From positions 1 to 57,038 of the forward strand of contig NZ_FOOC01000013.1 in NCBI RefSeq assembly GCF_900113085.1: a DNA stretch of 57,038 bases. Reading direction: 5' to 3'. The position numbers were made by a program, and so were the translations under genes. Within the stretch, counting starts at the first letter, position 1. The number at the start of each line of letters is the position of its first letter. The stretch comes from Fontimonas thermophila. Lineage in GTDB: Bacteria; Pseudomonadota; Gammaproteobacteria; Nevskiales; Nevskiaceae. Below, in pieces: positions 1 through 57,038 of the stretch. Under the pieces are notes generated by a model, which was not told where the DNA came from, did no database searches, and saw only the letters and a program-made list of their open reading frames with translations.

Positions 1-657
1 ATCGTTCAGGCACTCGTCCCTGAATTTGCCGTTGAAGCTTTCGATGTAAGCGTTCTGGGTCGGTTTGCCCGCCTGGATCAGCTTGATCTGGACACCGTGG
101 GCATAGGCCCACTGATCAAGTGCCTAGCCCGTGAATTCCGGGCCCTGGTCCGTTCGAATGGCTTTGGGATAGCCCCGGAAGAACGCAGCCCGATCCAGGA
201 TACGGGTGACGTACTGCCCGCCGATGCCGCGATCCACGACAATGTCCACCGCCTCCTTGGTGTAATCGTCGACGATGGTCAGACACTTCAGACGTCGACC
301 GCAGGCCAGGGCATCAAAGACGAAATCCATCGACCACACCTCATTCGGTGACGTGGGCCGCACCAGCGGCTCCCGGTCCACGGCTACGCCGTGACGCTTG
401 CGTCGGCGGCGGACGGCCAGCCCGGCCGATTGATAGATGCGGTGTACCCGCTTGTGGTTGGCCTGAATCCCTTCCCGGCGCAGCAAAGCATGCAGGCGGC
501 GGTAGCCGAAACGGCTGCGCTCATCGGCCAACGCCATCAGCCGCTGTCGCAGCAATTCATTGTCCGACCGTGGCGCCGGCATGTAGTGCAGCACTGTGCG
601 GGATAAGCCCAGCAGGCGGCAGGCCCGGCGCTCGGAGATCACCGTATTCTCCTGCAT
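1..657 (-). pseudogene. IS3-family transposase OrfB, interrupted by an in-frame amber codon and cut by the window edge
   Basis: This is the DDE catalytic subunit of the element. Reading from 657, it has the HTH_21 region, then the first Asp (WSMDFVFDAL) and the second Asp (IRTDQGPEFTG). A TAG codon follows at 124-126. The same frame then continues to the left edge with ALDQWAYAHGV and the third catalytic residue in NAYIESFNG. The stop replaces one codon, probably an Arg codon in relatives, and removes the catalytic Glu. This copy should therefore be inactive unless complemented in trans. The far C-terminus is outside the window. Confidence 0.85.
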
Positions 658-689
658 CGCCGCGACCGCACCGCGCTTCGCCTGTGGGC

Positions 690-953
690 TCAGAATTTTC
701 CCCGCACGACGACCTTCAGAGCCTCGTTGTCGAGCATCGCTTCGGCCAGCAACTTCTTCGGCCGGGCGTTCTCGCTTTCCAACGCCTTCAGCCGCCGGGC
801 ATCCGATACGTCCATGCCCCCGAATTTCGTGCGCCAGGTGTAGAACGAGGCGTCGCTGAACCCATGCTTGCGACAGAGATCCTTGACCGGGACTCCGCCC
901 TCAGCCTCCTTCAGAAACCCGATGATCTGCTCTTCCGTGAACCGCTTCTTCAT
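690..953 (-). CDS. IS3-family transposase OrfA (helix-turn-helix)
   Basis: An 87-residue OrfA that begins MKKRFTEEQIIGFLKEAE and carries the usual helix-turn-helix (KDLCRKHGFSDASFYTWRTKFGG, residues about 24-46). A leucine-zipper-like segment follows at about 54-80. It would bind the element's terminal repeats. The stop directly follows a GGGGAAAA run, a plausible site for the -1 frameshift that IS3 elements use to make the OrfAB fusion; that use is inferred. The size is normal for the family and the frame is intact. Confidence 0.85.
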   Translation of the reverse strand: MKKRFTEEQIIGFLKEAEGGVPVKDLCRKHGFSDASFYTWRTKFGGMDVSDARRLKALESENARPKKLLAEAMLDNEALKVVVRGKF

Positions 954-1022
954 GTCCGCTCCTGATCAATGAACGGACTCTAGCTAAGATCAGATCGGCA
1001 CTGTTTCTTGGGGGGCAGATCA

Positions 1023-1217
1023 GTGGGAGGCGCATCATGTGTAATGCAGGGCCGCAGTGCGCCCAAAATGGGCCAAAAGGCCGCAACGGGGCCTGCCAGG
1101 CGACTGCAAAAGCCGCGCAAAGCGCCTTGTGCGGCTAGCGGAGCAACGAAAAACCGCAGCACAACGGCTGCAGCGAGCACTTTTTCAACGGCCTGTTAGC
1201 GGACAGGGCGCACGAAA
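1023..1217. other. Non-coding spacer between the IS end and ssrA, with a possible remnant of another mobile element
   Basis: No convincing gene is present. The stretch near 1177-1199 (TTTTTCAACGGCCTGTTAG) resembles terminal sequences seen in transposable elements of other gammaproteobacteria. The rest is rich in short GGCC-type hairpins. I read it as a possible leftover of an older element truncated by the IS3 insertion. That is pattern recognition only, because no second end is visible. Confidence 0.3.
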
Positions 1218-1572
1218 TGGTGGAGCTGGCGGGAATTGAACCCGCGTCCGCTGGTCCGTAGGCCTTGGCTCTACATGCTTAGCCGGTCTTGGGTTGTCGG
1301 CGGTGGTTCCCGGATCGGCACGGAGCGCCACCGCTTATCCCCTTAGGGGTCTGACGGATCAGGCCAAGGGCGGGCCTGCCCGCGATCCGATGAGAGTCGA
1401 CGTTTCAGTTCTCCGGCATCGGACCCAGAGAGTGAAACGCTCGCCGGAATTAGGCGGCGAGGGCGTAGTTGGCGTCGTTCGCAACTAGCTTGGTTGCCAC
1501 GGGTTTTACGAGGACGTGACGCCTCGGCATGCACCTCGGATTCCGCGACCCGCGTCGAAACCGGTCAGCCCC
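1218..1572 (-). ncRNA. ssrA: tmRNA (transfer-messenger RNA)
   Basis: tmRNA rescues stalled ribosomes with SmpB, acting as an alanyl-tRNA mimic and then as a message for a degradation tag. The 5' end GGGGCTG (from 1572) pairs fully, with one G-U, with CAGCTCC before the discriminator A and an encoded CCA at 1218-1220. The T-arm (GGTTCAA class) and the characteristic ACCGGTTTCGACGCGGG start are present. The tag frame near 1449-1481 reads ANDANYALAA then TAA, where many gammaproteobacteria have ANDENYALAA. smpB lies directly upstream on the same strand. Confidence 0.96.
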
Positions 1573-1593
1573 GAAGTGATGGGAGTGTACCAG

Positions 1594-1622
1594 TAGATGG
1601 GGCCAAGCGCAGAAAGTTCAAT
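1594..1622 (-). promoter_or_regulatory. Candidate sigma-32 (RpoH) promoter for ssrA
   Basis: On the minus strand, ATTGAA (1617-1622) is followed after exactly 14 bases by CCCCATCTA (1594-1602). This is very close to the RpoH consensus CTTGAA-N13-15-CCCCATnTA. A TACACT hexamer at 1584-1589 could be a separate sigma-70 -10 box nearer the mature 5' end. Assignment is by motif only. Confidence 0.5.
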
Positions 1623-1673
1623 CCACGGCTGGGCCGCGCGGGTGCGAGGGGATGGCCACCGATGTGGACGTGC

Positions 1674-2153
1674 TCATGCCTCGTGGCGCAGGATGCGTTC
1701 TTTTTGTCGCTGCCAGTCGCGTTCTTTGATGTCGGCGCGCTTGTCGTGCTGTTTTTTGCCTTTGGCAAGGCCGATTTCGAGCTTGGCGCGGCCACGGGTC
1801 CAGTGGAGGTCGAGCGGGATGAGGGTGTAGCCGGCGCGTTCAACCTTGCCGATGAGGGTGTTCAGTTGCTTGCGCTTGAGCAAAAGCTTGCGGGTGCGTG
1901 TGGCGTCGGCGATTTCGTGGGTGCAGGTCTGTTTGAGCGGGGTGATGTGGGCGCCGATGAGGAAGGCTTCGCCGTTTTTGAGCGTGACGTATGCTTCGGT
2001 GATCTGCGCACGTCCGGCGCGCAGGCTTTTGACTTCCCAGCCCTGAAGGGCAAGGCCGGCTTCGTAGCGTTCTTCGATGTGGTAGTCGTGACGCGCACGC
2101 CGGTTGACGGCGATCATGCGCGAGGGTGTTTGTTCTTCGTCGGTGCGGCTCAT
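1674..2153 (-). CDS. smpB: SsrA-binding protein SmpB
   Basis: SmpB is the tmRNA partner in trans-translation: it binds the tRNA-like domain and places its C-terminal tail in the empty mRNA channel. At 159 residues it has normal length. Hallmarks are [20 protein letters not shown] near the N-terminus, [14 protein letters not shown], and a basic tail rich in KGKKQHDKR and WQRQKERI, which folds in the decoding centre. The gene is 101 bases upstream of ssrA on the same strand, so both rescue components are neighbours. The N-terminus has a few extra residues before the conserved core. Confidence 0.97.
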
Positions 2154-2241
2154 TCGCGGATTATAGAAGCGCGGCTAGACTAAGATTTTTCCGTGCCGGC
2201 CGAAAGCGTCGGCGCACGGCCAGGGGAGCAAGGAGGATGAG

Positions 2242-2286
2242 ATGGCCGTTTTGCCGTTTGCATCGCACAGGATCGCCGCCGGATGA
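2242..2286 (+). CDS. Short leader ORF (14 codons) coupled to the downstream transporter
   Basis: A strong Shine-Dalgarno, AAGGAGG at 2230-2236, sits five bases before ATG at 2242. That frame encodes MAVLPFASHRIAAG and stops with TGA at 2284-2286, overlapping the transporter start as ATGA. The transporter ATG has no good ribosome-binding site of its own, so translation may be coupled through this leader. The peptide has no obvious codon-run signature of attenuation. It could also be an accidental ORF, with the Shine-Dalgarno serving a misassigned start. Confidence 0.45.
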   Translation: MAVLPFASHRIAAG

Positions 2287-3671
2287 ATATCCGTGAGAGC
2301 AGCCACGGTTACTGGAGCTCTTCCCGCAGCTTTTTGCTGGTGGCCGCAGGTGCCACGATCGGGATCGGTAATCTCACGCGTGTGCCGTACCTGATGGGGG
2401 AGTACGGCGGTTCGGCGTTTTTGCTGGCGTACTTTCTTTCGCTGCTGTTGATCGCGGCGCCGCTGCTGGCCGCGGAATGGATGATTGGCCGCTGGACGCG
2501 CGACGATCTCGTCGCTGGTTTCGGTCGTCTTGCCGCTGCGGCGCAGGTGCGGGCGGCCTGGCGCATCGTCGGCGTCATGGCTTTGTCCGGCGCGGTGCTG
2601 ATTCTGTCGTATTACAGCGTGATTGCTGGTTGGAGTATGGCGTATGCGTTTCGCATGGCCGGCGGCGCGCTGGCCGGCGTGAGCGCCGAGACGGCGGCCG
2701 AGGTGTTTCATGACCTGGCGCGCGATCCGGAGCGTAGTCTGTCCTGGCACACGCTGTTCATGGTGGTCGTGTGCATCGTGGTGGCCCACGGTTTTCGCGA
2801 GGGGATCGAGCGCGCGGCGGTGCGGTTGCTGCCGGTGGCGGCGGTGCTGCTCGTGGCGCTGTGTTTTTACGCGGTGGCGACGGCCGATGTGCGGCCGGCA
2901 CTGACTTTTCTGCTCACGCCGGATTTCGGCCGTCTGGGCTGGCGCGGCGTCATCGAAGCCATGCACCAGGCTTTTTTCACGATGAGCCTGGGCATCGGGG
3001 TGATGGCGAATCTCGGTGTCTATTTGCCGGCCGCGGCACCGGTGAAGCGGCTGGCGCTGGCGCTGCTGTTGCTGGATGTGAGCGTCAGTCTCGTCGCCGG
3101 AATCGCCCTGTTCACGATGGTGTTCGCGGCTGGTCTTACGCCCTCACCAGGGCTTGCAATGATCTTCGATGTGCTGCCGCGCAGCCTGCCGGCGAGCGCC
3201 GGCGGTACGGCGTTTGGCGTGGCTTTCTTCCTGATTCTGTTTCTGGTGACGTTGAGTTCGGCGACCGTGCTGCTGGAGCCGCTGACCCGGTATTTGATCG
3301 ACCGTCTGCGGTGGACGCGGGTTTTTGCCGCGACCAGCGCGGCTGTGGGGATCTGGTACCTGGGTCTGGGGAGTCTGCTGTCCTTCAGCGTGATCGAGGA
3401 TTTCACGCTGTGGAATCGTAATTTCTTCGAGTGGGTGCAGTTCATCACGGCGAGCTGGCTGGCGCCGGCGACGGGGCTGTTGGTCTGCGTGTTCGTCGTC
3501 AGTATCATGCCGCGCGAGCTGGTGGCCTCGCTCTGGGGTGAGCGTGACCGCTGGCTGTACCCGGTCTGGTTTCTGGCGCTGCGTTATCCGGCGCGCATTG
3601 GATTGATCATCGTGCTCCTGTATGCAACGGGTTTGCTGGAATGGCTGGTCGGGTTCTGGGTTTCGGATTGA
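2283..3671 (+). CDS. Neurotransmitter:sodium symporter (NSS/SNF) family transporter
   Basis: A 462-residue LeuT-fold, Na+-dependent transporter of the inner membrane, probably for an amino acid. The TM1 signature GIGNLTRVPY is at residues 27-36, with the unwound-helix Gly-Asn as in LeuT, followed by GEYGGSAF. About eleven or twelve hydrophobic segments follow, typical of prokaryotic NSS proteins. The start at 2283 is favoured because the family N-terminus lies just before TM1. It overlaps a 14-codon leader ORF with a strong ribosome-binding site. Substrate cannot be read from sequence. It is divergent from smpB. Confidence 0.88.
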   Translation: MNIRESSHGYWSSSRSFLLVAAGATIGIGNLTRVPYLMGEYGGSAFLLAYFLSLLLIAAPLLAAEWMIGRWTRDDLVAGFGRLAAAAQVRAAWRIVGVMALSGAVLILSYYSVIAGWSMAYAFRMAGGALAGVSAETAAEVFHDLARDPERSLSWHTLFMVVVCIVVAHGFREGIERAAVRLLPVAAVLLVALCFYAVATADVRPALTFLLTPDFGRLGWRGVIEAMHQAFFTMSLGIGVMANLGVYLPAAAPVKRLALALLLLDVSVSLVAGIALFTMVFAAGLTPSPGLAMIFDVLPRSLPASAGGTAFGVAFFLILFLVTLSSATVLLEPLTRYLIDRLRWTRVFAATSAAVGIWYLGLGSLLSFSVIEDFTLWNRNFFEWVQFITASWLAPATGLLVCVFVVSIMPRELVASLWGERDRWLYPVWFLALRYPARIGLIIVLLYATGLLEWLVGFWVSD

Positions 3672-3758
3672 TGCCGCTGTGCGATCGCCTTGCGGTGTTG
3701 ACGCCTCCGGCCGGGCGCCTTCGTCCCATGATGTCGGCCCACGACGCACAGGTGCGCG

Positions 3759-4061
3759 ATGGTCGAGGGTGATCTGATTCAGGTCGAGGTGGCCTACGCG
3801 CTACCCGCCGAGCAATGGATTCTCAAGGTCGACGTTGCGCCGGGGACGACGATTCGTGCGGCGATCGAGCGCTCCGGGATACTCGCGCGCTTTCCCGAGA
3901 TCGATCTCTCCCGCAACAAGGTCGGGTGCTGGGGCCATCTCGCTGCGCTCGACGATGTCGTTCGCTCTGGAGACCGCATCGAGATTTACCGTCCGCTGAT
4001 CGCTGATCCCAAGGAGGTGCGTCGCCGGCGCGCATCGCAGGGCAAGATGCGGTCTCAATGA
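3759..4061 (+). CDS. rnfH: RnfH-family ubiquitin-like protein (UPF0125)
   Basis: A 100-residue protein with the RnfH/UPF0125 beta-grasp pattern: an acidic start (QVEVAYALPAEQWI), then GTTIRAAIERSGIL, IDLSRNKVGCWG, and the C-terminal strand GDRIEIYRPLIADPKEVRR. RnfH proteins are small and often encoded near smpB and the ratA toxin gene. Here smpB is close by, but no ratA homologue lies between them. The cellular role of the family is not settled. The basic C-terminal tail RRRRASQGK matches relatives. Confidence 0.9.
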   Translation: MVEGDLIQVEVAYALPAEQWILKVDVAPGTTIRAAIERSGILARFPEIDLSRNKVGCWGHLAALDDVVRSGDRIEIYRPLIADPKEVRRRRASQGKMRSQ

Positions 4062-4094
4062 TGCTTGCCTGCCGTTTTTGATGTGATCCTGCCC

Positions 4095-6351
<2,257 letters not shown>

Positions 6352-6406
6352 GAGCGCTGAGAAGCGGCGGCCTGATGAGATCGGACGAGGGGCGCCCGTG
6401 GGTTCA

Positions 6407-7684
6407 CTAGGAGCGTCCCAGATCGGCTGCCTCGGACTCGGTGGGTTGCGGCGGTGCGGGTGTCGCCGGTTCCGGTGCCAGCAATTCGAGTGCCACGGGG
6501 GAGGTCCGCACCATCGGCGCATAGGCGGTATGCGGCAGTGTCGTATATCCGGAACGCCGCAGTCGCAGCCACACAAAGGCCGCAAGCACCGCGAAAATCC
6601 AGGCGAAATGCAGCAGCAACCCGAACGGTCCCATCCATTCCATCAGCAGACCGGCAAGGCTCGGACCAACCGAGGCGCCGAGGCCATGGATCAGCAGCAT
6701 GCTGCTGGCACCCTGCAGCATCTCGTCGCGGGACAAAAAATCATTGGTGAGCGCAATGCTGACCGGATACACGGCAAAGGCAAGCCCGCCAAACACAAAC
6801 ATCGCGGCCAGCAGCGTCGATTGCCCGAGCAGGCTGAACACGACCGCAATCAATGCGCTGAAGCATGCTCCTGCCGTTACGGTAGCGAGCACGGCGCGGC
6901 GGTCGTGGCGGTCAGACCAGTAGCCTACGGGCCACTGGATCAGCGCGCCTCCCAGGATGGTGGCGGTCATGAATGCGGCGATGCCGGCCTCGTCGAAGTT
7001 CAGGTGCCGCGCCATCACCGGACCCATGCCCCAGAACGCACTCATCGCAAGTCCAGAGCCGAAGGCGCCGGCGATGCCGGATGGCGAGGCGGCGTACAGG
7101 CGTCTTAATCCGACGCGAGGTTGTTGCACTGGGGTGGGTTGCTCGATGCGCGTGAGCGCAATCGGTACCAGCGACAACGACAGCAGCATCGCGACGATGC
7201 CGAATAGTTCCAGACCGTTGGGGGAATACAACCGGATCAGGTTCTGACCGAGCGCCAGCGCAGCGAAATTCACAGCCATATAAGCCGCGAACACTTTACC
7301 GCGCCTTTCGCCGGGTGCGAGTGCATTGAGCCAGCTCTCGATCACCGTGTAGAGACTGACCAGGCAGATTCCCATGAGAACGCGCAGCGCAGCTCAGGAG
7401 ACCGGATGGATGATGAGCGCGTGCTGGATCGCGATGGCCGACGCTATTGCTGCGAACAGTGCAAATGCACGGATGTGGCCGACACGCATCACGATGCGCG
7501 GCGCGATAAAGGTGCCGACCAAGAAACCACAGAAATAGGCCGACATGATCAATCCGATCACGCCGTCCGTGTAACCCTCGCTCGACGCACGCAGTGCGAG
7601 CAGCGTGCCGATCAGCCCATTGCCGATCAATAGCAGTGCCGCACCCAACAGGATTGAAGAAATCGAAGCAAAGACGGCGAGCAT
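6407..7684 (-). pseudogene. MFS transporter interrupted by an in-frame TGA
   Basis: A YcaD-like major facilitator protein in one reading frame that is broken by TGA at 7394-7396. Before the stop are GAALLLIGNGLIGTLLALR and the A-motif-like region near GFLVGTFIAPRIV. After it come ALRVLMGICLVSLYTVIESW and the remaining membrane helices. The sequence around the stop reads HPVS-stop-AALR where relatives tend to have a Trp, so one TGG to TGA change would explain it. The start is taken at ATG 7684, though an upstream start at 7750 stays open. The substrate is unknown. Confidence 0.8.
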
Positions 7685-7801
7685 CGCAAGCAAGCAGTGA
7701 GCAATCTCGATATGCAGCGCATGGTGCCGCAGTCCGCACGCCTTGACCATCGTATGGATCGATGGCCTTCTGTGCGGGAAGCTGACGGCGGAGAGTTATG
7801 G

Positions 7802-9349
7802 ATGGCGTCCTTGCATGCCTTCGATTACGCAATCCTCGCCGCGTACGTGCTCGTCGTGATCATCGTCGCCGCGCGGGTGTCGCGGCATCTCCTGATTCGG
7901 AGGAACTGTTTCTCGCGGGCCGCTCGCTCGGTGTCGGCGTCGTGGGGCTGTCCTTGTTCGCATCGAATATTTCGTCGACGACGATGATTGGATTGCCCGG
8001 TGCAGCGTGGGCGAGCGGCATTTCCGGCGCGAACTATGAGTGGATGGCTGCCCTCGTGCTTGCCTTCATCGCGGTTTTCATCGCGCCGCTGATGATACAG
8101 GCGCAGGTGACAACCATTCCCGAGTTGTTCGGACGCCGCTTCAGCCCGGCGATGCGTGCCTACTTGTCGGTGGTGACGCTGTTTCTCAGTCTCGTCCTGG
8201 ATACGGCCGGCAGTCTCTATGCCGGCGCACTGGTGCTCAAGCTGTTTTTTCCGGATCTGCAGCTTGCACCCACGTGCGCGGCGATTGCGTTATTTGCCGG
8301 TTTGTACACCGCAGCAGGTGGGCTGCGCGCGGTGGCTTACACCGATGTAGTGCAGGCGCTCGTGCTTCTCGTCGGATCGTTGATACTGGCTATTCTGGTT
8401 TTCGGGGAATTCGGATACTCGTGGTCGGCGGTGGTCGATCGCGTCGACCCGGAAAAGTTATTGCTGATCCGCCCGCTCGCTGATCCCGCGCTGCCATGGT
8501 TCGGCACCCTCATCGGTTTGCCGGTCTTGGGTTTTTACTACTGGACCATGAATCAGTACGTGTCGCAGCGACTGTTGGGGGCGCGCGATGCGCGCACTGC
8601 CGGGCGCGGCGCTTTGCTGGCCGCGATACTCAAGCTGCAGCCGCTGTTCCTCCATGGTCTTCCCGGGTGTGATGGCGACGGCGCTATATACCGATCTGGC
8701 GCGCCCCGATACTGTGTTTCCACGACTCGTTGCCGACTACGCCCCGGTCGGGGTGGCTGGGCTGATTCTTGCGGCCTTGCTCGCGGCGATCATGTCGAGC
8801 GTTGATTCGACGCTCAATTCGGCGTCGACATTGATCACCGTAGATTTCGTGCAGCCGAGGGGCCGGATCTCCGGCCGCAGCAACTCGCGCGTTTGGGGCG
8901 CATCCTGATTTTCATTCTGGTTGCATTGGCAGTGATCTGGGCGCCGATGATTGACCGTTTCCCTGGTCTGTTTGCATACCTGCAGCAGACGTTCGCATAC
9001 GTGACGCCACCGCTGGTGGCCGTTTTCCTGCTCGGTTTGTACACGCGCATCGGCGCGCGGGCCGCGCTGTACGGCACGTTTTGCGGGCACGGGGTCAGCG
9101 TGCTCGCATTTGTGGGCAGCCTGGCCGGATGGCATGACGTGCACTTTTACGATCGTCGCCGGATTGTTGTTTGCCGTGGCGGTGGTGGCTTGCGGCGCGT
9201 GGCATGTCATCCTGGGTACGCGTGATGGTCTCGTCGATGCACAGCTCGCAACACGCGTGCGCTCAGCGCCCAAGGCAAGTGCCGATGTTCGATTGGGGGC
9301 GATGGTACTGGCTGCCGTGACGGCCGTGATGGTCTGGCTATTCCGCTGA
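7802..9349 (+). pseudogene. Sodium:solute symporter (SSS family, SGLT-like) with four frameshifts
   Basis: The coding sequence for one SSS-family permease is spread over changing frames. It starts MASLHAFDYAILAAYVLVV at 7802, then shifts near 7890 into EELFLAGRSLGVGVVGLSLFA. It shifts near 8650 (LQPLFL to MVFPGVMATALY), near 8860-8880 (TLITVDFVQ to LARLGRILIF) and near 9148 (WHDVHF to TIVAGLLFAVA). Two shifts are one-base insertions, in TCC and TTTT contexts, and two are net deletions. The motifs LAGRSLG, ASNISSTTMIGLPGAAW and YEWMAA suggest a sugar symporter. It is very unlikely to be functional as sequenced. Confidence 0.85.
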
Positions 9350-9396
9350 ATTTTCGATGTGCGCGGCGGTAGCAGACCGGCATGGGCTTGCGCCCA

Positions 9397-11656
9397 TCAT
9401 GAAACCTTGCGCATCGTCGCCACCGCTGGTGGTGATGACGCATTGATGGCGCCAAGAAATTCTTCGGCCCAGCGTCGGTTGTCGTAGTGGCAGACGATCT
9501 CGAAGAGTTGACGTAGCCGTGCACGCGCCTCGGCCTGTCCGATGTTGAGTGCGTGATAACAGGCTTGCGCGAGATCTTCGATGTCATGCGGGTTGGTCAA
9601 TACAGCGCCCTTGAGCTCGGCTGCGGCGCCAGCGAATTCCGACAGGACGAGGACACCGCGGCCATTTGTCAGGCCCTGGACGGCGCCGAATTCCTTGGCG
9701 ACGAGATTGAGTCCATCGCGTAGCGGAGTGATCCACGTCAGATCGGCCATCGCGTAGTAGGCAACCAGTTCTTCGAACGGCAGTGAGCGGAAGAAGAACT
9801 GCACCGGCGTCCAGCCGACACGTGACCAGCGACCATTGATACGGCCGACGGCCTGCTCGATCTGTGTTTGCAGTTGGCGGTAGACCGTCATTTCGCGTGC
9901 GGCGGGCACGCAAATCGTCAGCAGGGTCACTTTGCCGATGAGTCCGGAATGAGCTTCGAGCATGCGCTCAAAGGCCTGCAGTTTTTCGAGCGTACCCTTG
10001 GTGTAATCCAGGCGTTCCACCGACAGCAGCATGCGGGTGCCGGCGAGGCTGCTGCGCAGTTGCTGCATCCGTTGACGGACGTCCTCGCGTTCAAGGGTTG
10101 TCTTGACACGCTGCACGTCCAGTCCCACGGGATGGGCGCCCAGACGCACGATGCGGTGCCCGGCTTCGATGCAGGTTGCATAGCGGTCGAGGCCGACAGC
10201 GCAGCCATAAGTGAGAAAGCGTGGTGCGGCCGAGCTTTCTTCAAGTACACGCACCGGCATCGCGCCGCGCACCACATCGACGAAATTTTCGACCTGGCGC
10301 GGGATGTGAAAGCCGATGTAGTCGCACTGCAGCAGGCTGCCGACGATGGCCCGGCACCAGGGCACGACGTTGAATACATCGGCCGAGGGGAAATAAGTGT
10401 GATGGAAGAACGCGATCTTCAGGTCGTTCCGTTGCTCACGCAGGGCGGCCGGAATCATCCACAGGTTGTAGTCGTGCAGCCATACCGTGGCACCGTGCGC
10501 AGCGTCGCGCGCGATGCGTTCTGCGAAGGCGCGGTTGACTCGCAGGAAGATCTGCCAGTGATCCTCGCGGAAGTGTGCGCGCTCCCAGAACGTGTGCAAC
10601 AGTGGCCAGAACGCTTCCTTGGAGAAGCTTTTGTAGAACACATCCACTTCCTGCTTGCTCATCGGTATGCGCGATACCGTGAGATTCGGGTGGCGGTCGC
10701 CATCGAACTGCGTGTAATCCTCGAAATCCATGCGGGGGGCGCGGATCGACCAGGCCACCCAGGTGCCGGTGCAGCCACCATCGAAAAAGCTCAGCAGCGT
10801 CGGAATGATGCCGTTGGGCGAGGATGGCCGACGCCGTTTGATCTGTCCCTTCTCGATGATTTCCTCGTACGGTAGCCGGTGATAGACGATCAGCAGATCC
10901 GATTTTCCGGACTCGTGCGCTGGCGAGTGATGCGGCGGGATGCCGCTCGTGTCGAGCAAGCCGAAGTGCTCGATGGCCTCCAGGATGCCGCCGCATCCCC
11001 GACGCGAGGCATGCAGCACGTGCGCGCGGCCCTGAGTGGCCTTGAGCAGCCCTTTTTCGGACTGACCGACGCAAACCCCTTTGAAGCCTTGTTCGAACAT
11101 CGAAGGATCGTTGAGCGTGTCGCCGGCGACGAGGACCTCGTTTTCGTCGATCCCCAGATGCTCGACCAGTGCGCGCAAGGTCGATCCCTTGTTGACCCCG
11201 GAGGGGAGGATGTCGAGATAGCGACCGGCGGAGTAGAGCAAATCGCAGCCAAGCGAACGTACGGTATGCGTCAGCGCTGGAGTGATTGCAGCCGACGTAC
11301 AGAAGTATGAGCAGCGTCGCTCCTGCGGGACGTCCTGGCGCTCTAGACCGACGAATCCCTCGAGCGCCGAGGCAACGGCTTGCTCACCCGACCATCGTGC
11401 GTCGATGGCGGCCTGTAACGGTTGCACCGCTTGCTGGGTGGCTCCCTCGACTATCGTCGCGCCGACGTCGCAGATGACGTAGTCCGGGACCGGCAGCGTG
11501 GGGTCCGACAGCAGTGGCAATACCGATTCCAGGCCGCGGCCAGTGACATAGACGAGCCGAATGTCGGGGTGGGTGTTGATCAGCCGGTACAGGCGGAGGC
11601 GATCCTCGGGGGGTGCCGGCCAGGAATGTGCCGTCCAAATCAGTCGCGAGCAGCAT
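9397..11656 (-). CDS. ggpPS: Bifunctional glucosylglycerol-phosphate phosphatase/synthase, with one frameshift near the start
   Basis: The enzyme makes the compatible solute glucosylglycerol from ADP-glucose and glycerol-3-phosphate. The N-terminal third is a HAD phosphatase (YVTGRG, LVAGDTLNDPSMF). From about residue 255 a GT20/OtsA-like synthase follows (WLHDYNLWMIP, FFHHTYFPSADVF, ERLDYTKGTLEKL, TPLRDGLNLVAKEF). This order matches the bifunctional GgpPS known from Azotobacter. The natural start at ATG 11656, with GGAG upstream, encodes MLLATDLDGTFLAGTP, but a G6 run at 11608-11613 (plus strand) shifts the frame. Five bases there would restore it. The open frame from GTG 11670 lacks the catalytic DLDGT. 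Confidence 0.85.
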
Positions 11657-11699
11657 GGCGCGGTCTCCACGTGAAAATAGGAGCGCCACGAGATGAGCA

Positions 11700-11880
11700 G
11701 ACGCGCATTGACTCACATTATATATTAATAAATCAATAAATACATGATTTTAAACAAATTCGTATTCTTATTCGTATATACTTAATTGCCATGCAATGCT
11801 TGTTTTTATCGCAGATATTTTTCAAAAATGAGGAGTCAATTAAAATTTTCTGATTCTTGGTCGAAAAACAACAGGGCAGG
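11700..11880 (-). promoter_or_regulatory. AT-rich promoter region upstream of ggpPS
   Basis: About 170 bases are strikingly AT-rich in an otherwise GC-rich window. A perfect TATAAT lies on the minus strand at 11717-11722, about 60 bases before the ggpPS ATG. No matching -35 hexamer is clear at 16-18 bases, so an activator or alternative sigma factor is possible. The stretch from 11880 to 11969, before the amine oxidase stop, holds no gene I can recognise. Confidence 0.4.
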
Positions 11881-11969
11881 AGGCGCCGGTCGAAGATGCA
11901 CCCGCGGGTCGGCAGAGGCCCGCTGCTGTAAGAGGCTGGCCGGCGATCCGATGGGTGTTTGCAGTAGCT

Positions 11970-13496
11970 TCAGAGCAGGGCAAGGACTTCTTCGGCGGCG
12001 CGTTCGCCCGAGCGCACGGCGCCGTCGAAATAGCCGTTCCAGACTTCCGCGGTTTCGGTTCCGGCCCAGTGCAGCCGTCCGATCGGGGCCCGCAGGGCCT
12101 CGCCGTAATCGAGCCAGACGCCCGGGGGCATGTAGCCGGCGTAGCAGCCGCGCGTCCATTCCTCGGCAGCCCAGTTCTTTTCGATGTAGTCGAGCGGTTC
12201 GGCCGCCTGCTCGCCGAAGTAGCGCACGAAGCTGTCGATCACGCCCTGCCGTCGCTCCTCGCGGCTCTGGCGGAGTGCACGACGGCCATCCTCGCCCTCG
12301 ATGAAGCCCATCATCACGCCGACGTGCGCATCCGGCGGTGAGTTGTCGAACGTGATTTTCACCGGGCCAGTGTCGCTGGTGACCTGGCCGTTGAGGCCGG
12401 AATCGCGCCAGAACGGGGTTGGATAGACGCACTGTACTTTGATCACCGTGCCCATGGGCACGCGCTGGGTGAGTTGATCGCGCAATCCGTCGAGTGCGGG
12501 CGAGTAGCGGATGCGGCCGGCCAGGGTCGGCGGGATTGCGATGATCGCGCGCTGTGCGCGGACGCTGAAACGCTCGCCGCGTACTGTCACCGATCGGGCA
12601 TCGTACGCGATCTGGGTCACCGGCGCGTTGAGCAGTACTCGGTCTCCCAGTTCTTCGGCCATGCGCAATGCGATGCGTTGCGAGCCGCCGACGATGCGTG
12701 ATTCCTGGGCCCCGCCGGTGGTATTGATCAGGTGGTCGAGGCTGCCGGCCGAATGGATGTAGAACAGCACATGCAGCAGGGATAGATCGCGGGGCTGGGC
12801 GCTGAAGACGGCCTCGATCGCGAGTTGCAGCAGATCACGCCCTCCCGGCGTGAACAGATTCGCATCCACCCACGACTGGAAGGTTTGGCTGTCCCAGGCT
12901 ATGGCATCGGTGGCGGTCCATGGTGCCTCAAGGGGTACGCGCGCAGCCATGTCGTTGAGCTGCTGGATGGCGACGGCGGCTTCTGCGGCGCCAGCCGGAT
13001 CCGTCGGGGGGATACGGTTGAGTCCGAGGTTCAGCGGATCGGCCGGAAAGAGGTGGCCGTAGGGGACGAGCTGGCCATTGCGATAATCAAGGTAATCGCC
13101 GATGTCCCAGGTCTTGAACGTTTCCAGGCCCAATTCCGCGATCAACGCGAGGACGCGGTCCTGCGTCGGTCCGACCCATTGGCCACCGACTTCAACGATC
13201 GTCCCTGGCCGGGCCGGAGCGGCCAGCGGGTGATTGAGGGCGCGCCCGCCGACGCGGTCGCGTGCTTCAACGACCAGCGTGCGCACACCCGATGCCGTGA
13301 GGCGGCGAGCCGCGGTCAGACCGGCCAGACCGGCGCCGACGATGACGACGTCGGTTGTGTGATCGCCGCTGGCCGTGTCGGCGGCATGGGCTGCCGCGAG
13401 CGGACTGCTGTCACCGCAGCCGGTCAAGGCAGCACCGGTGCCGAGAAGGGTGGCGCCGGCAAGCAGGCGGCGGCGGGTGTGATCAATGTCGGTCAT
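11970..13496 (-). CDS. Exported FAD-dependent amine oxidase (lipoprotein, Tat-type signal)
   Basis: A 508-residue flavin monoamine oxidase-like enzyme that would oxidise a primary or secondary amine to aldehyde, ammonia and peroxide. The N-terminus has a twin-arginine stretch RRRLLAG (residues 8-14) and a lipobox LTGC (24-27), so it is probably exported folded and lipidated. The FAD dinucleotide motif VIVGAGLAGLTAARR covers residues 52-66, with GGRA next to it. Near the end, LHWAGTETAEVWNGYFDGAV is the family's C-terminal FAD-binding signature. It lies 111 bases downstream of the GDPD-nitrilase fusion gene on the same strand and is probably co-transcribed with it. The amine substrate is unknown. 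Confidence 0.9.
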   Translation of the reverse strand: MTDIDHTRRRLLAGATLLGTGAALTGCGDSSPLAAAHAADTASGDHTTDVVIVGAGLAGLTAARRLTASGVRTLVVEARDRVGGRALNHPLAAPARPGTIVEVGGQWVGPTQDRVLALIAELGLETFKTWDIGDYLDYRNGQLVPYGHLFPADPLNLGLNRIPPTDPAGAAEAAVAIQQLNDMAARVPLEAPWTATDAIAWDSQTFQSWVDANLFTPGGRDLLQLAIEAVFSAQPRDLSLLHVLFYIHSAGSLDHLINTTGGAQESRIVGGSQRIALRMAEELGDRVLLNAPVTQIAYDARSVTVRGERFSVRAQRAIIAIPPTLAGRIRYSPALDGLRDQLTQRVPMGTVIKVQCVYPTPFWRDSGLNGQVTSDTGPVKITFDNSPPDAHVGVMMGFIEGEDGRRALRQSREERRQGVIDSFVRYFGEQAAEPLDYIEKNWAAEEWTRGCYAGYMPPGVWLDYGEALRAPIGRLHWAGTETAEVWNGYFDGAVRSGERAAEEVLALL

Positions 13497-13607
13497 TGGT
13501 TCTTCCTCGGTTTCATGGAAGGTTTCATGGGCGCGGTGCGTGTTCGGTGTGCTGCCGGAGCGTGCGGGATGTACGGCCGCGATCCGCGCTTCGTGGGCTG
13601 CCGCGGA

Positions 13608-16040
13608 TCAGCGGGTGAAATCGGCCCACACCGCGGTCTCCAGATAGTCGTTCTCCAATGCATCGCCGCTGCCGGGTGCGAGTGCGGCCGCGACGGCGCG
13701 CAGCTCGGCGCGCGGCGCATCGGGGACGACCCATGGTGCCAGTGCGATGAATTCGCGCTTTTCACCCTGGAATACGCGATAGGCCTCGAGATCAACGCCG
13801 GGTTCGAATTCCAGGTTGCCGACGTAATGCCGTAGCGGCGCCTGCGCACCGCGGGCGGTGATGGCCGACTGCCCGTCGAAGACCAGATCCAGCAGATTGC
13901 CGACCAGATGCGGGGTGACGTTGTAGCGGAAGCGCACCGTTGGGTCGGCGACGGTGCGCCAGGTCGACAGCATCCATTCCAGCGGTTGCCAGCCTCCCGC
14001 CTGGTTCGTGGCCCAGCGTCCGGGATTGGCCTCGGCCTGGATCACCACGTCGACGCCGAGCGCATCCATGCACGGCATGTAGCGGGCGCGCACGTCGGCG
14101 CAGGGCTGGAAGTCTGCCGGGCGCTGACCGAAGTCATAGCCCCACTGAAAAGCCGGCAGCGAGGTGGCAAATCCGAGGCGGAAACCTTCGATCTCGATGC
14201 CCGCGGCGTTGGCCAGTGCGGCATCGCCCTCGGCGGGACCTTCGTCGAGTGCGAGCACGGTCAGCTCGATGTCGGTCAGCGGCACCTTGTGGTTGCGGAA
14301 CAGCAGATTGGTTTCGCCCTTGGGCGCCTCGGGATGGATGTCCACCGGCCCCCAGATCGCGGTCTGGTTGGTGACCACCGGTTCGGTGGCGATGTACACC
14401 TCGTCGACGGAATCCAGGTCTGGATCTTTGAACAGCGCGATGTCGAGTGGGTCGCGCGAGGCACGGTACCGCGCCATGTTGTTGGAGGCGACGACATAGA
14501 CGCCATAGTCACGCGCGATGTCGGAGAAGGTCTGCGAATAAGCGCGCGCGAACGTATCGGTGGCGGCGAGCAGCACCTGTTTGCGCGGATCGACCGGCCC
14601 GAACATGGCCTGATAAGCGGCGATCTGCGGTGCGTAGGATGTGTTGAGCAAGCCCAGTGCGGCGACGATGCCCAGTGGCGCCGCATCGCCGGCCGGCGCA
14701 CGCAGCGGGGTTTGCGCCTGTTCGCGCACCAGCGCTCCGCGCGAGCCGGTGGCCAGCGTCATCAGGCCGATGTCTTCGTTGAACACGACCAGCATCGGCA
14801 GACCCGGTTGCATCAAGGGCACGGCGTGATCTTCCATCAGGCAGCGCATCTTGGTCCGAAAGCTCGCATAGCTTTCGACGTGGCGGACGTCGTGCTTGAA
14901 CTGGATACCGACGACGCGCAGTCTGGCGTGGGGTGCTGCAGCACCGCTGGCCGGTTGCCAGCGCGCCGGCCGTAGCGCGGCGCACACCTCCGGGCTGGGC
15001 CGGTCGGGCATGCCCGGCAGCGGATTGCCGGGCGACGGCGGACAGGCCGGCAGCGGCGGCACGCCGTCGGGCGTGAGTTTGTCCGGCAAGGGGCGTTGTC
15101 GCAGATGCAGGGCGCAGCCCGGGTAATTGGTGATCAGCCCGTCCACGCCCAGTGCAAGCGTCGTCTGCTGATCGCGCGCGGTATCGACGGTATAGGGCAC
15201 CACGGCCTTGCCTGCTGCGTGCGCGAGTGCGACGAACGCAGCGTCGAAATCGGGTGCGTCGAAATTCGGGGCACTGATGTCGTGACCGCCGGCAGTCGTG
15301 TAGGCGAGATTCATCGTTGCCGTCTGGCCGGTACTGCTGGTGGTCAGCAACTGTGTGCGGATTGCGGGATTACGGCGTTTGACCGCATCCAGCGTCGGCG
15401 GCCAGAACGATTGCACGACGATGCGTTCGGCAAGAGCGTAGGCTTCCAGCAAGGGCAGCAGCACGTCGGCGCTGCGTGTGCCGACCGGATCGAAGTTGGT
15501 TTCGCCCGGAATGTTCTTGATTTCGATCGACAGCCGTGGCGGGCAGGGCAGGGTTGCGTGCCAGTCCAGCACCTCGCGCAAGCTCGGTATCCGCACGCCG
15601 GTGCCCCGCAACGGATGCGCCAGCCCGGTGTCGGGCGCGGTCGTCGCCTGTCCGGGCGCAAACCAGTAAGCCGCATCGCAGGCGCGGATCTGTGCCAGCG
15701 TCCACGCGCCGACGGTGCCGCTGCAATCGGTGGTGCGGTCGAGGGTGTCGTCGTGGATCACCACGAGTTCGCCGTCGGCGGTGAGCTGGACGTCGAGTTC
15801 GATTTCATCGACCCCCAGGCGGACAGCGTTGGCAAAGGCCAGCAGGGTGTTCTCCGGGGCATAGGCCGCACCGCCGCGATGCGCCGAAACGAAGCCACCA
15901 CTGCTGTGCAGCGTGCAGGCCCCGGCCTGTATCTGCGGCCGCTGCGACGATCCACAACCCAGCAGCGCGGCTGCAAGGACACCAGCGCCGATGCGCCACA
16001 AGCCGCGGTCCCGCCCAATGCCCATGCCCCGTCCCCACAT
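13608..16040 (-). CDS. Lipoprotein fusing a glycerophosphodiester phosphodiesterase with a nitrilase-type carbon-nitrogen hydrolase
   Basis: An 810-residue exported protein with lipobox LLGC at residues 26-29. Residues about 50-330 form a GDPD domain with full catalytic signatures: HRGG (54-57), PENT (62-65), EIELDV (79-84) and VIHDDTLDR (H96). From about residue 385 (RLRVVGIQF) a carbon-nitrogen hydrolase domain follows. It shows a candidate Glu (VVFNEDIGL), Lys (NHKVPLTD) and Cys (PCADVRARYM) as a nitrilase triad. A proline-rich linker joins the two. The pairing suggests cleavage of both a phosphodiester and an amide in one lipid-derived substrate, which is inference. It is first in an operon with the amine oxidase. 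Confidence 0.85.
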   Translation of the reverse strand: MWGRGMGIGRDRGLWRIGAGVLAAALLGCGSSQRPQIQAGACTLHSSGGFVSAHRGGAAYAPENTLLAFANAVRLGVDEIELDVQLTADGELVVIHDDTLDRTTDCSGTVGAWTLAQIRACDAAYWFAPGQATTAPDTGLAHPLRGTGVRIPSLREVLDWHATLPCPPRLSIEIKNIPGETNFDPVGTRSADVLLPLLEAYALAERIVVQSFWPPTLDAVKRRNPAIRTQLLTTSSTGQTATMNLAYTTAGGHDISAPNFDAPDFDAAFVALAHAAGKAVVPYTVDTARDQQTTLALGVDGLITNYPGCALHLRQRPLPDKLTPDGVPPLPACPPSPGNPLPGMPDRPSPEVCAALRPARWQPASGAAAPHARLRVVGIQFKHDVRHVESYASFRTKMRCLMEDHAVPLMQPGLPMLVVFNEDIGLMTLATGSRGALVREQAQTPLRAPAGDAAPLGIVAALGLLNTSYAPQIAAYQAMFGPVDPRKQVLLAATDTFARAYSQTFSDIARDYGVYVVASNNMARYRASRDPLDIALFKDPDLDSVDEVYIATEPVVTNQTAIWGPVDIHPEAPKGETNLLFRNHKVPLTDIELTVLALDEGPAEGDAALANAAGIEIEGFRLGFATSLPAFQWGYDFGQRPADFQPCADVRARYMPCMDALGVDVVIQAEANPGRWATNQAGGWQPLEWMLSTWRTVADPTVRFRYNVTPHLVGNLLDLVFDGQSAITARGAQAPLRHYVGNLEFEPGVDLEAYRVFQGEKREFIALAPWVVPDAPRAELRAVAAALAPGSGDALENDYLETAVWADFTR

Positions 16041-16042
16041 CG

Positions 16043-16061
16043 TTTATCGTACGCGTATAAA
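16043..16061. promoter_or_regulatory. Second quasi-palindrome in the divergent intergenic region
   Basis: TTTATCGTACGCGTATAAA has five matching outer base pairs around overlapping CGTACG and ACGCGT palindromes. It starts three bases upstream of the GDPD-fusion start codon, between it and the TetR gene. It may be a promoter element or a weak second operator. Confidence 0.3.
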
Positions 16062-16074
16062 TTAGGTGGACGCC

Positions 16075-16088
16075 TTTGACCGGTCAAA
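16075..16088. promoter_or_regulatory. Candidate TetR operator, perfect 14-base palindrome
   Basis: TTTGACCGGTCAAA is a perfect inverted repeat in the gap between the divergently transcribed GDPD-nitrilase gene and the TetR gene, 18 bases before the chosen TetR start. TetR proteins usually bind palindromes in just such gaps. It also argues against the in-frame TTG at 16076 as the TetR start, because that would put the operator inside the gene. Confidence 0.5.
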
Positions 16089-16105
16089 CCTTGTCGTGGT
16101 CTGAA

Positions 16106-16750
16106 ATGTCCCGATCATCCGCTCGAGTTTCCCGTGCATCGCGCATCGGCCGTCCGCGGCGCACGCCGGATCAGTCGGCCGAGGTACGCGCGCGCGTCAT
16201 CGAAGTGGCGCGCCGCTTGTTTGCCGAAGAGGGCTTCGAGGCCGTGAGCATGCGCCGCATCGCCGCGTCGGCCGGCTGTGCGCCGATGACGCTGTATGGG
16301 TATTTCCACAGCAAGAACGAGATCCTGCGCTATATCTGGGCGGTGTTCTTCGACGAGTTGTTCGCGCGTATCGCCAGTGTCGGTACCGAAGGTCCGGCGC
16401 ATCTGCGCCTGCGCCGTGTCTGCACGATCTATCTCGATTACTGGATCGCGCATCCGGACCGCTACCGCATGGTGTTTCTCAATGAAGATCGGGTGGGACC
16501 TGGCGAGCGCTACTACGTCGAATCGTCGGCAATCGTCGAGCGCTACGGGTGTTTTTCCGATCTCGTCGCCGCGGCCCAGGCCGAGGGTATGGCCTGGCCC
16601 GGCGATCCGCGACGACTCGCCGAGACGCTGGTCTGCGGCTTGCAGGGCATCGCCCACTGCCTGATCACCGTCCCCGAGTATCCGTGGTCTGCATCGGCGG
16701 AACAGCTGCTCGAGCGCATGCTCGCTGTCGTGCTGCGGCTCGCGGCATAG
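16106..16750 (+). CDS. TetR/AcrR-family transcriptional regulator
   Basis: A 214-residue regulator from ATG 16106. The N-terminal DNA-binding domain reads RRLFAEEGFEAVSMRRIAASAG then CAPMTLYGYFHSKNEILRYI, a standard TetR helix-turn-helix. The rest is an all-helical ligand domain, similar to those with a C-terminal WHG-type region. It is divergent from the GDPD-nitrilase / amine-oxidase pair, so it is the likely local repressor, perhaps released by an amine or lipid product. An alternative TTG start at 16076 adds ten residues and would overlap the palindrome. Confidence 0.88.
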   Translation: MSRSSARVSRASRIGRPRRTPDQSAEVRARVIEVARRLFAEEGFEAVSMRRIAASAGCAPMTLYGYFHSKNEILRYIWAVFFDELFARIASVGTEGPAHLRLRRVCTIYLDYWIAHPDRYRMVFLNEDRVGPGERYYVESSAIVERYGCFSDLVAAAQAEGMAWPGDPRRLAETLVCGLQGIAHCLITVPEYPWSASAEQLLERMLAVVLRLAA

Positions 16751-16837
16751 CCTGCGTCGTTTGCCCGATGCTGTTCAAATCCGTCCCATATCCGTAATCT
16801 TCATTTACGCTCGTCCACCTGAACCGGAATCACGCAC

Positions 16838-17446
16838 TTGGAAACGACCGTCAAAGCCACCAACGTCGTCTGGCATCCGCACCACGTTTCGCGCGAGGAG
16901 CGCGCCGCGCAAAAGAAACAAAAGCCCTGTGTGATCTGGTTTACCGGGCTTTCTGGCGCCGGCAAATCGACCATCGCCAACGCGCTCGAAGGCGAGCTCT
17001 ACCGACGCGGCTATCACAGCTACCTGCTCGACGGCGACAACATCCGCCACGGCCTCAACAAGGACCTGGGTTTTTCCGATGCCGACCGGGTCGAAAATAT
17101 CCGGCGCATCGGTGAGGTCGCCAAGCTGTTCGCCGATGCCGGCCTGATCGTACTCACCGCGTTCATTTCGCCGTTTCGCGCGGATCGCGAGATGATCCGC
17201 AAAATCATGCCGCCCGGAGAATTCTTCGAGGTCTATGTGCACGCGCCGCTGGATCTGTGCGAAAGCCGCGATCCCAAAGGGCTGTACAAGAAGGCGCGCG
17301 CCGGCCAGATCAAGAATTTCACCGGCATCGACTCGCCCTACGAAGCGCCGGAGAATCCGGAGTTGACGATCAACACTGGCGAGCTGACGGTCGAACAGTC
17401 GGTGCAAAAGCTGCTGGCCTTCCTCAAGGAGCGTGGCCGACTGTGA
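16838..17446 (+). CDS. cysC: Adenylylsulfate kinase
   Basis: CysC phosphorylates adenosine 5'-phosphosulfate to PAPS. The protein is 202 residues and starts from TTG 16838. The P-loop GLSGAGKST is at residues 37-45. [16 protein letters not shown] and [25 protein letters not shown] follow as in the family, and [23 protein letters not shown] holds the late substrate-binding segment. It is a standalone kinase, not fused to cysN or cysD, and no other sulfate-assimilation genes adjoin it. It may serve sulfation rather than reduction. A strong terminator follows. Confidence 0.95.
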
Positions 17447-17465
17447 TCCGTTCGGTCTGAATGCA

Positions 17466-17494
17466 AAAAGGCCGCGCTGGGCGCGCGGCCTTTT
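17466..17494. terminator. Bidirectional rho-independent terminator between cysC and gpx
   Basis: AAAAGGCCGCGC (17466-17477) and GCGCGGCCTTTT (17483-17494) form a perfect 12-base stem with a 5-base loop. A-runs and T-runs on the two sides let it terminate both the plus-strand cysC and the minus-strand gpx transcripts. Confidence 0.88.
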
Positions 17495-17517
17495 CCGTTT
17501 ACGGCCAAAGATGGGGC

Positions 17518-17997
17518 TTACAACAGCCGGGCGATGTCGGCCTCGATCTTTTCCGGTGTGTCCATCGAGCCGTAGCGCTTGACCACCTTGCCGTCGCGGC
17601 CGACCAGGAACTTGGTGAAATTCCACTTGATGGCCTCGCTGCCGAGCACGCCGGGAGCCTCGGCCTTGAGGTGCTTGTAGAGCGGATGGGCGTTGGCGCC
17701 GTTGACTTCGATCTTGGCGTAGAGCGGGAAGGTGACGTCGTAGTTGAGCGAACAGAAGTTCTTGATCTCGTTTTCGTCGCCCGGCTCCTGGTGACCGAAC
17801 TGATCGCAGGGAAAGCCGAGAATCACCAACCCCTTGTCCTTGTATTTGCGCCACAGGGCTTCCAGGCCCTTGTACTGCGGCGTGAAGCCGCATTTGCTGG
17901 CGACGTTGACGATCAGCAGGACCTTGCCTTTGTAGGCATCGAGTTTCTGCATCTGTCCGTCGATGGTTTTGGCTTCGAAGTCATAGACCGTCGTCAT
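17518..17997 (-). CDS. Glutathione peroxidase (cysteine type)
   Basis: A 159-residue thiol peroxidase that reduces hydroperoxides. The catalytic tetrad is visible: Cys36 in NVASKCGFTPQY, Gln in GFPCDQFGHQEPG (residue 66), and Trp-Asn in IKWNFTKFLV. The second Cys in GFPCDQF is the usual resolving Cys of thioredoxin-dependent members. There is no selenocysteine. No signal peptide is seen, so it is cytoplasmic. It is separated by 34 bases from the acyl-CoA dehydrogenase gene upstream and may share its transcript. Confidence 0.95.
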   Translation of the reverse strand: MTTVYDFEAKTIDGQMQKLDAYKGKVLLIVNVASKCGFTPQYKGLEALWRKYKDKGLVILGFPCDQFGHQEPGDENEIKNFCSLNYDVTFPLYAKIEVNGANAHPLYKHLKAEAPGVLGSEAIKWNFTKFLVGRDGKVVKRYGSMDTPEKIEADIARLL

Positions 17998-18031
17998 CTG
18001 CGCTCTCCGTGGTGACCGATCGTGGGGCGGT

Positions 18032-19771
18032 TCAGAAATGCCCGGCGTCGAGTGCCATCAGCGGGGCGGCATCCTGCCGGACATTGTCCAGCAAGGCCGG
18101 CACCTGCGACAGCATCCGCGTCGCGAAGTAGTGTGCGGTGGCGCGCTTGGCATGGGCCAGCGCGGTATCGTTTCTGGCATCTGCCGCGCGCACCATGCGC
18201 AGCCAGTTCCAGCCCAGATAGGTGAGCGCAAAAGCGCGTAGATAGTCGCAGCTGCCGAAGGCGGCGTCGTCGGGATTGGACTTGTAGTTATCCTGCACCC
18301 AGCGCGTCGTTCGCTCCAGCGCATCGAGTGCGCGCGCGAGCGGGGCGGTCAGGGTTTCCGGCCCCCGACCGAGATCGGTTCGGACCGCATCGAAGAAGCG
18401 ATTCGGCAGACGGCCGTTGTGCAGCATCAGTTTGCGCCGCACCAGATCCATCGCCTGGATACCGTTGGTGCCCTCGTACAGGCACAGGATTTTCGAGTCG
18501 CGCACGATTTGCTCGATGCCATGCTCCTTGATGTAGCCATGGCCGCCATAGACCTGGATGGCGAGCGAACCGAGCTCGAAGGCCGAGTCGGTGCAGAAGG
18601 CCTTGACCAGCGGTGTGTTCAGATCGACCCAGTCCTGCGCAGCTTCACGCACGCGCGCATCCGGATGATGGCGAGCCAGATCGACGTACATCGCGGTTTC
18701 GTAGGCGAGCACGCGCGCACCCTCGGTCGTCGCCTTCATCTGCAGCAGCATGCGGCGCACGTCCGGGTGTTCGATGATCTCGGACTTGCCGTTGAAGGCC
18801 TTGCCCTGCTTGCGCTCGCGCGCGTAACGGATCGCGTTCTGCGTCGCCAGCTCGCACTGACCCAGGCCCTGGAAGCCGACCATGATGCGCGCCAGGTTCA
18901 TCATCACGAACATGTTCTGGATGCCCTGGTTGGGCGCGCCGACGATCCAGCCGCGGGCGTTGTCGAAGTTCAGCACGCAGGTGACCGAGCCGTTGATACC
19001 CATTTTGTGCTCGATCGACTGCACGCGCACACCGTTGCGCGCTCCGAGCGTGCCATCGGGGTTGACCAGATATTTGGGCACGACGAAGGTGGACAGACCC
19101 TTGACCCCGGGCGGTGAGTCCGGTAAACGGGCGAGCACGAAGTGCACGATGTTGTCGGCCATGCGGTGTTCGCCGGAGGTGATGAAGATCTTGCCGCCAT
19201 CGATGCGGTAGCTGCCGTCGCCGTTGGGTGTTGCCCGCGTGCGCGCCGCACCGACGTCGGAGCCGGCCTGCGGTTCGGTGATGCACATCGTGCCGGACCA
19301 CTCGCCGGTCGCAAGCCGCGGCAGATAGATCCGCTTGATCTCGTCCGAGGCCGAGGCTTCGAGCGCCTCGAAGCAGCCCTGGGTCAGGCCCGGATAAAGG
19401 GCAAACGCGACGTTGGCCGAGCACAGCAGCTCTTCGATCACCTTGCCCAGCGTGTAAGGCAGCCCGGCGCCGCCGTATTCGGTTTTTTGCGAGATGCCGA
19501 TCCAGCCGGCCTCGCGGTAGATCCGGTAGAACTCGGTGAATCCATCGGGCACGGTGACTTCACCGTCTTGCAGCTTGCAACCCTGCTGGTCCGAAACGCT
19601 GTTGAGGGGTGCGAGCTTGTCTTCGATCAGTTTCGCCGCTTCTTCGATCAGGCCGGTGAGGGTCTCCGGTGTCGCCTCGCCGAATCCGGGAATTTGCGTC
19701 AGCCGGGCTATGTCGAGCACGTCATTGAGGACGAAGCCGATTTCGCGCAAGGGTGCCTGGTAGCTGGCCAT
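18032..19771 (-). CDS. Acyl-CoA dehydrogenase (DmdC/AcdA-like, with C-terminal extension)
   Basis: A 579-residue FAD enzyme that introduces the alpha-beta double bond in an acyl-CoA. The N-terminus (YQAPLREIGFVLNDVLDIARL), CITEPQAGSDVG, FITSGEHRMADNIVHFVLAR and the catalytic Glu region CLYEGTNGIQAMDLVRRKL match the long subfamily that includes 3-methylmercaptopropionyl-CoA dehydrogenases. Members of this subfamily often act in ordinary beta-oxidation, so the DmdC role is not proven. Substrate and chain length cannot be read. It could supply fatty-acid or hydroxyacid catabolism encoded elsewhere in the window. Confidence 0.92.
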   Translation of the reverse strand: MASYQAPLREIGFVLNDVLDIARLTQIPGFGEATPETLTGLIEEAAKLIEDKLAPLNSVSDQQGCKLQDGEVTVPDGFTEFYRIYREAGWIGISQKTEYGGAGLPYTLGKVIEELLCSANVAFALYPGLTQGCFEALEASASDEIKRIYLPRLATGEWSGTMCITEPQAGSDVGAARTRATPNGDGSYRIDGGKIFITSGEHRMADNIVHFVLARLPDSPPGVKGLSTFVVPKYLVNPDGTLGARNGVRVQSIEHKMGINGSVTCVLNFDNARGWIVGAPNQGIQNMFVMMNLARIMVGFQGLGQCELATQNAIRYARERKQGKAFNGKSEIIEHPDVRRMLLQMKATTEGARVLAYETAMYVDLARHHPDARVREAAQDWVDLNTPLVKAFCTDSAFELGSLAIQVYGGHGYIKEHGIEQIVRDSKILCLYEGTNGIQAMDLVRRKLMLHNGRLPNRFFDAVRTDLGRGPETLTAPLARALDALERTTRWVQDNYKSNPDDAAFGSCDYLRAFALTYLGWNWLRMVRAADARNDTALAHAKRATAHYFATRMLSQVPALLDNVRQDAAPLMALDAGHF

Positions 19772-19902
19772 CGTTGCCTATGTCACGGAAAAGGGGGCGT
19801 AAGGCTAGCACAGGGAGGATGCGCACACGCCAGATGGCAAGAGAAATGTCGGACGCGTTGCGCAAATCCGCCAGGTGTGGGGATACCCGTGTCGATGGGA
19901 CT

Positions 19903-22176
19903 CTACGGCTTTTGTATCGCGGCGAGGGTTTCGTCGACGGCGCGGCGCACATTGTCCAGCTCACGCCGGTTGGGTGCCCCGACCGGCAGGCTGGAGGTGC
20001 GCCGCAACCATTCCTCCAGCGCCGATGCCGTCTGACGCAGACTGGCGAGGTGGTAGAACGCGGCAGTACCGCGCAGCGTGTGCGCGGCCTCGCGCGCAGC
20101 GGCAAGGTCGCGGTGGTCAAAAGCGCGTTCCAGTTCGCGGAGCTGTTGCGGCAGTTCCTCGCGCAGCAGCGCGAGCAGCTCGGGATCGGCAGCCAGGCGC
20201 GCGGTGGCGGGCTGCACACTGCCCCGCGGCGGATCGAGATGGCGCCGCAGGGTTTGCTCGTCGAAGGGTTTGATGAGGATGGCATCGGCGCCGGCACGCA
20301 GGAATTCGGCACGTTCCTCCGGTTCCAGGTGGGCGCTGATGGCGAGGATGCGGCAGCGGTTGTCGCCAGTCTCCTCGGCGCGGATCTGGCGCGCGCAGCC
20401 GGGTCCGTCCACTCCCGGCATGTGGGCATCGAGCAGCACGATCTGCGGACGCGCACGTCGCCACAGCTCCAGGGCGGTGCGGCCGTCCCCGGCTTCCAGG
20501 GTCTCGATGCCGAGACGGCGGCACAGCGCACTGATGTAGCGGCGGTTGGTGACGTTGTTGTCGGCGACGAGGGCACAGCGGGCAGGTGTCTCCGGTGCGG
20601 GGACTGCATCGGGAGCCGTGGTCAGGCGCAGGATTTCGTCGTGCAGCCGCTGACGTCCGATGGATTTGGGGTGGCAGGCGGCGGCGCCGGCATCGCGCAG
20701 GCTTTCATGCACGCTCAGCGCGGCCGAGGCGACCAGCGCGAGCAGCGGCGGCTGGTGTTCGGCACAGGCGGCCAGCGTGGCGCGAAACGGCGGCAGTCCG
20801 CGGTCTCCGGGCTTGAGTCCGAGGATCACGAGATCGGGTTTGGCCGACGGTGCGGCCGTGCGCAGCGCCTCGGCGAGCGCTTCGGCATCGGTGAAGCTTC
20901 TGACCTGCATGCCCCAGAACTGCAGCCAGTGGACGAGGGCGAGCCTTGCCGTGGCATGCGCCTCGAACAGCCACACGCTGCGGTCGGCCAGACGCCGATC
21001 GTACGACGGCGAAGATTCGGCCTCGGCGATGAGCTTGCACGGCAGCAGTACGCTGAACGTCGAGCCCTTGCCCGGCGTGCTTTGCAGGCTGATTTCACCG
21101 CCCATTAACTCGGTGAGCTTGCGTGTGATCGACAGCCCCAGTCCGCTGCCGCCCTGGGCGGATCGCCCAACCTGACGGAAAGGCTGGAACAGCCGCGCCT
21201 GCTGTTCTTCGGAGATCCCGATACCGGTATCGGTGACCGAGAAGCGCAACCAGGTGCGGCCGGCGTCTTCGCGCTCGCGCATCACGCGCACGACGACCTC
21301 GCCGGTTTCGGTGAACTTGATCGCGTTCGACAGCAGGTTGGTCAGGATCTGGCGCAGGCGCTGCGCGTCCCCGCGCACTTGGCGCGGCACGTCGTGGTAG
21401 ACGATGCGCACCAGCTCCAGGTCCTTGTCGTAGGCCAGCGGTGCGAGCAGTGTGCAGGTGTCTTCGACCAGATCGATGACGTCGAGCGTTTCCTCGTTCA
21501 GGCGCAGCCGTCCGGCCTCGATCCGGCTCCAGTCGAGCAGGTCGTTGATCATCGTCAGCAGCGAGCGTGCCGATTTTTCGAGCATGTCGAGCTGCTGTGA
21601 CTGCTCGGCATCAAGTCCCGAGCGGCGCAGCAGGTCGGCATACCCGAGGATGCCGGTCAGCGGTGTGCGCAATTCGTGCGAGAGGCTCGACAACAGCTCA
21701 CTCTGTGCGCGTGCCTCGTCCTGTGCCTGGTTGGCGGCTGTGCGCAAGTGTTGATTGGCCTGCGCCAGGGCGTCGCGCTCCTCGCGCAGCCGCCGGGTGT
21801 GTTCCTCCACGCGCTGTTCGAGTCCGGCGGAGAGCGTGGCGAGCTGGGCGCCCAGCCGGTTGGCGGCGCGGGCGAGCTCGCCAAACGCGCCGGGCAGATC
21901 TTCCGGCAGCCGGGTCTCGCTGCGACCGTGACCGAGCGCGCGCAGGCCGACGATCAGCGCATCGAAGAGCTGCCACTGCCGACGCAGCGTCCACAGCGCC
22001 GTTGCCAGCGCACCCAGGCCGAGCGCGCCGGCGACGATGCGCACGGGCGTGTCGATTGGCGCATCCGCAAACGCGGCGAGCAGGCCCAGCACCGCGGCAA
22101 GCAGGCCCAGCAGCAGCAGGACCGCGCCGCCCGGTGGCCAGCGTCGCGGAGTCGGGTCTGTGTGCACTCGTTTCAC
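19903..22176 (-). CDS. barA: Hybrid sensor histidine kinase, BarA/GacS-like
   Basis: A 757-residue membrane kinase of the Gac/Rsm type. TM helices lie at about 17-37 and 45-63, separated by only about seven residues, so the periplasmic sensor of classical BarA is missing. A HAMP-like and coiled segment (70-160) leads to HisKA with His167 (SSLSHELRTPLTG). HATPase motifs (NLLSNAIKF, DTGIGI, GGSGLGL), a degenerate receiver (PDLVILGLKPG, no Asp), an intact receiver (QIVLLDAHMPGVDG, LIKPF) and an Hpt domain (AAHTLRGTAAF) follow. Divergence from cysM, with rlmD beyond, matches gacS surroundings in pseudomonads. Confidence 0.88.
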   Translation of the reverse strand: MKRVHTDPTPRRWPPGGAVLLLLGLLAAVLGLLAAFADAPIDTPVRIVAGALGLGALATALWTLRRQWQLFDALIVGLRALGHGRSETRLPEDLPGAFGELARAANRLGAQLATLSAGLEQRVEEHTRRLREERDALAQANQHLRTAANQAQDEARAQSELLSSLSHELRTPLTGILGYADLLRRSGLDAEQSQQLDMLEKSARSLLTMINDLLDWSRIEAGRLRLNEETLDVIDLVEDTCTLLAPLAYDKDLELVRIVYHDVPRQVRGDAQRLRQILTNLLSNAIKFTETGEVVVRVMREREDAGRTWLRFSVTDTGIGISEEQQARLFQPFRQVGRSAQGGSGLGLSITRKLTELMGGEISLQSTPGKGSTFSVLLPCKLIAEAESSPSYDRRLADRSVWLFEAHATARLALVHWLQFWGMQVRSFTDAEALAEALRTAAPSAKPDLVILGLKPGDRGLPPFRATLAACAEHQPPLLALVASAALSVHESLRDAGAAACHPKSIGRQRLHDEILRLTTAPDAVPAPETPARCALVADNNVTNRRYISALCRRLGIETLEAGDGRTALELWRRARPQIVLLDAHMPGVDGPGCARQIRAEETGDNRCRILAISAHLEPEERAEFLRAGADAILIKPFDEQTLRRHLDPPRGSVQPATARLAADPELLALLREELPQQLRELERAFDHRDLAAAREAAHTLRGTAAFYHLASLRQTASALEEWLRRTSSLPVGAPNRRELDNVRRAVDETLAAIQKP

Positions 22177-22209
22177 CGTTTCAGGCTCCGTGCCCGGTAA
22201 AATTCGCCA

Positions 22210-23100
22210 ATGACTTACCCCACGCTCGCCGATTGCATCGGCAACACCCCTTTAGTCCAGTTGCGCCGGCTGCCGGGCATCGGCAGCAACACGCTACTGG
22301 CAAAGCTCGAAGGCAACAACCCGGCCGGTTCGGTCAAGGACCGGCCGGCGTATTCGATGATCCGTCGCGCCGAGGAGCGCGGCGAGATCAGGCCGGGCGA
22401 CGTGCTGATCGAGGCGACCAGCGGTAACACCGGCATCGCGCTGGCAATGGCGGCGGCGGTGAAAGGCTACAAGATGGTGCTGATCATGCCCGAACACCTG
22501 TCGGTGGAGCGGCGTGCGGTCATGAAGGCGTTCGGTGCCGAGCTGATCCTGGTCAGCCAGCAGGCGGGCATGGAAGGCGCGCGCGATCTGGCGTTGCGCA
22601 TGCAGGCCGAGGGCCGCGGCAAGGTGCTGGATCAGTTCGCCAATCCGGACAACCCCCGCGCCCATTACGAGGGCACCGCGCCGGAGATCTGGCGTGCGAC
22701 GCAGGGGCGCATCACGCATTTCGTCTCCTCCATGGGCACCACCGGCACCATCATGGGGTGCTCGCGCTACTTCAAGGAACAGAATCCGCAGGTCCAGATT
22801 GTCGGTGTCCAGCCCGACGGCGAGTCGTCCATTCCCGGCATCCGCAAGTGGCCAGAGGCCTATCTGCCGAAGATTTTCGAGCCCGAGCGTGTCGACCGCA
22901 TCATCGAGGTTAGCGCCGCCGACGCCGAGGAAACGATGCGCCTGGTGGGGCGTGTCGAGGGCTTGTTCTGCGGCCCGAGCTCCGGTGGCGCGCTGTGGGC
23001 GGCGTTACAGCTGTGCCGGCAGGTGGAGAACGCCACCATCGTCACCATCATCTGCGACCGCGGAGATCGTTATATCTCCACCGGCGTCTTTCCCGCCTGA
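22210..23100 (+). CDS. cysM: Cysteine synthase B (O-acetylserine sulfhydrylase)
   Basis: A PLP enzyme that makes cysteine from O-acetylserine and sulfide or thiosulfate. At 296 residues it matches CysM length. The PLP lysine is Lys43 in NPAGSVKDRPAYSM. The Asn loop TSGNTGIALA, the phosphate loop SSMGTTGTIMG, and CGPSSGGALWAA near the C-terminus are all present. The EGTAPEIW segment is characteristic of CysM. The start is 33 bases from the divergent kinase gene, so the two promoters must overlap each other's 5' regions. Confidence 0.96.
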   Translation: MTYPTLADCIGNTPLVQLRRLPGIGSNTLLAKLEGNNPAGSVKDRPAYSMIRRAEERGEIRPGDVLIEATSGNTGIALAMAAAVKGYKMVLIMPEHLSVERRAVMKAFGAELILVSQQAGMEGARDLALRMQAEGRGKVLDQFANPDNPRAHYEGTAPEIWRATQGRITHFVSSMGTTGTIMGCSRYFKEQNPQVQIVGVQPDGESSIPGIRKWPEAYLPKIFEPERVDRIIEVSAADAEETMRLVGRVEGLFCGPSSGGALWAALQLCRQVENATIVTIICDRGDRYISTGVFPA

Positions 23101-23108
23101 GCACGGCA

Positions 23109-23888
23109 ATGCGCGAAACCGTCCTCGTCTTTGACATCGAAACCGTGCCCGACCTCGACGGTGGCCGGCGCGTGCTCGGGCTGGACGGCATGAACGACGC
23201 CGAAGTCTGGGCCGCGATGAAGACGCTGCGCCAGGCCGAGCGGGGTAGCGACTTCATGCCGCCGCACCTGCAGCGTGTGGTGGCGATTGCCGTTGCGCTG
23301 CGCCATGGCGACGACGGTTTCAGGGTCTGGTCGATCGGTGACGAGCAGGCGTCGGAAGGCGAGCTGGTGCAGCGCTTCTTCGACGGCATCGAAAAATACC
23401 GTCCGCTGCTGGTGTCCTGGAACGGCGGCGGCTTTGACCTGCCGGTATTGCACTACCGCGGTCTGCTGCACGGGTGTGTTGCGCCACGTTACTGGGACAC
23501 TGGTCATTTCGACCGTGATGCGAAGTGGGACAACTATCTGGGGCGTTACCAATTCCGCCATACCGACCTGATGGACGTGCTCGCCCTCTACTCGGGCCGC
23601 AACAATGCTCCTTTGCACGAGATTGCCCTCCTGCTCGGCTTGCCGGGCAAGCTCGGCATGGATGGCTCCAAGGTGTTCGAGGCCTACCGCGCAGGCCGTC
23701 TGCGCGACATCCGTGCCTATTGCGAAACCGACGTGCTCAACACCTATCTGGTGTACCTGCGCTTTGAGCGGATGCGGGGGCGGCTTAATCGCGAGGCGCT
23801 TGCCGAGGAAGAAGGGCGCGTGCGCCGCTTCCTCGAGGCCAGCGAGGCCGCGCACTGGGCGGAGTTCTTGCACGGCTGGGTGTGCTGA
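23109..23888 (+). CDS. Predicted 3'-5' exonuclease (DEDD, PolB-like)
   Basis: A 259-residue exonuclease domain protein of the PolB-exonuclease-like type. ExoI is VFDIETVPD (residues 7-15), ExoII sits in LLVSWNGGGFDLPVLHYR, and ExoIII lies near AYCETDVLNTYLVYLRF. The arrangement Asp-Glu, Asp, Asp supports a two-metal-ion nuclease. It starts eight bases after the cysM stop and overlaps rlmD by TGATG. This cysM-exonuclease-rlmD run is common in gammaproteobacteria. Its substrate, DNA or RNA, is not known to me. Confidence 0.9.
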   Translation: MRETVLVFDIETVPDLDGGRRVLGLDGMNDAEVWAAMKTLRQAERGSDFMPPHLQRVVAIAVALRHGDDGFRVWSIGDEQASEGELVQRFFDGIEKYRPLLVSWNGGGFDLPVLHYRGLLHGCVAPRYWDTGHFDRDAKWDNYLGRYQFRHTDLMDVLALYSGRNNAPLHEIALLLGLPGKLGMDGSKVFEAYRAGRLRDIRAYCETDVLNTYLVYLRFERMRGRLNREALAEEEGRVRRFLEASEAAHWAEFLHGWVC

Positions 23889-25207
23889 TGGGCAGACGCA
23901 AGTCTGTGCCGGATGGCGAGTTCGTGGCCGAGATCCTCGATCTCGATCACGAGGGTCGCGGCATCGCCCGCATCCAAGGCAAGGCGACGTTCATTGCCGA
24001 TGCGCTTCCCGGCGAGCGTGTGCGCTTCAAATACCGGCGCATCGGCAAGGATGCGGACGAAGGCCAGTGTGTCGGACTCGAGCAGGCGAGTCCCTACCGT
24101 GTTACGCCGGTGTGTGCGCATTTCGGGCGCTGCGGCGGCTGCTCGATGCAGCATCTGGCACCGGAGCAGCAGATCCTGTTCAAGCAAAAGCAGTTGCTCG
24201 ATCAGCTCGCGCGGATCGGCAAGGTGGTGCCGTCGGAAATCGCAGCGCCCCTGACCGGTCCGATCTGGGGCTACCGCCGGCGCGCGCGCCTGGGCGTCAA
24301 GTTCGTGCCCAAAAAAGGCGGCGTGCTGGTCGGTTTTCGCGAGCGCGAATCCCATTTTCTCGCTGCGCTGGAGACCTGCCCGGTGCTCGATCCGCGCATC
24401 GGAAGCAAGCTGCGCCAGCTGGGCGAGTTGATCGGCCAGATGTCGATCCGCGACCGGATACCCCAGGTGGAAGTCGCCTGCGCCGAGACGGTGGCGCTCG
24501 TGTTTCGCGTGCTTGCGCCGCCGAGCGCATCCGACCGCGCGCGACTCACCGAGTTCGGTGTGCGGGAGGGGTTCGACATCTATCTGCAGCCCGCCGGTAT
24601 CGACAGCATCGAGCCGCTGGTGTCGCCAACTCCGGCGCTCGAGTACAGCCCGGATGGGTCTGATCTACGTCTGCGCTTCGCGCCTTGCGATTTCATCCAG
24701 GTCAATGGAGTGATCAGCCAGCGCATGGTCGTCCAGGCCCTGGACTGGCTGGGCATCGCGTCCCAGGACCGGGTACTCGAACTGTTTTGTGGTCTTGGCA
24801 ATTTTTCGCTGCCGCTGGCACGGCGGGGGGCGCGGCTCACCGCGGTCGAGGGTGATGACGCCCTGGTGTGCCGGGCGCGCGAGAACGCACGGCGCAATGG
24901 TCTGGATATCCGTTTTGAAAAAGCGGACTTGTTCAATACCAGCGCCGATGCGGTCTGGCTGCAGCCGGCATTCGACAAGGTTTTGCTCGACCCGCCACGC
25001 GCCGGTGCGCGCGAGATCCTGCCGCTGGTGGCTGCGCGAGGACCGGCGCGCATCGTTTATGTGTCCTGCCATCCCGGCACACTGGCGCGCGACGCCGGCA
25101 TTCTCGTGCACGAGTATGGGTATCGGCTCGTGCGCGTCGGGGTGATGGATATGTTCCCGCATACCGGCCATGTCGAGAGTATGGCCTTGTTCGAGCGGGC
25201 GGCCTGA
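23888..25207 (+). CDS. rlmD: 23S rRNA (uracil-1939-C5) methyltransferase RlmD
   Basis: RlmD methylates U1939 of 23S rRNA using SAM and holds a 4Fe-4S cluster. From ATG 23888, which overlaps the upstream stop, the protein is 439 residues. A TRAM domain covers about 1-65. The cluster ligands are in CAHFGRCGGCSMQHL plus the later ETCPVLD. The SAM site is ELFCGLGNFSLPLARRGA, DPPRAGA is conserved, and the catalytic Cys is in IVYVSCHPGTLARD. A GTG two codons earlier (23882) is possible but less convincing. Confidence 0.95.
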   Translation: MGRRKSVPDGEFVAEILDLDHEGRGIARIQGKATFIADALPGERVRFKYRRIGKDADEGQCVGLEQASPYRVTPVCAHFGRCGGCSMQHLAPEQQILFKQKQLLDQLARIGKVVPSEIAAPLTGPIWGYRRRARLGVKFVPKKGGVLVGFRERESHFLAALETCPVLDPRIGSKLRQLGELIGQMSIRDRIPQVEVACAETVALVFRVLAPPSASDRARLTEFGVREGFDIYLQPAGIDSIEPLVSPTPALEYSPDGSDLRLRFAPCDFIQVNGVISQRMVVQALDWLGIASQDRVLELFCGLGNFSLPLARRGARLTAVEGDDALVCRARENARRNGLDIRFEKADLFNTSADAVWLQPAFDKVLLDPPRAGAREILPLVAARGPARIVYVSCHPGTLARDAGILVHEYGYRLVRVGVMDMFPHTGHVESMALFERAA

Positions 25208-25245
25208 TGGTTTGCCCGGGCGGTGGTGATCGAGGCTGAAGAGCG

Positions 25246-25725
25246 ATGGCACTGGAGATCGAACGCAAGTTTCTCGTCGTCGGGCAGGGCTGGCGCGCGC
25301 AGGTGCGCCGCTCGGTCGAGATCCGCCAGGGTTATCTGGGCGGCGAGGGAGGACGCGCCTCGGTGCGCGTGCGGCTGCAGGGGAATGCGGCATCGCTGAA
25401 CATCAAAGCCGCGGTCGTTGGCCGCGCGCGTACCGAATACGAATACGACATTCCCTACGCAGACGGCCGGGAGATGCTCGATACGCTGTGCGTGGGCCGG
25501 ATCGACAAGATCCGCCACTACGTGGAATGCGATGGTCTGACCTGGGAGATCGACGAGTTCGGCGGTGACAATGCCGGCCTCGTCGTCGCCGAGGTCGAGC
25601 TCGCGTCTTTGGATCAGGTCTTCGTGCGGCCGCCGTGGCTGGGGCGTGAGGTCACCGAGGATCAGCGCTACTACAACCAGTATCTCGCGCTGCATCCGTA
25701 CCGGAGCTGGCCGGATGCGGATTGA
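25246..25725 (+). CDS. CYTH-domain protein (triphosphate tunnel family)
   Basis: A 159-residue single-domain protein. The start EIERKFLV (residues 4-11) is the ExExK signature of CYTH proteins, whose beta tunnel binds triphosphate compounds. Later strands include RVRLQGNAASLNIK, RTEYEYDIPY, VECDGLTWEIDEFGG and LVVAEVELAS. Small bacterial CYTH proteins of this kind are usually inorganic triphosphatases rather than adenylate cyclases. It overlaps the next gene by eleven bases, suggesting one transcript from rlmD onward. Confidence 0.88.
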   Translation: MALEIERKFLVVGQGWRAQVRRSVEIRQGYLGGEGGRASVRVRLQGNAASLNIKAAVVGRARTEYEYDIPYADGREMLDTLCVGRIDKIRHYVECDGLTWEIDEFGGDNAGLVVAEVELASLDQVFVRPPWLGREVTEDQRYYNQYLALHPYRSWPDAD

Positions 25726-26191
25726 CATCGATCTCGGCAGCCAGCGGCTGCGTCTGATCGACGGCGCGCGTGTGCTGCGCGAATACCCGGTCTCGACCGC
25801 CGCGAACGGCCCCGGAGAGATCGCAGGGTCTGGCTGCACTCCGCGCGGCCGTCACTACATCCGTGCGAAAATCGGCGCCGGTTTGCCGCCGGGGGCGGTG
25901 TTACGTGCACGCCGCTGGACCGGGGAAATCTGGACGCCGGCGCTGCACGCGCGCTATCCGGGCCGTGATTGGATCCTGTCGCGCATCCTCTGGCTGTGCG
26001 GCTGTGAACCCGGACGCAACCGGCTGGGCTGTGTCGATAGCTTCCGTCGCTATATTTATCTGCACGGCACGCCGTATGCCGAGACGCTCGGTACGCCGCA
26101 GTCCAAGGGCTGCGTGCGGCTGCGCAACGAAGACATCATCGAGTTGTTCGAACTCGTCCCCCCGAGAACCGAAGTTGATCTCCACGAATAA
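25715..26191 (+). CDS. YkuD-fold enzyme without signal peptide, probable cytoplasmic L,D-carboxypeptidase (ElsL-like)
   Basis: A 158-residue YkuD (L,D-transpeptidase-like) domain that begins directly at the first strand (MRIDIDLGSQRLRLIDG). There is no signal peptide or membrane anchor. The catalytic motif is complete: YLHGTPYAETLGTPQSKGCVRLRN, with His, Ser and nucleophile Cys in the HxxG...SxGCVR pattern. Classical L,D-transpeptidases are exported. A cytoplasmic YkuD protein, ElsL of Acinetobacter baumannii, is an L,D-carboxypeptidase of wall recycling. Overlap with nagZ, another recycling gene, supports that role here. The activity itself is inferred. Confidence 0.82.
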   Translation: MRIDIDLGSQRLRLIDGARVLREYPVSTAANGPGEIAGSGCTPRGRHYIRAKIGAGLPPGAVLRARRWTGEIWTPALHARYPGRDWILSRILWLCGCEPGRNRLGCVDSFRRYIYLHGTPYAETLGTPQSKGCVRLRNEDIIELFELVPPRTEVDLHE

Positions 26192-27155
26192 GAAATCCGC
26201 GCAACCGCTGGGTCCTTTGATGGTCGATGTCGGCGGGCTCGAGCTCACCGACGAAGACCGCGAGATCCTGCGTCATCCTCTGGTCGGCGGCGTGATTTTG
26301 TTCACCCGCAATTACCGCGACCACGAACAGCTCAAGGCGCTGTGCGATGCGATCCTGTCGCTGCGCAGGCCACGGCTGCTGCTCGCGGTCGATCACGAGG
26401 GTGGGCGCGTGCAACGCTTCCGTGTCGGATTCACCCGCATCCCGGCGATGCGCACCTTCGGCAGCCACTACGCGGAAGATCCGGCGGCGGCGCTGCGCAG
26501 CGTGCGTGACTGCGGATTCACCATCGGCCGCGAGCTGTCGGCCTTCGGCATCGATCTGTGCTTTGCGCCGGTGCTCGATCTCGACCATGGCGTCAGCGCA
26601 GTCATCGGCGACCGTGCGTTCGCCGACCATCCCGATCTCGTCATCGCACTCGCGCGGGAGTTCCGTGCCGGGCTCAATGCGGCGGGTCTCGTGGCGACCG
26701 GCAAACATTTTCCCGGGCACGGTGCAGTGCGCGCGGATTCGCATGTCGAGCTGCCGGTGGACCGGCGTGCCGAGGCGGAGCTGCGCGCGGCCGATCTGCG
26801 GCCGTTCCAGGCGCTGATCGCCGACGGCCTCGAGTCCATCATGATGGCGCACGTGCGCTACCATGCCGTGGACGAGATGCCGGCTTCGCTCTCGCGCAGG
26901 TGGATTCGCGGCATCCTGCGCAAGGAGCTGGGGTTTGCGGGCGCCGTGTTCTGCGACGATTTGTCGATGGGCGGCGCCGCGGTTGCCGGCACGATGGAGG
27001 CGCGCGCACGCCTGGCGCTCGCCGCCGGATGCGACATGTTGCCGGTCTGTAACGACCGGGCCGCGGTCATCGGCTTGCTCGATGCGCTCAAGACGCTCAA
27101 GCCGTCCAGGGCGGCATCGCAGCGCCTGCAGCGCCTGTACCGGCGGGTTCCGTGA
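26175..27155 (+). CDS. nagZ: Beta-N-acetylhexosaminidase NagZ
   Basis: NagZ removes N-acetylglucosamine from recycled anhydromuropeptides in the cytoplasm. GH3 signatures are present: HPLVGGVILFTRNY, VDHEGGRVQRFR, GLVATGKHFPGHGAVRADSH and the nucleophile Asp in VFCDDLSMGGA. The start is uncertain. TTG 26175 gives 326 residues and includes the conserved GPLMVDV, while ATG 26220 would cut into it. It overlaps the end of the YkuD-fold gene, so the two recycling enzymes are probably co-translated. hpt follows 13 bases later. Confidence 0.95.
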   Translation: MISTNKKSAQPLGPLMVDVGGLELTDEDREILRHPLVGGVILFTRNYRDHEQLKALCDAILSLRRPRLLLAVDHEGGRVQRFRVGFTRIPAMRTFGSHYAEDPAAALRSVRDCGFTIGRELSAFGIDLCFAPVLDLDHGVSAVIGDRAFADHPDLVIALAREFRAGLNAAGLVATGKHFPGHGAVRADSHVELPVDRRAEAELRAADLRPFQALIADGLESIMMAHVRYHAVDEMPASLSRRWIRGILRKELGFAGAVFCDDLSMGGAAVAGTMEARARLALAAGCDMLPVCNDRAAVIGLLDALKTLKPSRAASQRLQRLYRRVP

Positions 27156-27168
27156 CGGAGGATCTGCG

Positions 27169-27726
27169 ATGGGTGTGACGCCGGAAGAAGCGCAGCGTGT
27201 GCTCGCAAACGCGGACTGCCTGCACGACGAGCGTGCGGTGGCGCAGGCCTACGATCGGCTCGCACAGTCGATCACCGCGGCGTACGCCGGGCGCAATCCG
27301 CTGCTGCTGTGCGTGATGATTGGCGGGTTGCATGCCACTGCACAGATCACCACGCGTCTGCAGTTTCCGTTCGAACTCGACTACCTGCATGCGACGCGCT
27401 ATCGCGGCGCCACCCAGGGCGCCGGCCTGGTCTGGAAACGCCAGCCGGATGTCGCGCGCATCGAGAGCCGTGACGTGCTGGTGATCGACGACATTCTCGA
27501 CGAGGGTCACACCCTGGTGGCGATCCGCAGTGCGCTGCAGGGGTTTTCGCCGGCATCGCTCGCTGTCGCGGTGTTGGCCGAAAAACGGCATGGTCGTCGC
27601 GCCCCCGGCGCGCATGCCGAATTCATCGGTCTTGCCGTTGAAGATCGTTATGTCTTTGGCTGCGGCATGGATTACAAGGAATACTGGCGGCAACTGCCGG
27701 CCATCTATGCGGTGAAAACAGCGTGA
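27169..27726 (+). CDS. hpt: Hypoxanthine-guanine phosphoribosyltransferase
   Basis: A purine-salvage enzyme that joins hypoxanthine or guanine to PRPP. It has 185 residues, with start ATG 27169 behind a GGAGG ribosome-binding site. The PRPP loop is DVLVIDDILDEGHTL, the usual acidic pair plus loop. LCVMIGGLHATAQITTRL and FELDYLHATRYRG are conserved in this gammaproteobacterial subgroup. It overlaps the MTIP gene by four bases (GTGA). MTIP releases hypoxanthine, which this enzyme can directly recycle. Confidence 0.93.
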   Translation: MGVTPEEAQRVLANADCLHDERAVAQAYDRLAQSITAAYAGRNPLLLCVMIGGLHATAQITTRLQFPFELDYLHATRYRGATQGAGLVWKRQPDVARIESRDVLVIDDILDEGHTLVAIRSALQGFSPASLAVAVLAEKRHGRRAPGAHAEFIGLAVEDRYVFGCGMDYKEYWRQLPAIYAVKTA

Positions 27727-28508
27727 CGACATCCGATCCACACACCCCGTCATCCCTTGTTGCCGTCATCGGCGGCACCGGCATGAACCAGTGGCCGGGG
27801 CTCAGTATTGAACGGTGGCTCGTCCTCGATACGCCATATGGTGCGCCCAGTGCGCCATTGGTGCTGGGGCGCGTTGGCAGCATTCCGGTGCTGTTTCTCG
27901 CGCGCCACGGCGAGGGCCACAAGCTGCCGCCGCATGCGATCAATTACCGCGCCAATCTGTGGGCTTTGCACCATGCCGGTGTTCGCACGATCGTTGCGAT
28001 CGCCGCGGTGGGTGCGATCGCGGAATGGTTTGCGCCCGGCGCGATCGCGATCCCGGAAGACCTCATCGACTACACCTGGGGTCGGGCGCACACCTATTCC
28101 GATGGCCGCGACGGTTCTGCATTGCGTCACGTCGAGTTCACGCAGCCCTATGCCATGCGGGTGCGCGCGGCCTTGCAGGCCGCCGCCGACAGCGCTGGTG
28201 TTGCGGTTGCCGGCGCAGGCGTGATGGCGGTGACCCAGGGGCCGCGGCTGGAATCCGCGGCCGAGATCCGCCGGCTGGCCCGCGACGGCGCCGACATGGT
28301 CGGTATGACCGGCATGCCCGAGGCGGCACTCGCCGCCGAGCTTGGAATCGACTACGCCTGTCTCGCCGTATCGGTGAACTGGGCGGCCGGTGTCAAAGGT
28401 CTGGGCAGCATCCATGCCGAGATCGAACAGTCGATCGAAACCGGAATGCGCAAGGTGCGGGCCGTTCTGTCCGAGGTGCTGCCCATGCTGTCCACCGCCA
28501 CGGGCTGA
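27723..28508 (+). CDS. mtnP: S-methyl-5'-thioinosine phosphorylase
   Basis: A 261-residue purine nucleoside phosphorylase of the MTA phosphorylase family, starting at GTG 27723. VAVIGGTGM, RHGEGHKLPPHAINYRAN, AVGAI, TQGPRLESAAEIRR and GMTGMPEAALAAELG are conserved. In gammaproteobacteria with this gene order, the enzyme is a methylthioinosine phosphorylase. SVNWAAG replaces the SDYD-type adenine-binding motif, which supports inosine preference. It yields hypoxanthine and methylthioribose-1-phosphate, and hpt immediately upstream can use the hypoxanthine. Confidence 0.88.
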   Translation: MTTSDPHTPSSLVAVIGGTGMNQWPGLSIERWLVLDTPYGAPSAPLVLGRVGSIPVLFLARHGEGHKLPPHAINYRANLWALHHAGVRTIVAIAAVGAIAEWFAPGAIAIPEDLIDYTWGRAHTYSDGRDGSALRHVEFTQPYAMRVRAALQAAADSAGVAVAGAGVMAVTQGPRLESAAEIRRLARDGADMVGMTGMPEAALAAELGIDYACLAVSVNWAAGVKGLGSIHAEIEQSIETGMRKVRAVLSEVLPMLSTATG

Positions 28509-28693
28509 GCCGTCTAATCGTGCATGCATCGCCCGGCGGCGATGGTATGCCCGTCGGGGCAAGCCAAGGCTGGTACGTGGCCAGCGCTTGCCCAACGCCG
28601 CACTACGCGTCACCATTTCCGCAGGGCAGACCCGCGAGGCGATCGTCAAGTGCGATGCATCGTCGGTCCGAGCCCCGCATCGAGGAGGAGACC

Positions 28694-30058
28694 ATGCGTG
28701 TATTCAGGGCCGCACTGGCGGCGGGTTGTGTGATTCTGGCGTCGGCTTCGGTGGTCTCGGCCAAGGTCAGTCCTGAAGAGGCCGCCCGCCTGGGTCGCGA
28801 TCTGACGCCGGTCGGCGCCGAGCGTGCCGGCAATGCCGACGGGACGATCCCTCCCTGGGAGGGTGGGTTGACCCAGTCACCGCCGTGTTACCGCGGCGAG
28901 GGTTCGCGTTACTGCGACCCGTTTCCGGACGACCGGCCGCTATACACGATCACCAAGGACAACGTTGCGAAGTACCGCGACAAGCTGTCTGCCGGACAAC
29001 TGGCGATGCTTGAAAGATACCCCTCGACCTATCGGCTCGAGGTGTATCAGACCCGGCGCACCGCGGCCTTTCCGGATTTCGTCTATGAAGCCACGCGCCG
29101 CAATGCGCTGAACGCGACCCTCGAATTCGAGGGCGAGTCGCTCAAGGGGGCGATTCTCGGGTTTCCGTTCCCGATTCCCAAGTCCGCGCAAGAGGTGATC
29201 TGGAACCACAAGCTGCGCTATCGCGGCGTTGGCGGTGCGCGCTGGAACAACCAGGCGGCGGTGACGCCGTCGGGGGCTTATACGCTGGTCGAGATCACCG
29301 AGGACGTGAAGTTCCCGTACGCCTCGCGCACCGCAACGCCGGAGTCGATCGGCAACATCATCATTTACTTCCTGCAGATCGTGCGCAATCCGCCGCGTCT
29401 CGCCGGCCAGATCACGCTGGTGCACGAGACCATGGACCAGGTGCGCGAGCCACGCCGCGCCTGGCAGTACAGCCCGGGCCAGCGCCGCATCCGCCGCGCG
29501 CCGAACGTCGCTTACGACAATCCGAGCACGGCGTCCGACGGCTTGCGCACGAACGACCAGCTCGACGGTTACAACGGTGCGACCGATCGCTACACCTGGA
29601 AGCTGCTCGGCAAGAAGGAAATGATCATTCCGTACAACTCATACAAGCTGCACAGCGATCAATACAAGTACAAGGACATCATCCTCAAGGGCCACATCAA
29701 CCAGGCCCTGCCGCGCTACGAACTGCATCGCGTCTGGGTCGTCGAGGGAACGCTGCGGCCAGGCACGAGCCACATGTTCAAGCGCCGCGTGTTTTACGTT
29801 GACGAAGACAGCTGGGGCATCGTGCTCGTCGATCTGTATGACAACCGTGACCAGTTGTGGCGCTGGCAGGAGATGCATACGTTCCAGGCCTATGACAAAC
29901 CATTCGTCGCGCCGCCGGCGATGGAGACGGCCTACGACCTGCAGTCGGGACGCTACATCGCCTACTCGATGAACAACGAGTCGCCCGAGACGATCGAGCG
30001 CGATTTCGACGAGAGCTATTTCGATCCGAGCAACGTCATGAAACGGACGTTCAAGTAA
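28694..30058 (+). CDS. DUF1329 family exported protein
   Basis: A 454-residue protein with a Sec signal peptide (cleavage after VVSAK region, about residue 23) and the DUF1329 pattern. Recognisable parts are ARLGRDLTPVGAERAGNADG and IPPWEGG near the N-terminus, GFPFPIPKSAQEVIWNHKLR, YSPGQRRIRRAPNVAYDNPS and HRVWVVEGTLRPGTSH. The fold resembles the LolA/outer-membrane lipoprotein-sorting type. The genes often accompany DUF1302 and RND lipid-transport loci; none is adjacent here. The start ATG 28694 follows GGAGGAG. The 185 bases upstream hold no gene I can support. Confidence 0.9.
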   Translation: MRVFRAALAAGCVILASASVVSAKVSPEEAARLGRDLTPVGAERAGNADGTIPPWEGGLTQSPPCYRGEGSRYCDPFPDDRPLYTITKDNVAKYRDKLSAGQLAMLERYPSTYRLEVYQTRRTAAFPDFVYEATRRNALNATLEFEGESLKGAILGFPFPIPKSAQEVIWNHKLRYRGVGGARWNNQAAVTPSGAYTLVEITEDVKFPYASRTATPESIGNIIIYFLQIVRNPPRLAGQITLVHETMDQVREPRRAWQYSPGQRRIRRAPNVAYDNPSTASDGLRTNDQLDGYNGATDRYTWKLLGKKEMIIPYNSYKLHSDQYKYKDIILKGHINQALPRYELHRVWVVEGTLRPGTSHMFKRRVFYVDEDSWGIVLVDLYDNRDQLWRWQEMHTFQAYDKPFVAPPAMETAYDLQSGRYIAYSMNNESPETIERDFDESYFDPSNVMKRTFK

Positions 30059-30070
30059 GCCCGTCGACTC

Positions 30071-30131
30071 CGCCGTCCACAGGAGTACACAGCGCCGACC
30101 CGAGGCTTTCCCTGTGCTCCTGGTGCCGGCG
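30071..30131. terminator. Bidirectional hairpin between convergent DUF1329 and MFS genes
   Basis: CAGGAG-TA-CACAG (30080-30092) pairs with CTGTG-CTCCTG (30112-30122), extended by CGCCG (30071-30075) with CGGCG (30127-30131). It lies between two convergent stop codons. There is no long T-run, so termination may be weak or rho-dependent. Confidence 0.4.
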
Positions 30132-30144
30132 GGTTCGATGGGGT

Positions 30145-31362
30145 TTAGTTCTCGGCGTAGTCGAGATCGATACCGTAGGTTTCACGCAGACCGATCAGCG
30201 CGACCGATGCGAGCGCAAAGACCACCGCGCCGATCGCCAGCGTCGCCGGCACGATCCCCAGCGTCGGCATCAGGGCGCCAAGTGCCAGGGTGACCGGCAC
30301 CGTCGCGGCCCGCACGAAGTTGGGCACGGATGTCGCCACGGTTGCGCGTACATTGGTGCCGAATTGCTCGGCACCGCAGGCGAGGAAGACCGTCCAGTAG
30401 CCCTGCGCCAATCCCATCAGGCCCATGATCACGCAATAACTGTGCACGCTGTGGCCGTCACCGAGTAGCAGCATCAGCGTCAAGACGGCCATCGCGGCCA
30501 GGCTCGCGGCTATGACGCGGCGGCGGCTGTGCAGCCATTCGCTGATGATTCCGGACATGGCGCTGCCGAGCGCAAGGCCCACGGATTGCCAGCGCAGAAC
30601 TTCGGAGACGGTCAGCGGGGCCGGCAGTTGCAGGGCACGGCCGTATTCCGGTGCGAAGTTCACGAACAACGCCGAGGCGTACCAGATCGGCACGCCGACC
30701 GCGATCACCGCCAGATAACGCAGCAGCAGCCGCGGCCGGGTCAGCAGCAGCTGCGCCTGTCCGCCGCCGCGGGCCTGTTGTTCCTCGAACATGCTCGATT
30801 CTTCGAGCACCCGCCACCGCAGGGCCAGCACCAGCAGGCCCAGGCCGCCGCCGAGCGCATAGGCCCAGCGCCACGGCAGTTGATCACCGCTGAACGAGGC
30901 CGTCAGTGCGCCGAGCAGCCCCAAAAATGCGATGACGGTGGTGCCGTAGCCACGCCGGTGCTTAGGCAGCAGCTCGGCGACCAGGGTCACGCCGGCGCCG
31001 AGTTCGCCGGCAAGTCCGATGCCGGCGAGCAGGCGTAGCCAGGCATACTGCTCGACGCTGGTGACAAAGGCATTGGCGAGGTTGGCAAGCGAATACAGCG
31101 TAATCGTGGCGAGTAGGGCGAAGCGTCGGCCGAGGCGGTCGGCGATCACGCCCCAGAGTACTCCGCCGACGAGCATGCCGAGCATCTGCAGGTTCAACAG
31201 GATGATGCCCCAGCGCGTGCTGTCATCGCCGGTGAGTCCGAGATCGGCGAGCGAGGCGACGCGCACGACACCAAAAATGACGATGTCGTAGAGATCGACG
31301 AAATAGCCGAGGGCCGATGCGATGACGGCGAGAATCTGGGTGCGGGTTGCGTGTGGAGTCAT
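30145..31362 (-). CDS. MFS transporter (metabolite:H+ symporter type)
   Basis: A 405-residue major facilitator protein with about twelve hydrophobic segments. The first helix, ASALGYFVDLYDIVIFG, and the A-motif region GVIADRLGRRFALLATI resemble metabolite:H+ symporters for small organic acids. LRLLAGIGLAGELGAGVTLVAELLPKHRRG is the usual motif around TM4-5. It is the last gene of the minus-strand block, five bases after the PhaB-like reductase stop. In that setting a short hydroxyacid is a plausible substrate, but this is inferred. Confidence 0.88.
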   Translation of the reverse strand: MTPHATRTQILAVIASALGYFVDLYDIVIFGVVRVASLADLGLTGDDSTRWGIILLNLQMLGMLVGGVLWGVIADRLGRRFALLATITLYSLANLANAFVTSVEQYAWLRLLAGIGLAGELGAGVTLVAELLPKHRRGYGTTVIAFLGLLGALTASFSGDQLPWRWAYALGGGLGLLVLALRWRVLEESSMFEEQQARGGGQAQLLLTRPRLLLRYLAVIAVGVPIWYASALFVNFAPEYGRALQLPAPLTVSEVLRWQSVGLALGSAMSGIISEWLHSRRRVIAASLAAMAVLTLMLLLGDGHSVHSYCVIMGLMGLAQGYWTVFLACGAEQFGTNVRATVATSVPNFVRAATVPVTLALGALMPTLGIVPATLAIGAVVFALASVALIGLRETYGIDLDYAEN

Positions 31363-31366
31363 GGCG

Positions 31367-32131
31367 TCAGGCCGACATGTACAGGCCGCCGTTCACCGCA
31401 ATATTGGCGCCGGTGATGTAGCCGGATTCCGGTGCGCACAGGAATGCGACGACGCGGGCGATCTCGGCGGGCTCGGCCATGCGTCCGACCGGTATCTGTG
31501 CGACGATCCCCTGCAAGACTTCGGGTTTGATCGCTGCGGTCATCGGTGTGCGCACATAGCCGGGCGACACGGTGTTGACGGTCACGCCAAAGCGCGCGCC
31601 TTCCTGGGCCAAGGCCATCGTGAAGCCATGCATGCCGGCCTTGGCCGCGGCGTAATTGGTCTGGCCGAACTGACCCCTCTGACCATTGACCGAGGCGATG
31701 TTGACGATGCGGCCGAAGCCGCGCGCGCACATGTCCGCGAAGACGGCCTTGGTGCAGTGGAAAACGCTGTCGAGGTTGCTCGCCAGCACGGCGCGCCACT
31801 GATCCAGCGTCATCTTCACGAAACGCGCGTCGCGCGTGATGCCGGCCGCATTGACGAGCACGTCGGCTTTGCCCAGCCGGTCCAGTGCGGCACGCATCGC
31901 ACCGGCGGCCGCCTCGGCATCGCCGAGGTCGGCGAGCTCGACGCCGACGTCGCAGCCGGCCTCGGATAAGGCGCGCTGCCACTGCGGGATACGCTCCGCC
32001 TCGGATGGATGGCCGAGCGCGACGACGCGCAGGCCGGCAGCGGCGAGTTGCCTGCAGATCTCGGTGCCGATGGCACCGGTGCCGCCGGTGACGATGGCGG
32101 TCATCGAAGCGGGCGAGGGCAATGATGTCAT
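31367..32131 (-). CDS. phaB: Acetoacetyl-CoA reductase / 3-hydroxybutyryl-CoA dehydrogenase (PhaB-like SDR)
   Basis: A 254-residue short-chain dehydrogenase. The cofactor loop is VTGGTGAIGTEICRQLA, close to the VTGGxGGIG of PhaB. NAAGITRD, the catalytic Ser in NIASVNGQRGQFGQTNYAAAKAG, and Tyr and Lys in the same block follow PhaB very closely. ISPGYVRTP-type VSPGYVRTPM and TGANIAVNGGLYM complete the pattern. Depending on context it runs towards 3-hydroxyacyl-CoA or its oxidation. No phaC or phaA is in the window. ATGA overlap with the lipase gene indicates co-translation. Confidence 0.85.
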   Translation of the reverse strand: MTSLPSPASMTAIVTGGTGAIGTEICRQLAAAGLRVVALGHPSEAERIPQWQRALSEAGCDVGVELADLGDAEAAAGAMRAALDRLGKADVLVNAAGITRDARFVKMTLDQWRAVLASNLDSVFHCTKAVFADMCARGFGRIVNIASVNGQRGQFGQTNYAAAKAGMHGFTMALAQEGARFGVTVNTVSPGYVRTPMTAAIKPEVLQGIVAQIPVGRMAEPAEIARVVAFLCAPESGYITGANIAVNGGLYMSA

Positions 32132-33585
32132 CGGCCTTTCCTGCGCTGGGCGGTGTAATGCACGGGGGTGTCCGGTTCGAGCTGGCGTTGCAGAGTGCGG
32201 CGTGCCTCGATCAGCTCGAGGCTGATGTCGTAGTCGAGCACGAGGGGTGCGCTGGTGCTTCCGTCCGGCGCGATCGCCAGTGCCTGCAGCCGGACCGGGC
32301 CGGCGATGTAGATCGGCTCGGTGTAGAGCGGCGAGCCAGATTCCGGCGGCCCGGCGATGCTATAGACGATGAAAGCCTGCGGATCGTCGGTTTCGAGGCG
32401 AATGCGCTGCGGCTGTTCGTAGCTTCCCGGTGGCGGGCTTGCGCGCAGATTCGGTGCGCTGCGACGGATCTCGCCGGGATCGCTGCGCATGTAGCGCGCC
32501 ATCGGGCTCGACAGCCCGCTACGCGGGTTGTGCGCATAGCAGGTGTAGAGCCGGTTCGCGGCGAGCGGTTGTTCGCGGACCGGTGGCATGGCGGCATTGG
32601 GATAGCGGCGGTCATCGGTGCAATGGAGCTGGGCATCTTCTTGACTTGCACGCAGCACATTGCCCTCGCGGACGATCGTCGGCGGTTCGGCCTGCGGCAG
32701 AGGTTCCGCCGCAGCGCGCAGGAAGTCCACGATCGCGCGCATCGTTTCCGGCACGCGGGGCAGTTCGAGATGGTCGTAGTACGTGCCGTGCTCGCGGTTG
32801 TAGGCGATGTTGTAGGCGCCATCGAGGGCCGGGCTGTCCTCGCTGGGCTTGGGAAACAGGACATCGGCCCAGCCGGTTCCGTCGTAGAGCATCATGTAGC
32901 GGGTATGGCCCGGCGTTTCGCCGTGGCGATTGAGTTGTGCAAGCCAGGGACTGCCGGGCGCCAGCTCGAAGGACACGACGCGGTTCTGCCCACGGGCATC
33001 GGGCCACGCCGTCCAGACGCCGTGGTTGGCGCCGCAGGCACCGACGAAGTTGCGCACGCGGTGCCAGCCGTTGGTCTGCAGCATCCATTGACGCACCAAC
33101 GTCACCCCGAGCGAGTGCGCGACGATGTCCACTTGCCGGATCTCGCGGCCCGTGGTCTTGGACAGATAGGCGGTGACGCTGTCGACGATGCGCTCGATGC
33201 TGTCAACCGACAGATCGTTGCTGTCGAAATAGCGCACATTGTCCCAGCCATAGCCGAGCGCCCAGAGCGCATTGACCGGGTAGCCGGCGTCGAGAAAGTA
33301 ACGCCGTGCCGGCAGCCAGTAGCGCGCCGAGACGGTGTTGCCATGGACGAAAATCACCGGCGTCTGCGGCAATGCCGTTCCGCCGCCGCCGAAGCCCGGC
33401 ATGGGTTGTCCGGTCTGGGCCGAGATCGGAGGCTGGTAGTCCGCCGGGAAATCGTGCAGACGCGGCGGCTCGATGCCGAGTTTCGGCAGCAGCCACTCAC
33501 GTGGCGCACACGCGGCGAGTATGAACCCCGCGGCCAGCGCGACAAAAAGCCTTGTGCCGGTTTTCCGCAAATGATGTGCGTTCAT
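32128..33585 (-). CDS. Lipase-like alpha/beta-hydrolase lipoprotein with C-terminal accessory domain
   Basis: A 485-residue exported esterase. The lipobox LAAC is at 23-26. The hydrolase domain has the oxyanion HGNTVSARYW (81-90) and nucleophile Ser158 in VDIVAHSLGVTLV, as in family I lipases and the PhaZ7-type polyhydroxybutyrate depolymerase. The Asp and His are not assigned with certainty. About residues 385-455 (RIRLETDDPQAFIVYS to VRLQALAIAPDGS) form a beta-rich module resembling chitobiase/hexosaminidase C-terminal or Fn3-like domains, perhaps for substrate binding. It sits within the hydroxyacyl-CoA gene block. Confidence 0.82.
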   Translation of the reverse strand: MNAHHLRKTGTRLFVALAAGFILAACAPREWLLPKLGIEPPRLHDFPADYQPPISAQTGQPMPGFGGGGTALPQTPVIFVHGNTVSARYWLPARRYFLDAGYPVNALWALGYGWDNVRYFDSNDLSVDSIERIVDSVTAYLSKTTGREIRQVDIVAHSLGVTLVRQWMLQTNGWHRVRNFVGACGANHGVWTAWPDARGQNRVVSFELAPGSPWLAQLNRHGETPGHTRYMMLYDGTGWADVLFPKPSEDSPALDGAYNIAYNREHGTYYDHLELPRVPETMRAIVDFLRAAAEPLPQAEPPTIVREGNVLRASQEDAQLHCTDDRRYPNAAMPPVREQPLAANRLYTCYAHNPRSGLSSPMARYMRSDPGEIRRSAPNLRASPPPGSYEQPQRIRLETDDPQAFIVYSIAGPPESGSPLYTEPIYIAGPVRLQALAIAPDGSTSAPLVLDYDISLELIEARRTLQRQLEPDTPVHYTAQRRKGR

Positions 33586-34787
33586 GGTGCCCAGAACAGA
33601 TAGACGAGCCGCAGCTCGAGGTAAGGTGAGGCCGAGACCGAGGCTGCTTCCTGCACGGCGTTCTGTGTCGAGACCAGTTGCGAGATCGGTGCTGCGCCCG
33701 GCGAATCCGGCGGCATCGCGTAGACGTCATAGACGGCATCGATCTGGCCACCACGACCAGAGATCGGTTGTGCGACGCGCAGATTGAGGACGGTCGAGGT
33801 GCGGTAGATGTAGTAGAGGCCCGCAGTCAGCAAGGTGCCTTTGATGCCGCGGTCACGATAGGGACCGGGCCGTGGCTCGAGATAGAAGAACTCGAGCGAG
33901 TTGCACAGCGCATCCGGGATCGAAAAACCGAGCAGGGCCTGGGTGCTGTTGCAGGCCGTCGTCGGTGGCAGCGGCTGGTCGCGCAGATTGAGCGTGAATT
34001 TGTCGTAGCGGTTGGGGCCGATGGTTTCGCGGTATGACCAGCCGATGTCGGCAAACCAGTGCTCGCTGAATTTCCAGGCGAGATTGACTTCGAGATTGCG
34101 CACGTCCGCCGGATCGGTCGGGGTCAGGCCACCGAACGCAGGCTCATCATTGTCGCCGTTGAACTGCCAGGCGACCGTCCCGTCCAGGTAGATCCGGCCG
34201 AACAGCTCGGCATGCACGGCGAGCTGTGGAATCACACTCCAGTAGTTGGTGCCGGTGTTGAGCAGCGAGTCGGTGTCGTAGCGGCCGATTGGGAACTTCA
34301 CCGTCGTGCCGAACAAGCCGTTGAACTTCAGCGGTCCGTAGCGGTGTTCGAGGCCGTAGATGCCGCACAGCCCGAACAGATCGCCCAGACCACTGGCACC
34401 GGAGTGCTGGCCGGCGGTGAGCCCGCGTCTGACGGCATTGCCGGTGGCCTGTTGATGACCGAGCGTGCCGATGATGCGGCAGAACTGCGGGCGGTCGCGT
34501 AAAAAGCCGATCTCCGAATCGCGGAAGAGGTTGCCGATCCACAAATACTTGAGCAGCAGCAATGTCGCATCGACACTGTCGCCGGGCGGAATGAAAGGGG
34601 CGCCGGTGTGCACCTTGCGGCCGTTGCGGTCGTAGATCTCTTCGATTTCGGTGGTGATCAGCGTGAACTCGGTGTACTGGCCCGGTGCGAGCCGGGCGTA
34701 CTCGGAGAGATGCGGGGTGAAGACGATGCCGGCCTGGGCGAGGCCTGGCACGCTCAAGGCGAGGATCAGCGCGAGCAACCGGTGCAT
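33582..34787 (-). CDS. Outer-membrane beta-barrel protein, phenol-degradation MetA-like transporter family
   Basis: A 401-residue protein with a Sec signal peptide (MHRLLALILALSVPGLAQAG) and alternating hydrophobic beta strands ending in LRLVYLFWAP, a C-terminal pattern of outer-membrane barrels. The strands GPLKFNGLFGTTVKFPIG, YWSVIPQLAVHAELFGRIYL and WFADIGWSYRETIG resemble the MetA-pathway transporter family of hydrophobic-substrate channels. It overlaps the neighbouring genes by 4 and 22 bases. It is probably paralogous to the next upstream gene, which has similar spacing and features. Confidence 0.7.
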   Translation of the reverse strand: MHRLLALILALSVPGLAQAGIVFTPHLSEYARLAPGQYTEFTLITTEIEEIYDRNGRKVHTGAPFIPPGDSVDATLLLLKYLWIGNLFRDSEIGFLRDRPQFCRIIGTLGHQQATGNAVRRGLTAGQHSGASGLGDLFGLCGIYGLEHRYGPLKFNGLFGTTVKFPIGRYDTDSLLNTGTNYWSVIPQLAVHAELFGRIYLDGTVAWQFNGDNDEPAFGGLTPTDPADVRNLEVNLAWKFSEHWFADIGWSYRETIGPNRYDKFTLNLRDQPLPPTTACNSTQALLGFSIPDALCNSLEFFYLEPRPGPYRDRGIKGTLLTAGLYYIYRTSTVLNLRVAQPISGRGGQIDAVYDVYAMPPDSPGAAPISQLVSTQNAVQEAASVSASPYLELRLVYLFWAP

Positions 34788-35989
34788 GGGAACGCGTCTC
34801 CTTGTCCGAAGTTGTGGCGCAGACTGAGCACAAAGCGGTCCGAGGCATAGCTGCGCGCAGGGCCCAGACCATCGACCGTGACCGTTTCGCCGGGGGTTTG
34901 GCTGCAGGTCGCCGCGCCCTCGATACAGCCGGCGGGCTGGCGGTTGGTGAACGGCAGATCGAAAGCTCCGCTTTTGCCGGCCAGCGGGTGTGTCCAGCTC
35001 AGGCTGAGCAGCCAGCGCTGACCGATGAAGCCGCTGAGTGCGATCGTGGCCGTGCGCAATGATGTGCCTTTGTCGGTGTACGTGCCCGGCGTCGGTACGG
35101 TGTCCGAAGACGCATTCGGTGGTTCTGGCGCATTGGGTGCGAACTGCGGATCCTCGTAGCGGTTGTTGGCGCCGCGGCGTTCAGTGAGCGACAGGGTCAG
35201 GTGCAGCCCCGGCCGCAAGCGCTGGTCGAGGCTCAGATCAACCCAGACCTCATCGCCTTGCTCGGCCGGCGCGAGTCCGCCGAACTGGGGCTCGTAGTTG
35301 CGCAGGTGGATGCGGTAACCCCCGCCAGCTTCGAGAATCGCGCTCTGCCACGGGCGCCAGGCGGTGCCCAGCCGGGCGTGAAAGGCCCAATGATTGCTGC
35401 CGGCATTGGTGGGCGCCTCGTGCTCGTAGACCCCGGTCGGTACGTTGATCCCCAGCAACAGCAGGCCGGCGTTGCCAGGCACGCTGTCCTCGCTGCGCCA
35501 GTTGCTGCTGCCCCAGAGAAAACTGCCGAATTCGAGCGTCGTATCACCAACGCCGCTGCCTTCCCGCTTGAGGTCGGCTTGCGCATCGACGTAGCCGGCG
35601 AGTGCGCCGTCTGTCTGGGTCTGTACATGGCGCAGCGTCACGCGTGCGGTGTGCAGCCGCGAGGAGAAAAACGGCAGGCCCTGACTTTCGAACAGCGGGA
35701 AGGTCCAGGCAAAGCGCGCGTAGGTTTCGCGCAGAGGCAACTCGGTCTTGCCCGCGAGCGTGGGCAGCGCGGTGTCGCGCTCGTCGCCGTTCTGATCAAA
35801 AACCCGGTCGCGCGCATCCCGCAGATGACCGAGGTCCAGATACAAGCCGGGGTACAGTGGCAGATAGCGGCCGAGCGTGACGTCCTCGGCGTGTGCGGCA
35901 GGAAGCGCGAGCAGGCAGGCGAGGGCGAGCGCCTGCCGGTACCCCGATGATTTGCGCGGACGTCGCATCGATGGATTCAGTGGACGCAT
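34766..35989 (-). CDS. Second outer-membrane beta-barrel protein of the block
   Basis: A 407-residue protein from ATG 35989, with an extended basic N-terminus followed by a signal peptide ending near LPAAHAED. Barrel-like strands include LFSSRLH-type segments, LLLLGINVPTGVYEHEAPTN and ATIALSGFIGQRWLLSLSW, ending RFVLSLRHNF. It shares features with the protein encoded next downstream (33582-34787) and may form a pair with it. The frame stays open upstream to 36928, antisense-like over the ligase gene; that extension is rejected. Its function as a channel for a hydrophobic compound is inferred. Confidence 0.68.
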   Translation of the reverse strand: MRPLNPSMRRPRKSSGYRQALALACLLALPAAHAEDVTLGRYLPLYPGLYLDLGHLRDARDRVFDQNGDERDTALPTLAGKTELPLRETYARFAWTFPLFESQGLPFFSSRLHTARVTLRHVQTQTDGALAGYVDAQADLKREGSGVGDTTLEFGSFLWGSSNWRSEDSVPGNAGLLLLGINVPTGVYEHEAPTNAGSNHWAFHARLGTAWRPWQSAILEAGGGYRIHLRNYEPQFGGLAPAEQGDEVWVDLSLDQRLRPGLHLTLSLTERRGANNRYEDPQFAPNAPEPPNASSDTVPTPGTYTDKGTSLRTATIALSGFIGQRWLLSLSWTHPLAGKSGAFDLPFTNRQPAGCIEGAATCSQTPGETVTVDGLGPARSYASDRFVLSLRHNFGQGDAFPCTGCSR

Positions 35990-37464
35990 CCGTTCTCCTG
36001 TTCGAACAAGCGGCGGATCTCCGATTTGAGGATCTTGCCGGCTCCGCTCTTGGGCAGACTTTCGAGAAACAGCACGTGTTTGGGCACCTTGTAACCGGCC
36101 AGGCGCTGCTTGAGCGCGGCGCGCAGGGTTTGCGCGTCCATCTGCACGCCGGGGGCGAGACGCACGGCGGCCAGCCCGACCTCGCCCCAGCGCGAATCGG
36201 GGACGCCGACGACGGCGCATTCGGCGACGCCGGCGCATTGCGCGAGTGCCGCTTCGACTTCCGCCGGATAGACGTTCTCGCCGCCGGAGATGTACATGTC
36301 CTTGCGCCGGCCGACGATGTAGAAAAAACCGTCGGCGTCCTCGCGCGCGAGATCGCCGGTCCACAGCCAGCCGTCGCGCAGCGTTTGCGCCGTTTCCTCG
36401 GGGCGGCGGAAATAGCCCAGCATCAGATGCGGCCCGGCCAATGTCAGCTCGCCGATCTCGCCGCGCGCCACGGGTTGGCCATCCGCTGCGCGGATGACGG
36501 CCTGTGCGTGCAGGACGGGTTTGCCGACAGAGTCGGGACGGCGTTGCGCCTCCTCGACATCGATCGCAAAGCAATTGACGCCTGCTTCGGTCATTCCGTA
36601 CCCCTGTTTGAAACGCACCCCACGGGCGCGGAACGCTTGTTGCACAGGCTCCGGGCAGGGCGCGCCGCCGGAGATCGTCCAACGCACGCTGGAGAAATCG
36701 GTGGTGGCGAAGTCGGCGTGTTCCGCGAGCATCTGGAACATGGTCGGCACGAGGAACATCAGGGTCACGCGCTCGCGCTCGACCAGACGCAGGTACTCGC
36801 CGGCCTCGAAACCTTCCTGGAGGATGACGCGTCCGCCGGCGTGCAAAAGCGGCGTGGTCAGCACGTTGAATGCGGCATGAAAGGCCGGTGTGGCCTGGAT
36901 CGCGCAATCGTGTTCGCCGACGCCCCACGAAAAGCAGGTATTGACGGCGTTGTAGAACAACTGGCGATGTGGAATCAGTGCGCCCTTGGGTAATCCGGTG
37001 CTGCCGCCGGTGAACAGCAGCATCGCCGGATCCTCGCCGCCGATGCCTGCATCGGGCAGCGCCCGGTCCTCGGCCGTGGCCAGCCAGTCCTCGTAGTCGT
37101 CGAGCGCGCGCAGCGGTACACCGGTGGCAGCGGCGAGCGACGCACAGGCGTGGTCGTGCAGCATGAGCACGGGTTCGACATAGCGGGCGAGGCGGGTTTG
37201 CTCGTCGGCCGACAGGCGGGTGTTGAAGGGGGTCGCGATATACCCGAGCCGCGGCGCTGCCAGCAGCAGATCGACGTGGGCGATATGGTTGGTCGCCATG
37301 ATCGCGACACGGTCGCCCCGGCGCACCCCGGCCGCATGCAGACGTACGGCGAGCTTTTGTGCGCGGTGGTCGAGTTCGGCGTAGCAGTACCAGCGCCCGC
37401 GAAACTGCAGGGCGGGGCGTTGCGGCGTCAACCGCGCGCGGGCAGCGGCGATGTCGGGGTTCAT
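35977..37464 (-). CDS. AMP-dependent acyl-CoA synthetase
   Basis: A 495-residue adenylate-forming ligase that activates a carboxylic acid to its CoA thioester using ATP. The P-loop is LLFTGGSTGLPKGALIPHR, the A5 motif is YGMTEAG, and A7-A8 are WLWTGDLAREDADGFFYIVGRRKDMYISGGENVYP. The C-terminal Lys motif KSGAGKILKSEIRRLF is intact. The chain-length pocket cannot be read. In this block it would activate an imported acid. The gene overlaps the downstream barrel-protein start by 13 bases, and a 125-base gap separates it from the KAS III-like gene upstream. Confidence 0.92.
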   Translation of the reverse strand: MNPDIAAARARLTPQRPALQFRGRWYCYAELDHRAQKLAVRLHAAGVRRGDRVAIMATNHIAHVDLLLAAPRLGYIATPFNTRLSADEQTRLARYVEPVLMLHDHACASLAAATGVPLRALDDYEDWLATAEDRALPDAGIGGEDPAMLLFTGGSTGLPKGALIPHRQLFYNAVNTCFSWGVGEHDCAIQATPAFHAAFNVLTTPLLHAGGRVILQEGFEAGEYLRLVERERVTLMFLVPTMFQMLAEHADFATTDFSSVRWTISGGAPCPEPVQQAFRARGVRFKQGYGMTEAGVNCFAIDVEEAQRRPDSVGKPVLHAQAVIRAADGQPVARGEIGELTLAGPHLMLGYFRRPEETAQTLRDGWLWTGDLAREDADGFFYIVGRRKDMYISGGENVYPAEVEAALAQCAGVAECAVVGVPDSRWGEVGLAAVRLAPGVQMDAQTLRAALKQRLAGYKVPKHVLFLESLPKSGAGKILKSEIRRLFEQENGCVH

Positions 37465-37589
37465 GGTTGCCTCAGCCCACCGCAGATCCAGCGCGAGGGC
37501 GTCGTGCTCGGGCAGCGGGTGTGGTTTTGTTCATCGATCCTCCATACGCACGGTGTGCGTTCGCGGTTTGGGTTTTGTGGGACTGTGGC

Positions 37590-38606
37590 TTAAGCCATCG
37601 GCACCGGGGCATTTCTCCGATAGCGCACGCAGATGGCGTTCCACACGTAGCCGATGCCGGCCGCACAAAGCACGGCGACATCGCCGTCGCGCAGGCGCTG
37701 CTGGTCGCGTGCGAGCTTGAGCGAGAGCAGCGGATCGATCTGGCCGATGTGTCCGTAGTCGGCGAGGTAGATCGAGCGCCCGGCATCGACGCCGATGCGC
37801 TCGAGCACGGCTTCGTGCGCGCTACGCTTCATGTGCAGCATCGCAACGTAGGCAAGCGCATGCGGGGCAATGCCGCTGCGCGCACAGGCCTGCTCGATCA
37901 CGTGGACGAAGTTGTCGAGCGAGCGTTGCTCCAGGCGCGCCTTCATGCCCGCCGGGTCGGGGACGTGGAAGCGGTAACGCGCGAGATTGTCTGCGCGCAG
38001 CACCTCGCGCGTACCGCCGACCGGGATGATCACGTCTTCGGCGAAACTGCCGTCGGTGTGGAAGGCGGCGCCCAGAATCTCGAAGCCGGGGCCGTCGCGC
38101 GATACGACGGCAGCGCCACCGCCGGCCGCAAGGTTGTTGAGAAAACGGGTGGCGGGATCGCGGTAGTCGACGAGATCGCCGTTGCGGTAACCGCCGGCGA
38201 TCAGGATGTGATTCAGATCGGGATTGGCCGCGAGCGTGTCGCGTGCGAGCTTGAGGGCGAGCACGGCGGTGCCGCATTTCTGACCAAGGTCATATGCATA
38301 GGCGCGGTGTGCACCGAGCGCGTGGGCGGCATGGATGCCGGCTGTCCAGACCGGGTATTCCTTGTACTCCTCGGTGATCGAGATCAGCACATCGATCTGT
38401 GCGGCGCCAATGTCGGCATCGGCGAGCGCCGCGCGTGCCGCGCGGATGCCCATGGCATTGCTGTGGTCATCCGGCCCCGGCACGGTTTTGCCGTGGATGC
38501 CGAGTTTGTCGCGCACGATCGCTTCCGGCACGCCGCTTCGCAGGGCGATGTCCGCGGCGGTCCAGCGTGTCGCGGGCAGATAAATCCCGAGTCCGCGCAG
38601 GATCAT
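37590..38606 (-). CDS. KAS III-like beta-ketoacyl synthase (FabH superfamily), atypical active site
   Basis: A 338-residue thiolase-fold condensing enzyme. The nucleophile is Cys111 in YDLGQKCGTAVLAL, and the His is His258 in AMLHMKRSAH. At the usual Asn position, where FabH has GN, the sequence is DYGHIGQIDPLLSL, giving His286. The N-terminus (GLGIYLPATRWTAADI) and GGGAAVVS match FabH-type proteins. The altered third residue suggests a non-standard donor or a thioesterase-like activity rather than fatty-acid initiation. The stop overlaps the TetR start region by four bases. Confidence 0.82.
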   Translation of the reverse strand: MILRGLGIYLPATRWTAADIALRSGVPEAIVRDKLGIHGKTVPGPDDHSNAMGIRAARAALADADIGAAQIDVLISITEEYKEYPVWTAGIHAAHALGAHRAYAYDLGQKCGTAVLALKLARDTLAANPDLNHILIAGGYRNGDLVDYRDPATRFLNNLAAGGGAAVVSRDGPGFEILGAAFHTDGSFAEDVIIPVGGTREVLRADNLARYRFHVPDPAGMKARLEQRSLDNFVHVIEQACARSGIAPHALAYVAMLHMKRSAHEAVLERIGVDAGRSIYLADYGHIGQIDPLLSLKLARDQQRLRDGDVAVLCAAGIGYVWNAICVRYRRNAPVPMA

Positions 38607-39253
38607 GGCCGATCGGTCTGGGCCGGGCGCGGGGCGATGCCCGAGCAGATGAAGTCCATCGCCGCATCGAGAACCTGGGGCGGCGGCAGGCTATTGCGCC
38701 ACAGGCAATGGCGCAGGCCGAGGAAGTGGCCCAGGCCCATGATCGCCCAGGCGCGCACCTCGGCATCCCCGGGCGCGAGCGCTCCTGCTGCGGCGTCACG
38801 GGCGAGGCTGCGTGCATAGCCTTCGGCAAGGCGCTCGTAGTACTCGCGGAACGCGGCTTCGTCGACGAACTGCGCCTCCTGCACGATGCGATATAGCCCG
38901 GGGTGGCGTTGCACGAATTCCAGAAACGCCTCGAGTCCGGCGCGCTGGGCGTGGAGGCGATCGGCGTGCCGGGCACTGGCCTGGGCCATGTGCTTGCGCA
39001 AGGCATGGCCGATTGCACGGACGACGGCGCCGAAGATCGCCTCCTTGCTCGGGAAGTAGATATAGAACGTGCCCTGGCTGACCTTGGCGCGGGCGGTGAT
39101 CGAGCTGACCGAGGCGGCATGAAAGCCGCGCTCGCCGAATTCGGCCTCGGCGGCATCGAGCAGGCGACGCAGGGTGGCCTCGCCGCGCGCGGTCGCGGGT
39201 TTGGCCTTGGGGGCAGCCGCTGAAGCGCCGGCGGTCATCGCAGGGTCAAACAT
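38603..39253 (-). CDS. TetR-family regulator of the hydroxyacyl block
   Basis: A 216-residue regulator from ATG 39253. The DNA-binding domain is EAEFGERGFHAASVSSITARA followed by KVSQGTFYIYFPSKEAIFGAV. The ligand domain is C-terminal (PGLYRIVQEAQFVDEAAFREYYERL). An earlier TTG at 39304 and the internal ATG at 39238 are alternatives. A 20-base palindrome overlaps the chosen start codon, so autoregulation is likely. It is the first gene of the minus-strand block and the natural local repressor, probably released by an acyl-CoA or free acid. Confidence 0.86.
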   Translation of the reverse strand: MFDPAMTAGASAAAPKAKPATARGEATLRRLLDAAEAEFGERGFHAASVSSITARAKVSQGTFYIYFPSKEAIFGAVVRAIGHALRKHMAQASARHADRLHAQRAGLEAFLEFVQRHPGLYRIVQEAQFVDEAAFREYYERLAEGYARSLARDAAAGALAPGDAEVRAWAIMGLGHFLGLRHCLWRNSLPPPQVLDAAMDFICSGIAPRPAQTDRP

Positions 39254-39269
39254 GACAGATGAGTCATGT
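39250..39269. promoter_or_regulatory. Candidate TetR operator
   Basis: ACATGAC-N6-GTCATGT, with 7-base arms, overlaps the TetR start codon. Position and symmetry fit an autoregulatory operator for the regulator and perhaps the entire minus-strand block. Confidence 0.5.
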
Positions 39270-39317
39270 CTCATATCTTGGTCACGGGTTCGTGTCTGCG
39301 TCAAGCGCAGAGGTGGT

Positions 39318-39839
39318 TCAGCGGTATCCGCCCTGGGCGTCGGCGAGCCGGCCCGTAAGCTGACGGTGCGCTGCGGTCGGGGTCCAGATTTGCAGCAGGG
39401 CGCGTTCGCCGGGGACTATGGGCGTCCACAGCTCGCTACCGGCGGCTTCGCGGTAAGGGCCGTGGCGCAGACGGCCGTCGGGCGAGCAGAACCAGATCTG
39501 CGTGCGCGGCGGCAGCTTCAGGTCGCTCAGATGCAGCGACAGGGATCGGGCTCCCGCGGATTGCAGGATCAAGGTCAGGGAGGACCAGCCTTGCGCCTGG
39601 TGCTGCCAGCGCGCGGCGCGGGTCAGGCTGCGGTCGATCGGCAGACTCCGGGCAAACGCGGCCGGGTCGTCCGGCGCAGACGCCGGTGTCGGCGCGAGTT
39701 CGAGGACGGCGACGTCGGCATCGGCGATGCGGCAGGCATCCGGCGGGTAGGGATCTGCTGGCGTGGCCGTCTGGACCGCGTCAGTCGCGCAGCCCGTCAG
39801 CACGAGGACGATCCACAGCACGGGCACGCGCAGTTTCAT
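39318..39839 (-). CDS. Lipoprotein resembling a protease accessory/prodomain
   Basis: A 173-residue protein with lipobox LTGC (residues 14-17). The main part has LTLILQSAGARSLSLHLSDLKLPPRTQIWF, then GPYREAAGSELWTPIVPGERALLQIW and a GGYR ending. That pattern (LP-gtel, GELWTPvvpGd, GYR) occurs in the N-terminal beta-sandwich of secreted lysyl-endopeptidase and trypsin-like proteases. Here it stands alone with no catalytic domain. It overlaps csiV by ATGA in the mfd-csiV operon. Its role is unknown. Confidence 0.6.
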   Translation of the reverse strand: MKLRVPVLWIVLVLTGCATDAVQTATPADPYPPDACRIADADVAVLELAPTPASAPDDPAAFARSLPIDRSLTRAARWQHQAQGWSSLTLILQSAGARSLSLHLSDLKLPPRTQIWFCSPDGRLRHGPYREAAGSELWTPIVPGERALLQIWTPTAAHRQLTGRLADAQGGYR

Positions 39840-40441
39840 CGGCGGGTTTCCTCCACGCGTTGCACCCGCGCCAGTATGCCCAGTTTGGGACTGTCGAGAT
39901 GGTGCAGTTCGTCACGCCGCATGCGCCGCCGTTCCTGCAACCGATAGACCCGAAGGCCTTGCGCGGTCGGTACGGTGTAGCGCAGGTCGGCATCGAGTTG
40001 CAGGTAGCGGTTGAGCAGCAGCGCGACGCTGCCCTCGACCGGCGCAGTCAGATAGCTGCTGAGGTTTTGTGCGTCGGTGGCGGCGAAGCTCTGGCCATGA
40101 CGGATCTGCAGGGCCGGCCCGCGTTCCGATGGTGGGTCGGTCTGGGTCCAGGCCAGACGCACAAGCGGCTGGAAACGGGCGGCGTTACGCAGCCGGTTCC
40201 ACTGCTCCTGCAGACCGAATTCGCTGTCCGGCAGGATGCGGATGCCAAAAGCCGCAAGCGTTGCGCGGTCATCGAGCGCAATTGCATTATCGGTGGAGGG
40301 CGCCTGCGCTGCCATACCGGCTTCGGTCGTGGCGGATTTGTCGAGAAAGACGATCAGATCGACGCGGTAGGTGTCGGCGGCGGCGGGCAGGCTCGATGCC
40401 GCCAGCAGCACGAGCAGGCTCTTGGCGATCCAGCGTTTCAT
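39836..40441 (-). CDS. csiV: CsiV-family envelope protein
   Basis: A 201-residue exported protein (signal peptide MKRWIAKSLLVLLAASSLPAAA) with the CsiV-type start DTYRVDLIVFLDK. It also has LAAFGIRILPDSEFGLQEQWNRLRNAARFQPLVRLAWTQ and a basic C-terminal stretch LQERRRMRRDELHHLDSPKLGILARVQRVE. CsiV proteins bind peptidoglycan in Vibrio and are needed for growth on D-amino-acid-modified wall. The mfd-csiV neighbourhood is conserved in pseudomonads. It lies 18 bases downstream of mfd. Confidence 0.82.
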   Translation of the reverse strand: MKRWIAKSLLVLLAASSLPAAADTYRVDLIVFLDKSATTEAGMAAQAPSTDNAIALDDRATLAAFGIRILPDSEFGLQEQWNRLRNAARFQPLVRLAWTQTDPPSERGPALQIRHGQSFAATDAQNLSSYLTAPVEGSVALLLNRYLQLDADLRYTVPTAQGLRVYRLQERRRMRRDELHHLDSPKLGILARVQRVEETRR

Positions 40442-40459
40442 GCGTCTTCCTTCATGCGG

Positions 40460-43400
40460 TCACGGCGCTTGCGGGCGCAGTGTAGCCAACAGCTCGGCAG
40501 CGCGCGGTGCACGGGTCTCGACACGTTCGAAATCGCCGTAACAGTGCAGACGTGCTTGGCCTTCCAGCTTGTAGGTTTTCGGCTGGCTCTGGATCAGGCG
40601 AATCAGCTTGACCGTGTCGATGCGCACCTCCTTGCCGAATTCCAGCGTGATCACCCGGCTGGTTGCGCGCAGACGCAACAGGCCGAGTTGATGCGCGGCG
40701 ATACGCAGGGATGCCGCCTCGAACATGCGCTCGGTGGCCGGCGGCAGATTGCCGAACCGGTCGATCATTTCAACCTTGAGCTCGGAGAGTGCATCCTCGC
40801 TGCGGGCCTCGGCCATGCGCTTGTACAGCGTCAATCGCATGTGCACGTCGGGGATGTAGTCGTCGGGGATCAGCGCGGCAGCGCCGAGATCCACTTCGCA
40901 TTCGGTTTCGCCGAATGGCGCATCGTCGAGTTTGCCGGTCTTGATCGCCTTGACCGCACGGCCGAGCAGCTCGGCATAGAGCGTAAAGCCAATTTCTTCG
41001 ATCTGTCCGGACTGCTCGGCGCCGAGCAGCTCGCCGGCGCCGCGGATCTCGAGGTCGTGGGTGGCCAGCGCAAAACCCGAGCCGAGATCGCCGAGCGTTT
41101 CGATCGCTTCCAGACGACGTGCCGCATCGGGAGTGAGTGCGCGCCGGCTCGGGATCATCAGATAGGCATAGCCGCGGTGATGGCTGCGGCCGACGCGGCC
41201 ACGCAGTTGGTGGAGCTGCGCCAGGCCGAAGCGGTCGGCGCGGTCGATGATGATGGTATTGGCGCTGGGTACGTCGATGCCCGATTCGATGATCGTCGAG
41301 CACACCAGGATGTTGAAGCGCTGATGATAAAAATCGAGCATGACCTGCTCGAGTTCGCGCTCGCGCATCTGGCCATGGGCGTAGCGGACGCTGCCCTCGG
41401 GTACCAGCTCCTGGATCTTGCGCGCGAAGTTGTCGATGTCGCTCACCTCGTTGTGCAGGATGTAGACCTGGCCGCCGCGCCGCAGCTCGCGCAGGCAGGC
41501 CTCCTGCACCAGCGCGTTGTTCCACTCGCAGACCTGCGTCTTGATCGCCAGGCGCGAGGCTGGGGGTGTGGCGATGATCGACAGGTCGCGCAACCCGGCG
41601 AGCGACATGTTGAGCGTGCGCGGGATCGGTGTTGCGGTCAGCGTGAGCAGATCGACTTCGGCGCGCAGATTCTTCAGCCGTTCCTTGTGCCGCACCCCGA
41701 AGCGGTGCTCTTCGTCGACGATGACGAGCCCGAGGTTTTTGAACTGCACGTCGTCTTGCAGCAGGCGGTGCGTGCCGATGACGATATCGATCGTGCCGTC
41801 GGCGAGCTGCCTGAGGATCTCGCCCTGTTCCTTGCTCGAGCGCAGGCGCGAGAGCGCGGCGATGCGCACCGCAAATCCAGCGAAACGGTCGGAAAAATTC
41901 TTGGCGTGCTGCTCGACCAGGAGCGTCGTCGGCGCCAGCACGCAGACCTGACGGCCGCCGCTGGCGGCGACGAAGGCGGCGCGCAGCGCGACTTCGGTCT
42001 TGCCAAAGCCGACGTCGCCACAGACGACGCGGTCCATGGTCTTGGGCGCGCGTAGGTCGTCGAGCACAGCATCGATCGCGCTCTGCTGATCCGGCGTGGG
42101 CGTGAACGGAAAGCCTGCGCAGAAGCGCTGGTACTCGGCCGCATCGAATGTCAGCGCCAGGCCGGGTTTGGCCATGCGCCGCGCCTGGATCTGCAGCAGC
42201 TCGGCGGCGACATCGTGCGCTTTCTCGCGGGCGCGTGCCTTGGCCTTGGCCCAGCGGTCCGATCCCAGGCTGTGCAACGGCGCCGTTTCCGCTTCGCCGC
42301 CGGTATAGCGGTGGATCAGGTTGAGCGAGGCAACCGGCACATACAGCTTGCCGTCGTTGGCGTATTCCAGGACCAGGTATTCGGCCTCGATGCCGCCGGC
42401 ATCGAGTTTCTGCAATCCGCGATAGCGGCCGATGCCGTGCTGCACGTGGACGACGGGTGCACCGGGCACCAGCGCCGATAAATCGCGCAGTATCGTGTCC
42501 GGATCGCGCACGCGGGCGCGGCGGCGGGGCAGTTGCGTGGGTGCATGCAGCCCGAAGATCTGCGCCTCTGTCACCACGCAGATGCCGGCCGCGGTTAGGC
42601 GAAAACCGTCCTGGATCGGGCCGAGAGTGAGGCCGTAGCGCTTGCCGTCGCTGACAAAGGCCGCCCAGTCGGGATAGTCGCGCGGCAGAATGCCCAGCGG
42701 CTTGAGCCAGGCCAGCAGCGCCTCGCGTCGCCCCGGTGATTCGGCGACGAACAGCACGCGATCTTCGGATGTGCGCAACAGCGCACGTGTTGCATCGGCG
42801 CCGCGTTCGAGCAGGCTCACGCCGCTGTCGTCACTGCCGTCGGTGGTTGCGACCGTGATCCGTGCGAAGCGCTCGAGATCGGCGAGCGCCTGCGCCGGCG
42901 TTCGGAGCAGCTCCGCGGGTTTGAGGAGCGGGCGTTCCAGATCGCCGCGGTAGCGTTCGTAGCGCTCTTCGATCTGCCGCCAGTCTTCCGCCAGCGCGGC
43001 GGAGAGATCGTCCAGCGCGATGAGCAGGGCATCCTCGGGCAGATAATCGGTCAGTGCGGCCGTTGTGCGGTTTTCGAAGAACAGCGGCAGCCAGGCTTCG
43101 ATGCCGCCGGGCATCAAACCCTTGCTCACCTCGCTGTAGATGCGCGAGCGTGCGGGGTCGCCGGCGAAGGTTTCACGATAGTTACCGCGGAAGGTTTCGA
43201 TGCCTACCTTGTCGGTCGGGAATTCACGCGCCGGCAGCAGCCGTATCGCGCTGACCTTGTCCTGGCTACGCTGGGTTTCCGGATCGAAGGTGCGGATCGT
43301 TTCGATCGTATCGTCGAACAAGTCGATGCGGTACGCCGCCTCGCTGCCCATCGGAAACAGATCGATGAGTGCGCCGCGCACGGCGAATTCGCCTTGGGTC

Positions 43401-43912
43401 TGCACTTCGGACACCGATTGGTAGCCAGCGGCGACGAGCCGTTCGCGGAAGGCGATGGGGTCGAGCGTGTCGCCAACGCGCAGTTCGAAGCTGCGGCTGT
43501 CGAGCCAGTGTCGCGGCGGCAGGCGCTGGATCAGCTGGTCGGCCGTGGTCAGCAGCACTCCGCGTCGCATCATCGGCAAGCGTGAGAGCGCGCTCAGCCG
43601 TTGTGACAGGATCTCTTGATGGGGTGAGAACTGGTCGTAGGGCAATACCTCCGTATCCGGCAAGTGCACCAGCGGCAGCTCGGCCGGCAAGAAAAAACGC
43701 AGCTCCTGCTCGAGACGGTAGGCATGTTGCTCGTTGGCGACGAGGACGACGCAGGGCCCGGGATGACGCAGGGCCGCCATCGCGGCGGCGAGCGCGGCCG
43801 GTGCGCCGCTGAGCGCGGGCCAGGTGAGGGCACCGACCGACGGCAGTGGAGGATGCAAAGGTGAGAAACGCACGGTGATTGCGGATTGCGGGCCGCGCCG
43901 CCGTTGCGGCAT
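40460..43912 (-). CDS. mfd: Transcription-repair coupling factor Mfd
   Basis: Mfd removes stalled RNA polymerase and recruits UvrA to lesions. It has 1150 residues, normal for the family. Order: UvrB-like region with LPDTEVLPYDQFSPHQEI, a RNAP-interaction domain at about 470-540 (HVQHGIGRYRGLQKLD), then the translocase with Walker A GDVGFGKTEVALRAAF, the DEEH box in LVIVDEEHRFGV, and TLTATPIPRTL. Motif GFALATHDLEIRGAGELLGAEQSG lies beyond that, and a C-terminal TRCF domain ends the protein. The exact start is uncertain: relatives often start near the later segment VRFSPLHPP. Confidence 0.96.
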   Translation of the reverse strand: MPQRRRGPQSAITVRFSPLHPPLPSVGALTWPALSGAPAALAAAMAALRHPGPCVVLVANEQHAYRLEQELRFFLPAELPLVHLPDTEVLPYDQFSPHQEILSQRLSALSRLPMMRRGVLLTTADQLIQRLPPRHWLDSRSFELRVGDTLDPIAFRERLVAAGYQSVSEVQTQGEFAVRGALIDLFPMGSEAAYRIDLFDDTIETIRTFDPETQRSQDKVSAIRLLPAREFPTDKVGIETFRGNYRETFAGDPARSRIYSEVSKGLMPGGIEAWLPLFFENRTTAALTDYLPEDALLIALDDLSAALAEDWRQIEERYERYRGDLERPLLKPAELLRTPAQALADLERFARITVATTDGSDDSGVSLLERGADATRALLRTSEDRVLFVAESPGRREALLAWLKPLGILPRDYPDWAAFVSDGKRYGLTLGPIQDGFRLTAAGICVVTEAQIFGLHAPTQLPRRRARVRDPDTILRDLSALVPGAPVVHVQHGIGRYRGLQKLDAGGIEAEYLVLEYANDGKLYVPVASLNLIHRYTGGEAETAPLHSLGSDRWAKAKARAREKAHDVAAELLQIQARRMAKPGLALTFDAAEYQRFCAGFPFTPTPDQQSAIDAVLDDLRAPKTMDRVVCGDVGFGKTEVALRAAFVAASGGRQVCVLAPTTLLVEQHAKNFSDRFAGFAVRIAALSRLRSSKEQGEILRQLADGTIDIVIGTHRLLQDDVQFKNLGLVIVDEEHRFGVRHKERLKNLRAEVDLLTLTATPIPRTLNMSLAGLRDLSIIATPPASRLAIKTQVCEWNNALVQEACLRELRRGGQVYILHNEVSDIDNFARKIQELVPEGSVRYAHGQMRERELEQVMLDFYHQRFNILVCSTIIESGIDVPSANTIIIDRADRFGLAQLHQLRGRVGRSHHRGYAYLMIPSRRALTPDAARRLEAIETLGDLGSGFALATHDLEIRGAGELLGAEQSGQIEEIGFTLYAELLGRAVKAIKTGKLDDAPFGETECEVDLGAAALIPDDYIPDVHMRLTLYKRMAEARSEDALSELKVEMIDRFGNLPPATERMFEAASLRIAAHQLGLLRLRATSRVITLEFGKEVRIDTVKLIRLIQSQPKTYKLEGQARLHCYGDFERVETRAPRAAELLATLRPQAP

Positions 43913-44005
43913 GGAGCACGAAAAGGGGGCGGATTATCTCATGCGCGGTTTGGTGTGCCGGGCTGATGGGGACAGTTGACGTGCATCGGGAAATTCCCGG
44001 CTATA

Positions 44006-44027
44006 AAATGGAAATTAATTCTCATTT
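44006..44027. promoter_or_regulatory. Candidate Fur box upstream of the iron permease gene
   Basis: AAATGGAAATTAATTCTCAT-TT matches its own reverse complement at 18 of 22 positions, centred on AATTAATT. On the minus strand it reads AAATGAGAATTAATT, a common Fur-box form. It starts 41 bases before ATG 44047. Nearby TTGACG (43976-43981) and TATAAA (44002-44007) could be promoter hexamers, though their 20-base spacing is long. Confidence 0.65.
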
Positions 44028-44046
44028 GCCTCATGGATATCGATTG

Positions 44047-46008
44047 ATGCATCCGTTCGCGCGCCGGCTCCAGGGAGTCCTGTGGGTTCTTATCTTGATG
44101 GTCGTGTGGCTTTCCGCCGGCGCTGCCCATGCCAGCGCCTCTGCCGACTCGGTTGCGACCATCTGGCGGCTGCTCGATTACATCGCCGTGGATTATCGCG
44201 GAGCGGTCGATGAGCAGGGAGCCGTCATCGATGCCGGTGAATACGCCGAGATGCAAGAGTTCGCGCGCACCGTCGCCGAGCGGCTGGCGGCACTGCCTGC
44301 GATTGAGGCTGCGCCGCAGTTGCAGGCGCAGGCGGCGGCTCTGGTCGCAGCGATCGATGCGCGTCACAAACCGCAGCACATCGCTCAAGCTGCGCGCAGT
44401 CTGGCGGATGATCTGATCGTGGCTTACCCGATCGTGCTGGCGCCAGCCGCGCCGCCGGATCTCGCCCGCGGACAGGCGCTTTATGCCGAGCACTGCGCAG
44501 CTTGTCACGGTGCACGGGGCGCTGGCGACGGACCGCTTGCCGCTGGCATGGATCCGCCACCGATTGCCTTCACCGACGCCGAACGCGCATCCGAACGCAG
44601 CCTGCTGGCGCTTTACCAGGTGACGACGCAGGGCCTCGACGGTACGGCGATGCCGAGTTTTGCCCATCTCTCCGCGGAAGACCGCTGGGCGCTGGCGTTT
44701 TATGTCGGCGGGCTTGCCTTTTCTCCAGAGCAGGCGCAGCGCGGTGCCGCGTTGTGGCGCGAAGGGATCGGGCGCAGCCTGCTGCCCGATCTGAAGACGC
44801 TGAGCGCGACCACGCCGGCTGCGCTCGCCACCGCACTGGGCCCTGAGCCGGCAACGGCGCTGATGGCCTATCTGCGCCATTCACCGGATGCCGTCATCGC
44901 CGGCAGTAGTCAATGGCTGGCCATCGCCCGCGAGCGGCTCGATCGGATGCGCAAGGCCTATGCGAGCGGTGATCGCCGCGCCGCGGCGGATGCGGCGCTG
45001 TCGGCCTATCTCGATGGTTTCGAGCCGATCGAACCCTTGCTGGCCACGCGCGATTCAGCACTGCGCACGCGTGTGGAAGCCGCGATGACCGAGCTGCGTG
45101 CACGGATCGCCCGCGGCGCGGCGCCCTCCGAGGTCGAAGCGCAGGCACAAACCGTCGCTGGATTGTTCGACGAGACCGAGCGCGTCCTTGGTGCGAATGC
45201 AGCCGATGGCGCGCAGGCCTTTTCGACTTTCCTCGGGGCTTTGACGATTCTGCTGCGCGAGGGGTTGGAGGCGCTGCTGATCGTCGTGGCCATCGTCGCT
45301 TTTCTGCGCAAAGCCGAGCGCAGCGAAGTGCTGCCCTACGTGCACATTGGCTGGATCGGGGCACTGGCTGCGGGTGTGGCGACCTGGGGTGTGGCGACGT
45401 ACCTCGTCAGCATCAGCGGCGCCGGCCGCGAGCTGACCGAGGGTATCGCTGCCTTATTCGCCGCGGCGGTGTTGCTGTTCGTCGGCATCTGGATGCATGG
45501 CAAGAGTCAGGCCGGCGCCTGGCAGCGGTATGTCCGGCAGAAGCTGTCGCAAGCCTTGTCGAAGCGTTCGGCCTGGTTTCTGGCACTGCTGGCCTTCGTC
45601 GTCGTTTATCGCGAGGTGTTCGAAACGATCCTGTTCTACGCCGCGATGTGGACGCAGGGCGGGCACCGCGCGATCGTCGCCGGTGCCACGACCGCGGCCC
45701 TGCTGCTCGTGGCGATCGCCTGGGCCATGCTGCGCTGGTCACGGCGTTTGCCGATCGCGCAGTTTTTTGCCATCAGTGCCGCGCTGGTCGCGGTGCTGAC
45801 CGTCGTGCTCGCCGGCAAGGGTATCGCCGCGCTGCAAGAGGCTGGCGTCATCGGTGTGCGCACGCTCGATGCACCGCGTATCGACTGGCTCGGCATCCAT
45901 CCGACCTGGCAGGGCATCGGCGTACAGCTCGCCGTCGTGCTTGTGCTGATCGGTGGGTTTGCCTGGAACCGCCATACGGCGCGGATCGCGGCACAACGGA
46001 CCGCCTGA
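44047..46008 (+). CDS. FTR1-family iron permease with fused cytochrome c domain
   Basis: A 653-residue inner-membrane iron importer from ATG 44047. A signal-like hydrophobic segment (10-30) leads to a periplasmic helical part, then a c-type heme site CAACH at 150-154 with a probable axial Met202 (GTAMPSF). From about 395 the FTR1 permease begins, with REGLE at 404-408 and the divergent second motif REVFE at 522-526, embedded in about seven helices. FTR1 imports ferric iron produced by an oxidase; a covalent heme domain may supply the electron step in place of a separate oxidase. The Fur box upstream agrees with iron control. Confidence 0.88.
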   Translation: MHPFARRLQGVLWVLILMVVWLSAGAAHASASADSVATIWRLLDYIAVDYRGAVDEQGAVIDAGEYAEMQEFARTVAERLAALPAIEAAPQLQAQAAALVAAIDARHKPQHIAQAARSLADDLIVAYPIVLAPAAPPDLARGQALYAEHCAACHGARGAGDGPLAAGMDPPPIAFTDAERASERSLLALYQVTTQGLDGTAMPSFAHLSAEDRWALAFYVGGLAFSPEQAQRGAALWREGIGRSLLPDLKTLSATTPAALATALGPEPATALMAYLRHSPDAVIAGSSQWLAIARERLDRMRKAYASGDRRAAADAALSAYLDGFEPIEPLLATRDSALRTRVEAAMTELRARIARGAAPSEVEAQAQTVAGLFDETERVLGANAADGAQAFSTFLGALTILLREGLEALLIVVAIVAFLRKAERSEVLPYVHIGWIGALAAGVATWGVATYLVSISGAGRELTEGIAALFAAAVLLFVGIWMHGKSQAGAWQRYVRQKLSQALSKRSAWFLALLAFVVVYREVFETILFYAAMWTQGGHRAIVAGATTAALLLVAIAWAMLRWSRRLPIAQFFAISAALVAVLTVVLAGKGIAALQEAGVIGVRTLDAPRIDWLGIHPTWQGIGVQLAVVLVLIGGFAWNRHTARIAAQRTA

Positions 46009-46152
46009 AAACCTGATCGATGCGATCAGGTCCCTTTTCCTGCCCTGGATCGCGCAGGACCTCGCTCTCGTCGTATCAGGCAAGCCGTTTGCGGGCTTGG
46101 GCAGGTGGTGGGTTCGGTTGGTTCTCGCATGCGTCTGCGAGGCAGGATGAAT

Positions 46153-46188
46153 GACGCCGGCATGCCGGGATCTCGGCATGCCGGCGTC
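46153..46188. terminator. Strong hairpin between convergent FTR1 and clpB genes
   Basis: GACGCCGGCATGCCG (46153-46167) and CGGCATGCCGGCGTC (46174-46188) form a perfect 15-base stem with a six-base loop. It ends 11 bases before the clpB stop codon. No T-run follows on either strand, so intrinsic termination is uncertain; it may stabilise 3' ends or form a cruciform. Confidence 0.45.
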
Positions 46189-46199
46189 GCAACCGGATC

Positions 46200-48803
<2,604 letters not shown>

Positions 48804-48837
48804 GGGGAGTTTCCGTAAAAACCAATCTTGCCCCGAC

Positions 48838-48865
48838 AGATGCGGGTGGGCGGCGGCAATTCAAG
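48838..48865 (-). promoter_or_regulatory. Candidate sigma-32 (RpoH) promoter for clpB
   Basis: CTTGAA (minus strand, 48860-48865) is followed after 14 bases by CCGCATCT (48838-48845), which differs at one position from the RpoH -10 CCCCATnT. It lies about 35 bases before the clpB ATG. This is the expected control for clpB. Confidence 0.6.
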
Positions 48866-49052
48866 TATGACCGGGCCAAATTGTCGGCGTGCGCGGAAAG
48901 GCGTACAGTCAGGCGGTACCGTATGGGATTTGCCGCTAAAAGAGTCGGCACCCTGTGCGGCATGACCAGAATAACGGGGCCCCGCGGAGGGCCGATCAAT
49001 CGAGGAAAGACCACTGCTCCCGCCCCCCGGAGCGGTTGTGACCGGGATACGC

Positions 49053-50498
49053 ATGGTGGAGGATCGGTACGTGAGCGAAGCGTGGTCGGGTGTTGGGATT
49101 CGCGGAACATCGGCAGTGACGGCAAGGAGTGGGACGGCGGCGACCCTGTTTCAGGGCTTGCTGTACAGCGGTGTGGTCACCGGTTTGCTCGTATTGATCG
49201 TCCGCGCCTACGGTGAACAGCTATCGACCCCGTACCGGGTACTGGCTCTGCTCGCTGCTGCGTTTTCGTTCTTGATGCTGGGGCGGTTCGATCTGCTCGC
49301 CGCCTGGCACATGGGGCGCCCCGGCTCGATTGGTACATAGGTGCTCTACACCTGGGCGGTGATCGTCGGTCTGCTGCTGTTTATCGCCTACGTCGCCAAG
49401 TATTCGAGCTACTTTTCGCGTGTGATCATGACCGCCTGGATCGTGATGACACCGGCCGCGCTTGCCGCTCTGAATCTGCTTGCGCGTGGCTTCGCACGCC
49501 GGTTCGTGCCGCATGCGATCGCCCAGCGCAGCGCGGTGATCGTCTTTGCCAATGAGTCGGCGCAGCTACTCGCACGCAGTCTGCAGGAATCGGACTTCTA
49601 CCGGCTCGAAGGATTTTTCGATGACCGCGGCGATGCCCGCATCGGGGTGGCATCACGCATGGCACCACACCTCGGCAGAATCGCGGATCTCACGCCATAC
49701 ATCCGCGCCAAAGGTATCGATGTCGTGTTCGTGATGTTGCCGGAGCAGGGGATCGGACGGGCGCTGGAAATCGCAGACGAGCTTGGCGATACCACGGCCT
49801 CGGTTTATTTCGTGCCCAACTTCGCAATGTACGACATTCTCGGTGCCGAGCTCTCCGAGATCGAGGGAGTGCCGGTCCTGAAGGTGGCGGAGACGCCGCT
49901 GTTCGGCGTCGATGGGCTGTACAAGCATGTCTTCGACTTCACCGCGGCTTTCTTCGGTCTGCTGGTGCTCTCGCCGGTCTTTTTGCTCGTGGCACTCGCG
50001 GTGCGCCTGGATTCACCAGGGCCGGTTCTCTACCGACAGAAACGCTACGGGCTCAACGGCCAGGAATTCGTCGTCTATAAATTCCGGACGATGCGCATCA
50101 ACGATCCGGAGGATCGAATCGTTCAGGTGTCGCGTGACGATCCGCGGGTGACCCGGGTCGGGCGTTTTCTCCGGCGCACATCCATCGACGAGCTGCCACA
50201 GTTGTGGAACGTCGTGCGCGGCGACATGAGCCTGGTCGGGCCACGCCCGCACGCCGTGCAGCACAACGAGTACTACCGCAAGGCTGTCAAGCGCTACATG
50301 CTGCGCCACAAGGTCAAGCCGGGCCTGACCGGCTGGGCCCAGGTCAACGGCTTGCGGGGGCCGACCGCGGAACTGGCCAGCATGGAAGAGCGCTTGCGCT
50401 ACGATCTCGACTACATCCGCCGCTGGACGCCTTGGCTGGACATCAAAATCATCTTCATGACCCTGCTGATGATTCTGCGTGATCGCAACGCGTTCTAG
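49053..50498 (+). pseudogene. Undecaprenyl-phosphate sugar phosphotransferase (WcaJ/EpsB-like) interrupted by an amber codon
   Basis: The gene encodes a polyprenyl-phosphate hexose-1-phosphate transferase that primes exopolysaccharide synthesis. The N-terminal membrane part (49053-49337) and the remainder (from 49341) lie in one frame, separated by TAG at 49338-49340 between GSIGT and LYTWAVIVGLL. Read through, the total fits the family's 460-480 residues. After the stop, the PglC-like catalytic domain is intact: [48 protein letters not shown] at 49071 behind GGAGG is the better start by ribosome site. The part from GTG 49341 alone could still be made. No other polysaccharide genes adjoin it. 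Confidence 0.75.
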
Positions 50499-50639
50499 CG
50501 GGCTGGGGTCCGCGCGATTGGCGCTGTCAAACTCGTTCTCTCCTTGCCAGCCAATGGCTTGCGGCGATATTGTCAGTGCCGTGTCAGCTTGACGAAAGGC
50601 TATTGCGGTGCCGGCGGCTGAACGTCGCGGGGCGCGTGC

Positions 50640-51218
50640 ATGCGAATCGGACCGATGGATCATCTTCCGGCCATCCTGAAAGTCGATGCCAGTGGCATGC
50701 CGGTGGCGTGGATTCACTGGCAGACGGCGGTCGTGCTATATGCGCGTGAGCGTGTGCGCTGGGAAGCCGGCGCGAAGCGTTTCGTGATCCGGGGTGGCAT
50801 CAATGCTCGCACGGGCCGGCGGTCGTCCATCGAAATCGGCTCGATCATCGCCGTGGCCGATCGTTCCCATCGCCATCTGCGCGGGGTTCCTCTGCTGACC
50901 AACCGCACGCTGTTCCAGCGCGACCGCCATCTATGCCTGTATTGCGGCCGGCAGTTTCCACCGGCCCAATTGACGCGCGACCACGTCGTGCCCGCCTCGC
51001 GTGGGGGGCGTTCGGTCTGGGAGAATTGCGTCACGGCCTGCCGTGCCTGTAACCAGCGCAAGGACAACCGCACGCCGGAGGAGGCCAACATGAAGCTTCT
51101 GGCCGTGCCCTATACCCCGAATCTGGCCGAGTATCTGATTCTGTCCAATCGCCGCATTCTGGCCGACCAGATGGAATTCCTGCTGGCCCACGCGCCAACG
51201 CATGCGCGCATGCTGTGA
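50640..51218 (+). CDS. HNH endonuclease
   Basis: A 192-residue protein with a beta-strand-rich N-terminal region and an HNH nuclease at about 95-150. The motif reads LCLYCGRQFPPAQLTRDHVVPASRGG, then NCVTACRACNQRKDNRTPEEA, with two CxxC zinc pairs and the DH of the active site. Single-copy housekeeping HNH proteins of this layout are common in gammaproteobacteria; the biological target is not established. No phage genes or methylase lie beside it. The start at 50640 could move to ATG 50655. Confidence 0.85.
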   Translation: MRIGPMDHLPAILKVDASGMPVAWIHWQTAVVLYARERVRWEAGAKRFVIRGGINARTGRRSSIEIGSIIAVADRSHRHLRGVPLLTNRTLFQRDRHLCLYCGRQFPPAQLTRDHVVPASRGGRSVWENCVTACRACNQRKDNRTPEEANMKLLAVPYTPNLAEYLILSNRRILADQMEFLLAHAPTHARML

Positions 51219-51390
51219 ACGGCCGCTTCCACCCGATCAGGGGAATGGTGCTGTGGCATCGACATCGGCAGAATGGGCTAGGCGGCGGTGCCAGAAGTGA
51301 CGTATCGTTCGACATGAGATGTGAACTGGTGCACAGTTTTTCAGAAGAACGGCGGCAGCGCCGTCGCTCGGCACCGATGGGGGTAGAACG

Positions 51391-53532
51391 ATGATGGCAA
51401 AAGCGCAGACGCAGACCGCCGGGGGGAGTGCGTCGCAACCGGGTTCTGGCGCAACGGGAACGCCCAACCCGATCATCGCAGCATTGCATGAGATGGCCGT
51501 CTCGGTGCTCAGCGAGCAGCTGCGCGAGATGTTCGAAAAAGCCGACGACATTCTGTTCGATTCGGCCGAAAAAGCCCGTGCCAGCGACGAGCAGCGTCTG
51601 TACCTGGACACCATGCGGATCGTGCGTGTCCAGCGCAACAAGATCATCCAGGCCTTCCAGGAGTCGCTGCGCAGCGCGCTCGCCGGTCTGGACAGCGCAG
51701 ACGACGCCGAGGAAACAGCGCGGCTTGACGACATCAGCCAATGGTCGTTGCAGGACGGTGACGCCCTCGAGGAGCGCATTGCGGTCAGCAACATGCAGAC
51801 CAAGGCGGCTTCGCTGCACGCGCACGAGCTGGTCGAGCTGCAACGCCGGCTCGCGCGTCTGGCCGATCTGAGTGGTGGTGGGCTGTCGCCCGATTCGATG
51901 TCGCCGGCGCGCATCATTCGCGCCTTCCAGAACTCGATGCGTGATCTGAGCGTCGATTTCCCGATCAAGCTCGTGATCTACAAGCTGTTCGACCGCGTCG
52001 TCGTCGGTCGGCTGTCCGAAGTGTTTGTCGGCGCCAACCAGTTACTGGCCGTACACGGGATCGAGCCGCAGGCCGATGCTCTACCACGCCCACGTCCGCT
52101 CCCGCCGCGGCAGGCGCGCAGCCTGCCGCCGGAGGCGGGGGTGCCGGCCTGGGCGGCAGGTTTCGACAGCACGATGATCAACCGTTTTGCCGCGCTGCCT
52201 GGCGGGGTTGCCGCCGATACTTCATATGGAAGCCTGGGCGTGCCGGGAGGCAACTGGGCAGCAGCGCCCGCGTTTGCGCCGGCGACATCCACTGGCGCCT
52301 ATACGGACGGCATCCTGGCTCAGGAGGTCACGCATATCCTCAGCGCTTATGCGCAGGGCCGGCGGCCGCAGGCGCCGGCATGGCTGCCGCCGGAGAATGT
52401 CGCGTTGGTCGCGCGCATGTTCGACGGTTATTACCGGGATCCGCGGCTGCCCGACAATCTCAAGCCGATGCTGGCCAAGCTGCAGATGCCGGTGATGAAG
52501 ATGGCGCTTGCCGATCCCCGCTTTTTTACCGATCCCCAGCATCCGGCGCGGCGCACGATCAACGATCTCTTCGAGATGCTGCTGCAATTCGGTGCCGCCG
52601 AGGCCGCACCATCGCCGCAGATGGTCAATGAACTGCAGGGGTTGGTCGATGCCGTCGGGCAGGCCTTCAATCTCGACCCAGCGCGGCTGCGCGCCGAATC
52701 GCGTGATCCGGTCGATGACCGTACGGCCGAAAGCTTCCTGCGCGAGCAGGAAGAACAACAGCAGAAAAAGAACCGCGCACGCATCGAGCGTGTGCGCCGG
52801 ATCGTGTCGTATGAACTCAAACGCCGTATCGGCGACCGCCGGATCGCGCCAGGCGTGATGCGGCTCATGCTGTCCGGTTTCGGCCCGCTGCTGTGCCTCG
52901 ATTACATCCGCAATGGCATCGAGGGGGCATCGTGGACCCAGACCATGCGTTTGGTGGACCGCGTGCTCGCAAGCCTGGAGCCGACGCACGCCACGGCCGA
53001 AGCACGTGCGGCCGAGGAGGCCGAGATCGTGGCCACGATCTCACGCCGGCTCGCCAACATCGGGTTCTCCGAAGAACGCCTGGAAGAAATCATTTCCGGC
53101 CTGCTGCAGGCTTATCTCGAACTCGCCAAGCATCCGCCCCGTCCAGCCGCGCCTGCGGCCGATGTCACGAGTCCGTCTTCCGCCGAGCCCCCGAAGTTAC
53201 CGCTCGAACAAGAACTGCAGGGCTTGCTGTCGATTCTCCTGGTGCCGGGTGCTTGGTTCACCCTCTGGGATCCCGCGGCACAGACCAAACACTGGGTGCG
53301 GGTCAGGGGTTATTACCCGGCGCAGGACAATGTCATGTTCGGCCACTACATGGAAGAGCGGTATCTGCGCATGCGGGCCACGGCGTTCGCGACGGCTCTG
53401 GTCGAGGGCCACGCATCGGCCATCGATCCTTCGCCAGAGCTGCAGAGCGCCATCGCTCGCCTGGCGGAGTTGCCGTTCGAGCGAACGACAGACTCCATCG
53501 TCTGGACGACCGCTGAGGGGCGTCCCGTATAA
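51391..53532 (+). CDS. DUF1631 family protein
   Basis: A 713-residue mostly helical, cytoplasmic protein of the DUF1631 type. Recognisable blocks are LREMFEKADDILFDSAEKA, DTMRIVRVQRNKIIQAFQ, VARMFDGYYRDPRLPDNLKPML, LQMPVMKMALADPRFFTDPQHPARR and RRIVSYELKRRI. The C-terminus (WFTLWDPAAQTKHWVRVRGYY) looks like a small beta barrel. Some database entries give such proteins a thymidine-phosphorylase label, which sequence does not support. Function is unknown; pseudomonad homologues are conserved. The stretch 51219-51390 upstream holds no gene I can support. Confidence 0.85.
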   Translation: MMAKAQTQTAGGSASQPGSGATGTPNPIIAALHEMAVSVLSEQLREMFEKADDILFDSAEKARASDEQRLYLDTMRIVRVQRNKIIQAFQESLRSALAGLDSADDAEETARLDDISQWSLQDGDALEERIAVSNMQTKAASLHAHELVELQRRLARLADLSGGGLSPDSMSPARIIRAFQNSMRDLSVDFPIKLVIYKLFDRVVVGRLSEVFVGANQLLAVHGIEPQADALPRPRPLPPRQARSLPPEAGVPAWAAGFDSTMINRFAALPGGVAADTSYGSLGVPGGNWAAAPAFAPATSTGAYTDGILAQEVTHILSAYAQGRRPQAPAWLPPENVALVARMFDGYYRDPRLPDNLKPMLAKLQMPVMKMALADPRFFTDPQHPARRTINDLFEMLLQFGAAEAAPSPQMVNELQGLVDAVGQAFNLDPARLRAESRDPVDDRTAESFLREQEEQQQKKNRARIERVRRIVSYELKRRIGDRRIAPGVMRLMLSGFGPLLCLDYIRNGIEGASWTQTMRLVDRVLASLEPTHATAEARAAEEAEIVATISRRLANIGFSEERLEEIISGLLQAYLELAKHPPRPAAPAADVTSPSSAEPPKLPLEQELQGLLSILLVPGAWFTLWDPAAQTKHWVRVRGYYPAQDNVMFGHYMEERYLRMRATAFATALVEGHASAIDPSPELQSAIARLAELPFERTTDSIVWTTAEGRPV

Positions 53533-53551
53533 CCGCCCACAACGGACCATG

Positions 53552-53580
53552 CACGGCCTGCCGAGATCGGCAGGCCCGTG
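53552..53580. terminator. Hairpin between convergent DUF1631 and small acidic-protein genes
   Basis: GGCCTGCCGA (53555-53564) and TCGGCAGGCC (53567-53576) form a 10-base perfect stem around GA, with flanking CAC and GTG able to extend it. No T-run follows. Its place between two convergent genes supports a transcription end or 3' stabiliser. Confidence 0.45.
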
Positions 53581-53588
53581 TCCCTGAG

Positions 53589-53816
53589 TTACAGGTCGTC
53601 TAGGTCGAGATCGTCGTCGACCAGGCGGCGCAGTTCGCGTTCTTCTTTGTATTTCTCGACGTCGCGCCAGTCACGTAGTTTGGTCGTCGCCGGACTGGCG
53701 ATCGGTTCCTCGACGCTCAGAACTTCCTCGTCTACGGTCTCGGCTTCGTCGACGAACTCGTCAAATGCTTTGGGAGCTTCGGTCTGGGTTTGCGTTTTTT
53801 TGGGTTTGCGCGGCAT
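53589..53816 (-). CDS. Small acidic protein, similar to the PA3496 family
   Basis: A 75-residue protein from ATG 53816, which has GAGGAAG about ten bases before it; an upstream in-frame start at 53861 is less well supported. It begins MPRKPKKTQTQTEAPK, a basic start, and becomes acidic (FDEFVDEAETVDEEVLSVEEP). It ends in KLRDWRDVEKYKEERELRRLVDDDLDLDDL. The terminal pattern resembles PA3496-family proteins annotated as putative envelope integrity proteins. No signal peptide or membrane segment is seen. Function is unknown. Confidence 0.65.
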   Translation of the reverse strand: MPRKPKKTQTQTEAPKAFDEFVDEAETVDEEVLSVEEPIASPATTKLRDWRDVEKYKEERELRRLVDDDLDLDDL

Positions 53817-53936
53817 TGCTGCGTACTTCCTCGACGAATGGCGGACGTCTGCCGCCAGCATTCGCGCGCGTTTTTAGCAGGCTTTGCCGACGACGGGAAG
53901 CCCTTGATGAAACATATTAAAAATCATGGAGATGCA

Positions 53937-56147
53937 TCATGGTTGTCGGGTTTTCCGGCGGCTCATGCGCAGCCGTGCGGCGAGCAGGACCATCGCCCAG
54001 ACCAGTGCGCCGGAGCCGATCACGCCGCCGCCGCTGCTGCTGCCGCGGTGCTGGGCTTCGACGCTGCAGGTTGCACCGCGCACGTCTTGCCCCGCCGGGG
54101 CAAGGAAGGTCTCGAGCGTGTACTCAAGCTGATCCTCGAGCGCATAGTTGAGCACGGTGACGTAATAAGTTCCGGCGACGGGCCTATCGATGACGACGCG
54201 CTCGGCGCCGTCTTCGGCGCCACCGATGTGATCCGCGTCGGTGAAGTAAGTGGGATCGTCCTCGGGTGGTGCGCCGAGATCGATGTTGTACTGTGGCGGT
54301 GTGCCGCGCTTGACCAGGATGTCGATGTCCGCGGGTGCCGCGGTGCAGAACACCAAACGGTTGTCGGCGGGAACGGTGGTGAGATCCAGGTGATAGGTGT
54401 GGAACTCATCATGCAGACCGGTGGAGAGCCGGGCCGATCGCGGCATGCCGAGTGCGAGTTTCGCCAGTTCCAAGCGGAAATGCCGCTGTGTCTGGTAGCC
54501 GCCGGCATTCGCGCGCAGCTCGAGTGCGAAATCACCCTCGGCATGGGGTACCGTCGGTGTGCCGACGCGCGCCGGAAATCTCAGCGTGGCGCGCCCGCCG
54601 GTTCCCAGCTCGGCGAGCGGGGGTGGTGCAGACGTGATGGTCACCGGAATGCCGCTCACCGACAGGGTCGCTTCGATGTTCGTGGCTGGTTGCCACAGAT
54701 TCTCGATGTCGATTTCGAGCGTCAGCGATTCGCCAGGGTCCAGCCGGTGGTTGCCATCGTCGATGAGCCGGACCGCGTGCACCACCAGGGACGGCCCAGG
54801 GGTGAGATCCAGGCTATTGTCGGCATCGATCCGTCCGCCGGCCGTCAGCAGGCCGGCATCACCGCCGTTGACGCCATCCTCCGCGCCCTCGATCAGACGG
54901 GCCTTGATCTCGCGGTAGGTGGCAGTGGGATGTGTCATCGCGATGAGGGCGGCGACTCCGGCCGTGTATGGCGAGGCGAACGAGGTGCCACTGACGCCAC
55001 AACTGCCGCCGTTCATGCAGTCGTTTGGCGTGCTCCAGCCGCCCCCGACGGTGGTCGTCACGATCTGTAAGCCGGGCGCAGCGACGTCGGTGGCGATCGG
55101 TCCGTACTGACTGAAGCTGGCGATATTGTCCTGACGGTTCGTCGCTGCCACCGTCACGATGTTGGAGGCATCGTAATTCGCCGGGTAGGCAGCGACCGAA
55201 TAGTCCAGATTGGAATCGGAATTGCCGGCTGAGGTCACCAGCAGCACACCGGCTTGCTCCAGCCTGCGGATCGCGTCGAACTCGGCCTGCGAGAAATCCG
55301 GGCCGCCATAACTGGCATTGATGATGCGCGCGCCGTGGGTGCGTGCGTAATCGTAGGCGGCGAGAATCGAAGCCGAGTCGAGGATCACCTCGCCATCCCG
55401 GATGCGTCCGACTTTGAGCGGCATCAGCTTGACGTTCCAGGCTACGCCGGCGACGCCGATGCCATTGTCACCGATGGCGCCAAGCGCGCCGGTGACCAGC
55501 GTGCCGTGGTCCAGGATCGGGTTTTCGGGGTTCGGATCGGCGTCATCTCCGGCGAGATCGGCGCCGGGCACGATGTTCGCGGCCAGATCGGGATGTCCGG
55601 TATCGATCGCATCATCGATGATGGCAACGATGACGTTGCCATTGCCGGTGCGGTCGGCCACGTCATCGCCATCGCGATCCCAGGCCTGGGGGAGATTCAT
55701 GTCGGCGCCGACGATGCTCGCCAACTCGGGGTCGTCGGTCGCGAAATTCGCCTGGCCGGTGCTGTGTAACCCCCACTGATGGGTAAAGAGCGGATCATTC
55801 GGAAATGCCGCATGCCGTTTGCGGATGTAATTGGGTTCGGCCCATGCGACCTCCGCTTGCTGGCGCAAGGCCGCGATCACGCCAGGGACATCGGTGAAAG
55901 CTGGGACTTCGAGCAATTCGATCTGCCCCTGCGCCAGCGTGCGCCGGACCCGCAAACCCAGCCTCTGTCGTGCCGATTTCGCGTGCAGCATGTTTGCGCC
56001 ATCGCGATACTGGACGATGACCTCGTCAGGCACATAGCCCTGATACGGTGCGTACTGCGCTGCCTCGGCAAACCCGATCGGCAATGCCACCACGGCCATG
56101 ACCAGGAGCATGTCGGTCGGATGGCGCATCAAAGTCTGAGTGTTCAT
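53937..56147 (-). CDS. Subtilisin-family serine protease with C-terminal GlyGly-type sorting tail
   Basis: A 736-residue secreted S8 protease. The signal peptide (about 1-29, ending FAEAA) is followed by a prodomain (to about 110). Catalytic residues are Asp178 (AIIDDAID), His214 (LDHGTLVTG) and Ser389 (GVSGTSFASPYTAG), with the oxyanion Asn309 (TSAGNS). Two beta-sandwich regions follow from about 460. The C-terminus SSSGGGVIGSG, hydrophobic helix LVWAMVLLAARL and basic RMSRRKTRQP fit a GlyGly-CTERM tail, normally processed by rhombosortase. No rhombosortase gene is nearby. Confidence 0.9.
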   Translation of the reverse strand: MNTQTLMRHPTDMLLVMAVVALPIGFAEAAQYAPYQGYVPDEVIVQYRDGANMLHAKSARQRLGLRVRRTLAQGQIELLEVPAFTDVPGVIAALRQQAEVAWAEPNYIRKRHAAFPNDPLFTHQWGLHSTGQANFATDDPELASIVGADMNLPQAWDRDGDDVADRTGNGNVIVAIIDDAIDTGHPDLAANIVPGADLAGDDADPNPENPILDHGTLVTGALGAIGDNGIGVAGVAWNVKLMPLKVGRIRDGEVILDSASILAAYDYARTHGARIINASYGGPDFSQAEFDAIRRLEQAGVLLVTSAGNSDSNLDYSVAAYPANYDASNIVTVAATNRQDNIASFSQYGPIATDVAAPGLQIVTTTVGGGWSTPNDCMNGGSCGVSGTSFASPYTAGVAALIAMTHPTATYREIKARLIEGAEDGVNGGDAGLLTAGGRIDADNSLDLTPGPSLVVHAVRLIDDGNHRLDPGESLTLEIDIENLWQPATNIEATLSVSGIPVTITSAPPPLAELGTGGRATLRFPARVGTPTVPHAEGDFALELRANAGGYQTQRHFRLELAKLALGMPRSARLSTGLHDEFHTYHLDLTTVPADNRLVFCTAAPADIDILVKRGTPPQYNIDLGAPPEDDPTYFTDADHIGGAEDGAERVVIDRPVAGTYYVTVLNYALEDQLEYTLETFLAPAGQDVRGATCSVEAQHRGSSSGGGVIGSGALVWAMVLLAARLRMSRRKTRQP

Positions 56148-56206
56148 GCCCGGTTCCTCGCCGCTGGCGTTTTACGCCGTGATCGGTAGAATAGCCGGCC
56201 TCGCGT

Positions 56207-56282
<76 letters not shown>

Positions 56283-56592
56283 CTCACTGCAAGGCTGGTT
56301 ACGCGCTGGCTTTTTTATCGCCCCGCGCAGGGCTGGCCGCAGCGGGTTGGGTGGACGGTGTGAATCTGATCCTCATCGTCCCGGATCCGCGATAAATCAC
56401 CGACCGCAGCAAACCCTGTCGCGGCCCCCTCAGTCGCAGTGCACTGCACAAACGTGTTGAACCTCGGCAGGTCGAACCCCGGCAGTTAGATTGATACGAT
56501 CGTCGGCGGGGTACGCAGTCGCTTTTAGCGCACCGCCGGCTGTGGGTGCGGCGGCTGGCATTTCACGCCCCACATGCTTTGTGCGCGCGTTT
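56283..56592. other. Intergenic stretch between two tRNA genes
   Basis: About 310 bases without a gene I can support. A T6 run near 56311-56316 after GC-rich sequence may end the tRNA-Ala transcript, though its hairpin is weak. I see no repeat, CRISPR or conserved RNA here. Confidence 0.5.
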
Positions 56593-56680
56593 TGGCGGAG
56601 GCGGTGAGATTCGAACTCACGAACGGTTGCCCGTTGCCGGTTTTCAAGACCGGTGCAATCAACCACTCTGCCACGCCTCC
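56593..56680 (-). tRNA. tRNA-Ser (anticodon UGA)
   Basis: An 88-base class II tRNA with a long variable arm. The acceptor GGAGGCG pairs with CGCCTCC, followed by discriminator G and encoded CCA at 56593-56595. The anticodon loop CTTGAAA in stem CCGGT/ACCGG gives UGA. The T-loop is GTTCGAATC. Confidence 0.96.
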
Positions 56681-57038
56681 GGAAGATTTTGTGGAGGGCC
56701 CGACATCCCCCCACCTTCAGTAGCGGTTCGATCTAGAGTCCGGGTTGGATGGTAGCCGATGCCAGTTGCCTGGCATAGGCGCTCGGTGTCAGCCCGCCCA
56801 ATGCCTGCTTCGGCCGCTCCTCGTTGTATTCCCGGCGCCAGGCTTCGATCACGGCACGGGCGTGCAGCAGGTGGGTGAACCAATGCTCGTTCAGGCACTC
56901 GTCGCGCAGGCGGCCGTTGAACGACTCGACGTAGGCGTTCTGGTTCGGTTTGCCTGGTTGGATCAGACGCAGCTGCACGCCACGCGCGTGCGCCCAGGCG
57001 ACCATGGCCTTGCCGCAGAACTCTTTGCCGTTGTCGGT
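56681..57038 (-). mobile_element. Second IS3-family element, partial, different from the left one
   Basis: The element starts between tRNA-Ser and the transposase stop; its exact end is not resolved, though CGACATCCCCCC near 56700 resembles an IS3 terminal pattern. Over the overlapping segment its transposase matches the left copy at only about two thirds of residues, so this is a separate IS. Its other end lies outside the window. Confidence 0.75.
56733..57038 (-). CDS. IS3-family transposase OrfB, C-terminal part (5' end beyond the window)
   Basis: About 100 residues of a DDE transposase. The frame is open from the right edge and begins with the second catalytic Asp in TDNGKEF. The Glu is in NAYVESFNG, followed by [25 protein letters not shown]-like sequence and LTPSAYARQ, and it stops at 56733. 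Unlike the left element, no nonsense codon interrupts the visible part. The N-terminal half and orfA are outside the window. Confidence 0.9.

Follow-up and report, generated by a model that had tools for sequence, protein, structure and literature searches.

To determine what a divergent TetR-family gene and two neighbouring genes for putative exported lipoproteins encode in Fontimonas thermophila, and what their products might do together, the locus was compared with related loci in other genomes. It lies in a stretch of 57,038 nt that was analysed as a whole (hereafter, the window; contig C18 of genome G000, a genome of 2.73 Mb in 28 contigs, 99.59% complete). The original prediction had proposed a lipid-amine scavenging unit, composed of a glycerophosphodiesterase (GDPD) fused to a nitrilase-type hydrolase, a flavin amine oxidase and the TetR regulator. 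Its gene positions were borne out, with both lipoprotein genes on the minus strand, separated by 111 bases, and the TetR gene on the plus strand:

11970..13496, minus strand: amine oxidase (AMO) gene, 508 aa, MAO-type flavin amine oxidase, predicted Tat-exported lipoprotein
13608..16040, minus strand: GDPD/nitrilase-fold fusion lipoprotein gene, 810 aa
16106..16750, plus strand: divergent TetR-family regulator gene, 214 aa counted from ATG

A second ATG at 16025, with GGGGAC upstream, is an alternative possible start of the fusion gene, and for the TetR gene the ATG at 16106 is more likely to be the start than the TTG at 16076. Both products had been called exported lipoproteins, in agreement with the lipobox LLGC of the fusion and the TRRRLL and LTGC motifs of the AMO.

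The N-terminal part of the fusion was confirmed to be a complete GDPD:

15117..15881, minus strand: GDPD domain, aa 54-308, complete (PF03009 positions 1-243 of 244, E 2.9e-46)

The HRG..PENT, E-x-D and HD motifs are all present, the GDPD alignment showing HRGG, EN, E-D and HD as its consensus, and the PDB entry 5t91 was matched with an E value of 7.8e-27. With its complete domain and its HR, E-D and HD motifs, the protein belongs to the GDPD family; it differs from that family in being fused to a nitrilase-fold domain.

The C-terminal domain was assigned from a structural model:

13614..14999, minus strand: domain of nitrilase fold, aa 348-809, whose nucleophile position holds Ser (AlphaFold2 and Foldseek)

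When aa 331-810 (480 aa) were put to Pfam, no CN_hydrolase match was obtained even at E 10, the sole line being Tryp_inh at chance level (E 0.086), and a PDB sequence search with the domain gave one chance match and nothing further. For these 480 aa, AlphaFold2 with 22 homologues as input gave a model with a mean pLDDT of 89.8 and a pTM of 0.91. The full-length model was weaker (pLDDT 75.1, pTM 0.56), and the conclusions therefore rest on the domain model. Foldseek matched this model to 68 PDB structures at E≤0.001 (best E 9.9e-8, probability 1.00), and the best 50 of the 68, which were listed, were all nitrilase-superfamily proteins, including amidases, Nit2, a Drosophila pyrimidine-degrading enzyme, formamidase, vanin-1 and NAD synthetase. 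Among these listed matches, identity was 9-17% and TM by target 0.25-0.65; normalised by the model, TM was only 0.24-0.40 with an rmsd of 5.5-13.6, the domain having long insertions (462 model positions against 256). The predicted model thus has the alpha-beta-beta-alpha nitrilase fold, and the originally predicted nitrilase-type hydrolase stands as to fold, but not as to a direct CN_hydrolase match in Pfam.

Homology to PF00795 was found solely via intermediates. Alignment of the domain profile with two Cys nitrilases from the same genome by hhalign gave no match (probability 1.3%). The family HMM reached the distant relatives L047, L048, L052 and L056; L052 matches PF00795 clearly (40.8 bits, cut-off 23.2), and the other three exceed the cut-off narrowly (24.0-26.7 bits). 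L049 fell below it, and Pfam gave no PF00795 match for L043, L046 and L050.

The active site was then read from an alignment that included these bridging relatives and nitrilases of the same genome, and in which the nitrilase rows hold Cys at the nucleophile column:

14775..14777, minus strand: Glu422 codon, putative general base (alignment)
14286..14288, minus strand: Lys585 codon, putative catalytic Lys (alignment)
14265..14267, minus strand: Glu592 codon, possible second Glu (alignment)
14160..14162, minus strand: Ser627 codon (S297 of P0001), position of the nitrilase catalytic Cys (aligned column)

Counted as core loci were the window and, of 22 loci from relatives, the 21 other than L022, which holds a GDPD alone. 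Ser occupies the Ser627 column in all 22 aligned core rows and in three further core loci (L035/L075, L041/L063 and L042/L064), giving 25 of 25, so that the Glu-Lys-Cys set of the original prediction has to be replaced by Glu-Lys-Ser. Glu422 and Lys585 are likewise kept in 22 of 22 core rows, and the segment ATSLPAF (A295-F301, domain numbering) is invariant in the same 22. In the AlphaFold2 model, predicted strands 86-89, 249-254 and 290-295 precede E92, K255 and S297 (domain numbering). Glu592 is a possible counterpart of the second Glu found in some amidases. An invariant pair, Cys647 and Cys657, lies C-terminal to the nucleophile segment. As the Cys of a Glu-Lys-Cys set it was rejected, because both residues follow that segment and fall in gaps of two canonical rows; L052 aligns a Cys to Cys647, the first of the pair.

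Further from the core, a second branch (L047, L048, L049, L056 and L090) carries the motif I/T-S-K-D-A-W-M-P-D, and L052 reads C-Y-D at this place. A tree of 45 rows was computed with the nucleophile column removed, from a search that had matches in 180 of 396 genomes and for which loci up to L114 were read. The 29 Ser rows and L046 fell on one side and the 15 Cys rows on the other, consistent with one change (support 91), in a tree made by a quick method in which long branches meet and the placement of L052 is unsure; long-branch warnings applied to L110 and one more row on the Ser side and to L052 on the Cys side. In 14 canonical rows Cys is present by selection, as these were chosen and filtered for the Cys motif. 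Among the ORFs left out of the tree, two hold Cys (L111, L114) and one more holds Gly (L111); also left out were the core members L095/L042 and L041/L094 (Ser), L035 (Ser), L050/L099 (a fragment, ICYD), L045/L067/L100 (a broken gene) and L061.

Across the wider clade, Ser was found in 29 of 30 tree rows, and all 29 Ser rows keep Glu422 and Lys585, as do the 15 Cys rows (15/15). In the exception, L046, the Glu422, Lys585 and Ser627 places are taken by Ala, Arg and Gly, with Glu592 retained. Since the three residues are kept together and were all lost in L046, the Glu-Lys-Ser site appears to be under joint constraint and is probably catalytic. By alignment the domain has the catalytic Glu and Lys of the nitrilase superfamily and lacks its Cys nucleophile, and it is therefore regarded as kin of that superfamily by fold and descent, not as a Cys-type enzyme.

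The second gene product is a flavin amine oxidase, as had been predicted (PF01593, E 2.4e-77). Its best PDB sequence match was 8p84, 'Monoamine oxidase' (E 5.4e-122), followed by MAO A/B at about 1e-95, and it groups with MAO, putrescine and cyclohexylamine oxidases; amino-acid oxidases matched far more weakly (2.2e-25 and worse). All 15 AMOs that were aligned contain the GCY (Cys451, Tyr452) and GY (Tyr489) motifs, and the GCY motif is taken to be the equivalent of the flavin-linked Cys and cage Tyr of MAO B. The Amino_oxidase domain and the cysteinyl-FAD motif place the protein among the monoamine oxidases, whose whole length and GCY and GY motifs it shares (8p84, MAO A/B, putrescine and cyclohexylamine oxidases). 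The AMOs described here differ from these in lying beside a hydrolase gene and in their export signals: a pattern search detected a twin-arginine motif in 12 of the 15 proteins and a lipobox in six. In the L018 AMO, SRRGLI was spotted by eye, and two Catellatospora AMOs, the starts of which are uncertain, have neither Tat motif nor lipobox and no signal peptide.

For the regulator, Pfam gave TetR_N (E 1.3e-15) and TetR_C_33 (E 2.3e-9). The region between the divergent genes contains the following elements:

16048..16057, minus strand: TACGCGTACG, probable operator for TetR, directly following the -10 box region
16059..16064, minus strand: -10 box TAATTT (visual assignment), with a spacing of 17 bases to the -35 box
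16082..16087, minus strand: TTGACC, -35 box of the promoter for fusion and AMO, TTGAC recurring in relatives
16075..16088, no strand: palindrome TTTGACCGGTCAAA, one arm of which holds the -35 box, not conserved

The operator core, TACNNGTAC, was present in seven of seven loci with the same TetR type (window, L005, L007, L008, L010, L012 and L076) and in none of the four examined without it (L006, L009, L011 and L013). TTGAC occurs 30-35 bases before the core in six of the seven, being absent in L005. Searched across 11 genomes, the strict pattern TACRCGTACRN{0,2}ATAAA occurred exactly once in each of six, always at the hydrolase/AMO promoter, and was absent in the other five, including G003, where the TetR is present and the site reads TACATGTAC; the reversed-pattern control occurred once in all. 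A conserved, palindrome-like site thus accompanies the TetR gene at the promoter it would control, and the predicted operator, TACNNGTAC just past the -10 box, is a probable one. The perfect 14-base palindrome pointed out in the original prediction, TTTGACCGGTCAAA, does exist at 16075-16088 (0.03 expected for this word with ≤2 mismatches, a figure specific to the word and not to palindromes in general). It overlaps the -35 box and was rejected as the operator because it is not conserved, no copy with ≤4 mismatches being found in 10 other upstream regions.

A TetR 59-64% identical adjoins the hydrolase in five relatives' loci (L005, L007, L008, L010 and L012). In L009 a TetR gene of another kind lies upstream and in the same orientation (Pfam), with homologues in the same place in L011 and L013, and a TetR gene is also found beside the L063 fusion. 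In G036 the hydrolase has been lost and the TetR, operator site, promoter and AMO are retained, which suggests that the AMO is useful alone.

Conservation of the neighbours was also seen for the AMO gene, which adjoins the hydrolase in 14 of the 22 core loci (window, L007-L016, L018, L019 and L025), in two phyla and with three arrangements of the genes: as the next gene downstream, on the same strand, in Nevskiales, L014, L015 and L025, upstream in L018, and divergent in two Catellatospora loci. The association of GDPD, nitrilase-fold hydrolase and amine oxidase with TetR therefore recurs, with export signals, which supports that part of the original prediction. In the remaining eight core loci the two genes are not adjacent. 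The oxidase is about 10 kb from the hydrolase in L006 (same contig number) and elsewhere in the genome in L017, L020, L021 and L023, and a search at E≤1e-30 detected none in the genomes that carry L004 (a small MAG), L005 and L024; the pair is thus not obligatory. AMO queries gave no match in the stretches read at the fused loci L063 and L064 and at the distant loci L065, L066 and L068; at a further distant locus, L067, an Amino_oxidase gene lies next door.

Taxonomically, the hydrolase was matched in 11 of 61 genomes of the nearest relatives, the window's own included, one match being a 31-residue remnant. Among Pseudomonadota at large only the window itself matched (1/398 genomes), and in Actinomycetota there were matches in 15 of 396 genomes, distant members included. 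This spread suggests a transfer from Actinomycetota to Nevskiales. The fuller account, in which a nitrilase-superfamily clade with a working Glu-Lys-Ser site is spread across Actinomycetota and passed to Nevskiales, with one branch paired with an MAO for extracellular amide breakdown, is given slightly less than an even chance.

The fusion is not unique to this contig. With L063, L064 and L075 added to the 22 core loci, a GDPD stands in front of the hydrolase in nine of 25 (window, L004, L006, L017, L018, L020, L021, L063 and L064), in both Gammaproteobacteria and Actinomycetota; the GDPD front of L004 sits at a different contig end within that genome (L078), the titles of L017, L018, L020 and L021 give Thermoleophilaceae or Solirubrobacterales, and L063 and L064 were derived from the phylum search. 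The GDPD is absent in 15 of the 25, and L075 is cut, hence incomplete and unscored. In all six Actinomycetota genomes that carry a fusion, its GDPD was the best match to the window GDPD (76-132 bits), outscoring the unfused GDPDs in all five that have other GDPD matches. The weakest fused GDPD (G230, 75.7 bits) did not outscore the top unfused GDPDs in genomes that lack the fusion (G062, 88.9 bits; G061, 78.7 bits). Judged from such scores rather than from a GDPD tree, a single ancient fusion event, followed by losses, seems more likely than two independent ones. A GDPD-only gene in L022 has the same neighbours as the L006 fusion.

From the computed genes, export signals, predicted fold, conservation of Ser/Glu/Lys and of the operator site, and gene association, we infer catalysis by Ser, an order of steps, repression and a kind of substrate. 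The reading we favour, with a probability of about 0.5, is an exported two-enzyme module leading from amide to amine to aldehyde, with its own TetR switch and a nitrilase-fold hydrolase of the Glu-Lys-Ser type. The hydrolase would cleave an amide or ester outside the cytoplasm, freeing an amine, and the MAO-type flavoenzyme, exported folded via Tat, would oxidise this amine to an aldehyde with release of ammonia and hydrogen peroxide. Where the hydrolase has an N-terminal GDPD, as in this lineage and some Actinomycetota, that domain may first remove a phosphodiester-linked part. TetR would probably bind TACNNGTAC after the -10 box, blocking transcription until its ligand binds. MAO-type enzymes prefer aromatic or hydrophobic amines over ethanolamine, and N-acyl aromatic amines suit them better as a substrate source than ethanolamine lipids do; N-acyl-glycerophosphoethanolamine and its like are one, weakly supported, possibility.

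One alternative to this module is that the nitrilase-fold domain may no longer be a hydrolase and may instead bind a ligand or hold a complex while the AMO and GDPD do the work. The nucleophile of the superfamily is Cys, passages of PMC5500890 and PMC1199592 describe it by a Glu-Lys-Cys set, and one in PMC1199592 states the belief that all members share that set. Moreover, those listed PDB titles that show a Ser form (5nz5 and 4hgd) refer to mutants made in the laboratory, one of them ligand-bound, so the Ser site here may be weak or dead. Against this, ATSLPAF is invariant, and all three residues are retained in every Ser row and were lost together in L046, which is what a working site predicts; we consider this alternative unlikely. 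Neighbourhood through an inherited synteny block alone, with no joint function, would accord with the conservation of the surrounding Nevskiales block, yet the hydrolase-AMO pair recurs in Actinomycetota in other gene orders (L014-L016, L018, L019 and L025), and in Solimonas a promoter with the conserved site precedes the pair; such an origin is very improbable.

Two other pathways were weighed against the amide-to-aldehyde module. The scavenging of an N-acyl-glycerophosphoethanolamine-type lipid, by GDPD action, then amide hydrolysis, then ethanolamine oxidation, gains from the recurrence of the fusion in two phyla, from the mutual best matches of the fused GDPDs and from lipoprotein anchors that suit membrane lipids, and the acyl-CoA dehydrogenase-like and enoyl-CoA hydratase genes nearby are readable as acyl handling. 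It has to contend with the 15 core loci that retain the hydrolase, and often the AMO, in the absence of the GDPD, with an oxidase of MAO type, and with the lack of any ethanolamine gene among 20 neighbouring proteins examined with Pfam (most neighbours are unnamed). We know of no ethanolamine activity in the MAO, putrescine or cyclohexylamine oxidases. The substrate originally proposed is therefore only weakly supported, and this pathway is distinctly improbable. In lysine breakdown, an amine-oxidase-fold enzyme is paired with a nitrilase-superfamily amidase (DavB/DavA), and by analogy the flavoenzyme could make an amide from an amino acid by oxidative decarboxylation for the nitrilase-fold enzyme to hydrolyse. 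The AMO, with its GCY motif and both tyrosines, is closest to MAO and far from the amino-acid oxidases, and both partners are exported here, unlike those of DavBA; this analogy is barely credible.

Compared with known systems, the domain shares with PF00795 the predicted fold, the Glu and Lys positions and the place of the nucleophile, at a strand end after G-x-x-x, and differs in having Ser for Cys, a conserved Cys pair, export and invisibility to Pfam. A nitrilase-fold domain acting on a lipid-linked substrate is described, in a part of PMC5500890, for the apolipoprotein N-acyltransferase Lnt, a membrane protein with a Cys nucleophile, whereas the window fusion has Ser and a lipoprotein anchor. 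Branch 13 of the superfamily is called a collection of uncharacterised enzymes in a passage of PMC3547906. Among the matches listed from open-licence literature there was no natural Ser-type nitrilase and no gene set of GDPD, nitrilase fold and amine oxidase with TetR, nor any described system with the fusion, in keeping with the original statement that none was known. A natural Ser clade with one triple-loss copy (L046) offers a direct test of whether the nitrilase fold works with serine. The exported MAO, fused GDPD and TetR with a local site would form a compact, probably inducible route, the substrate of which could be found via whatever releases the TetR repressor.

Other genes were observed near the hydrolase. 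In Nevskiales, the conserved block also includes acyl-CoA dehydrogenase-like and glutathione-peroxidase-like genes, both named by eye, and an enoyl-CoA hydratase gene lies near the L024 hydrolase. A GH5 gene beside L014 (Pfam), given no weight in judging function, has a counterpart in L015, a glycolipid lead confined to those two relatives.

The hydrolase gene was almost entirely gone from G036, a genome from the window's own family (L076:8100-10050). What remained of it was a 31-residue remnant of the tail, together with a 5′ stub recognized by eye. Despite this loss, the TetR gene, the probable operator site, the promoter and the amine oxidase gene were all retained.

In the natural homologue at L046 / L068 (G072), the putative site residues Glu, Lys and Ser were replaced by Ala, Arg and Gly, respectively. 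This homologue would serve as an inactive control. A nitrilase-like reading frame, L111:79-1042, had Gly at the nucleophile position and fell outside the Ser clade; it is possibly a further inactive form. Distant loci of Actinomycetota (L047, L048 and L056) represented a second Ser-type nitrilase-fold branch, with the motif SKDAWMPD. The long C-terminal stretches at these loci, which gave no Pfam match at E 0.01, resembled repeat (propeller-type) domains when inspected by eye.

In Stenotrophobium, a GDPD lipoprotein was found on its own (L022:8001-9002), with neighbours matching those of the L006 fusion. The actinomycetotal locus L063 exhibited a 485-aa reading frame (6511-7968) located 24 bases past the fusion gene. 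A Pfam search of this frame at 1e-5 gave no match, and it may be a new partner or else a miscalled frame. In two Frankiaceae genomes, the hydrolase-amine oxidase pair was adjoined by a GH5 cellulase-family gene (L014:11620-13311 and its counterpart in L015), the product of which could be an endoglycoceramidase-like enzyme.
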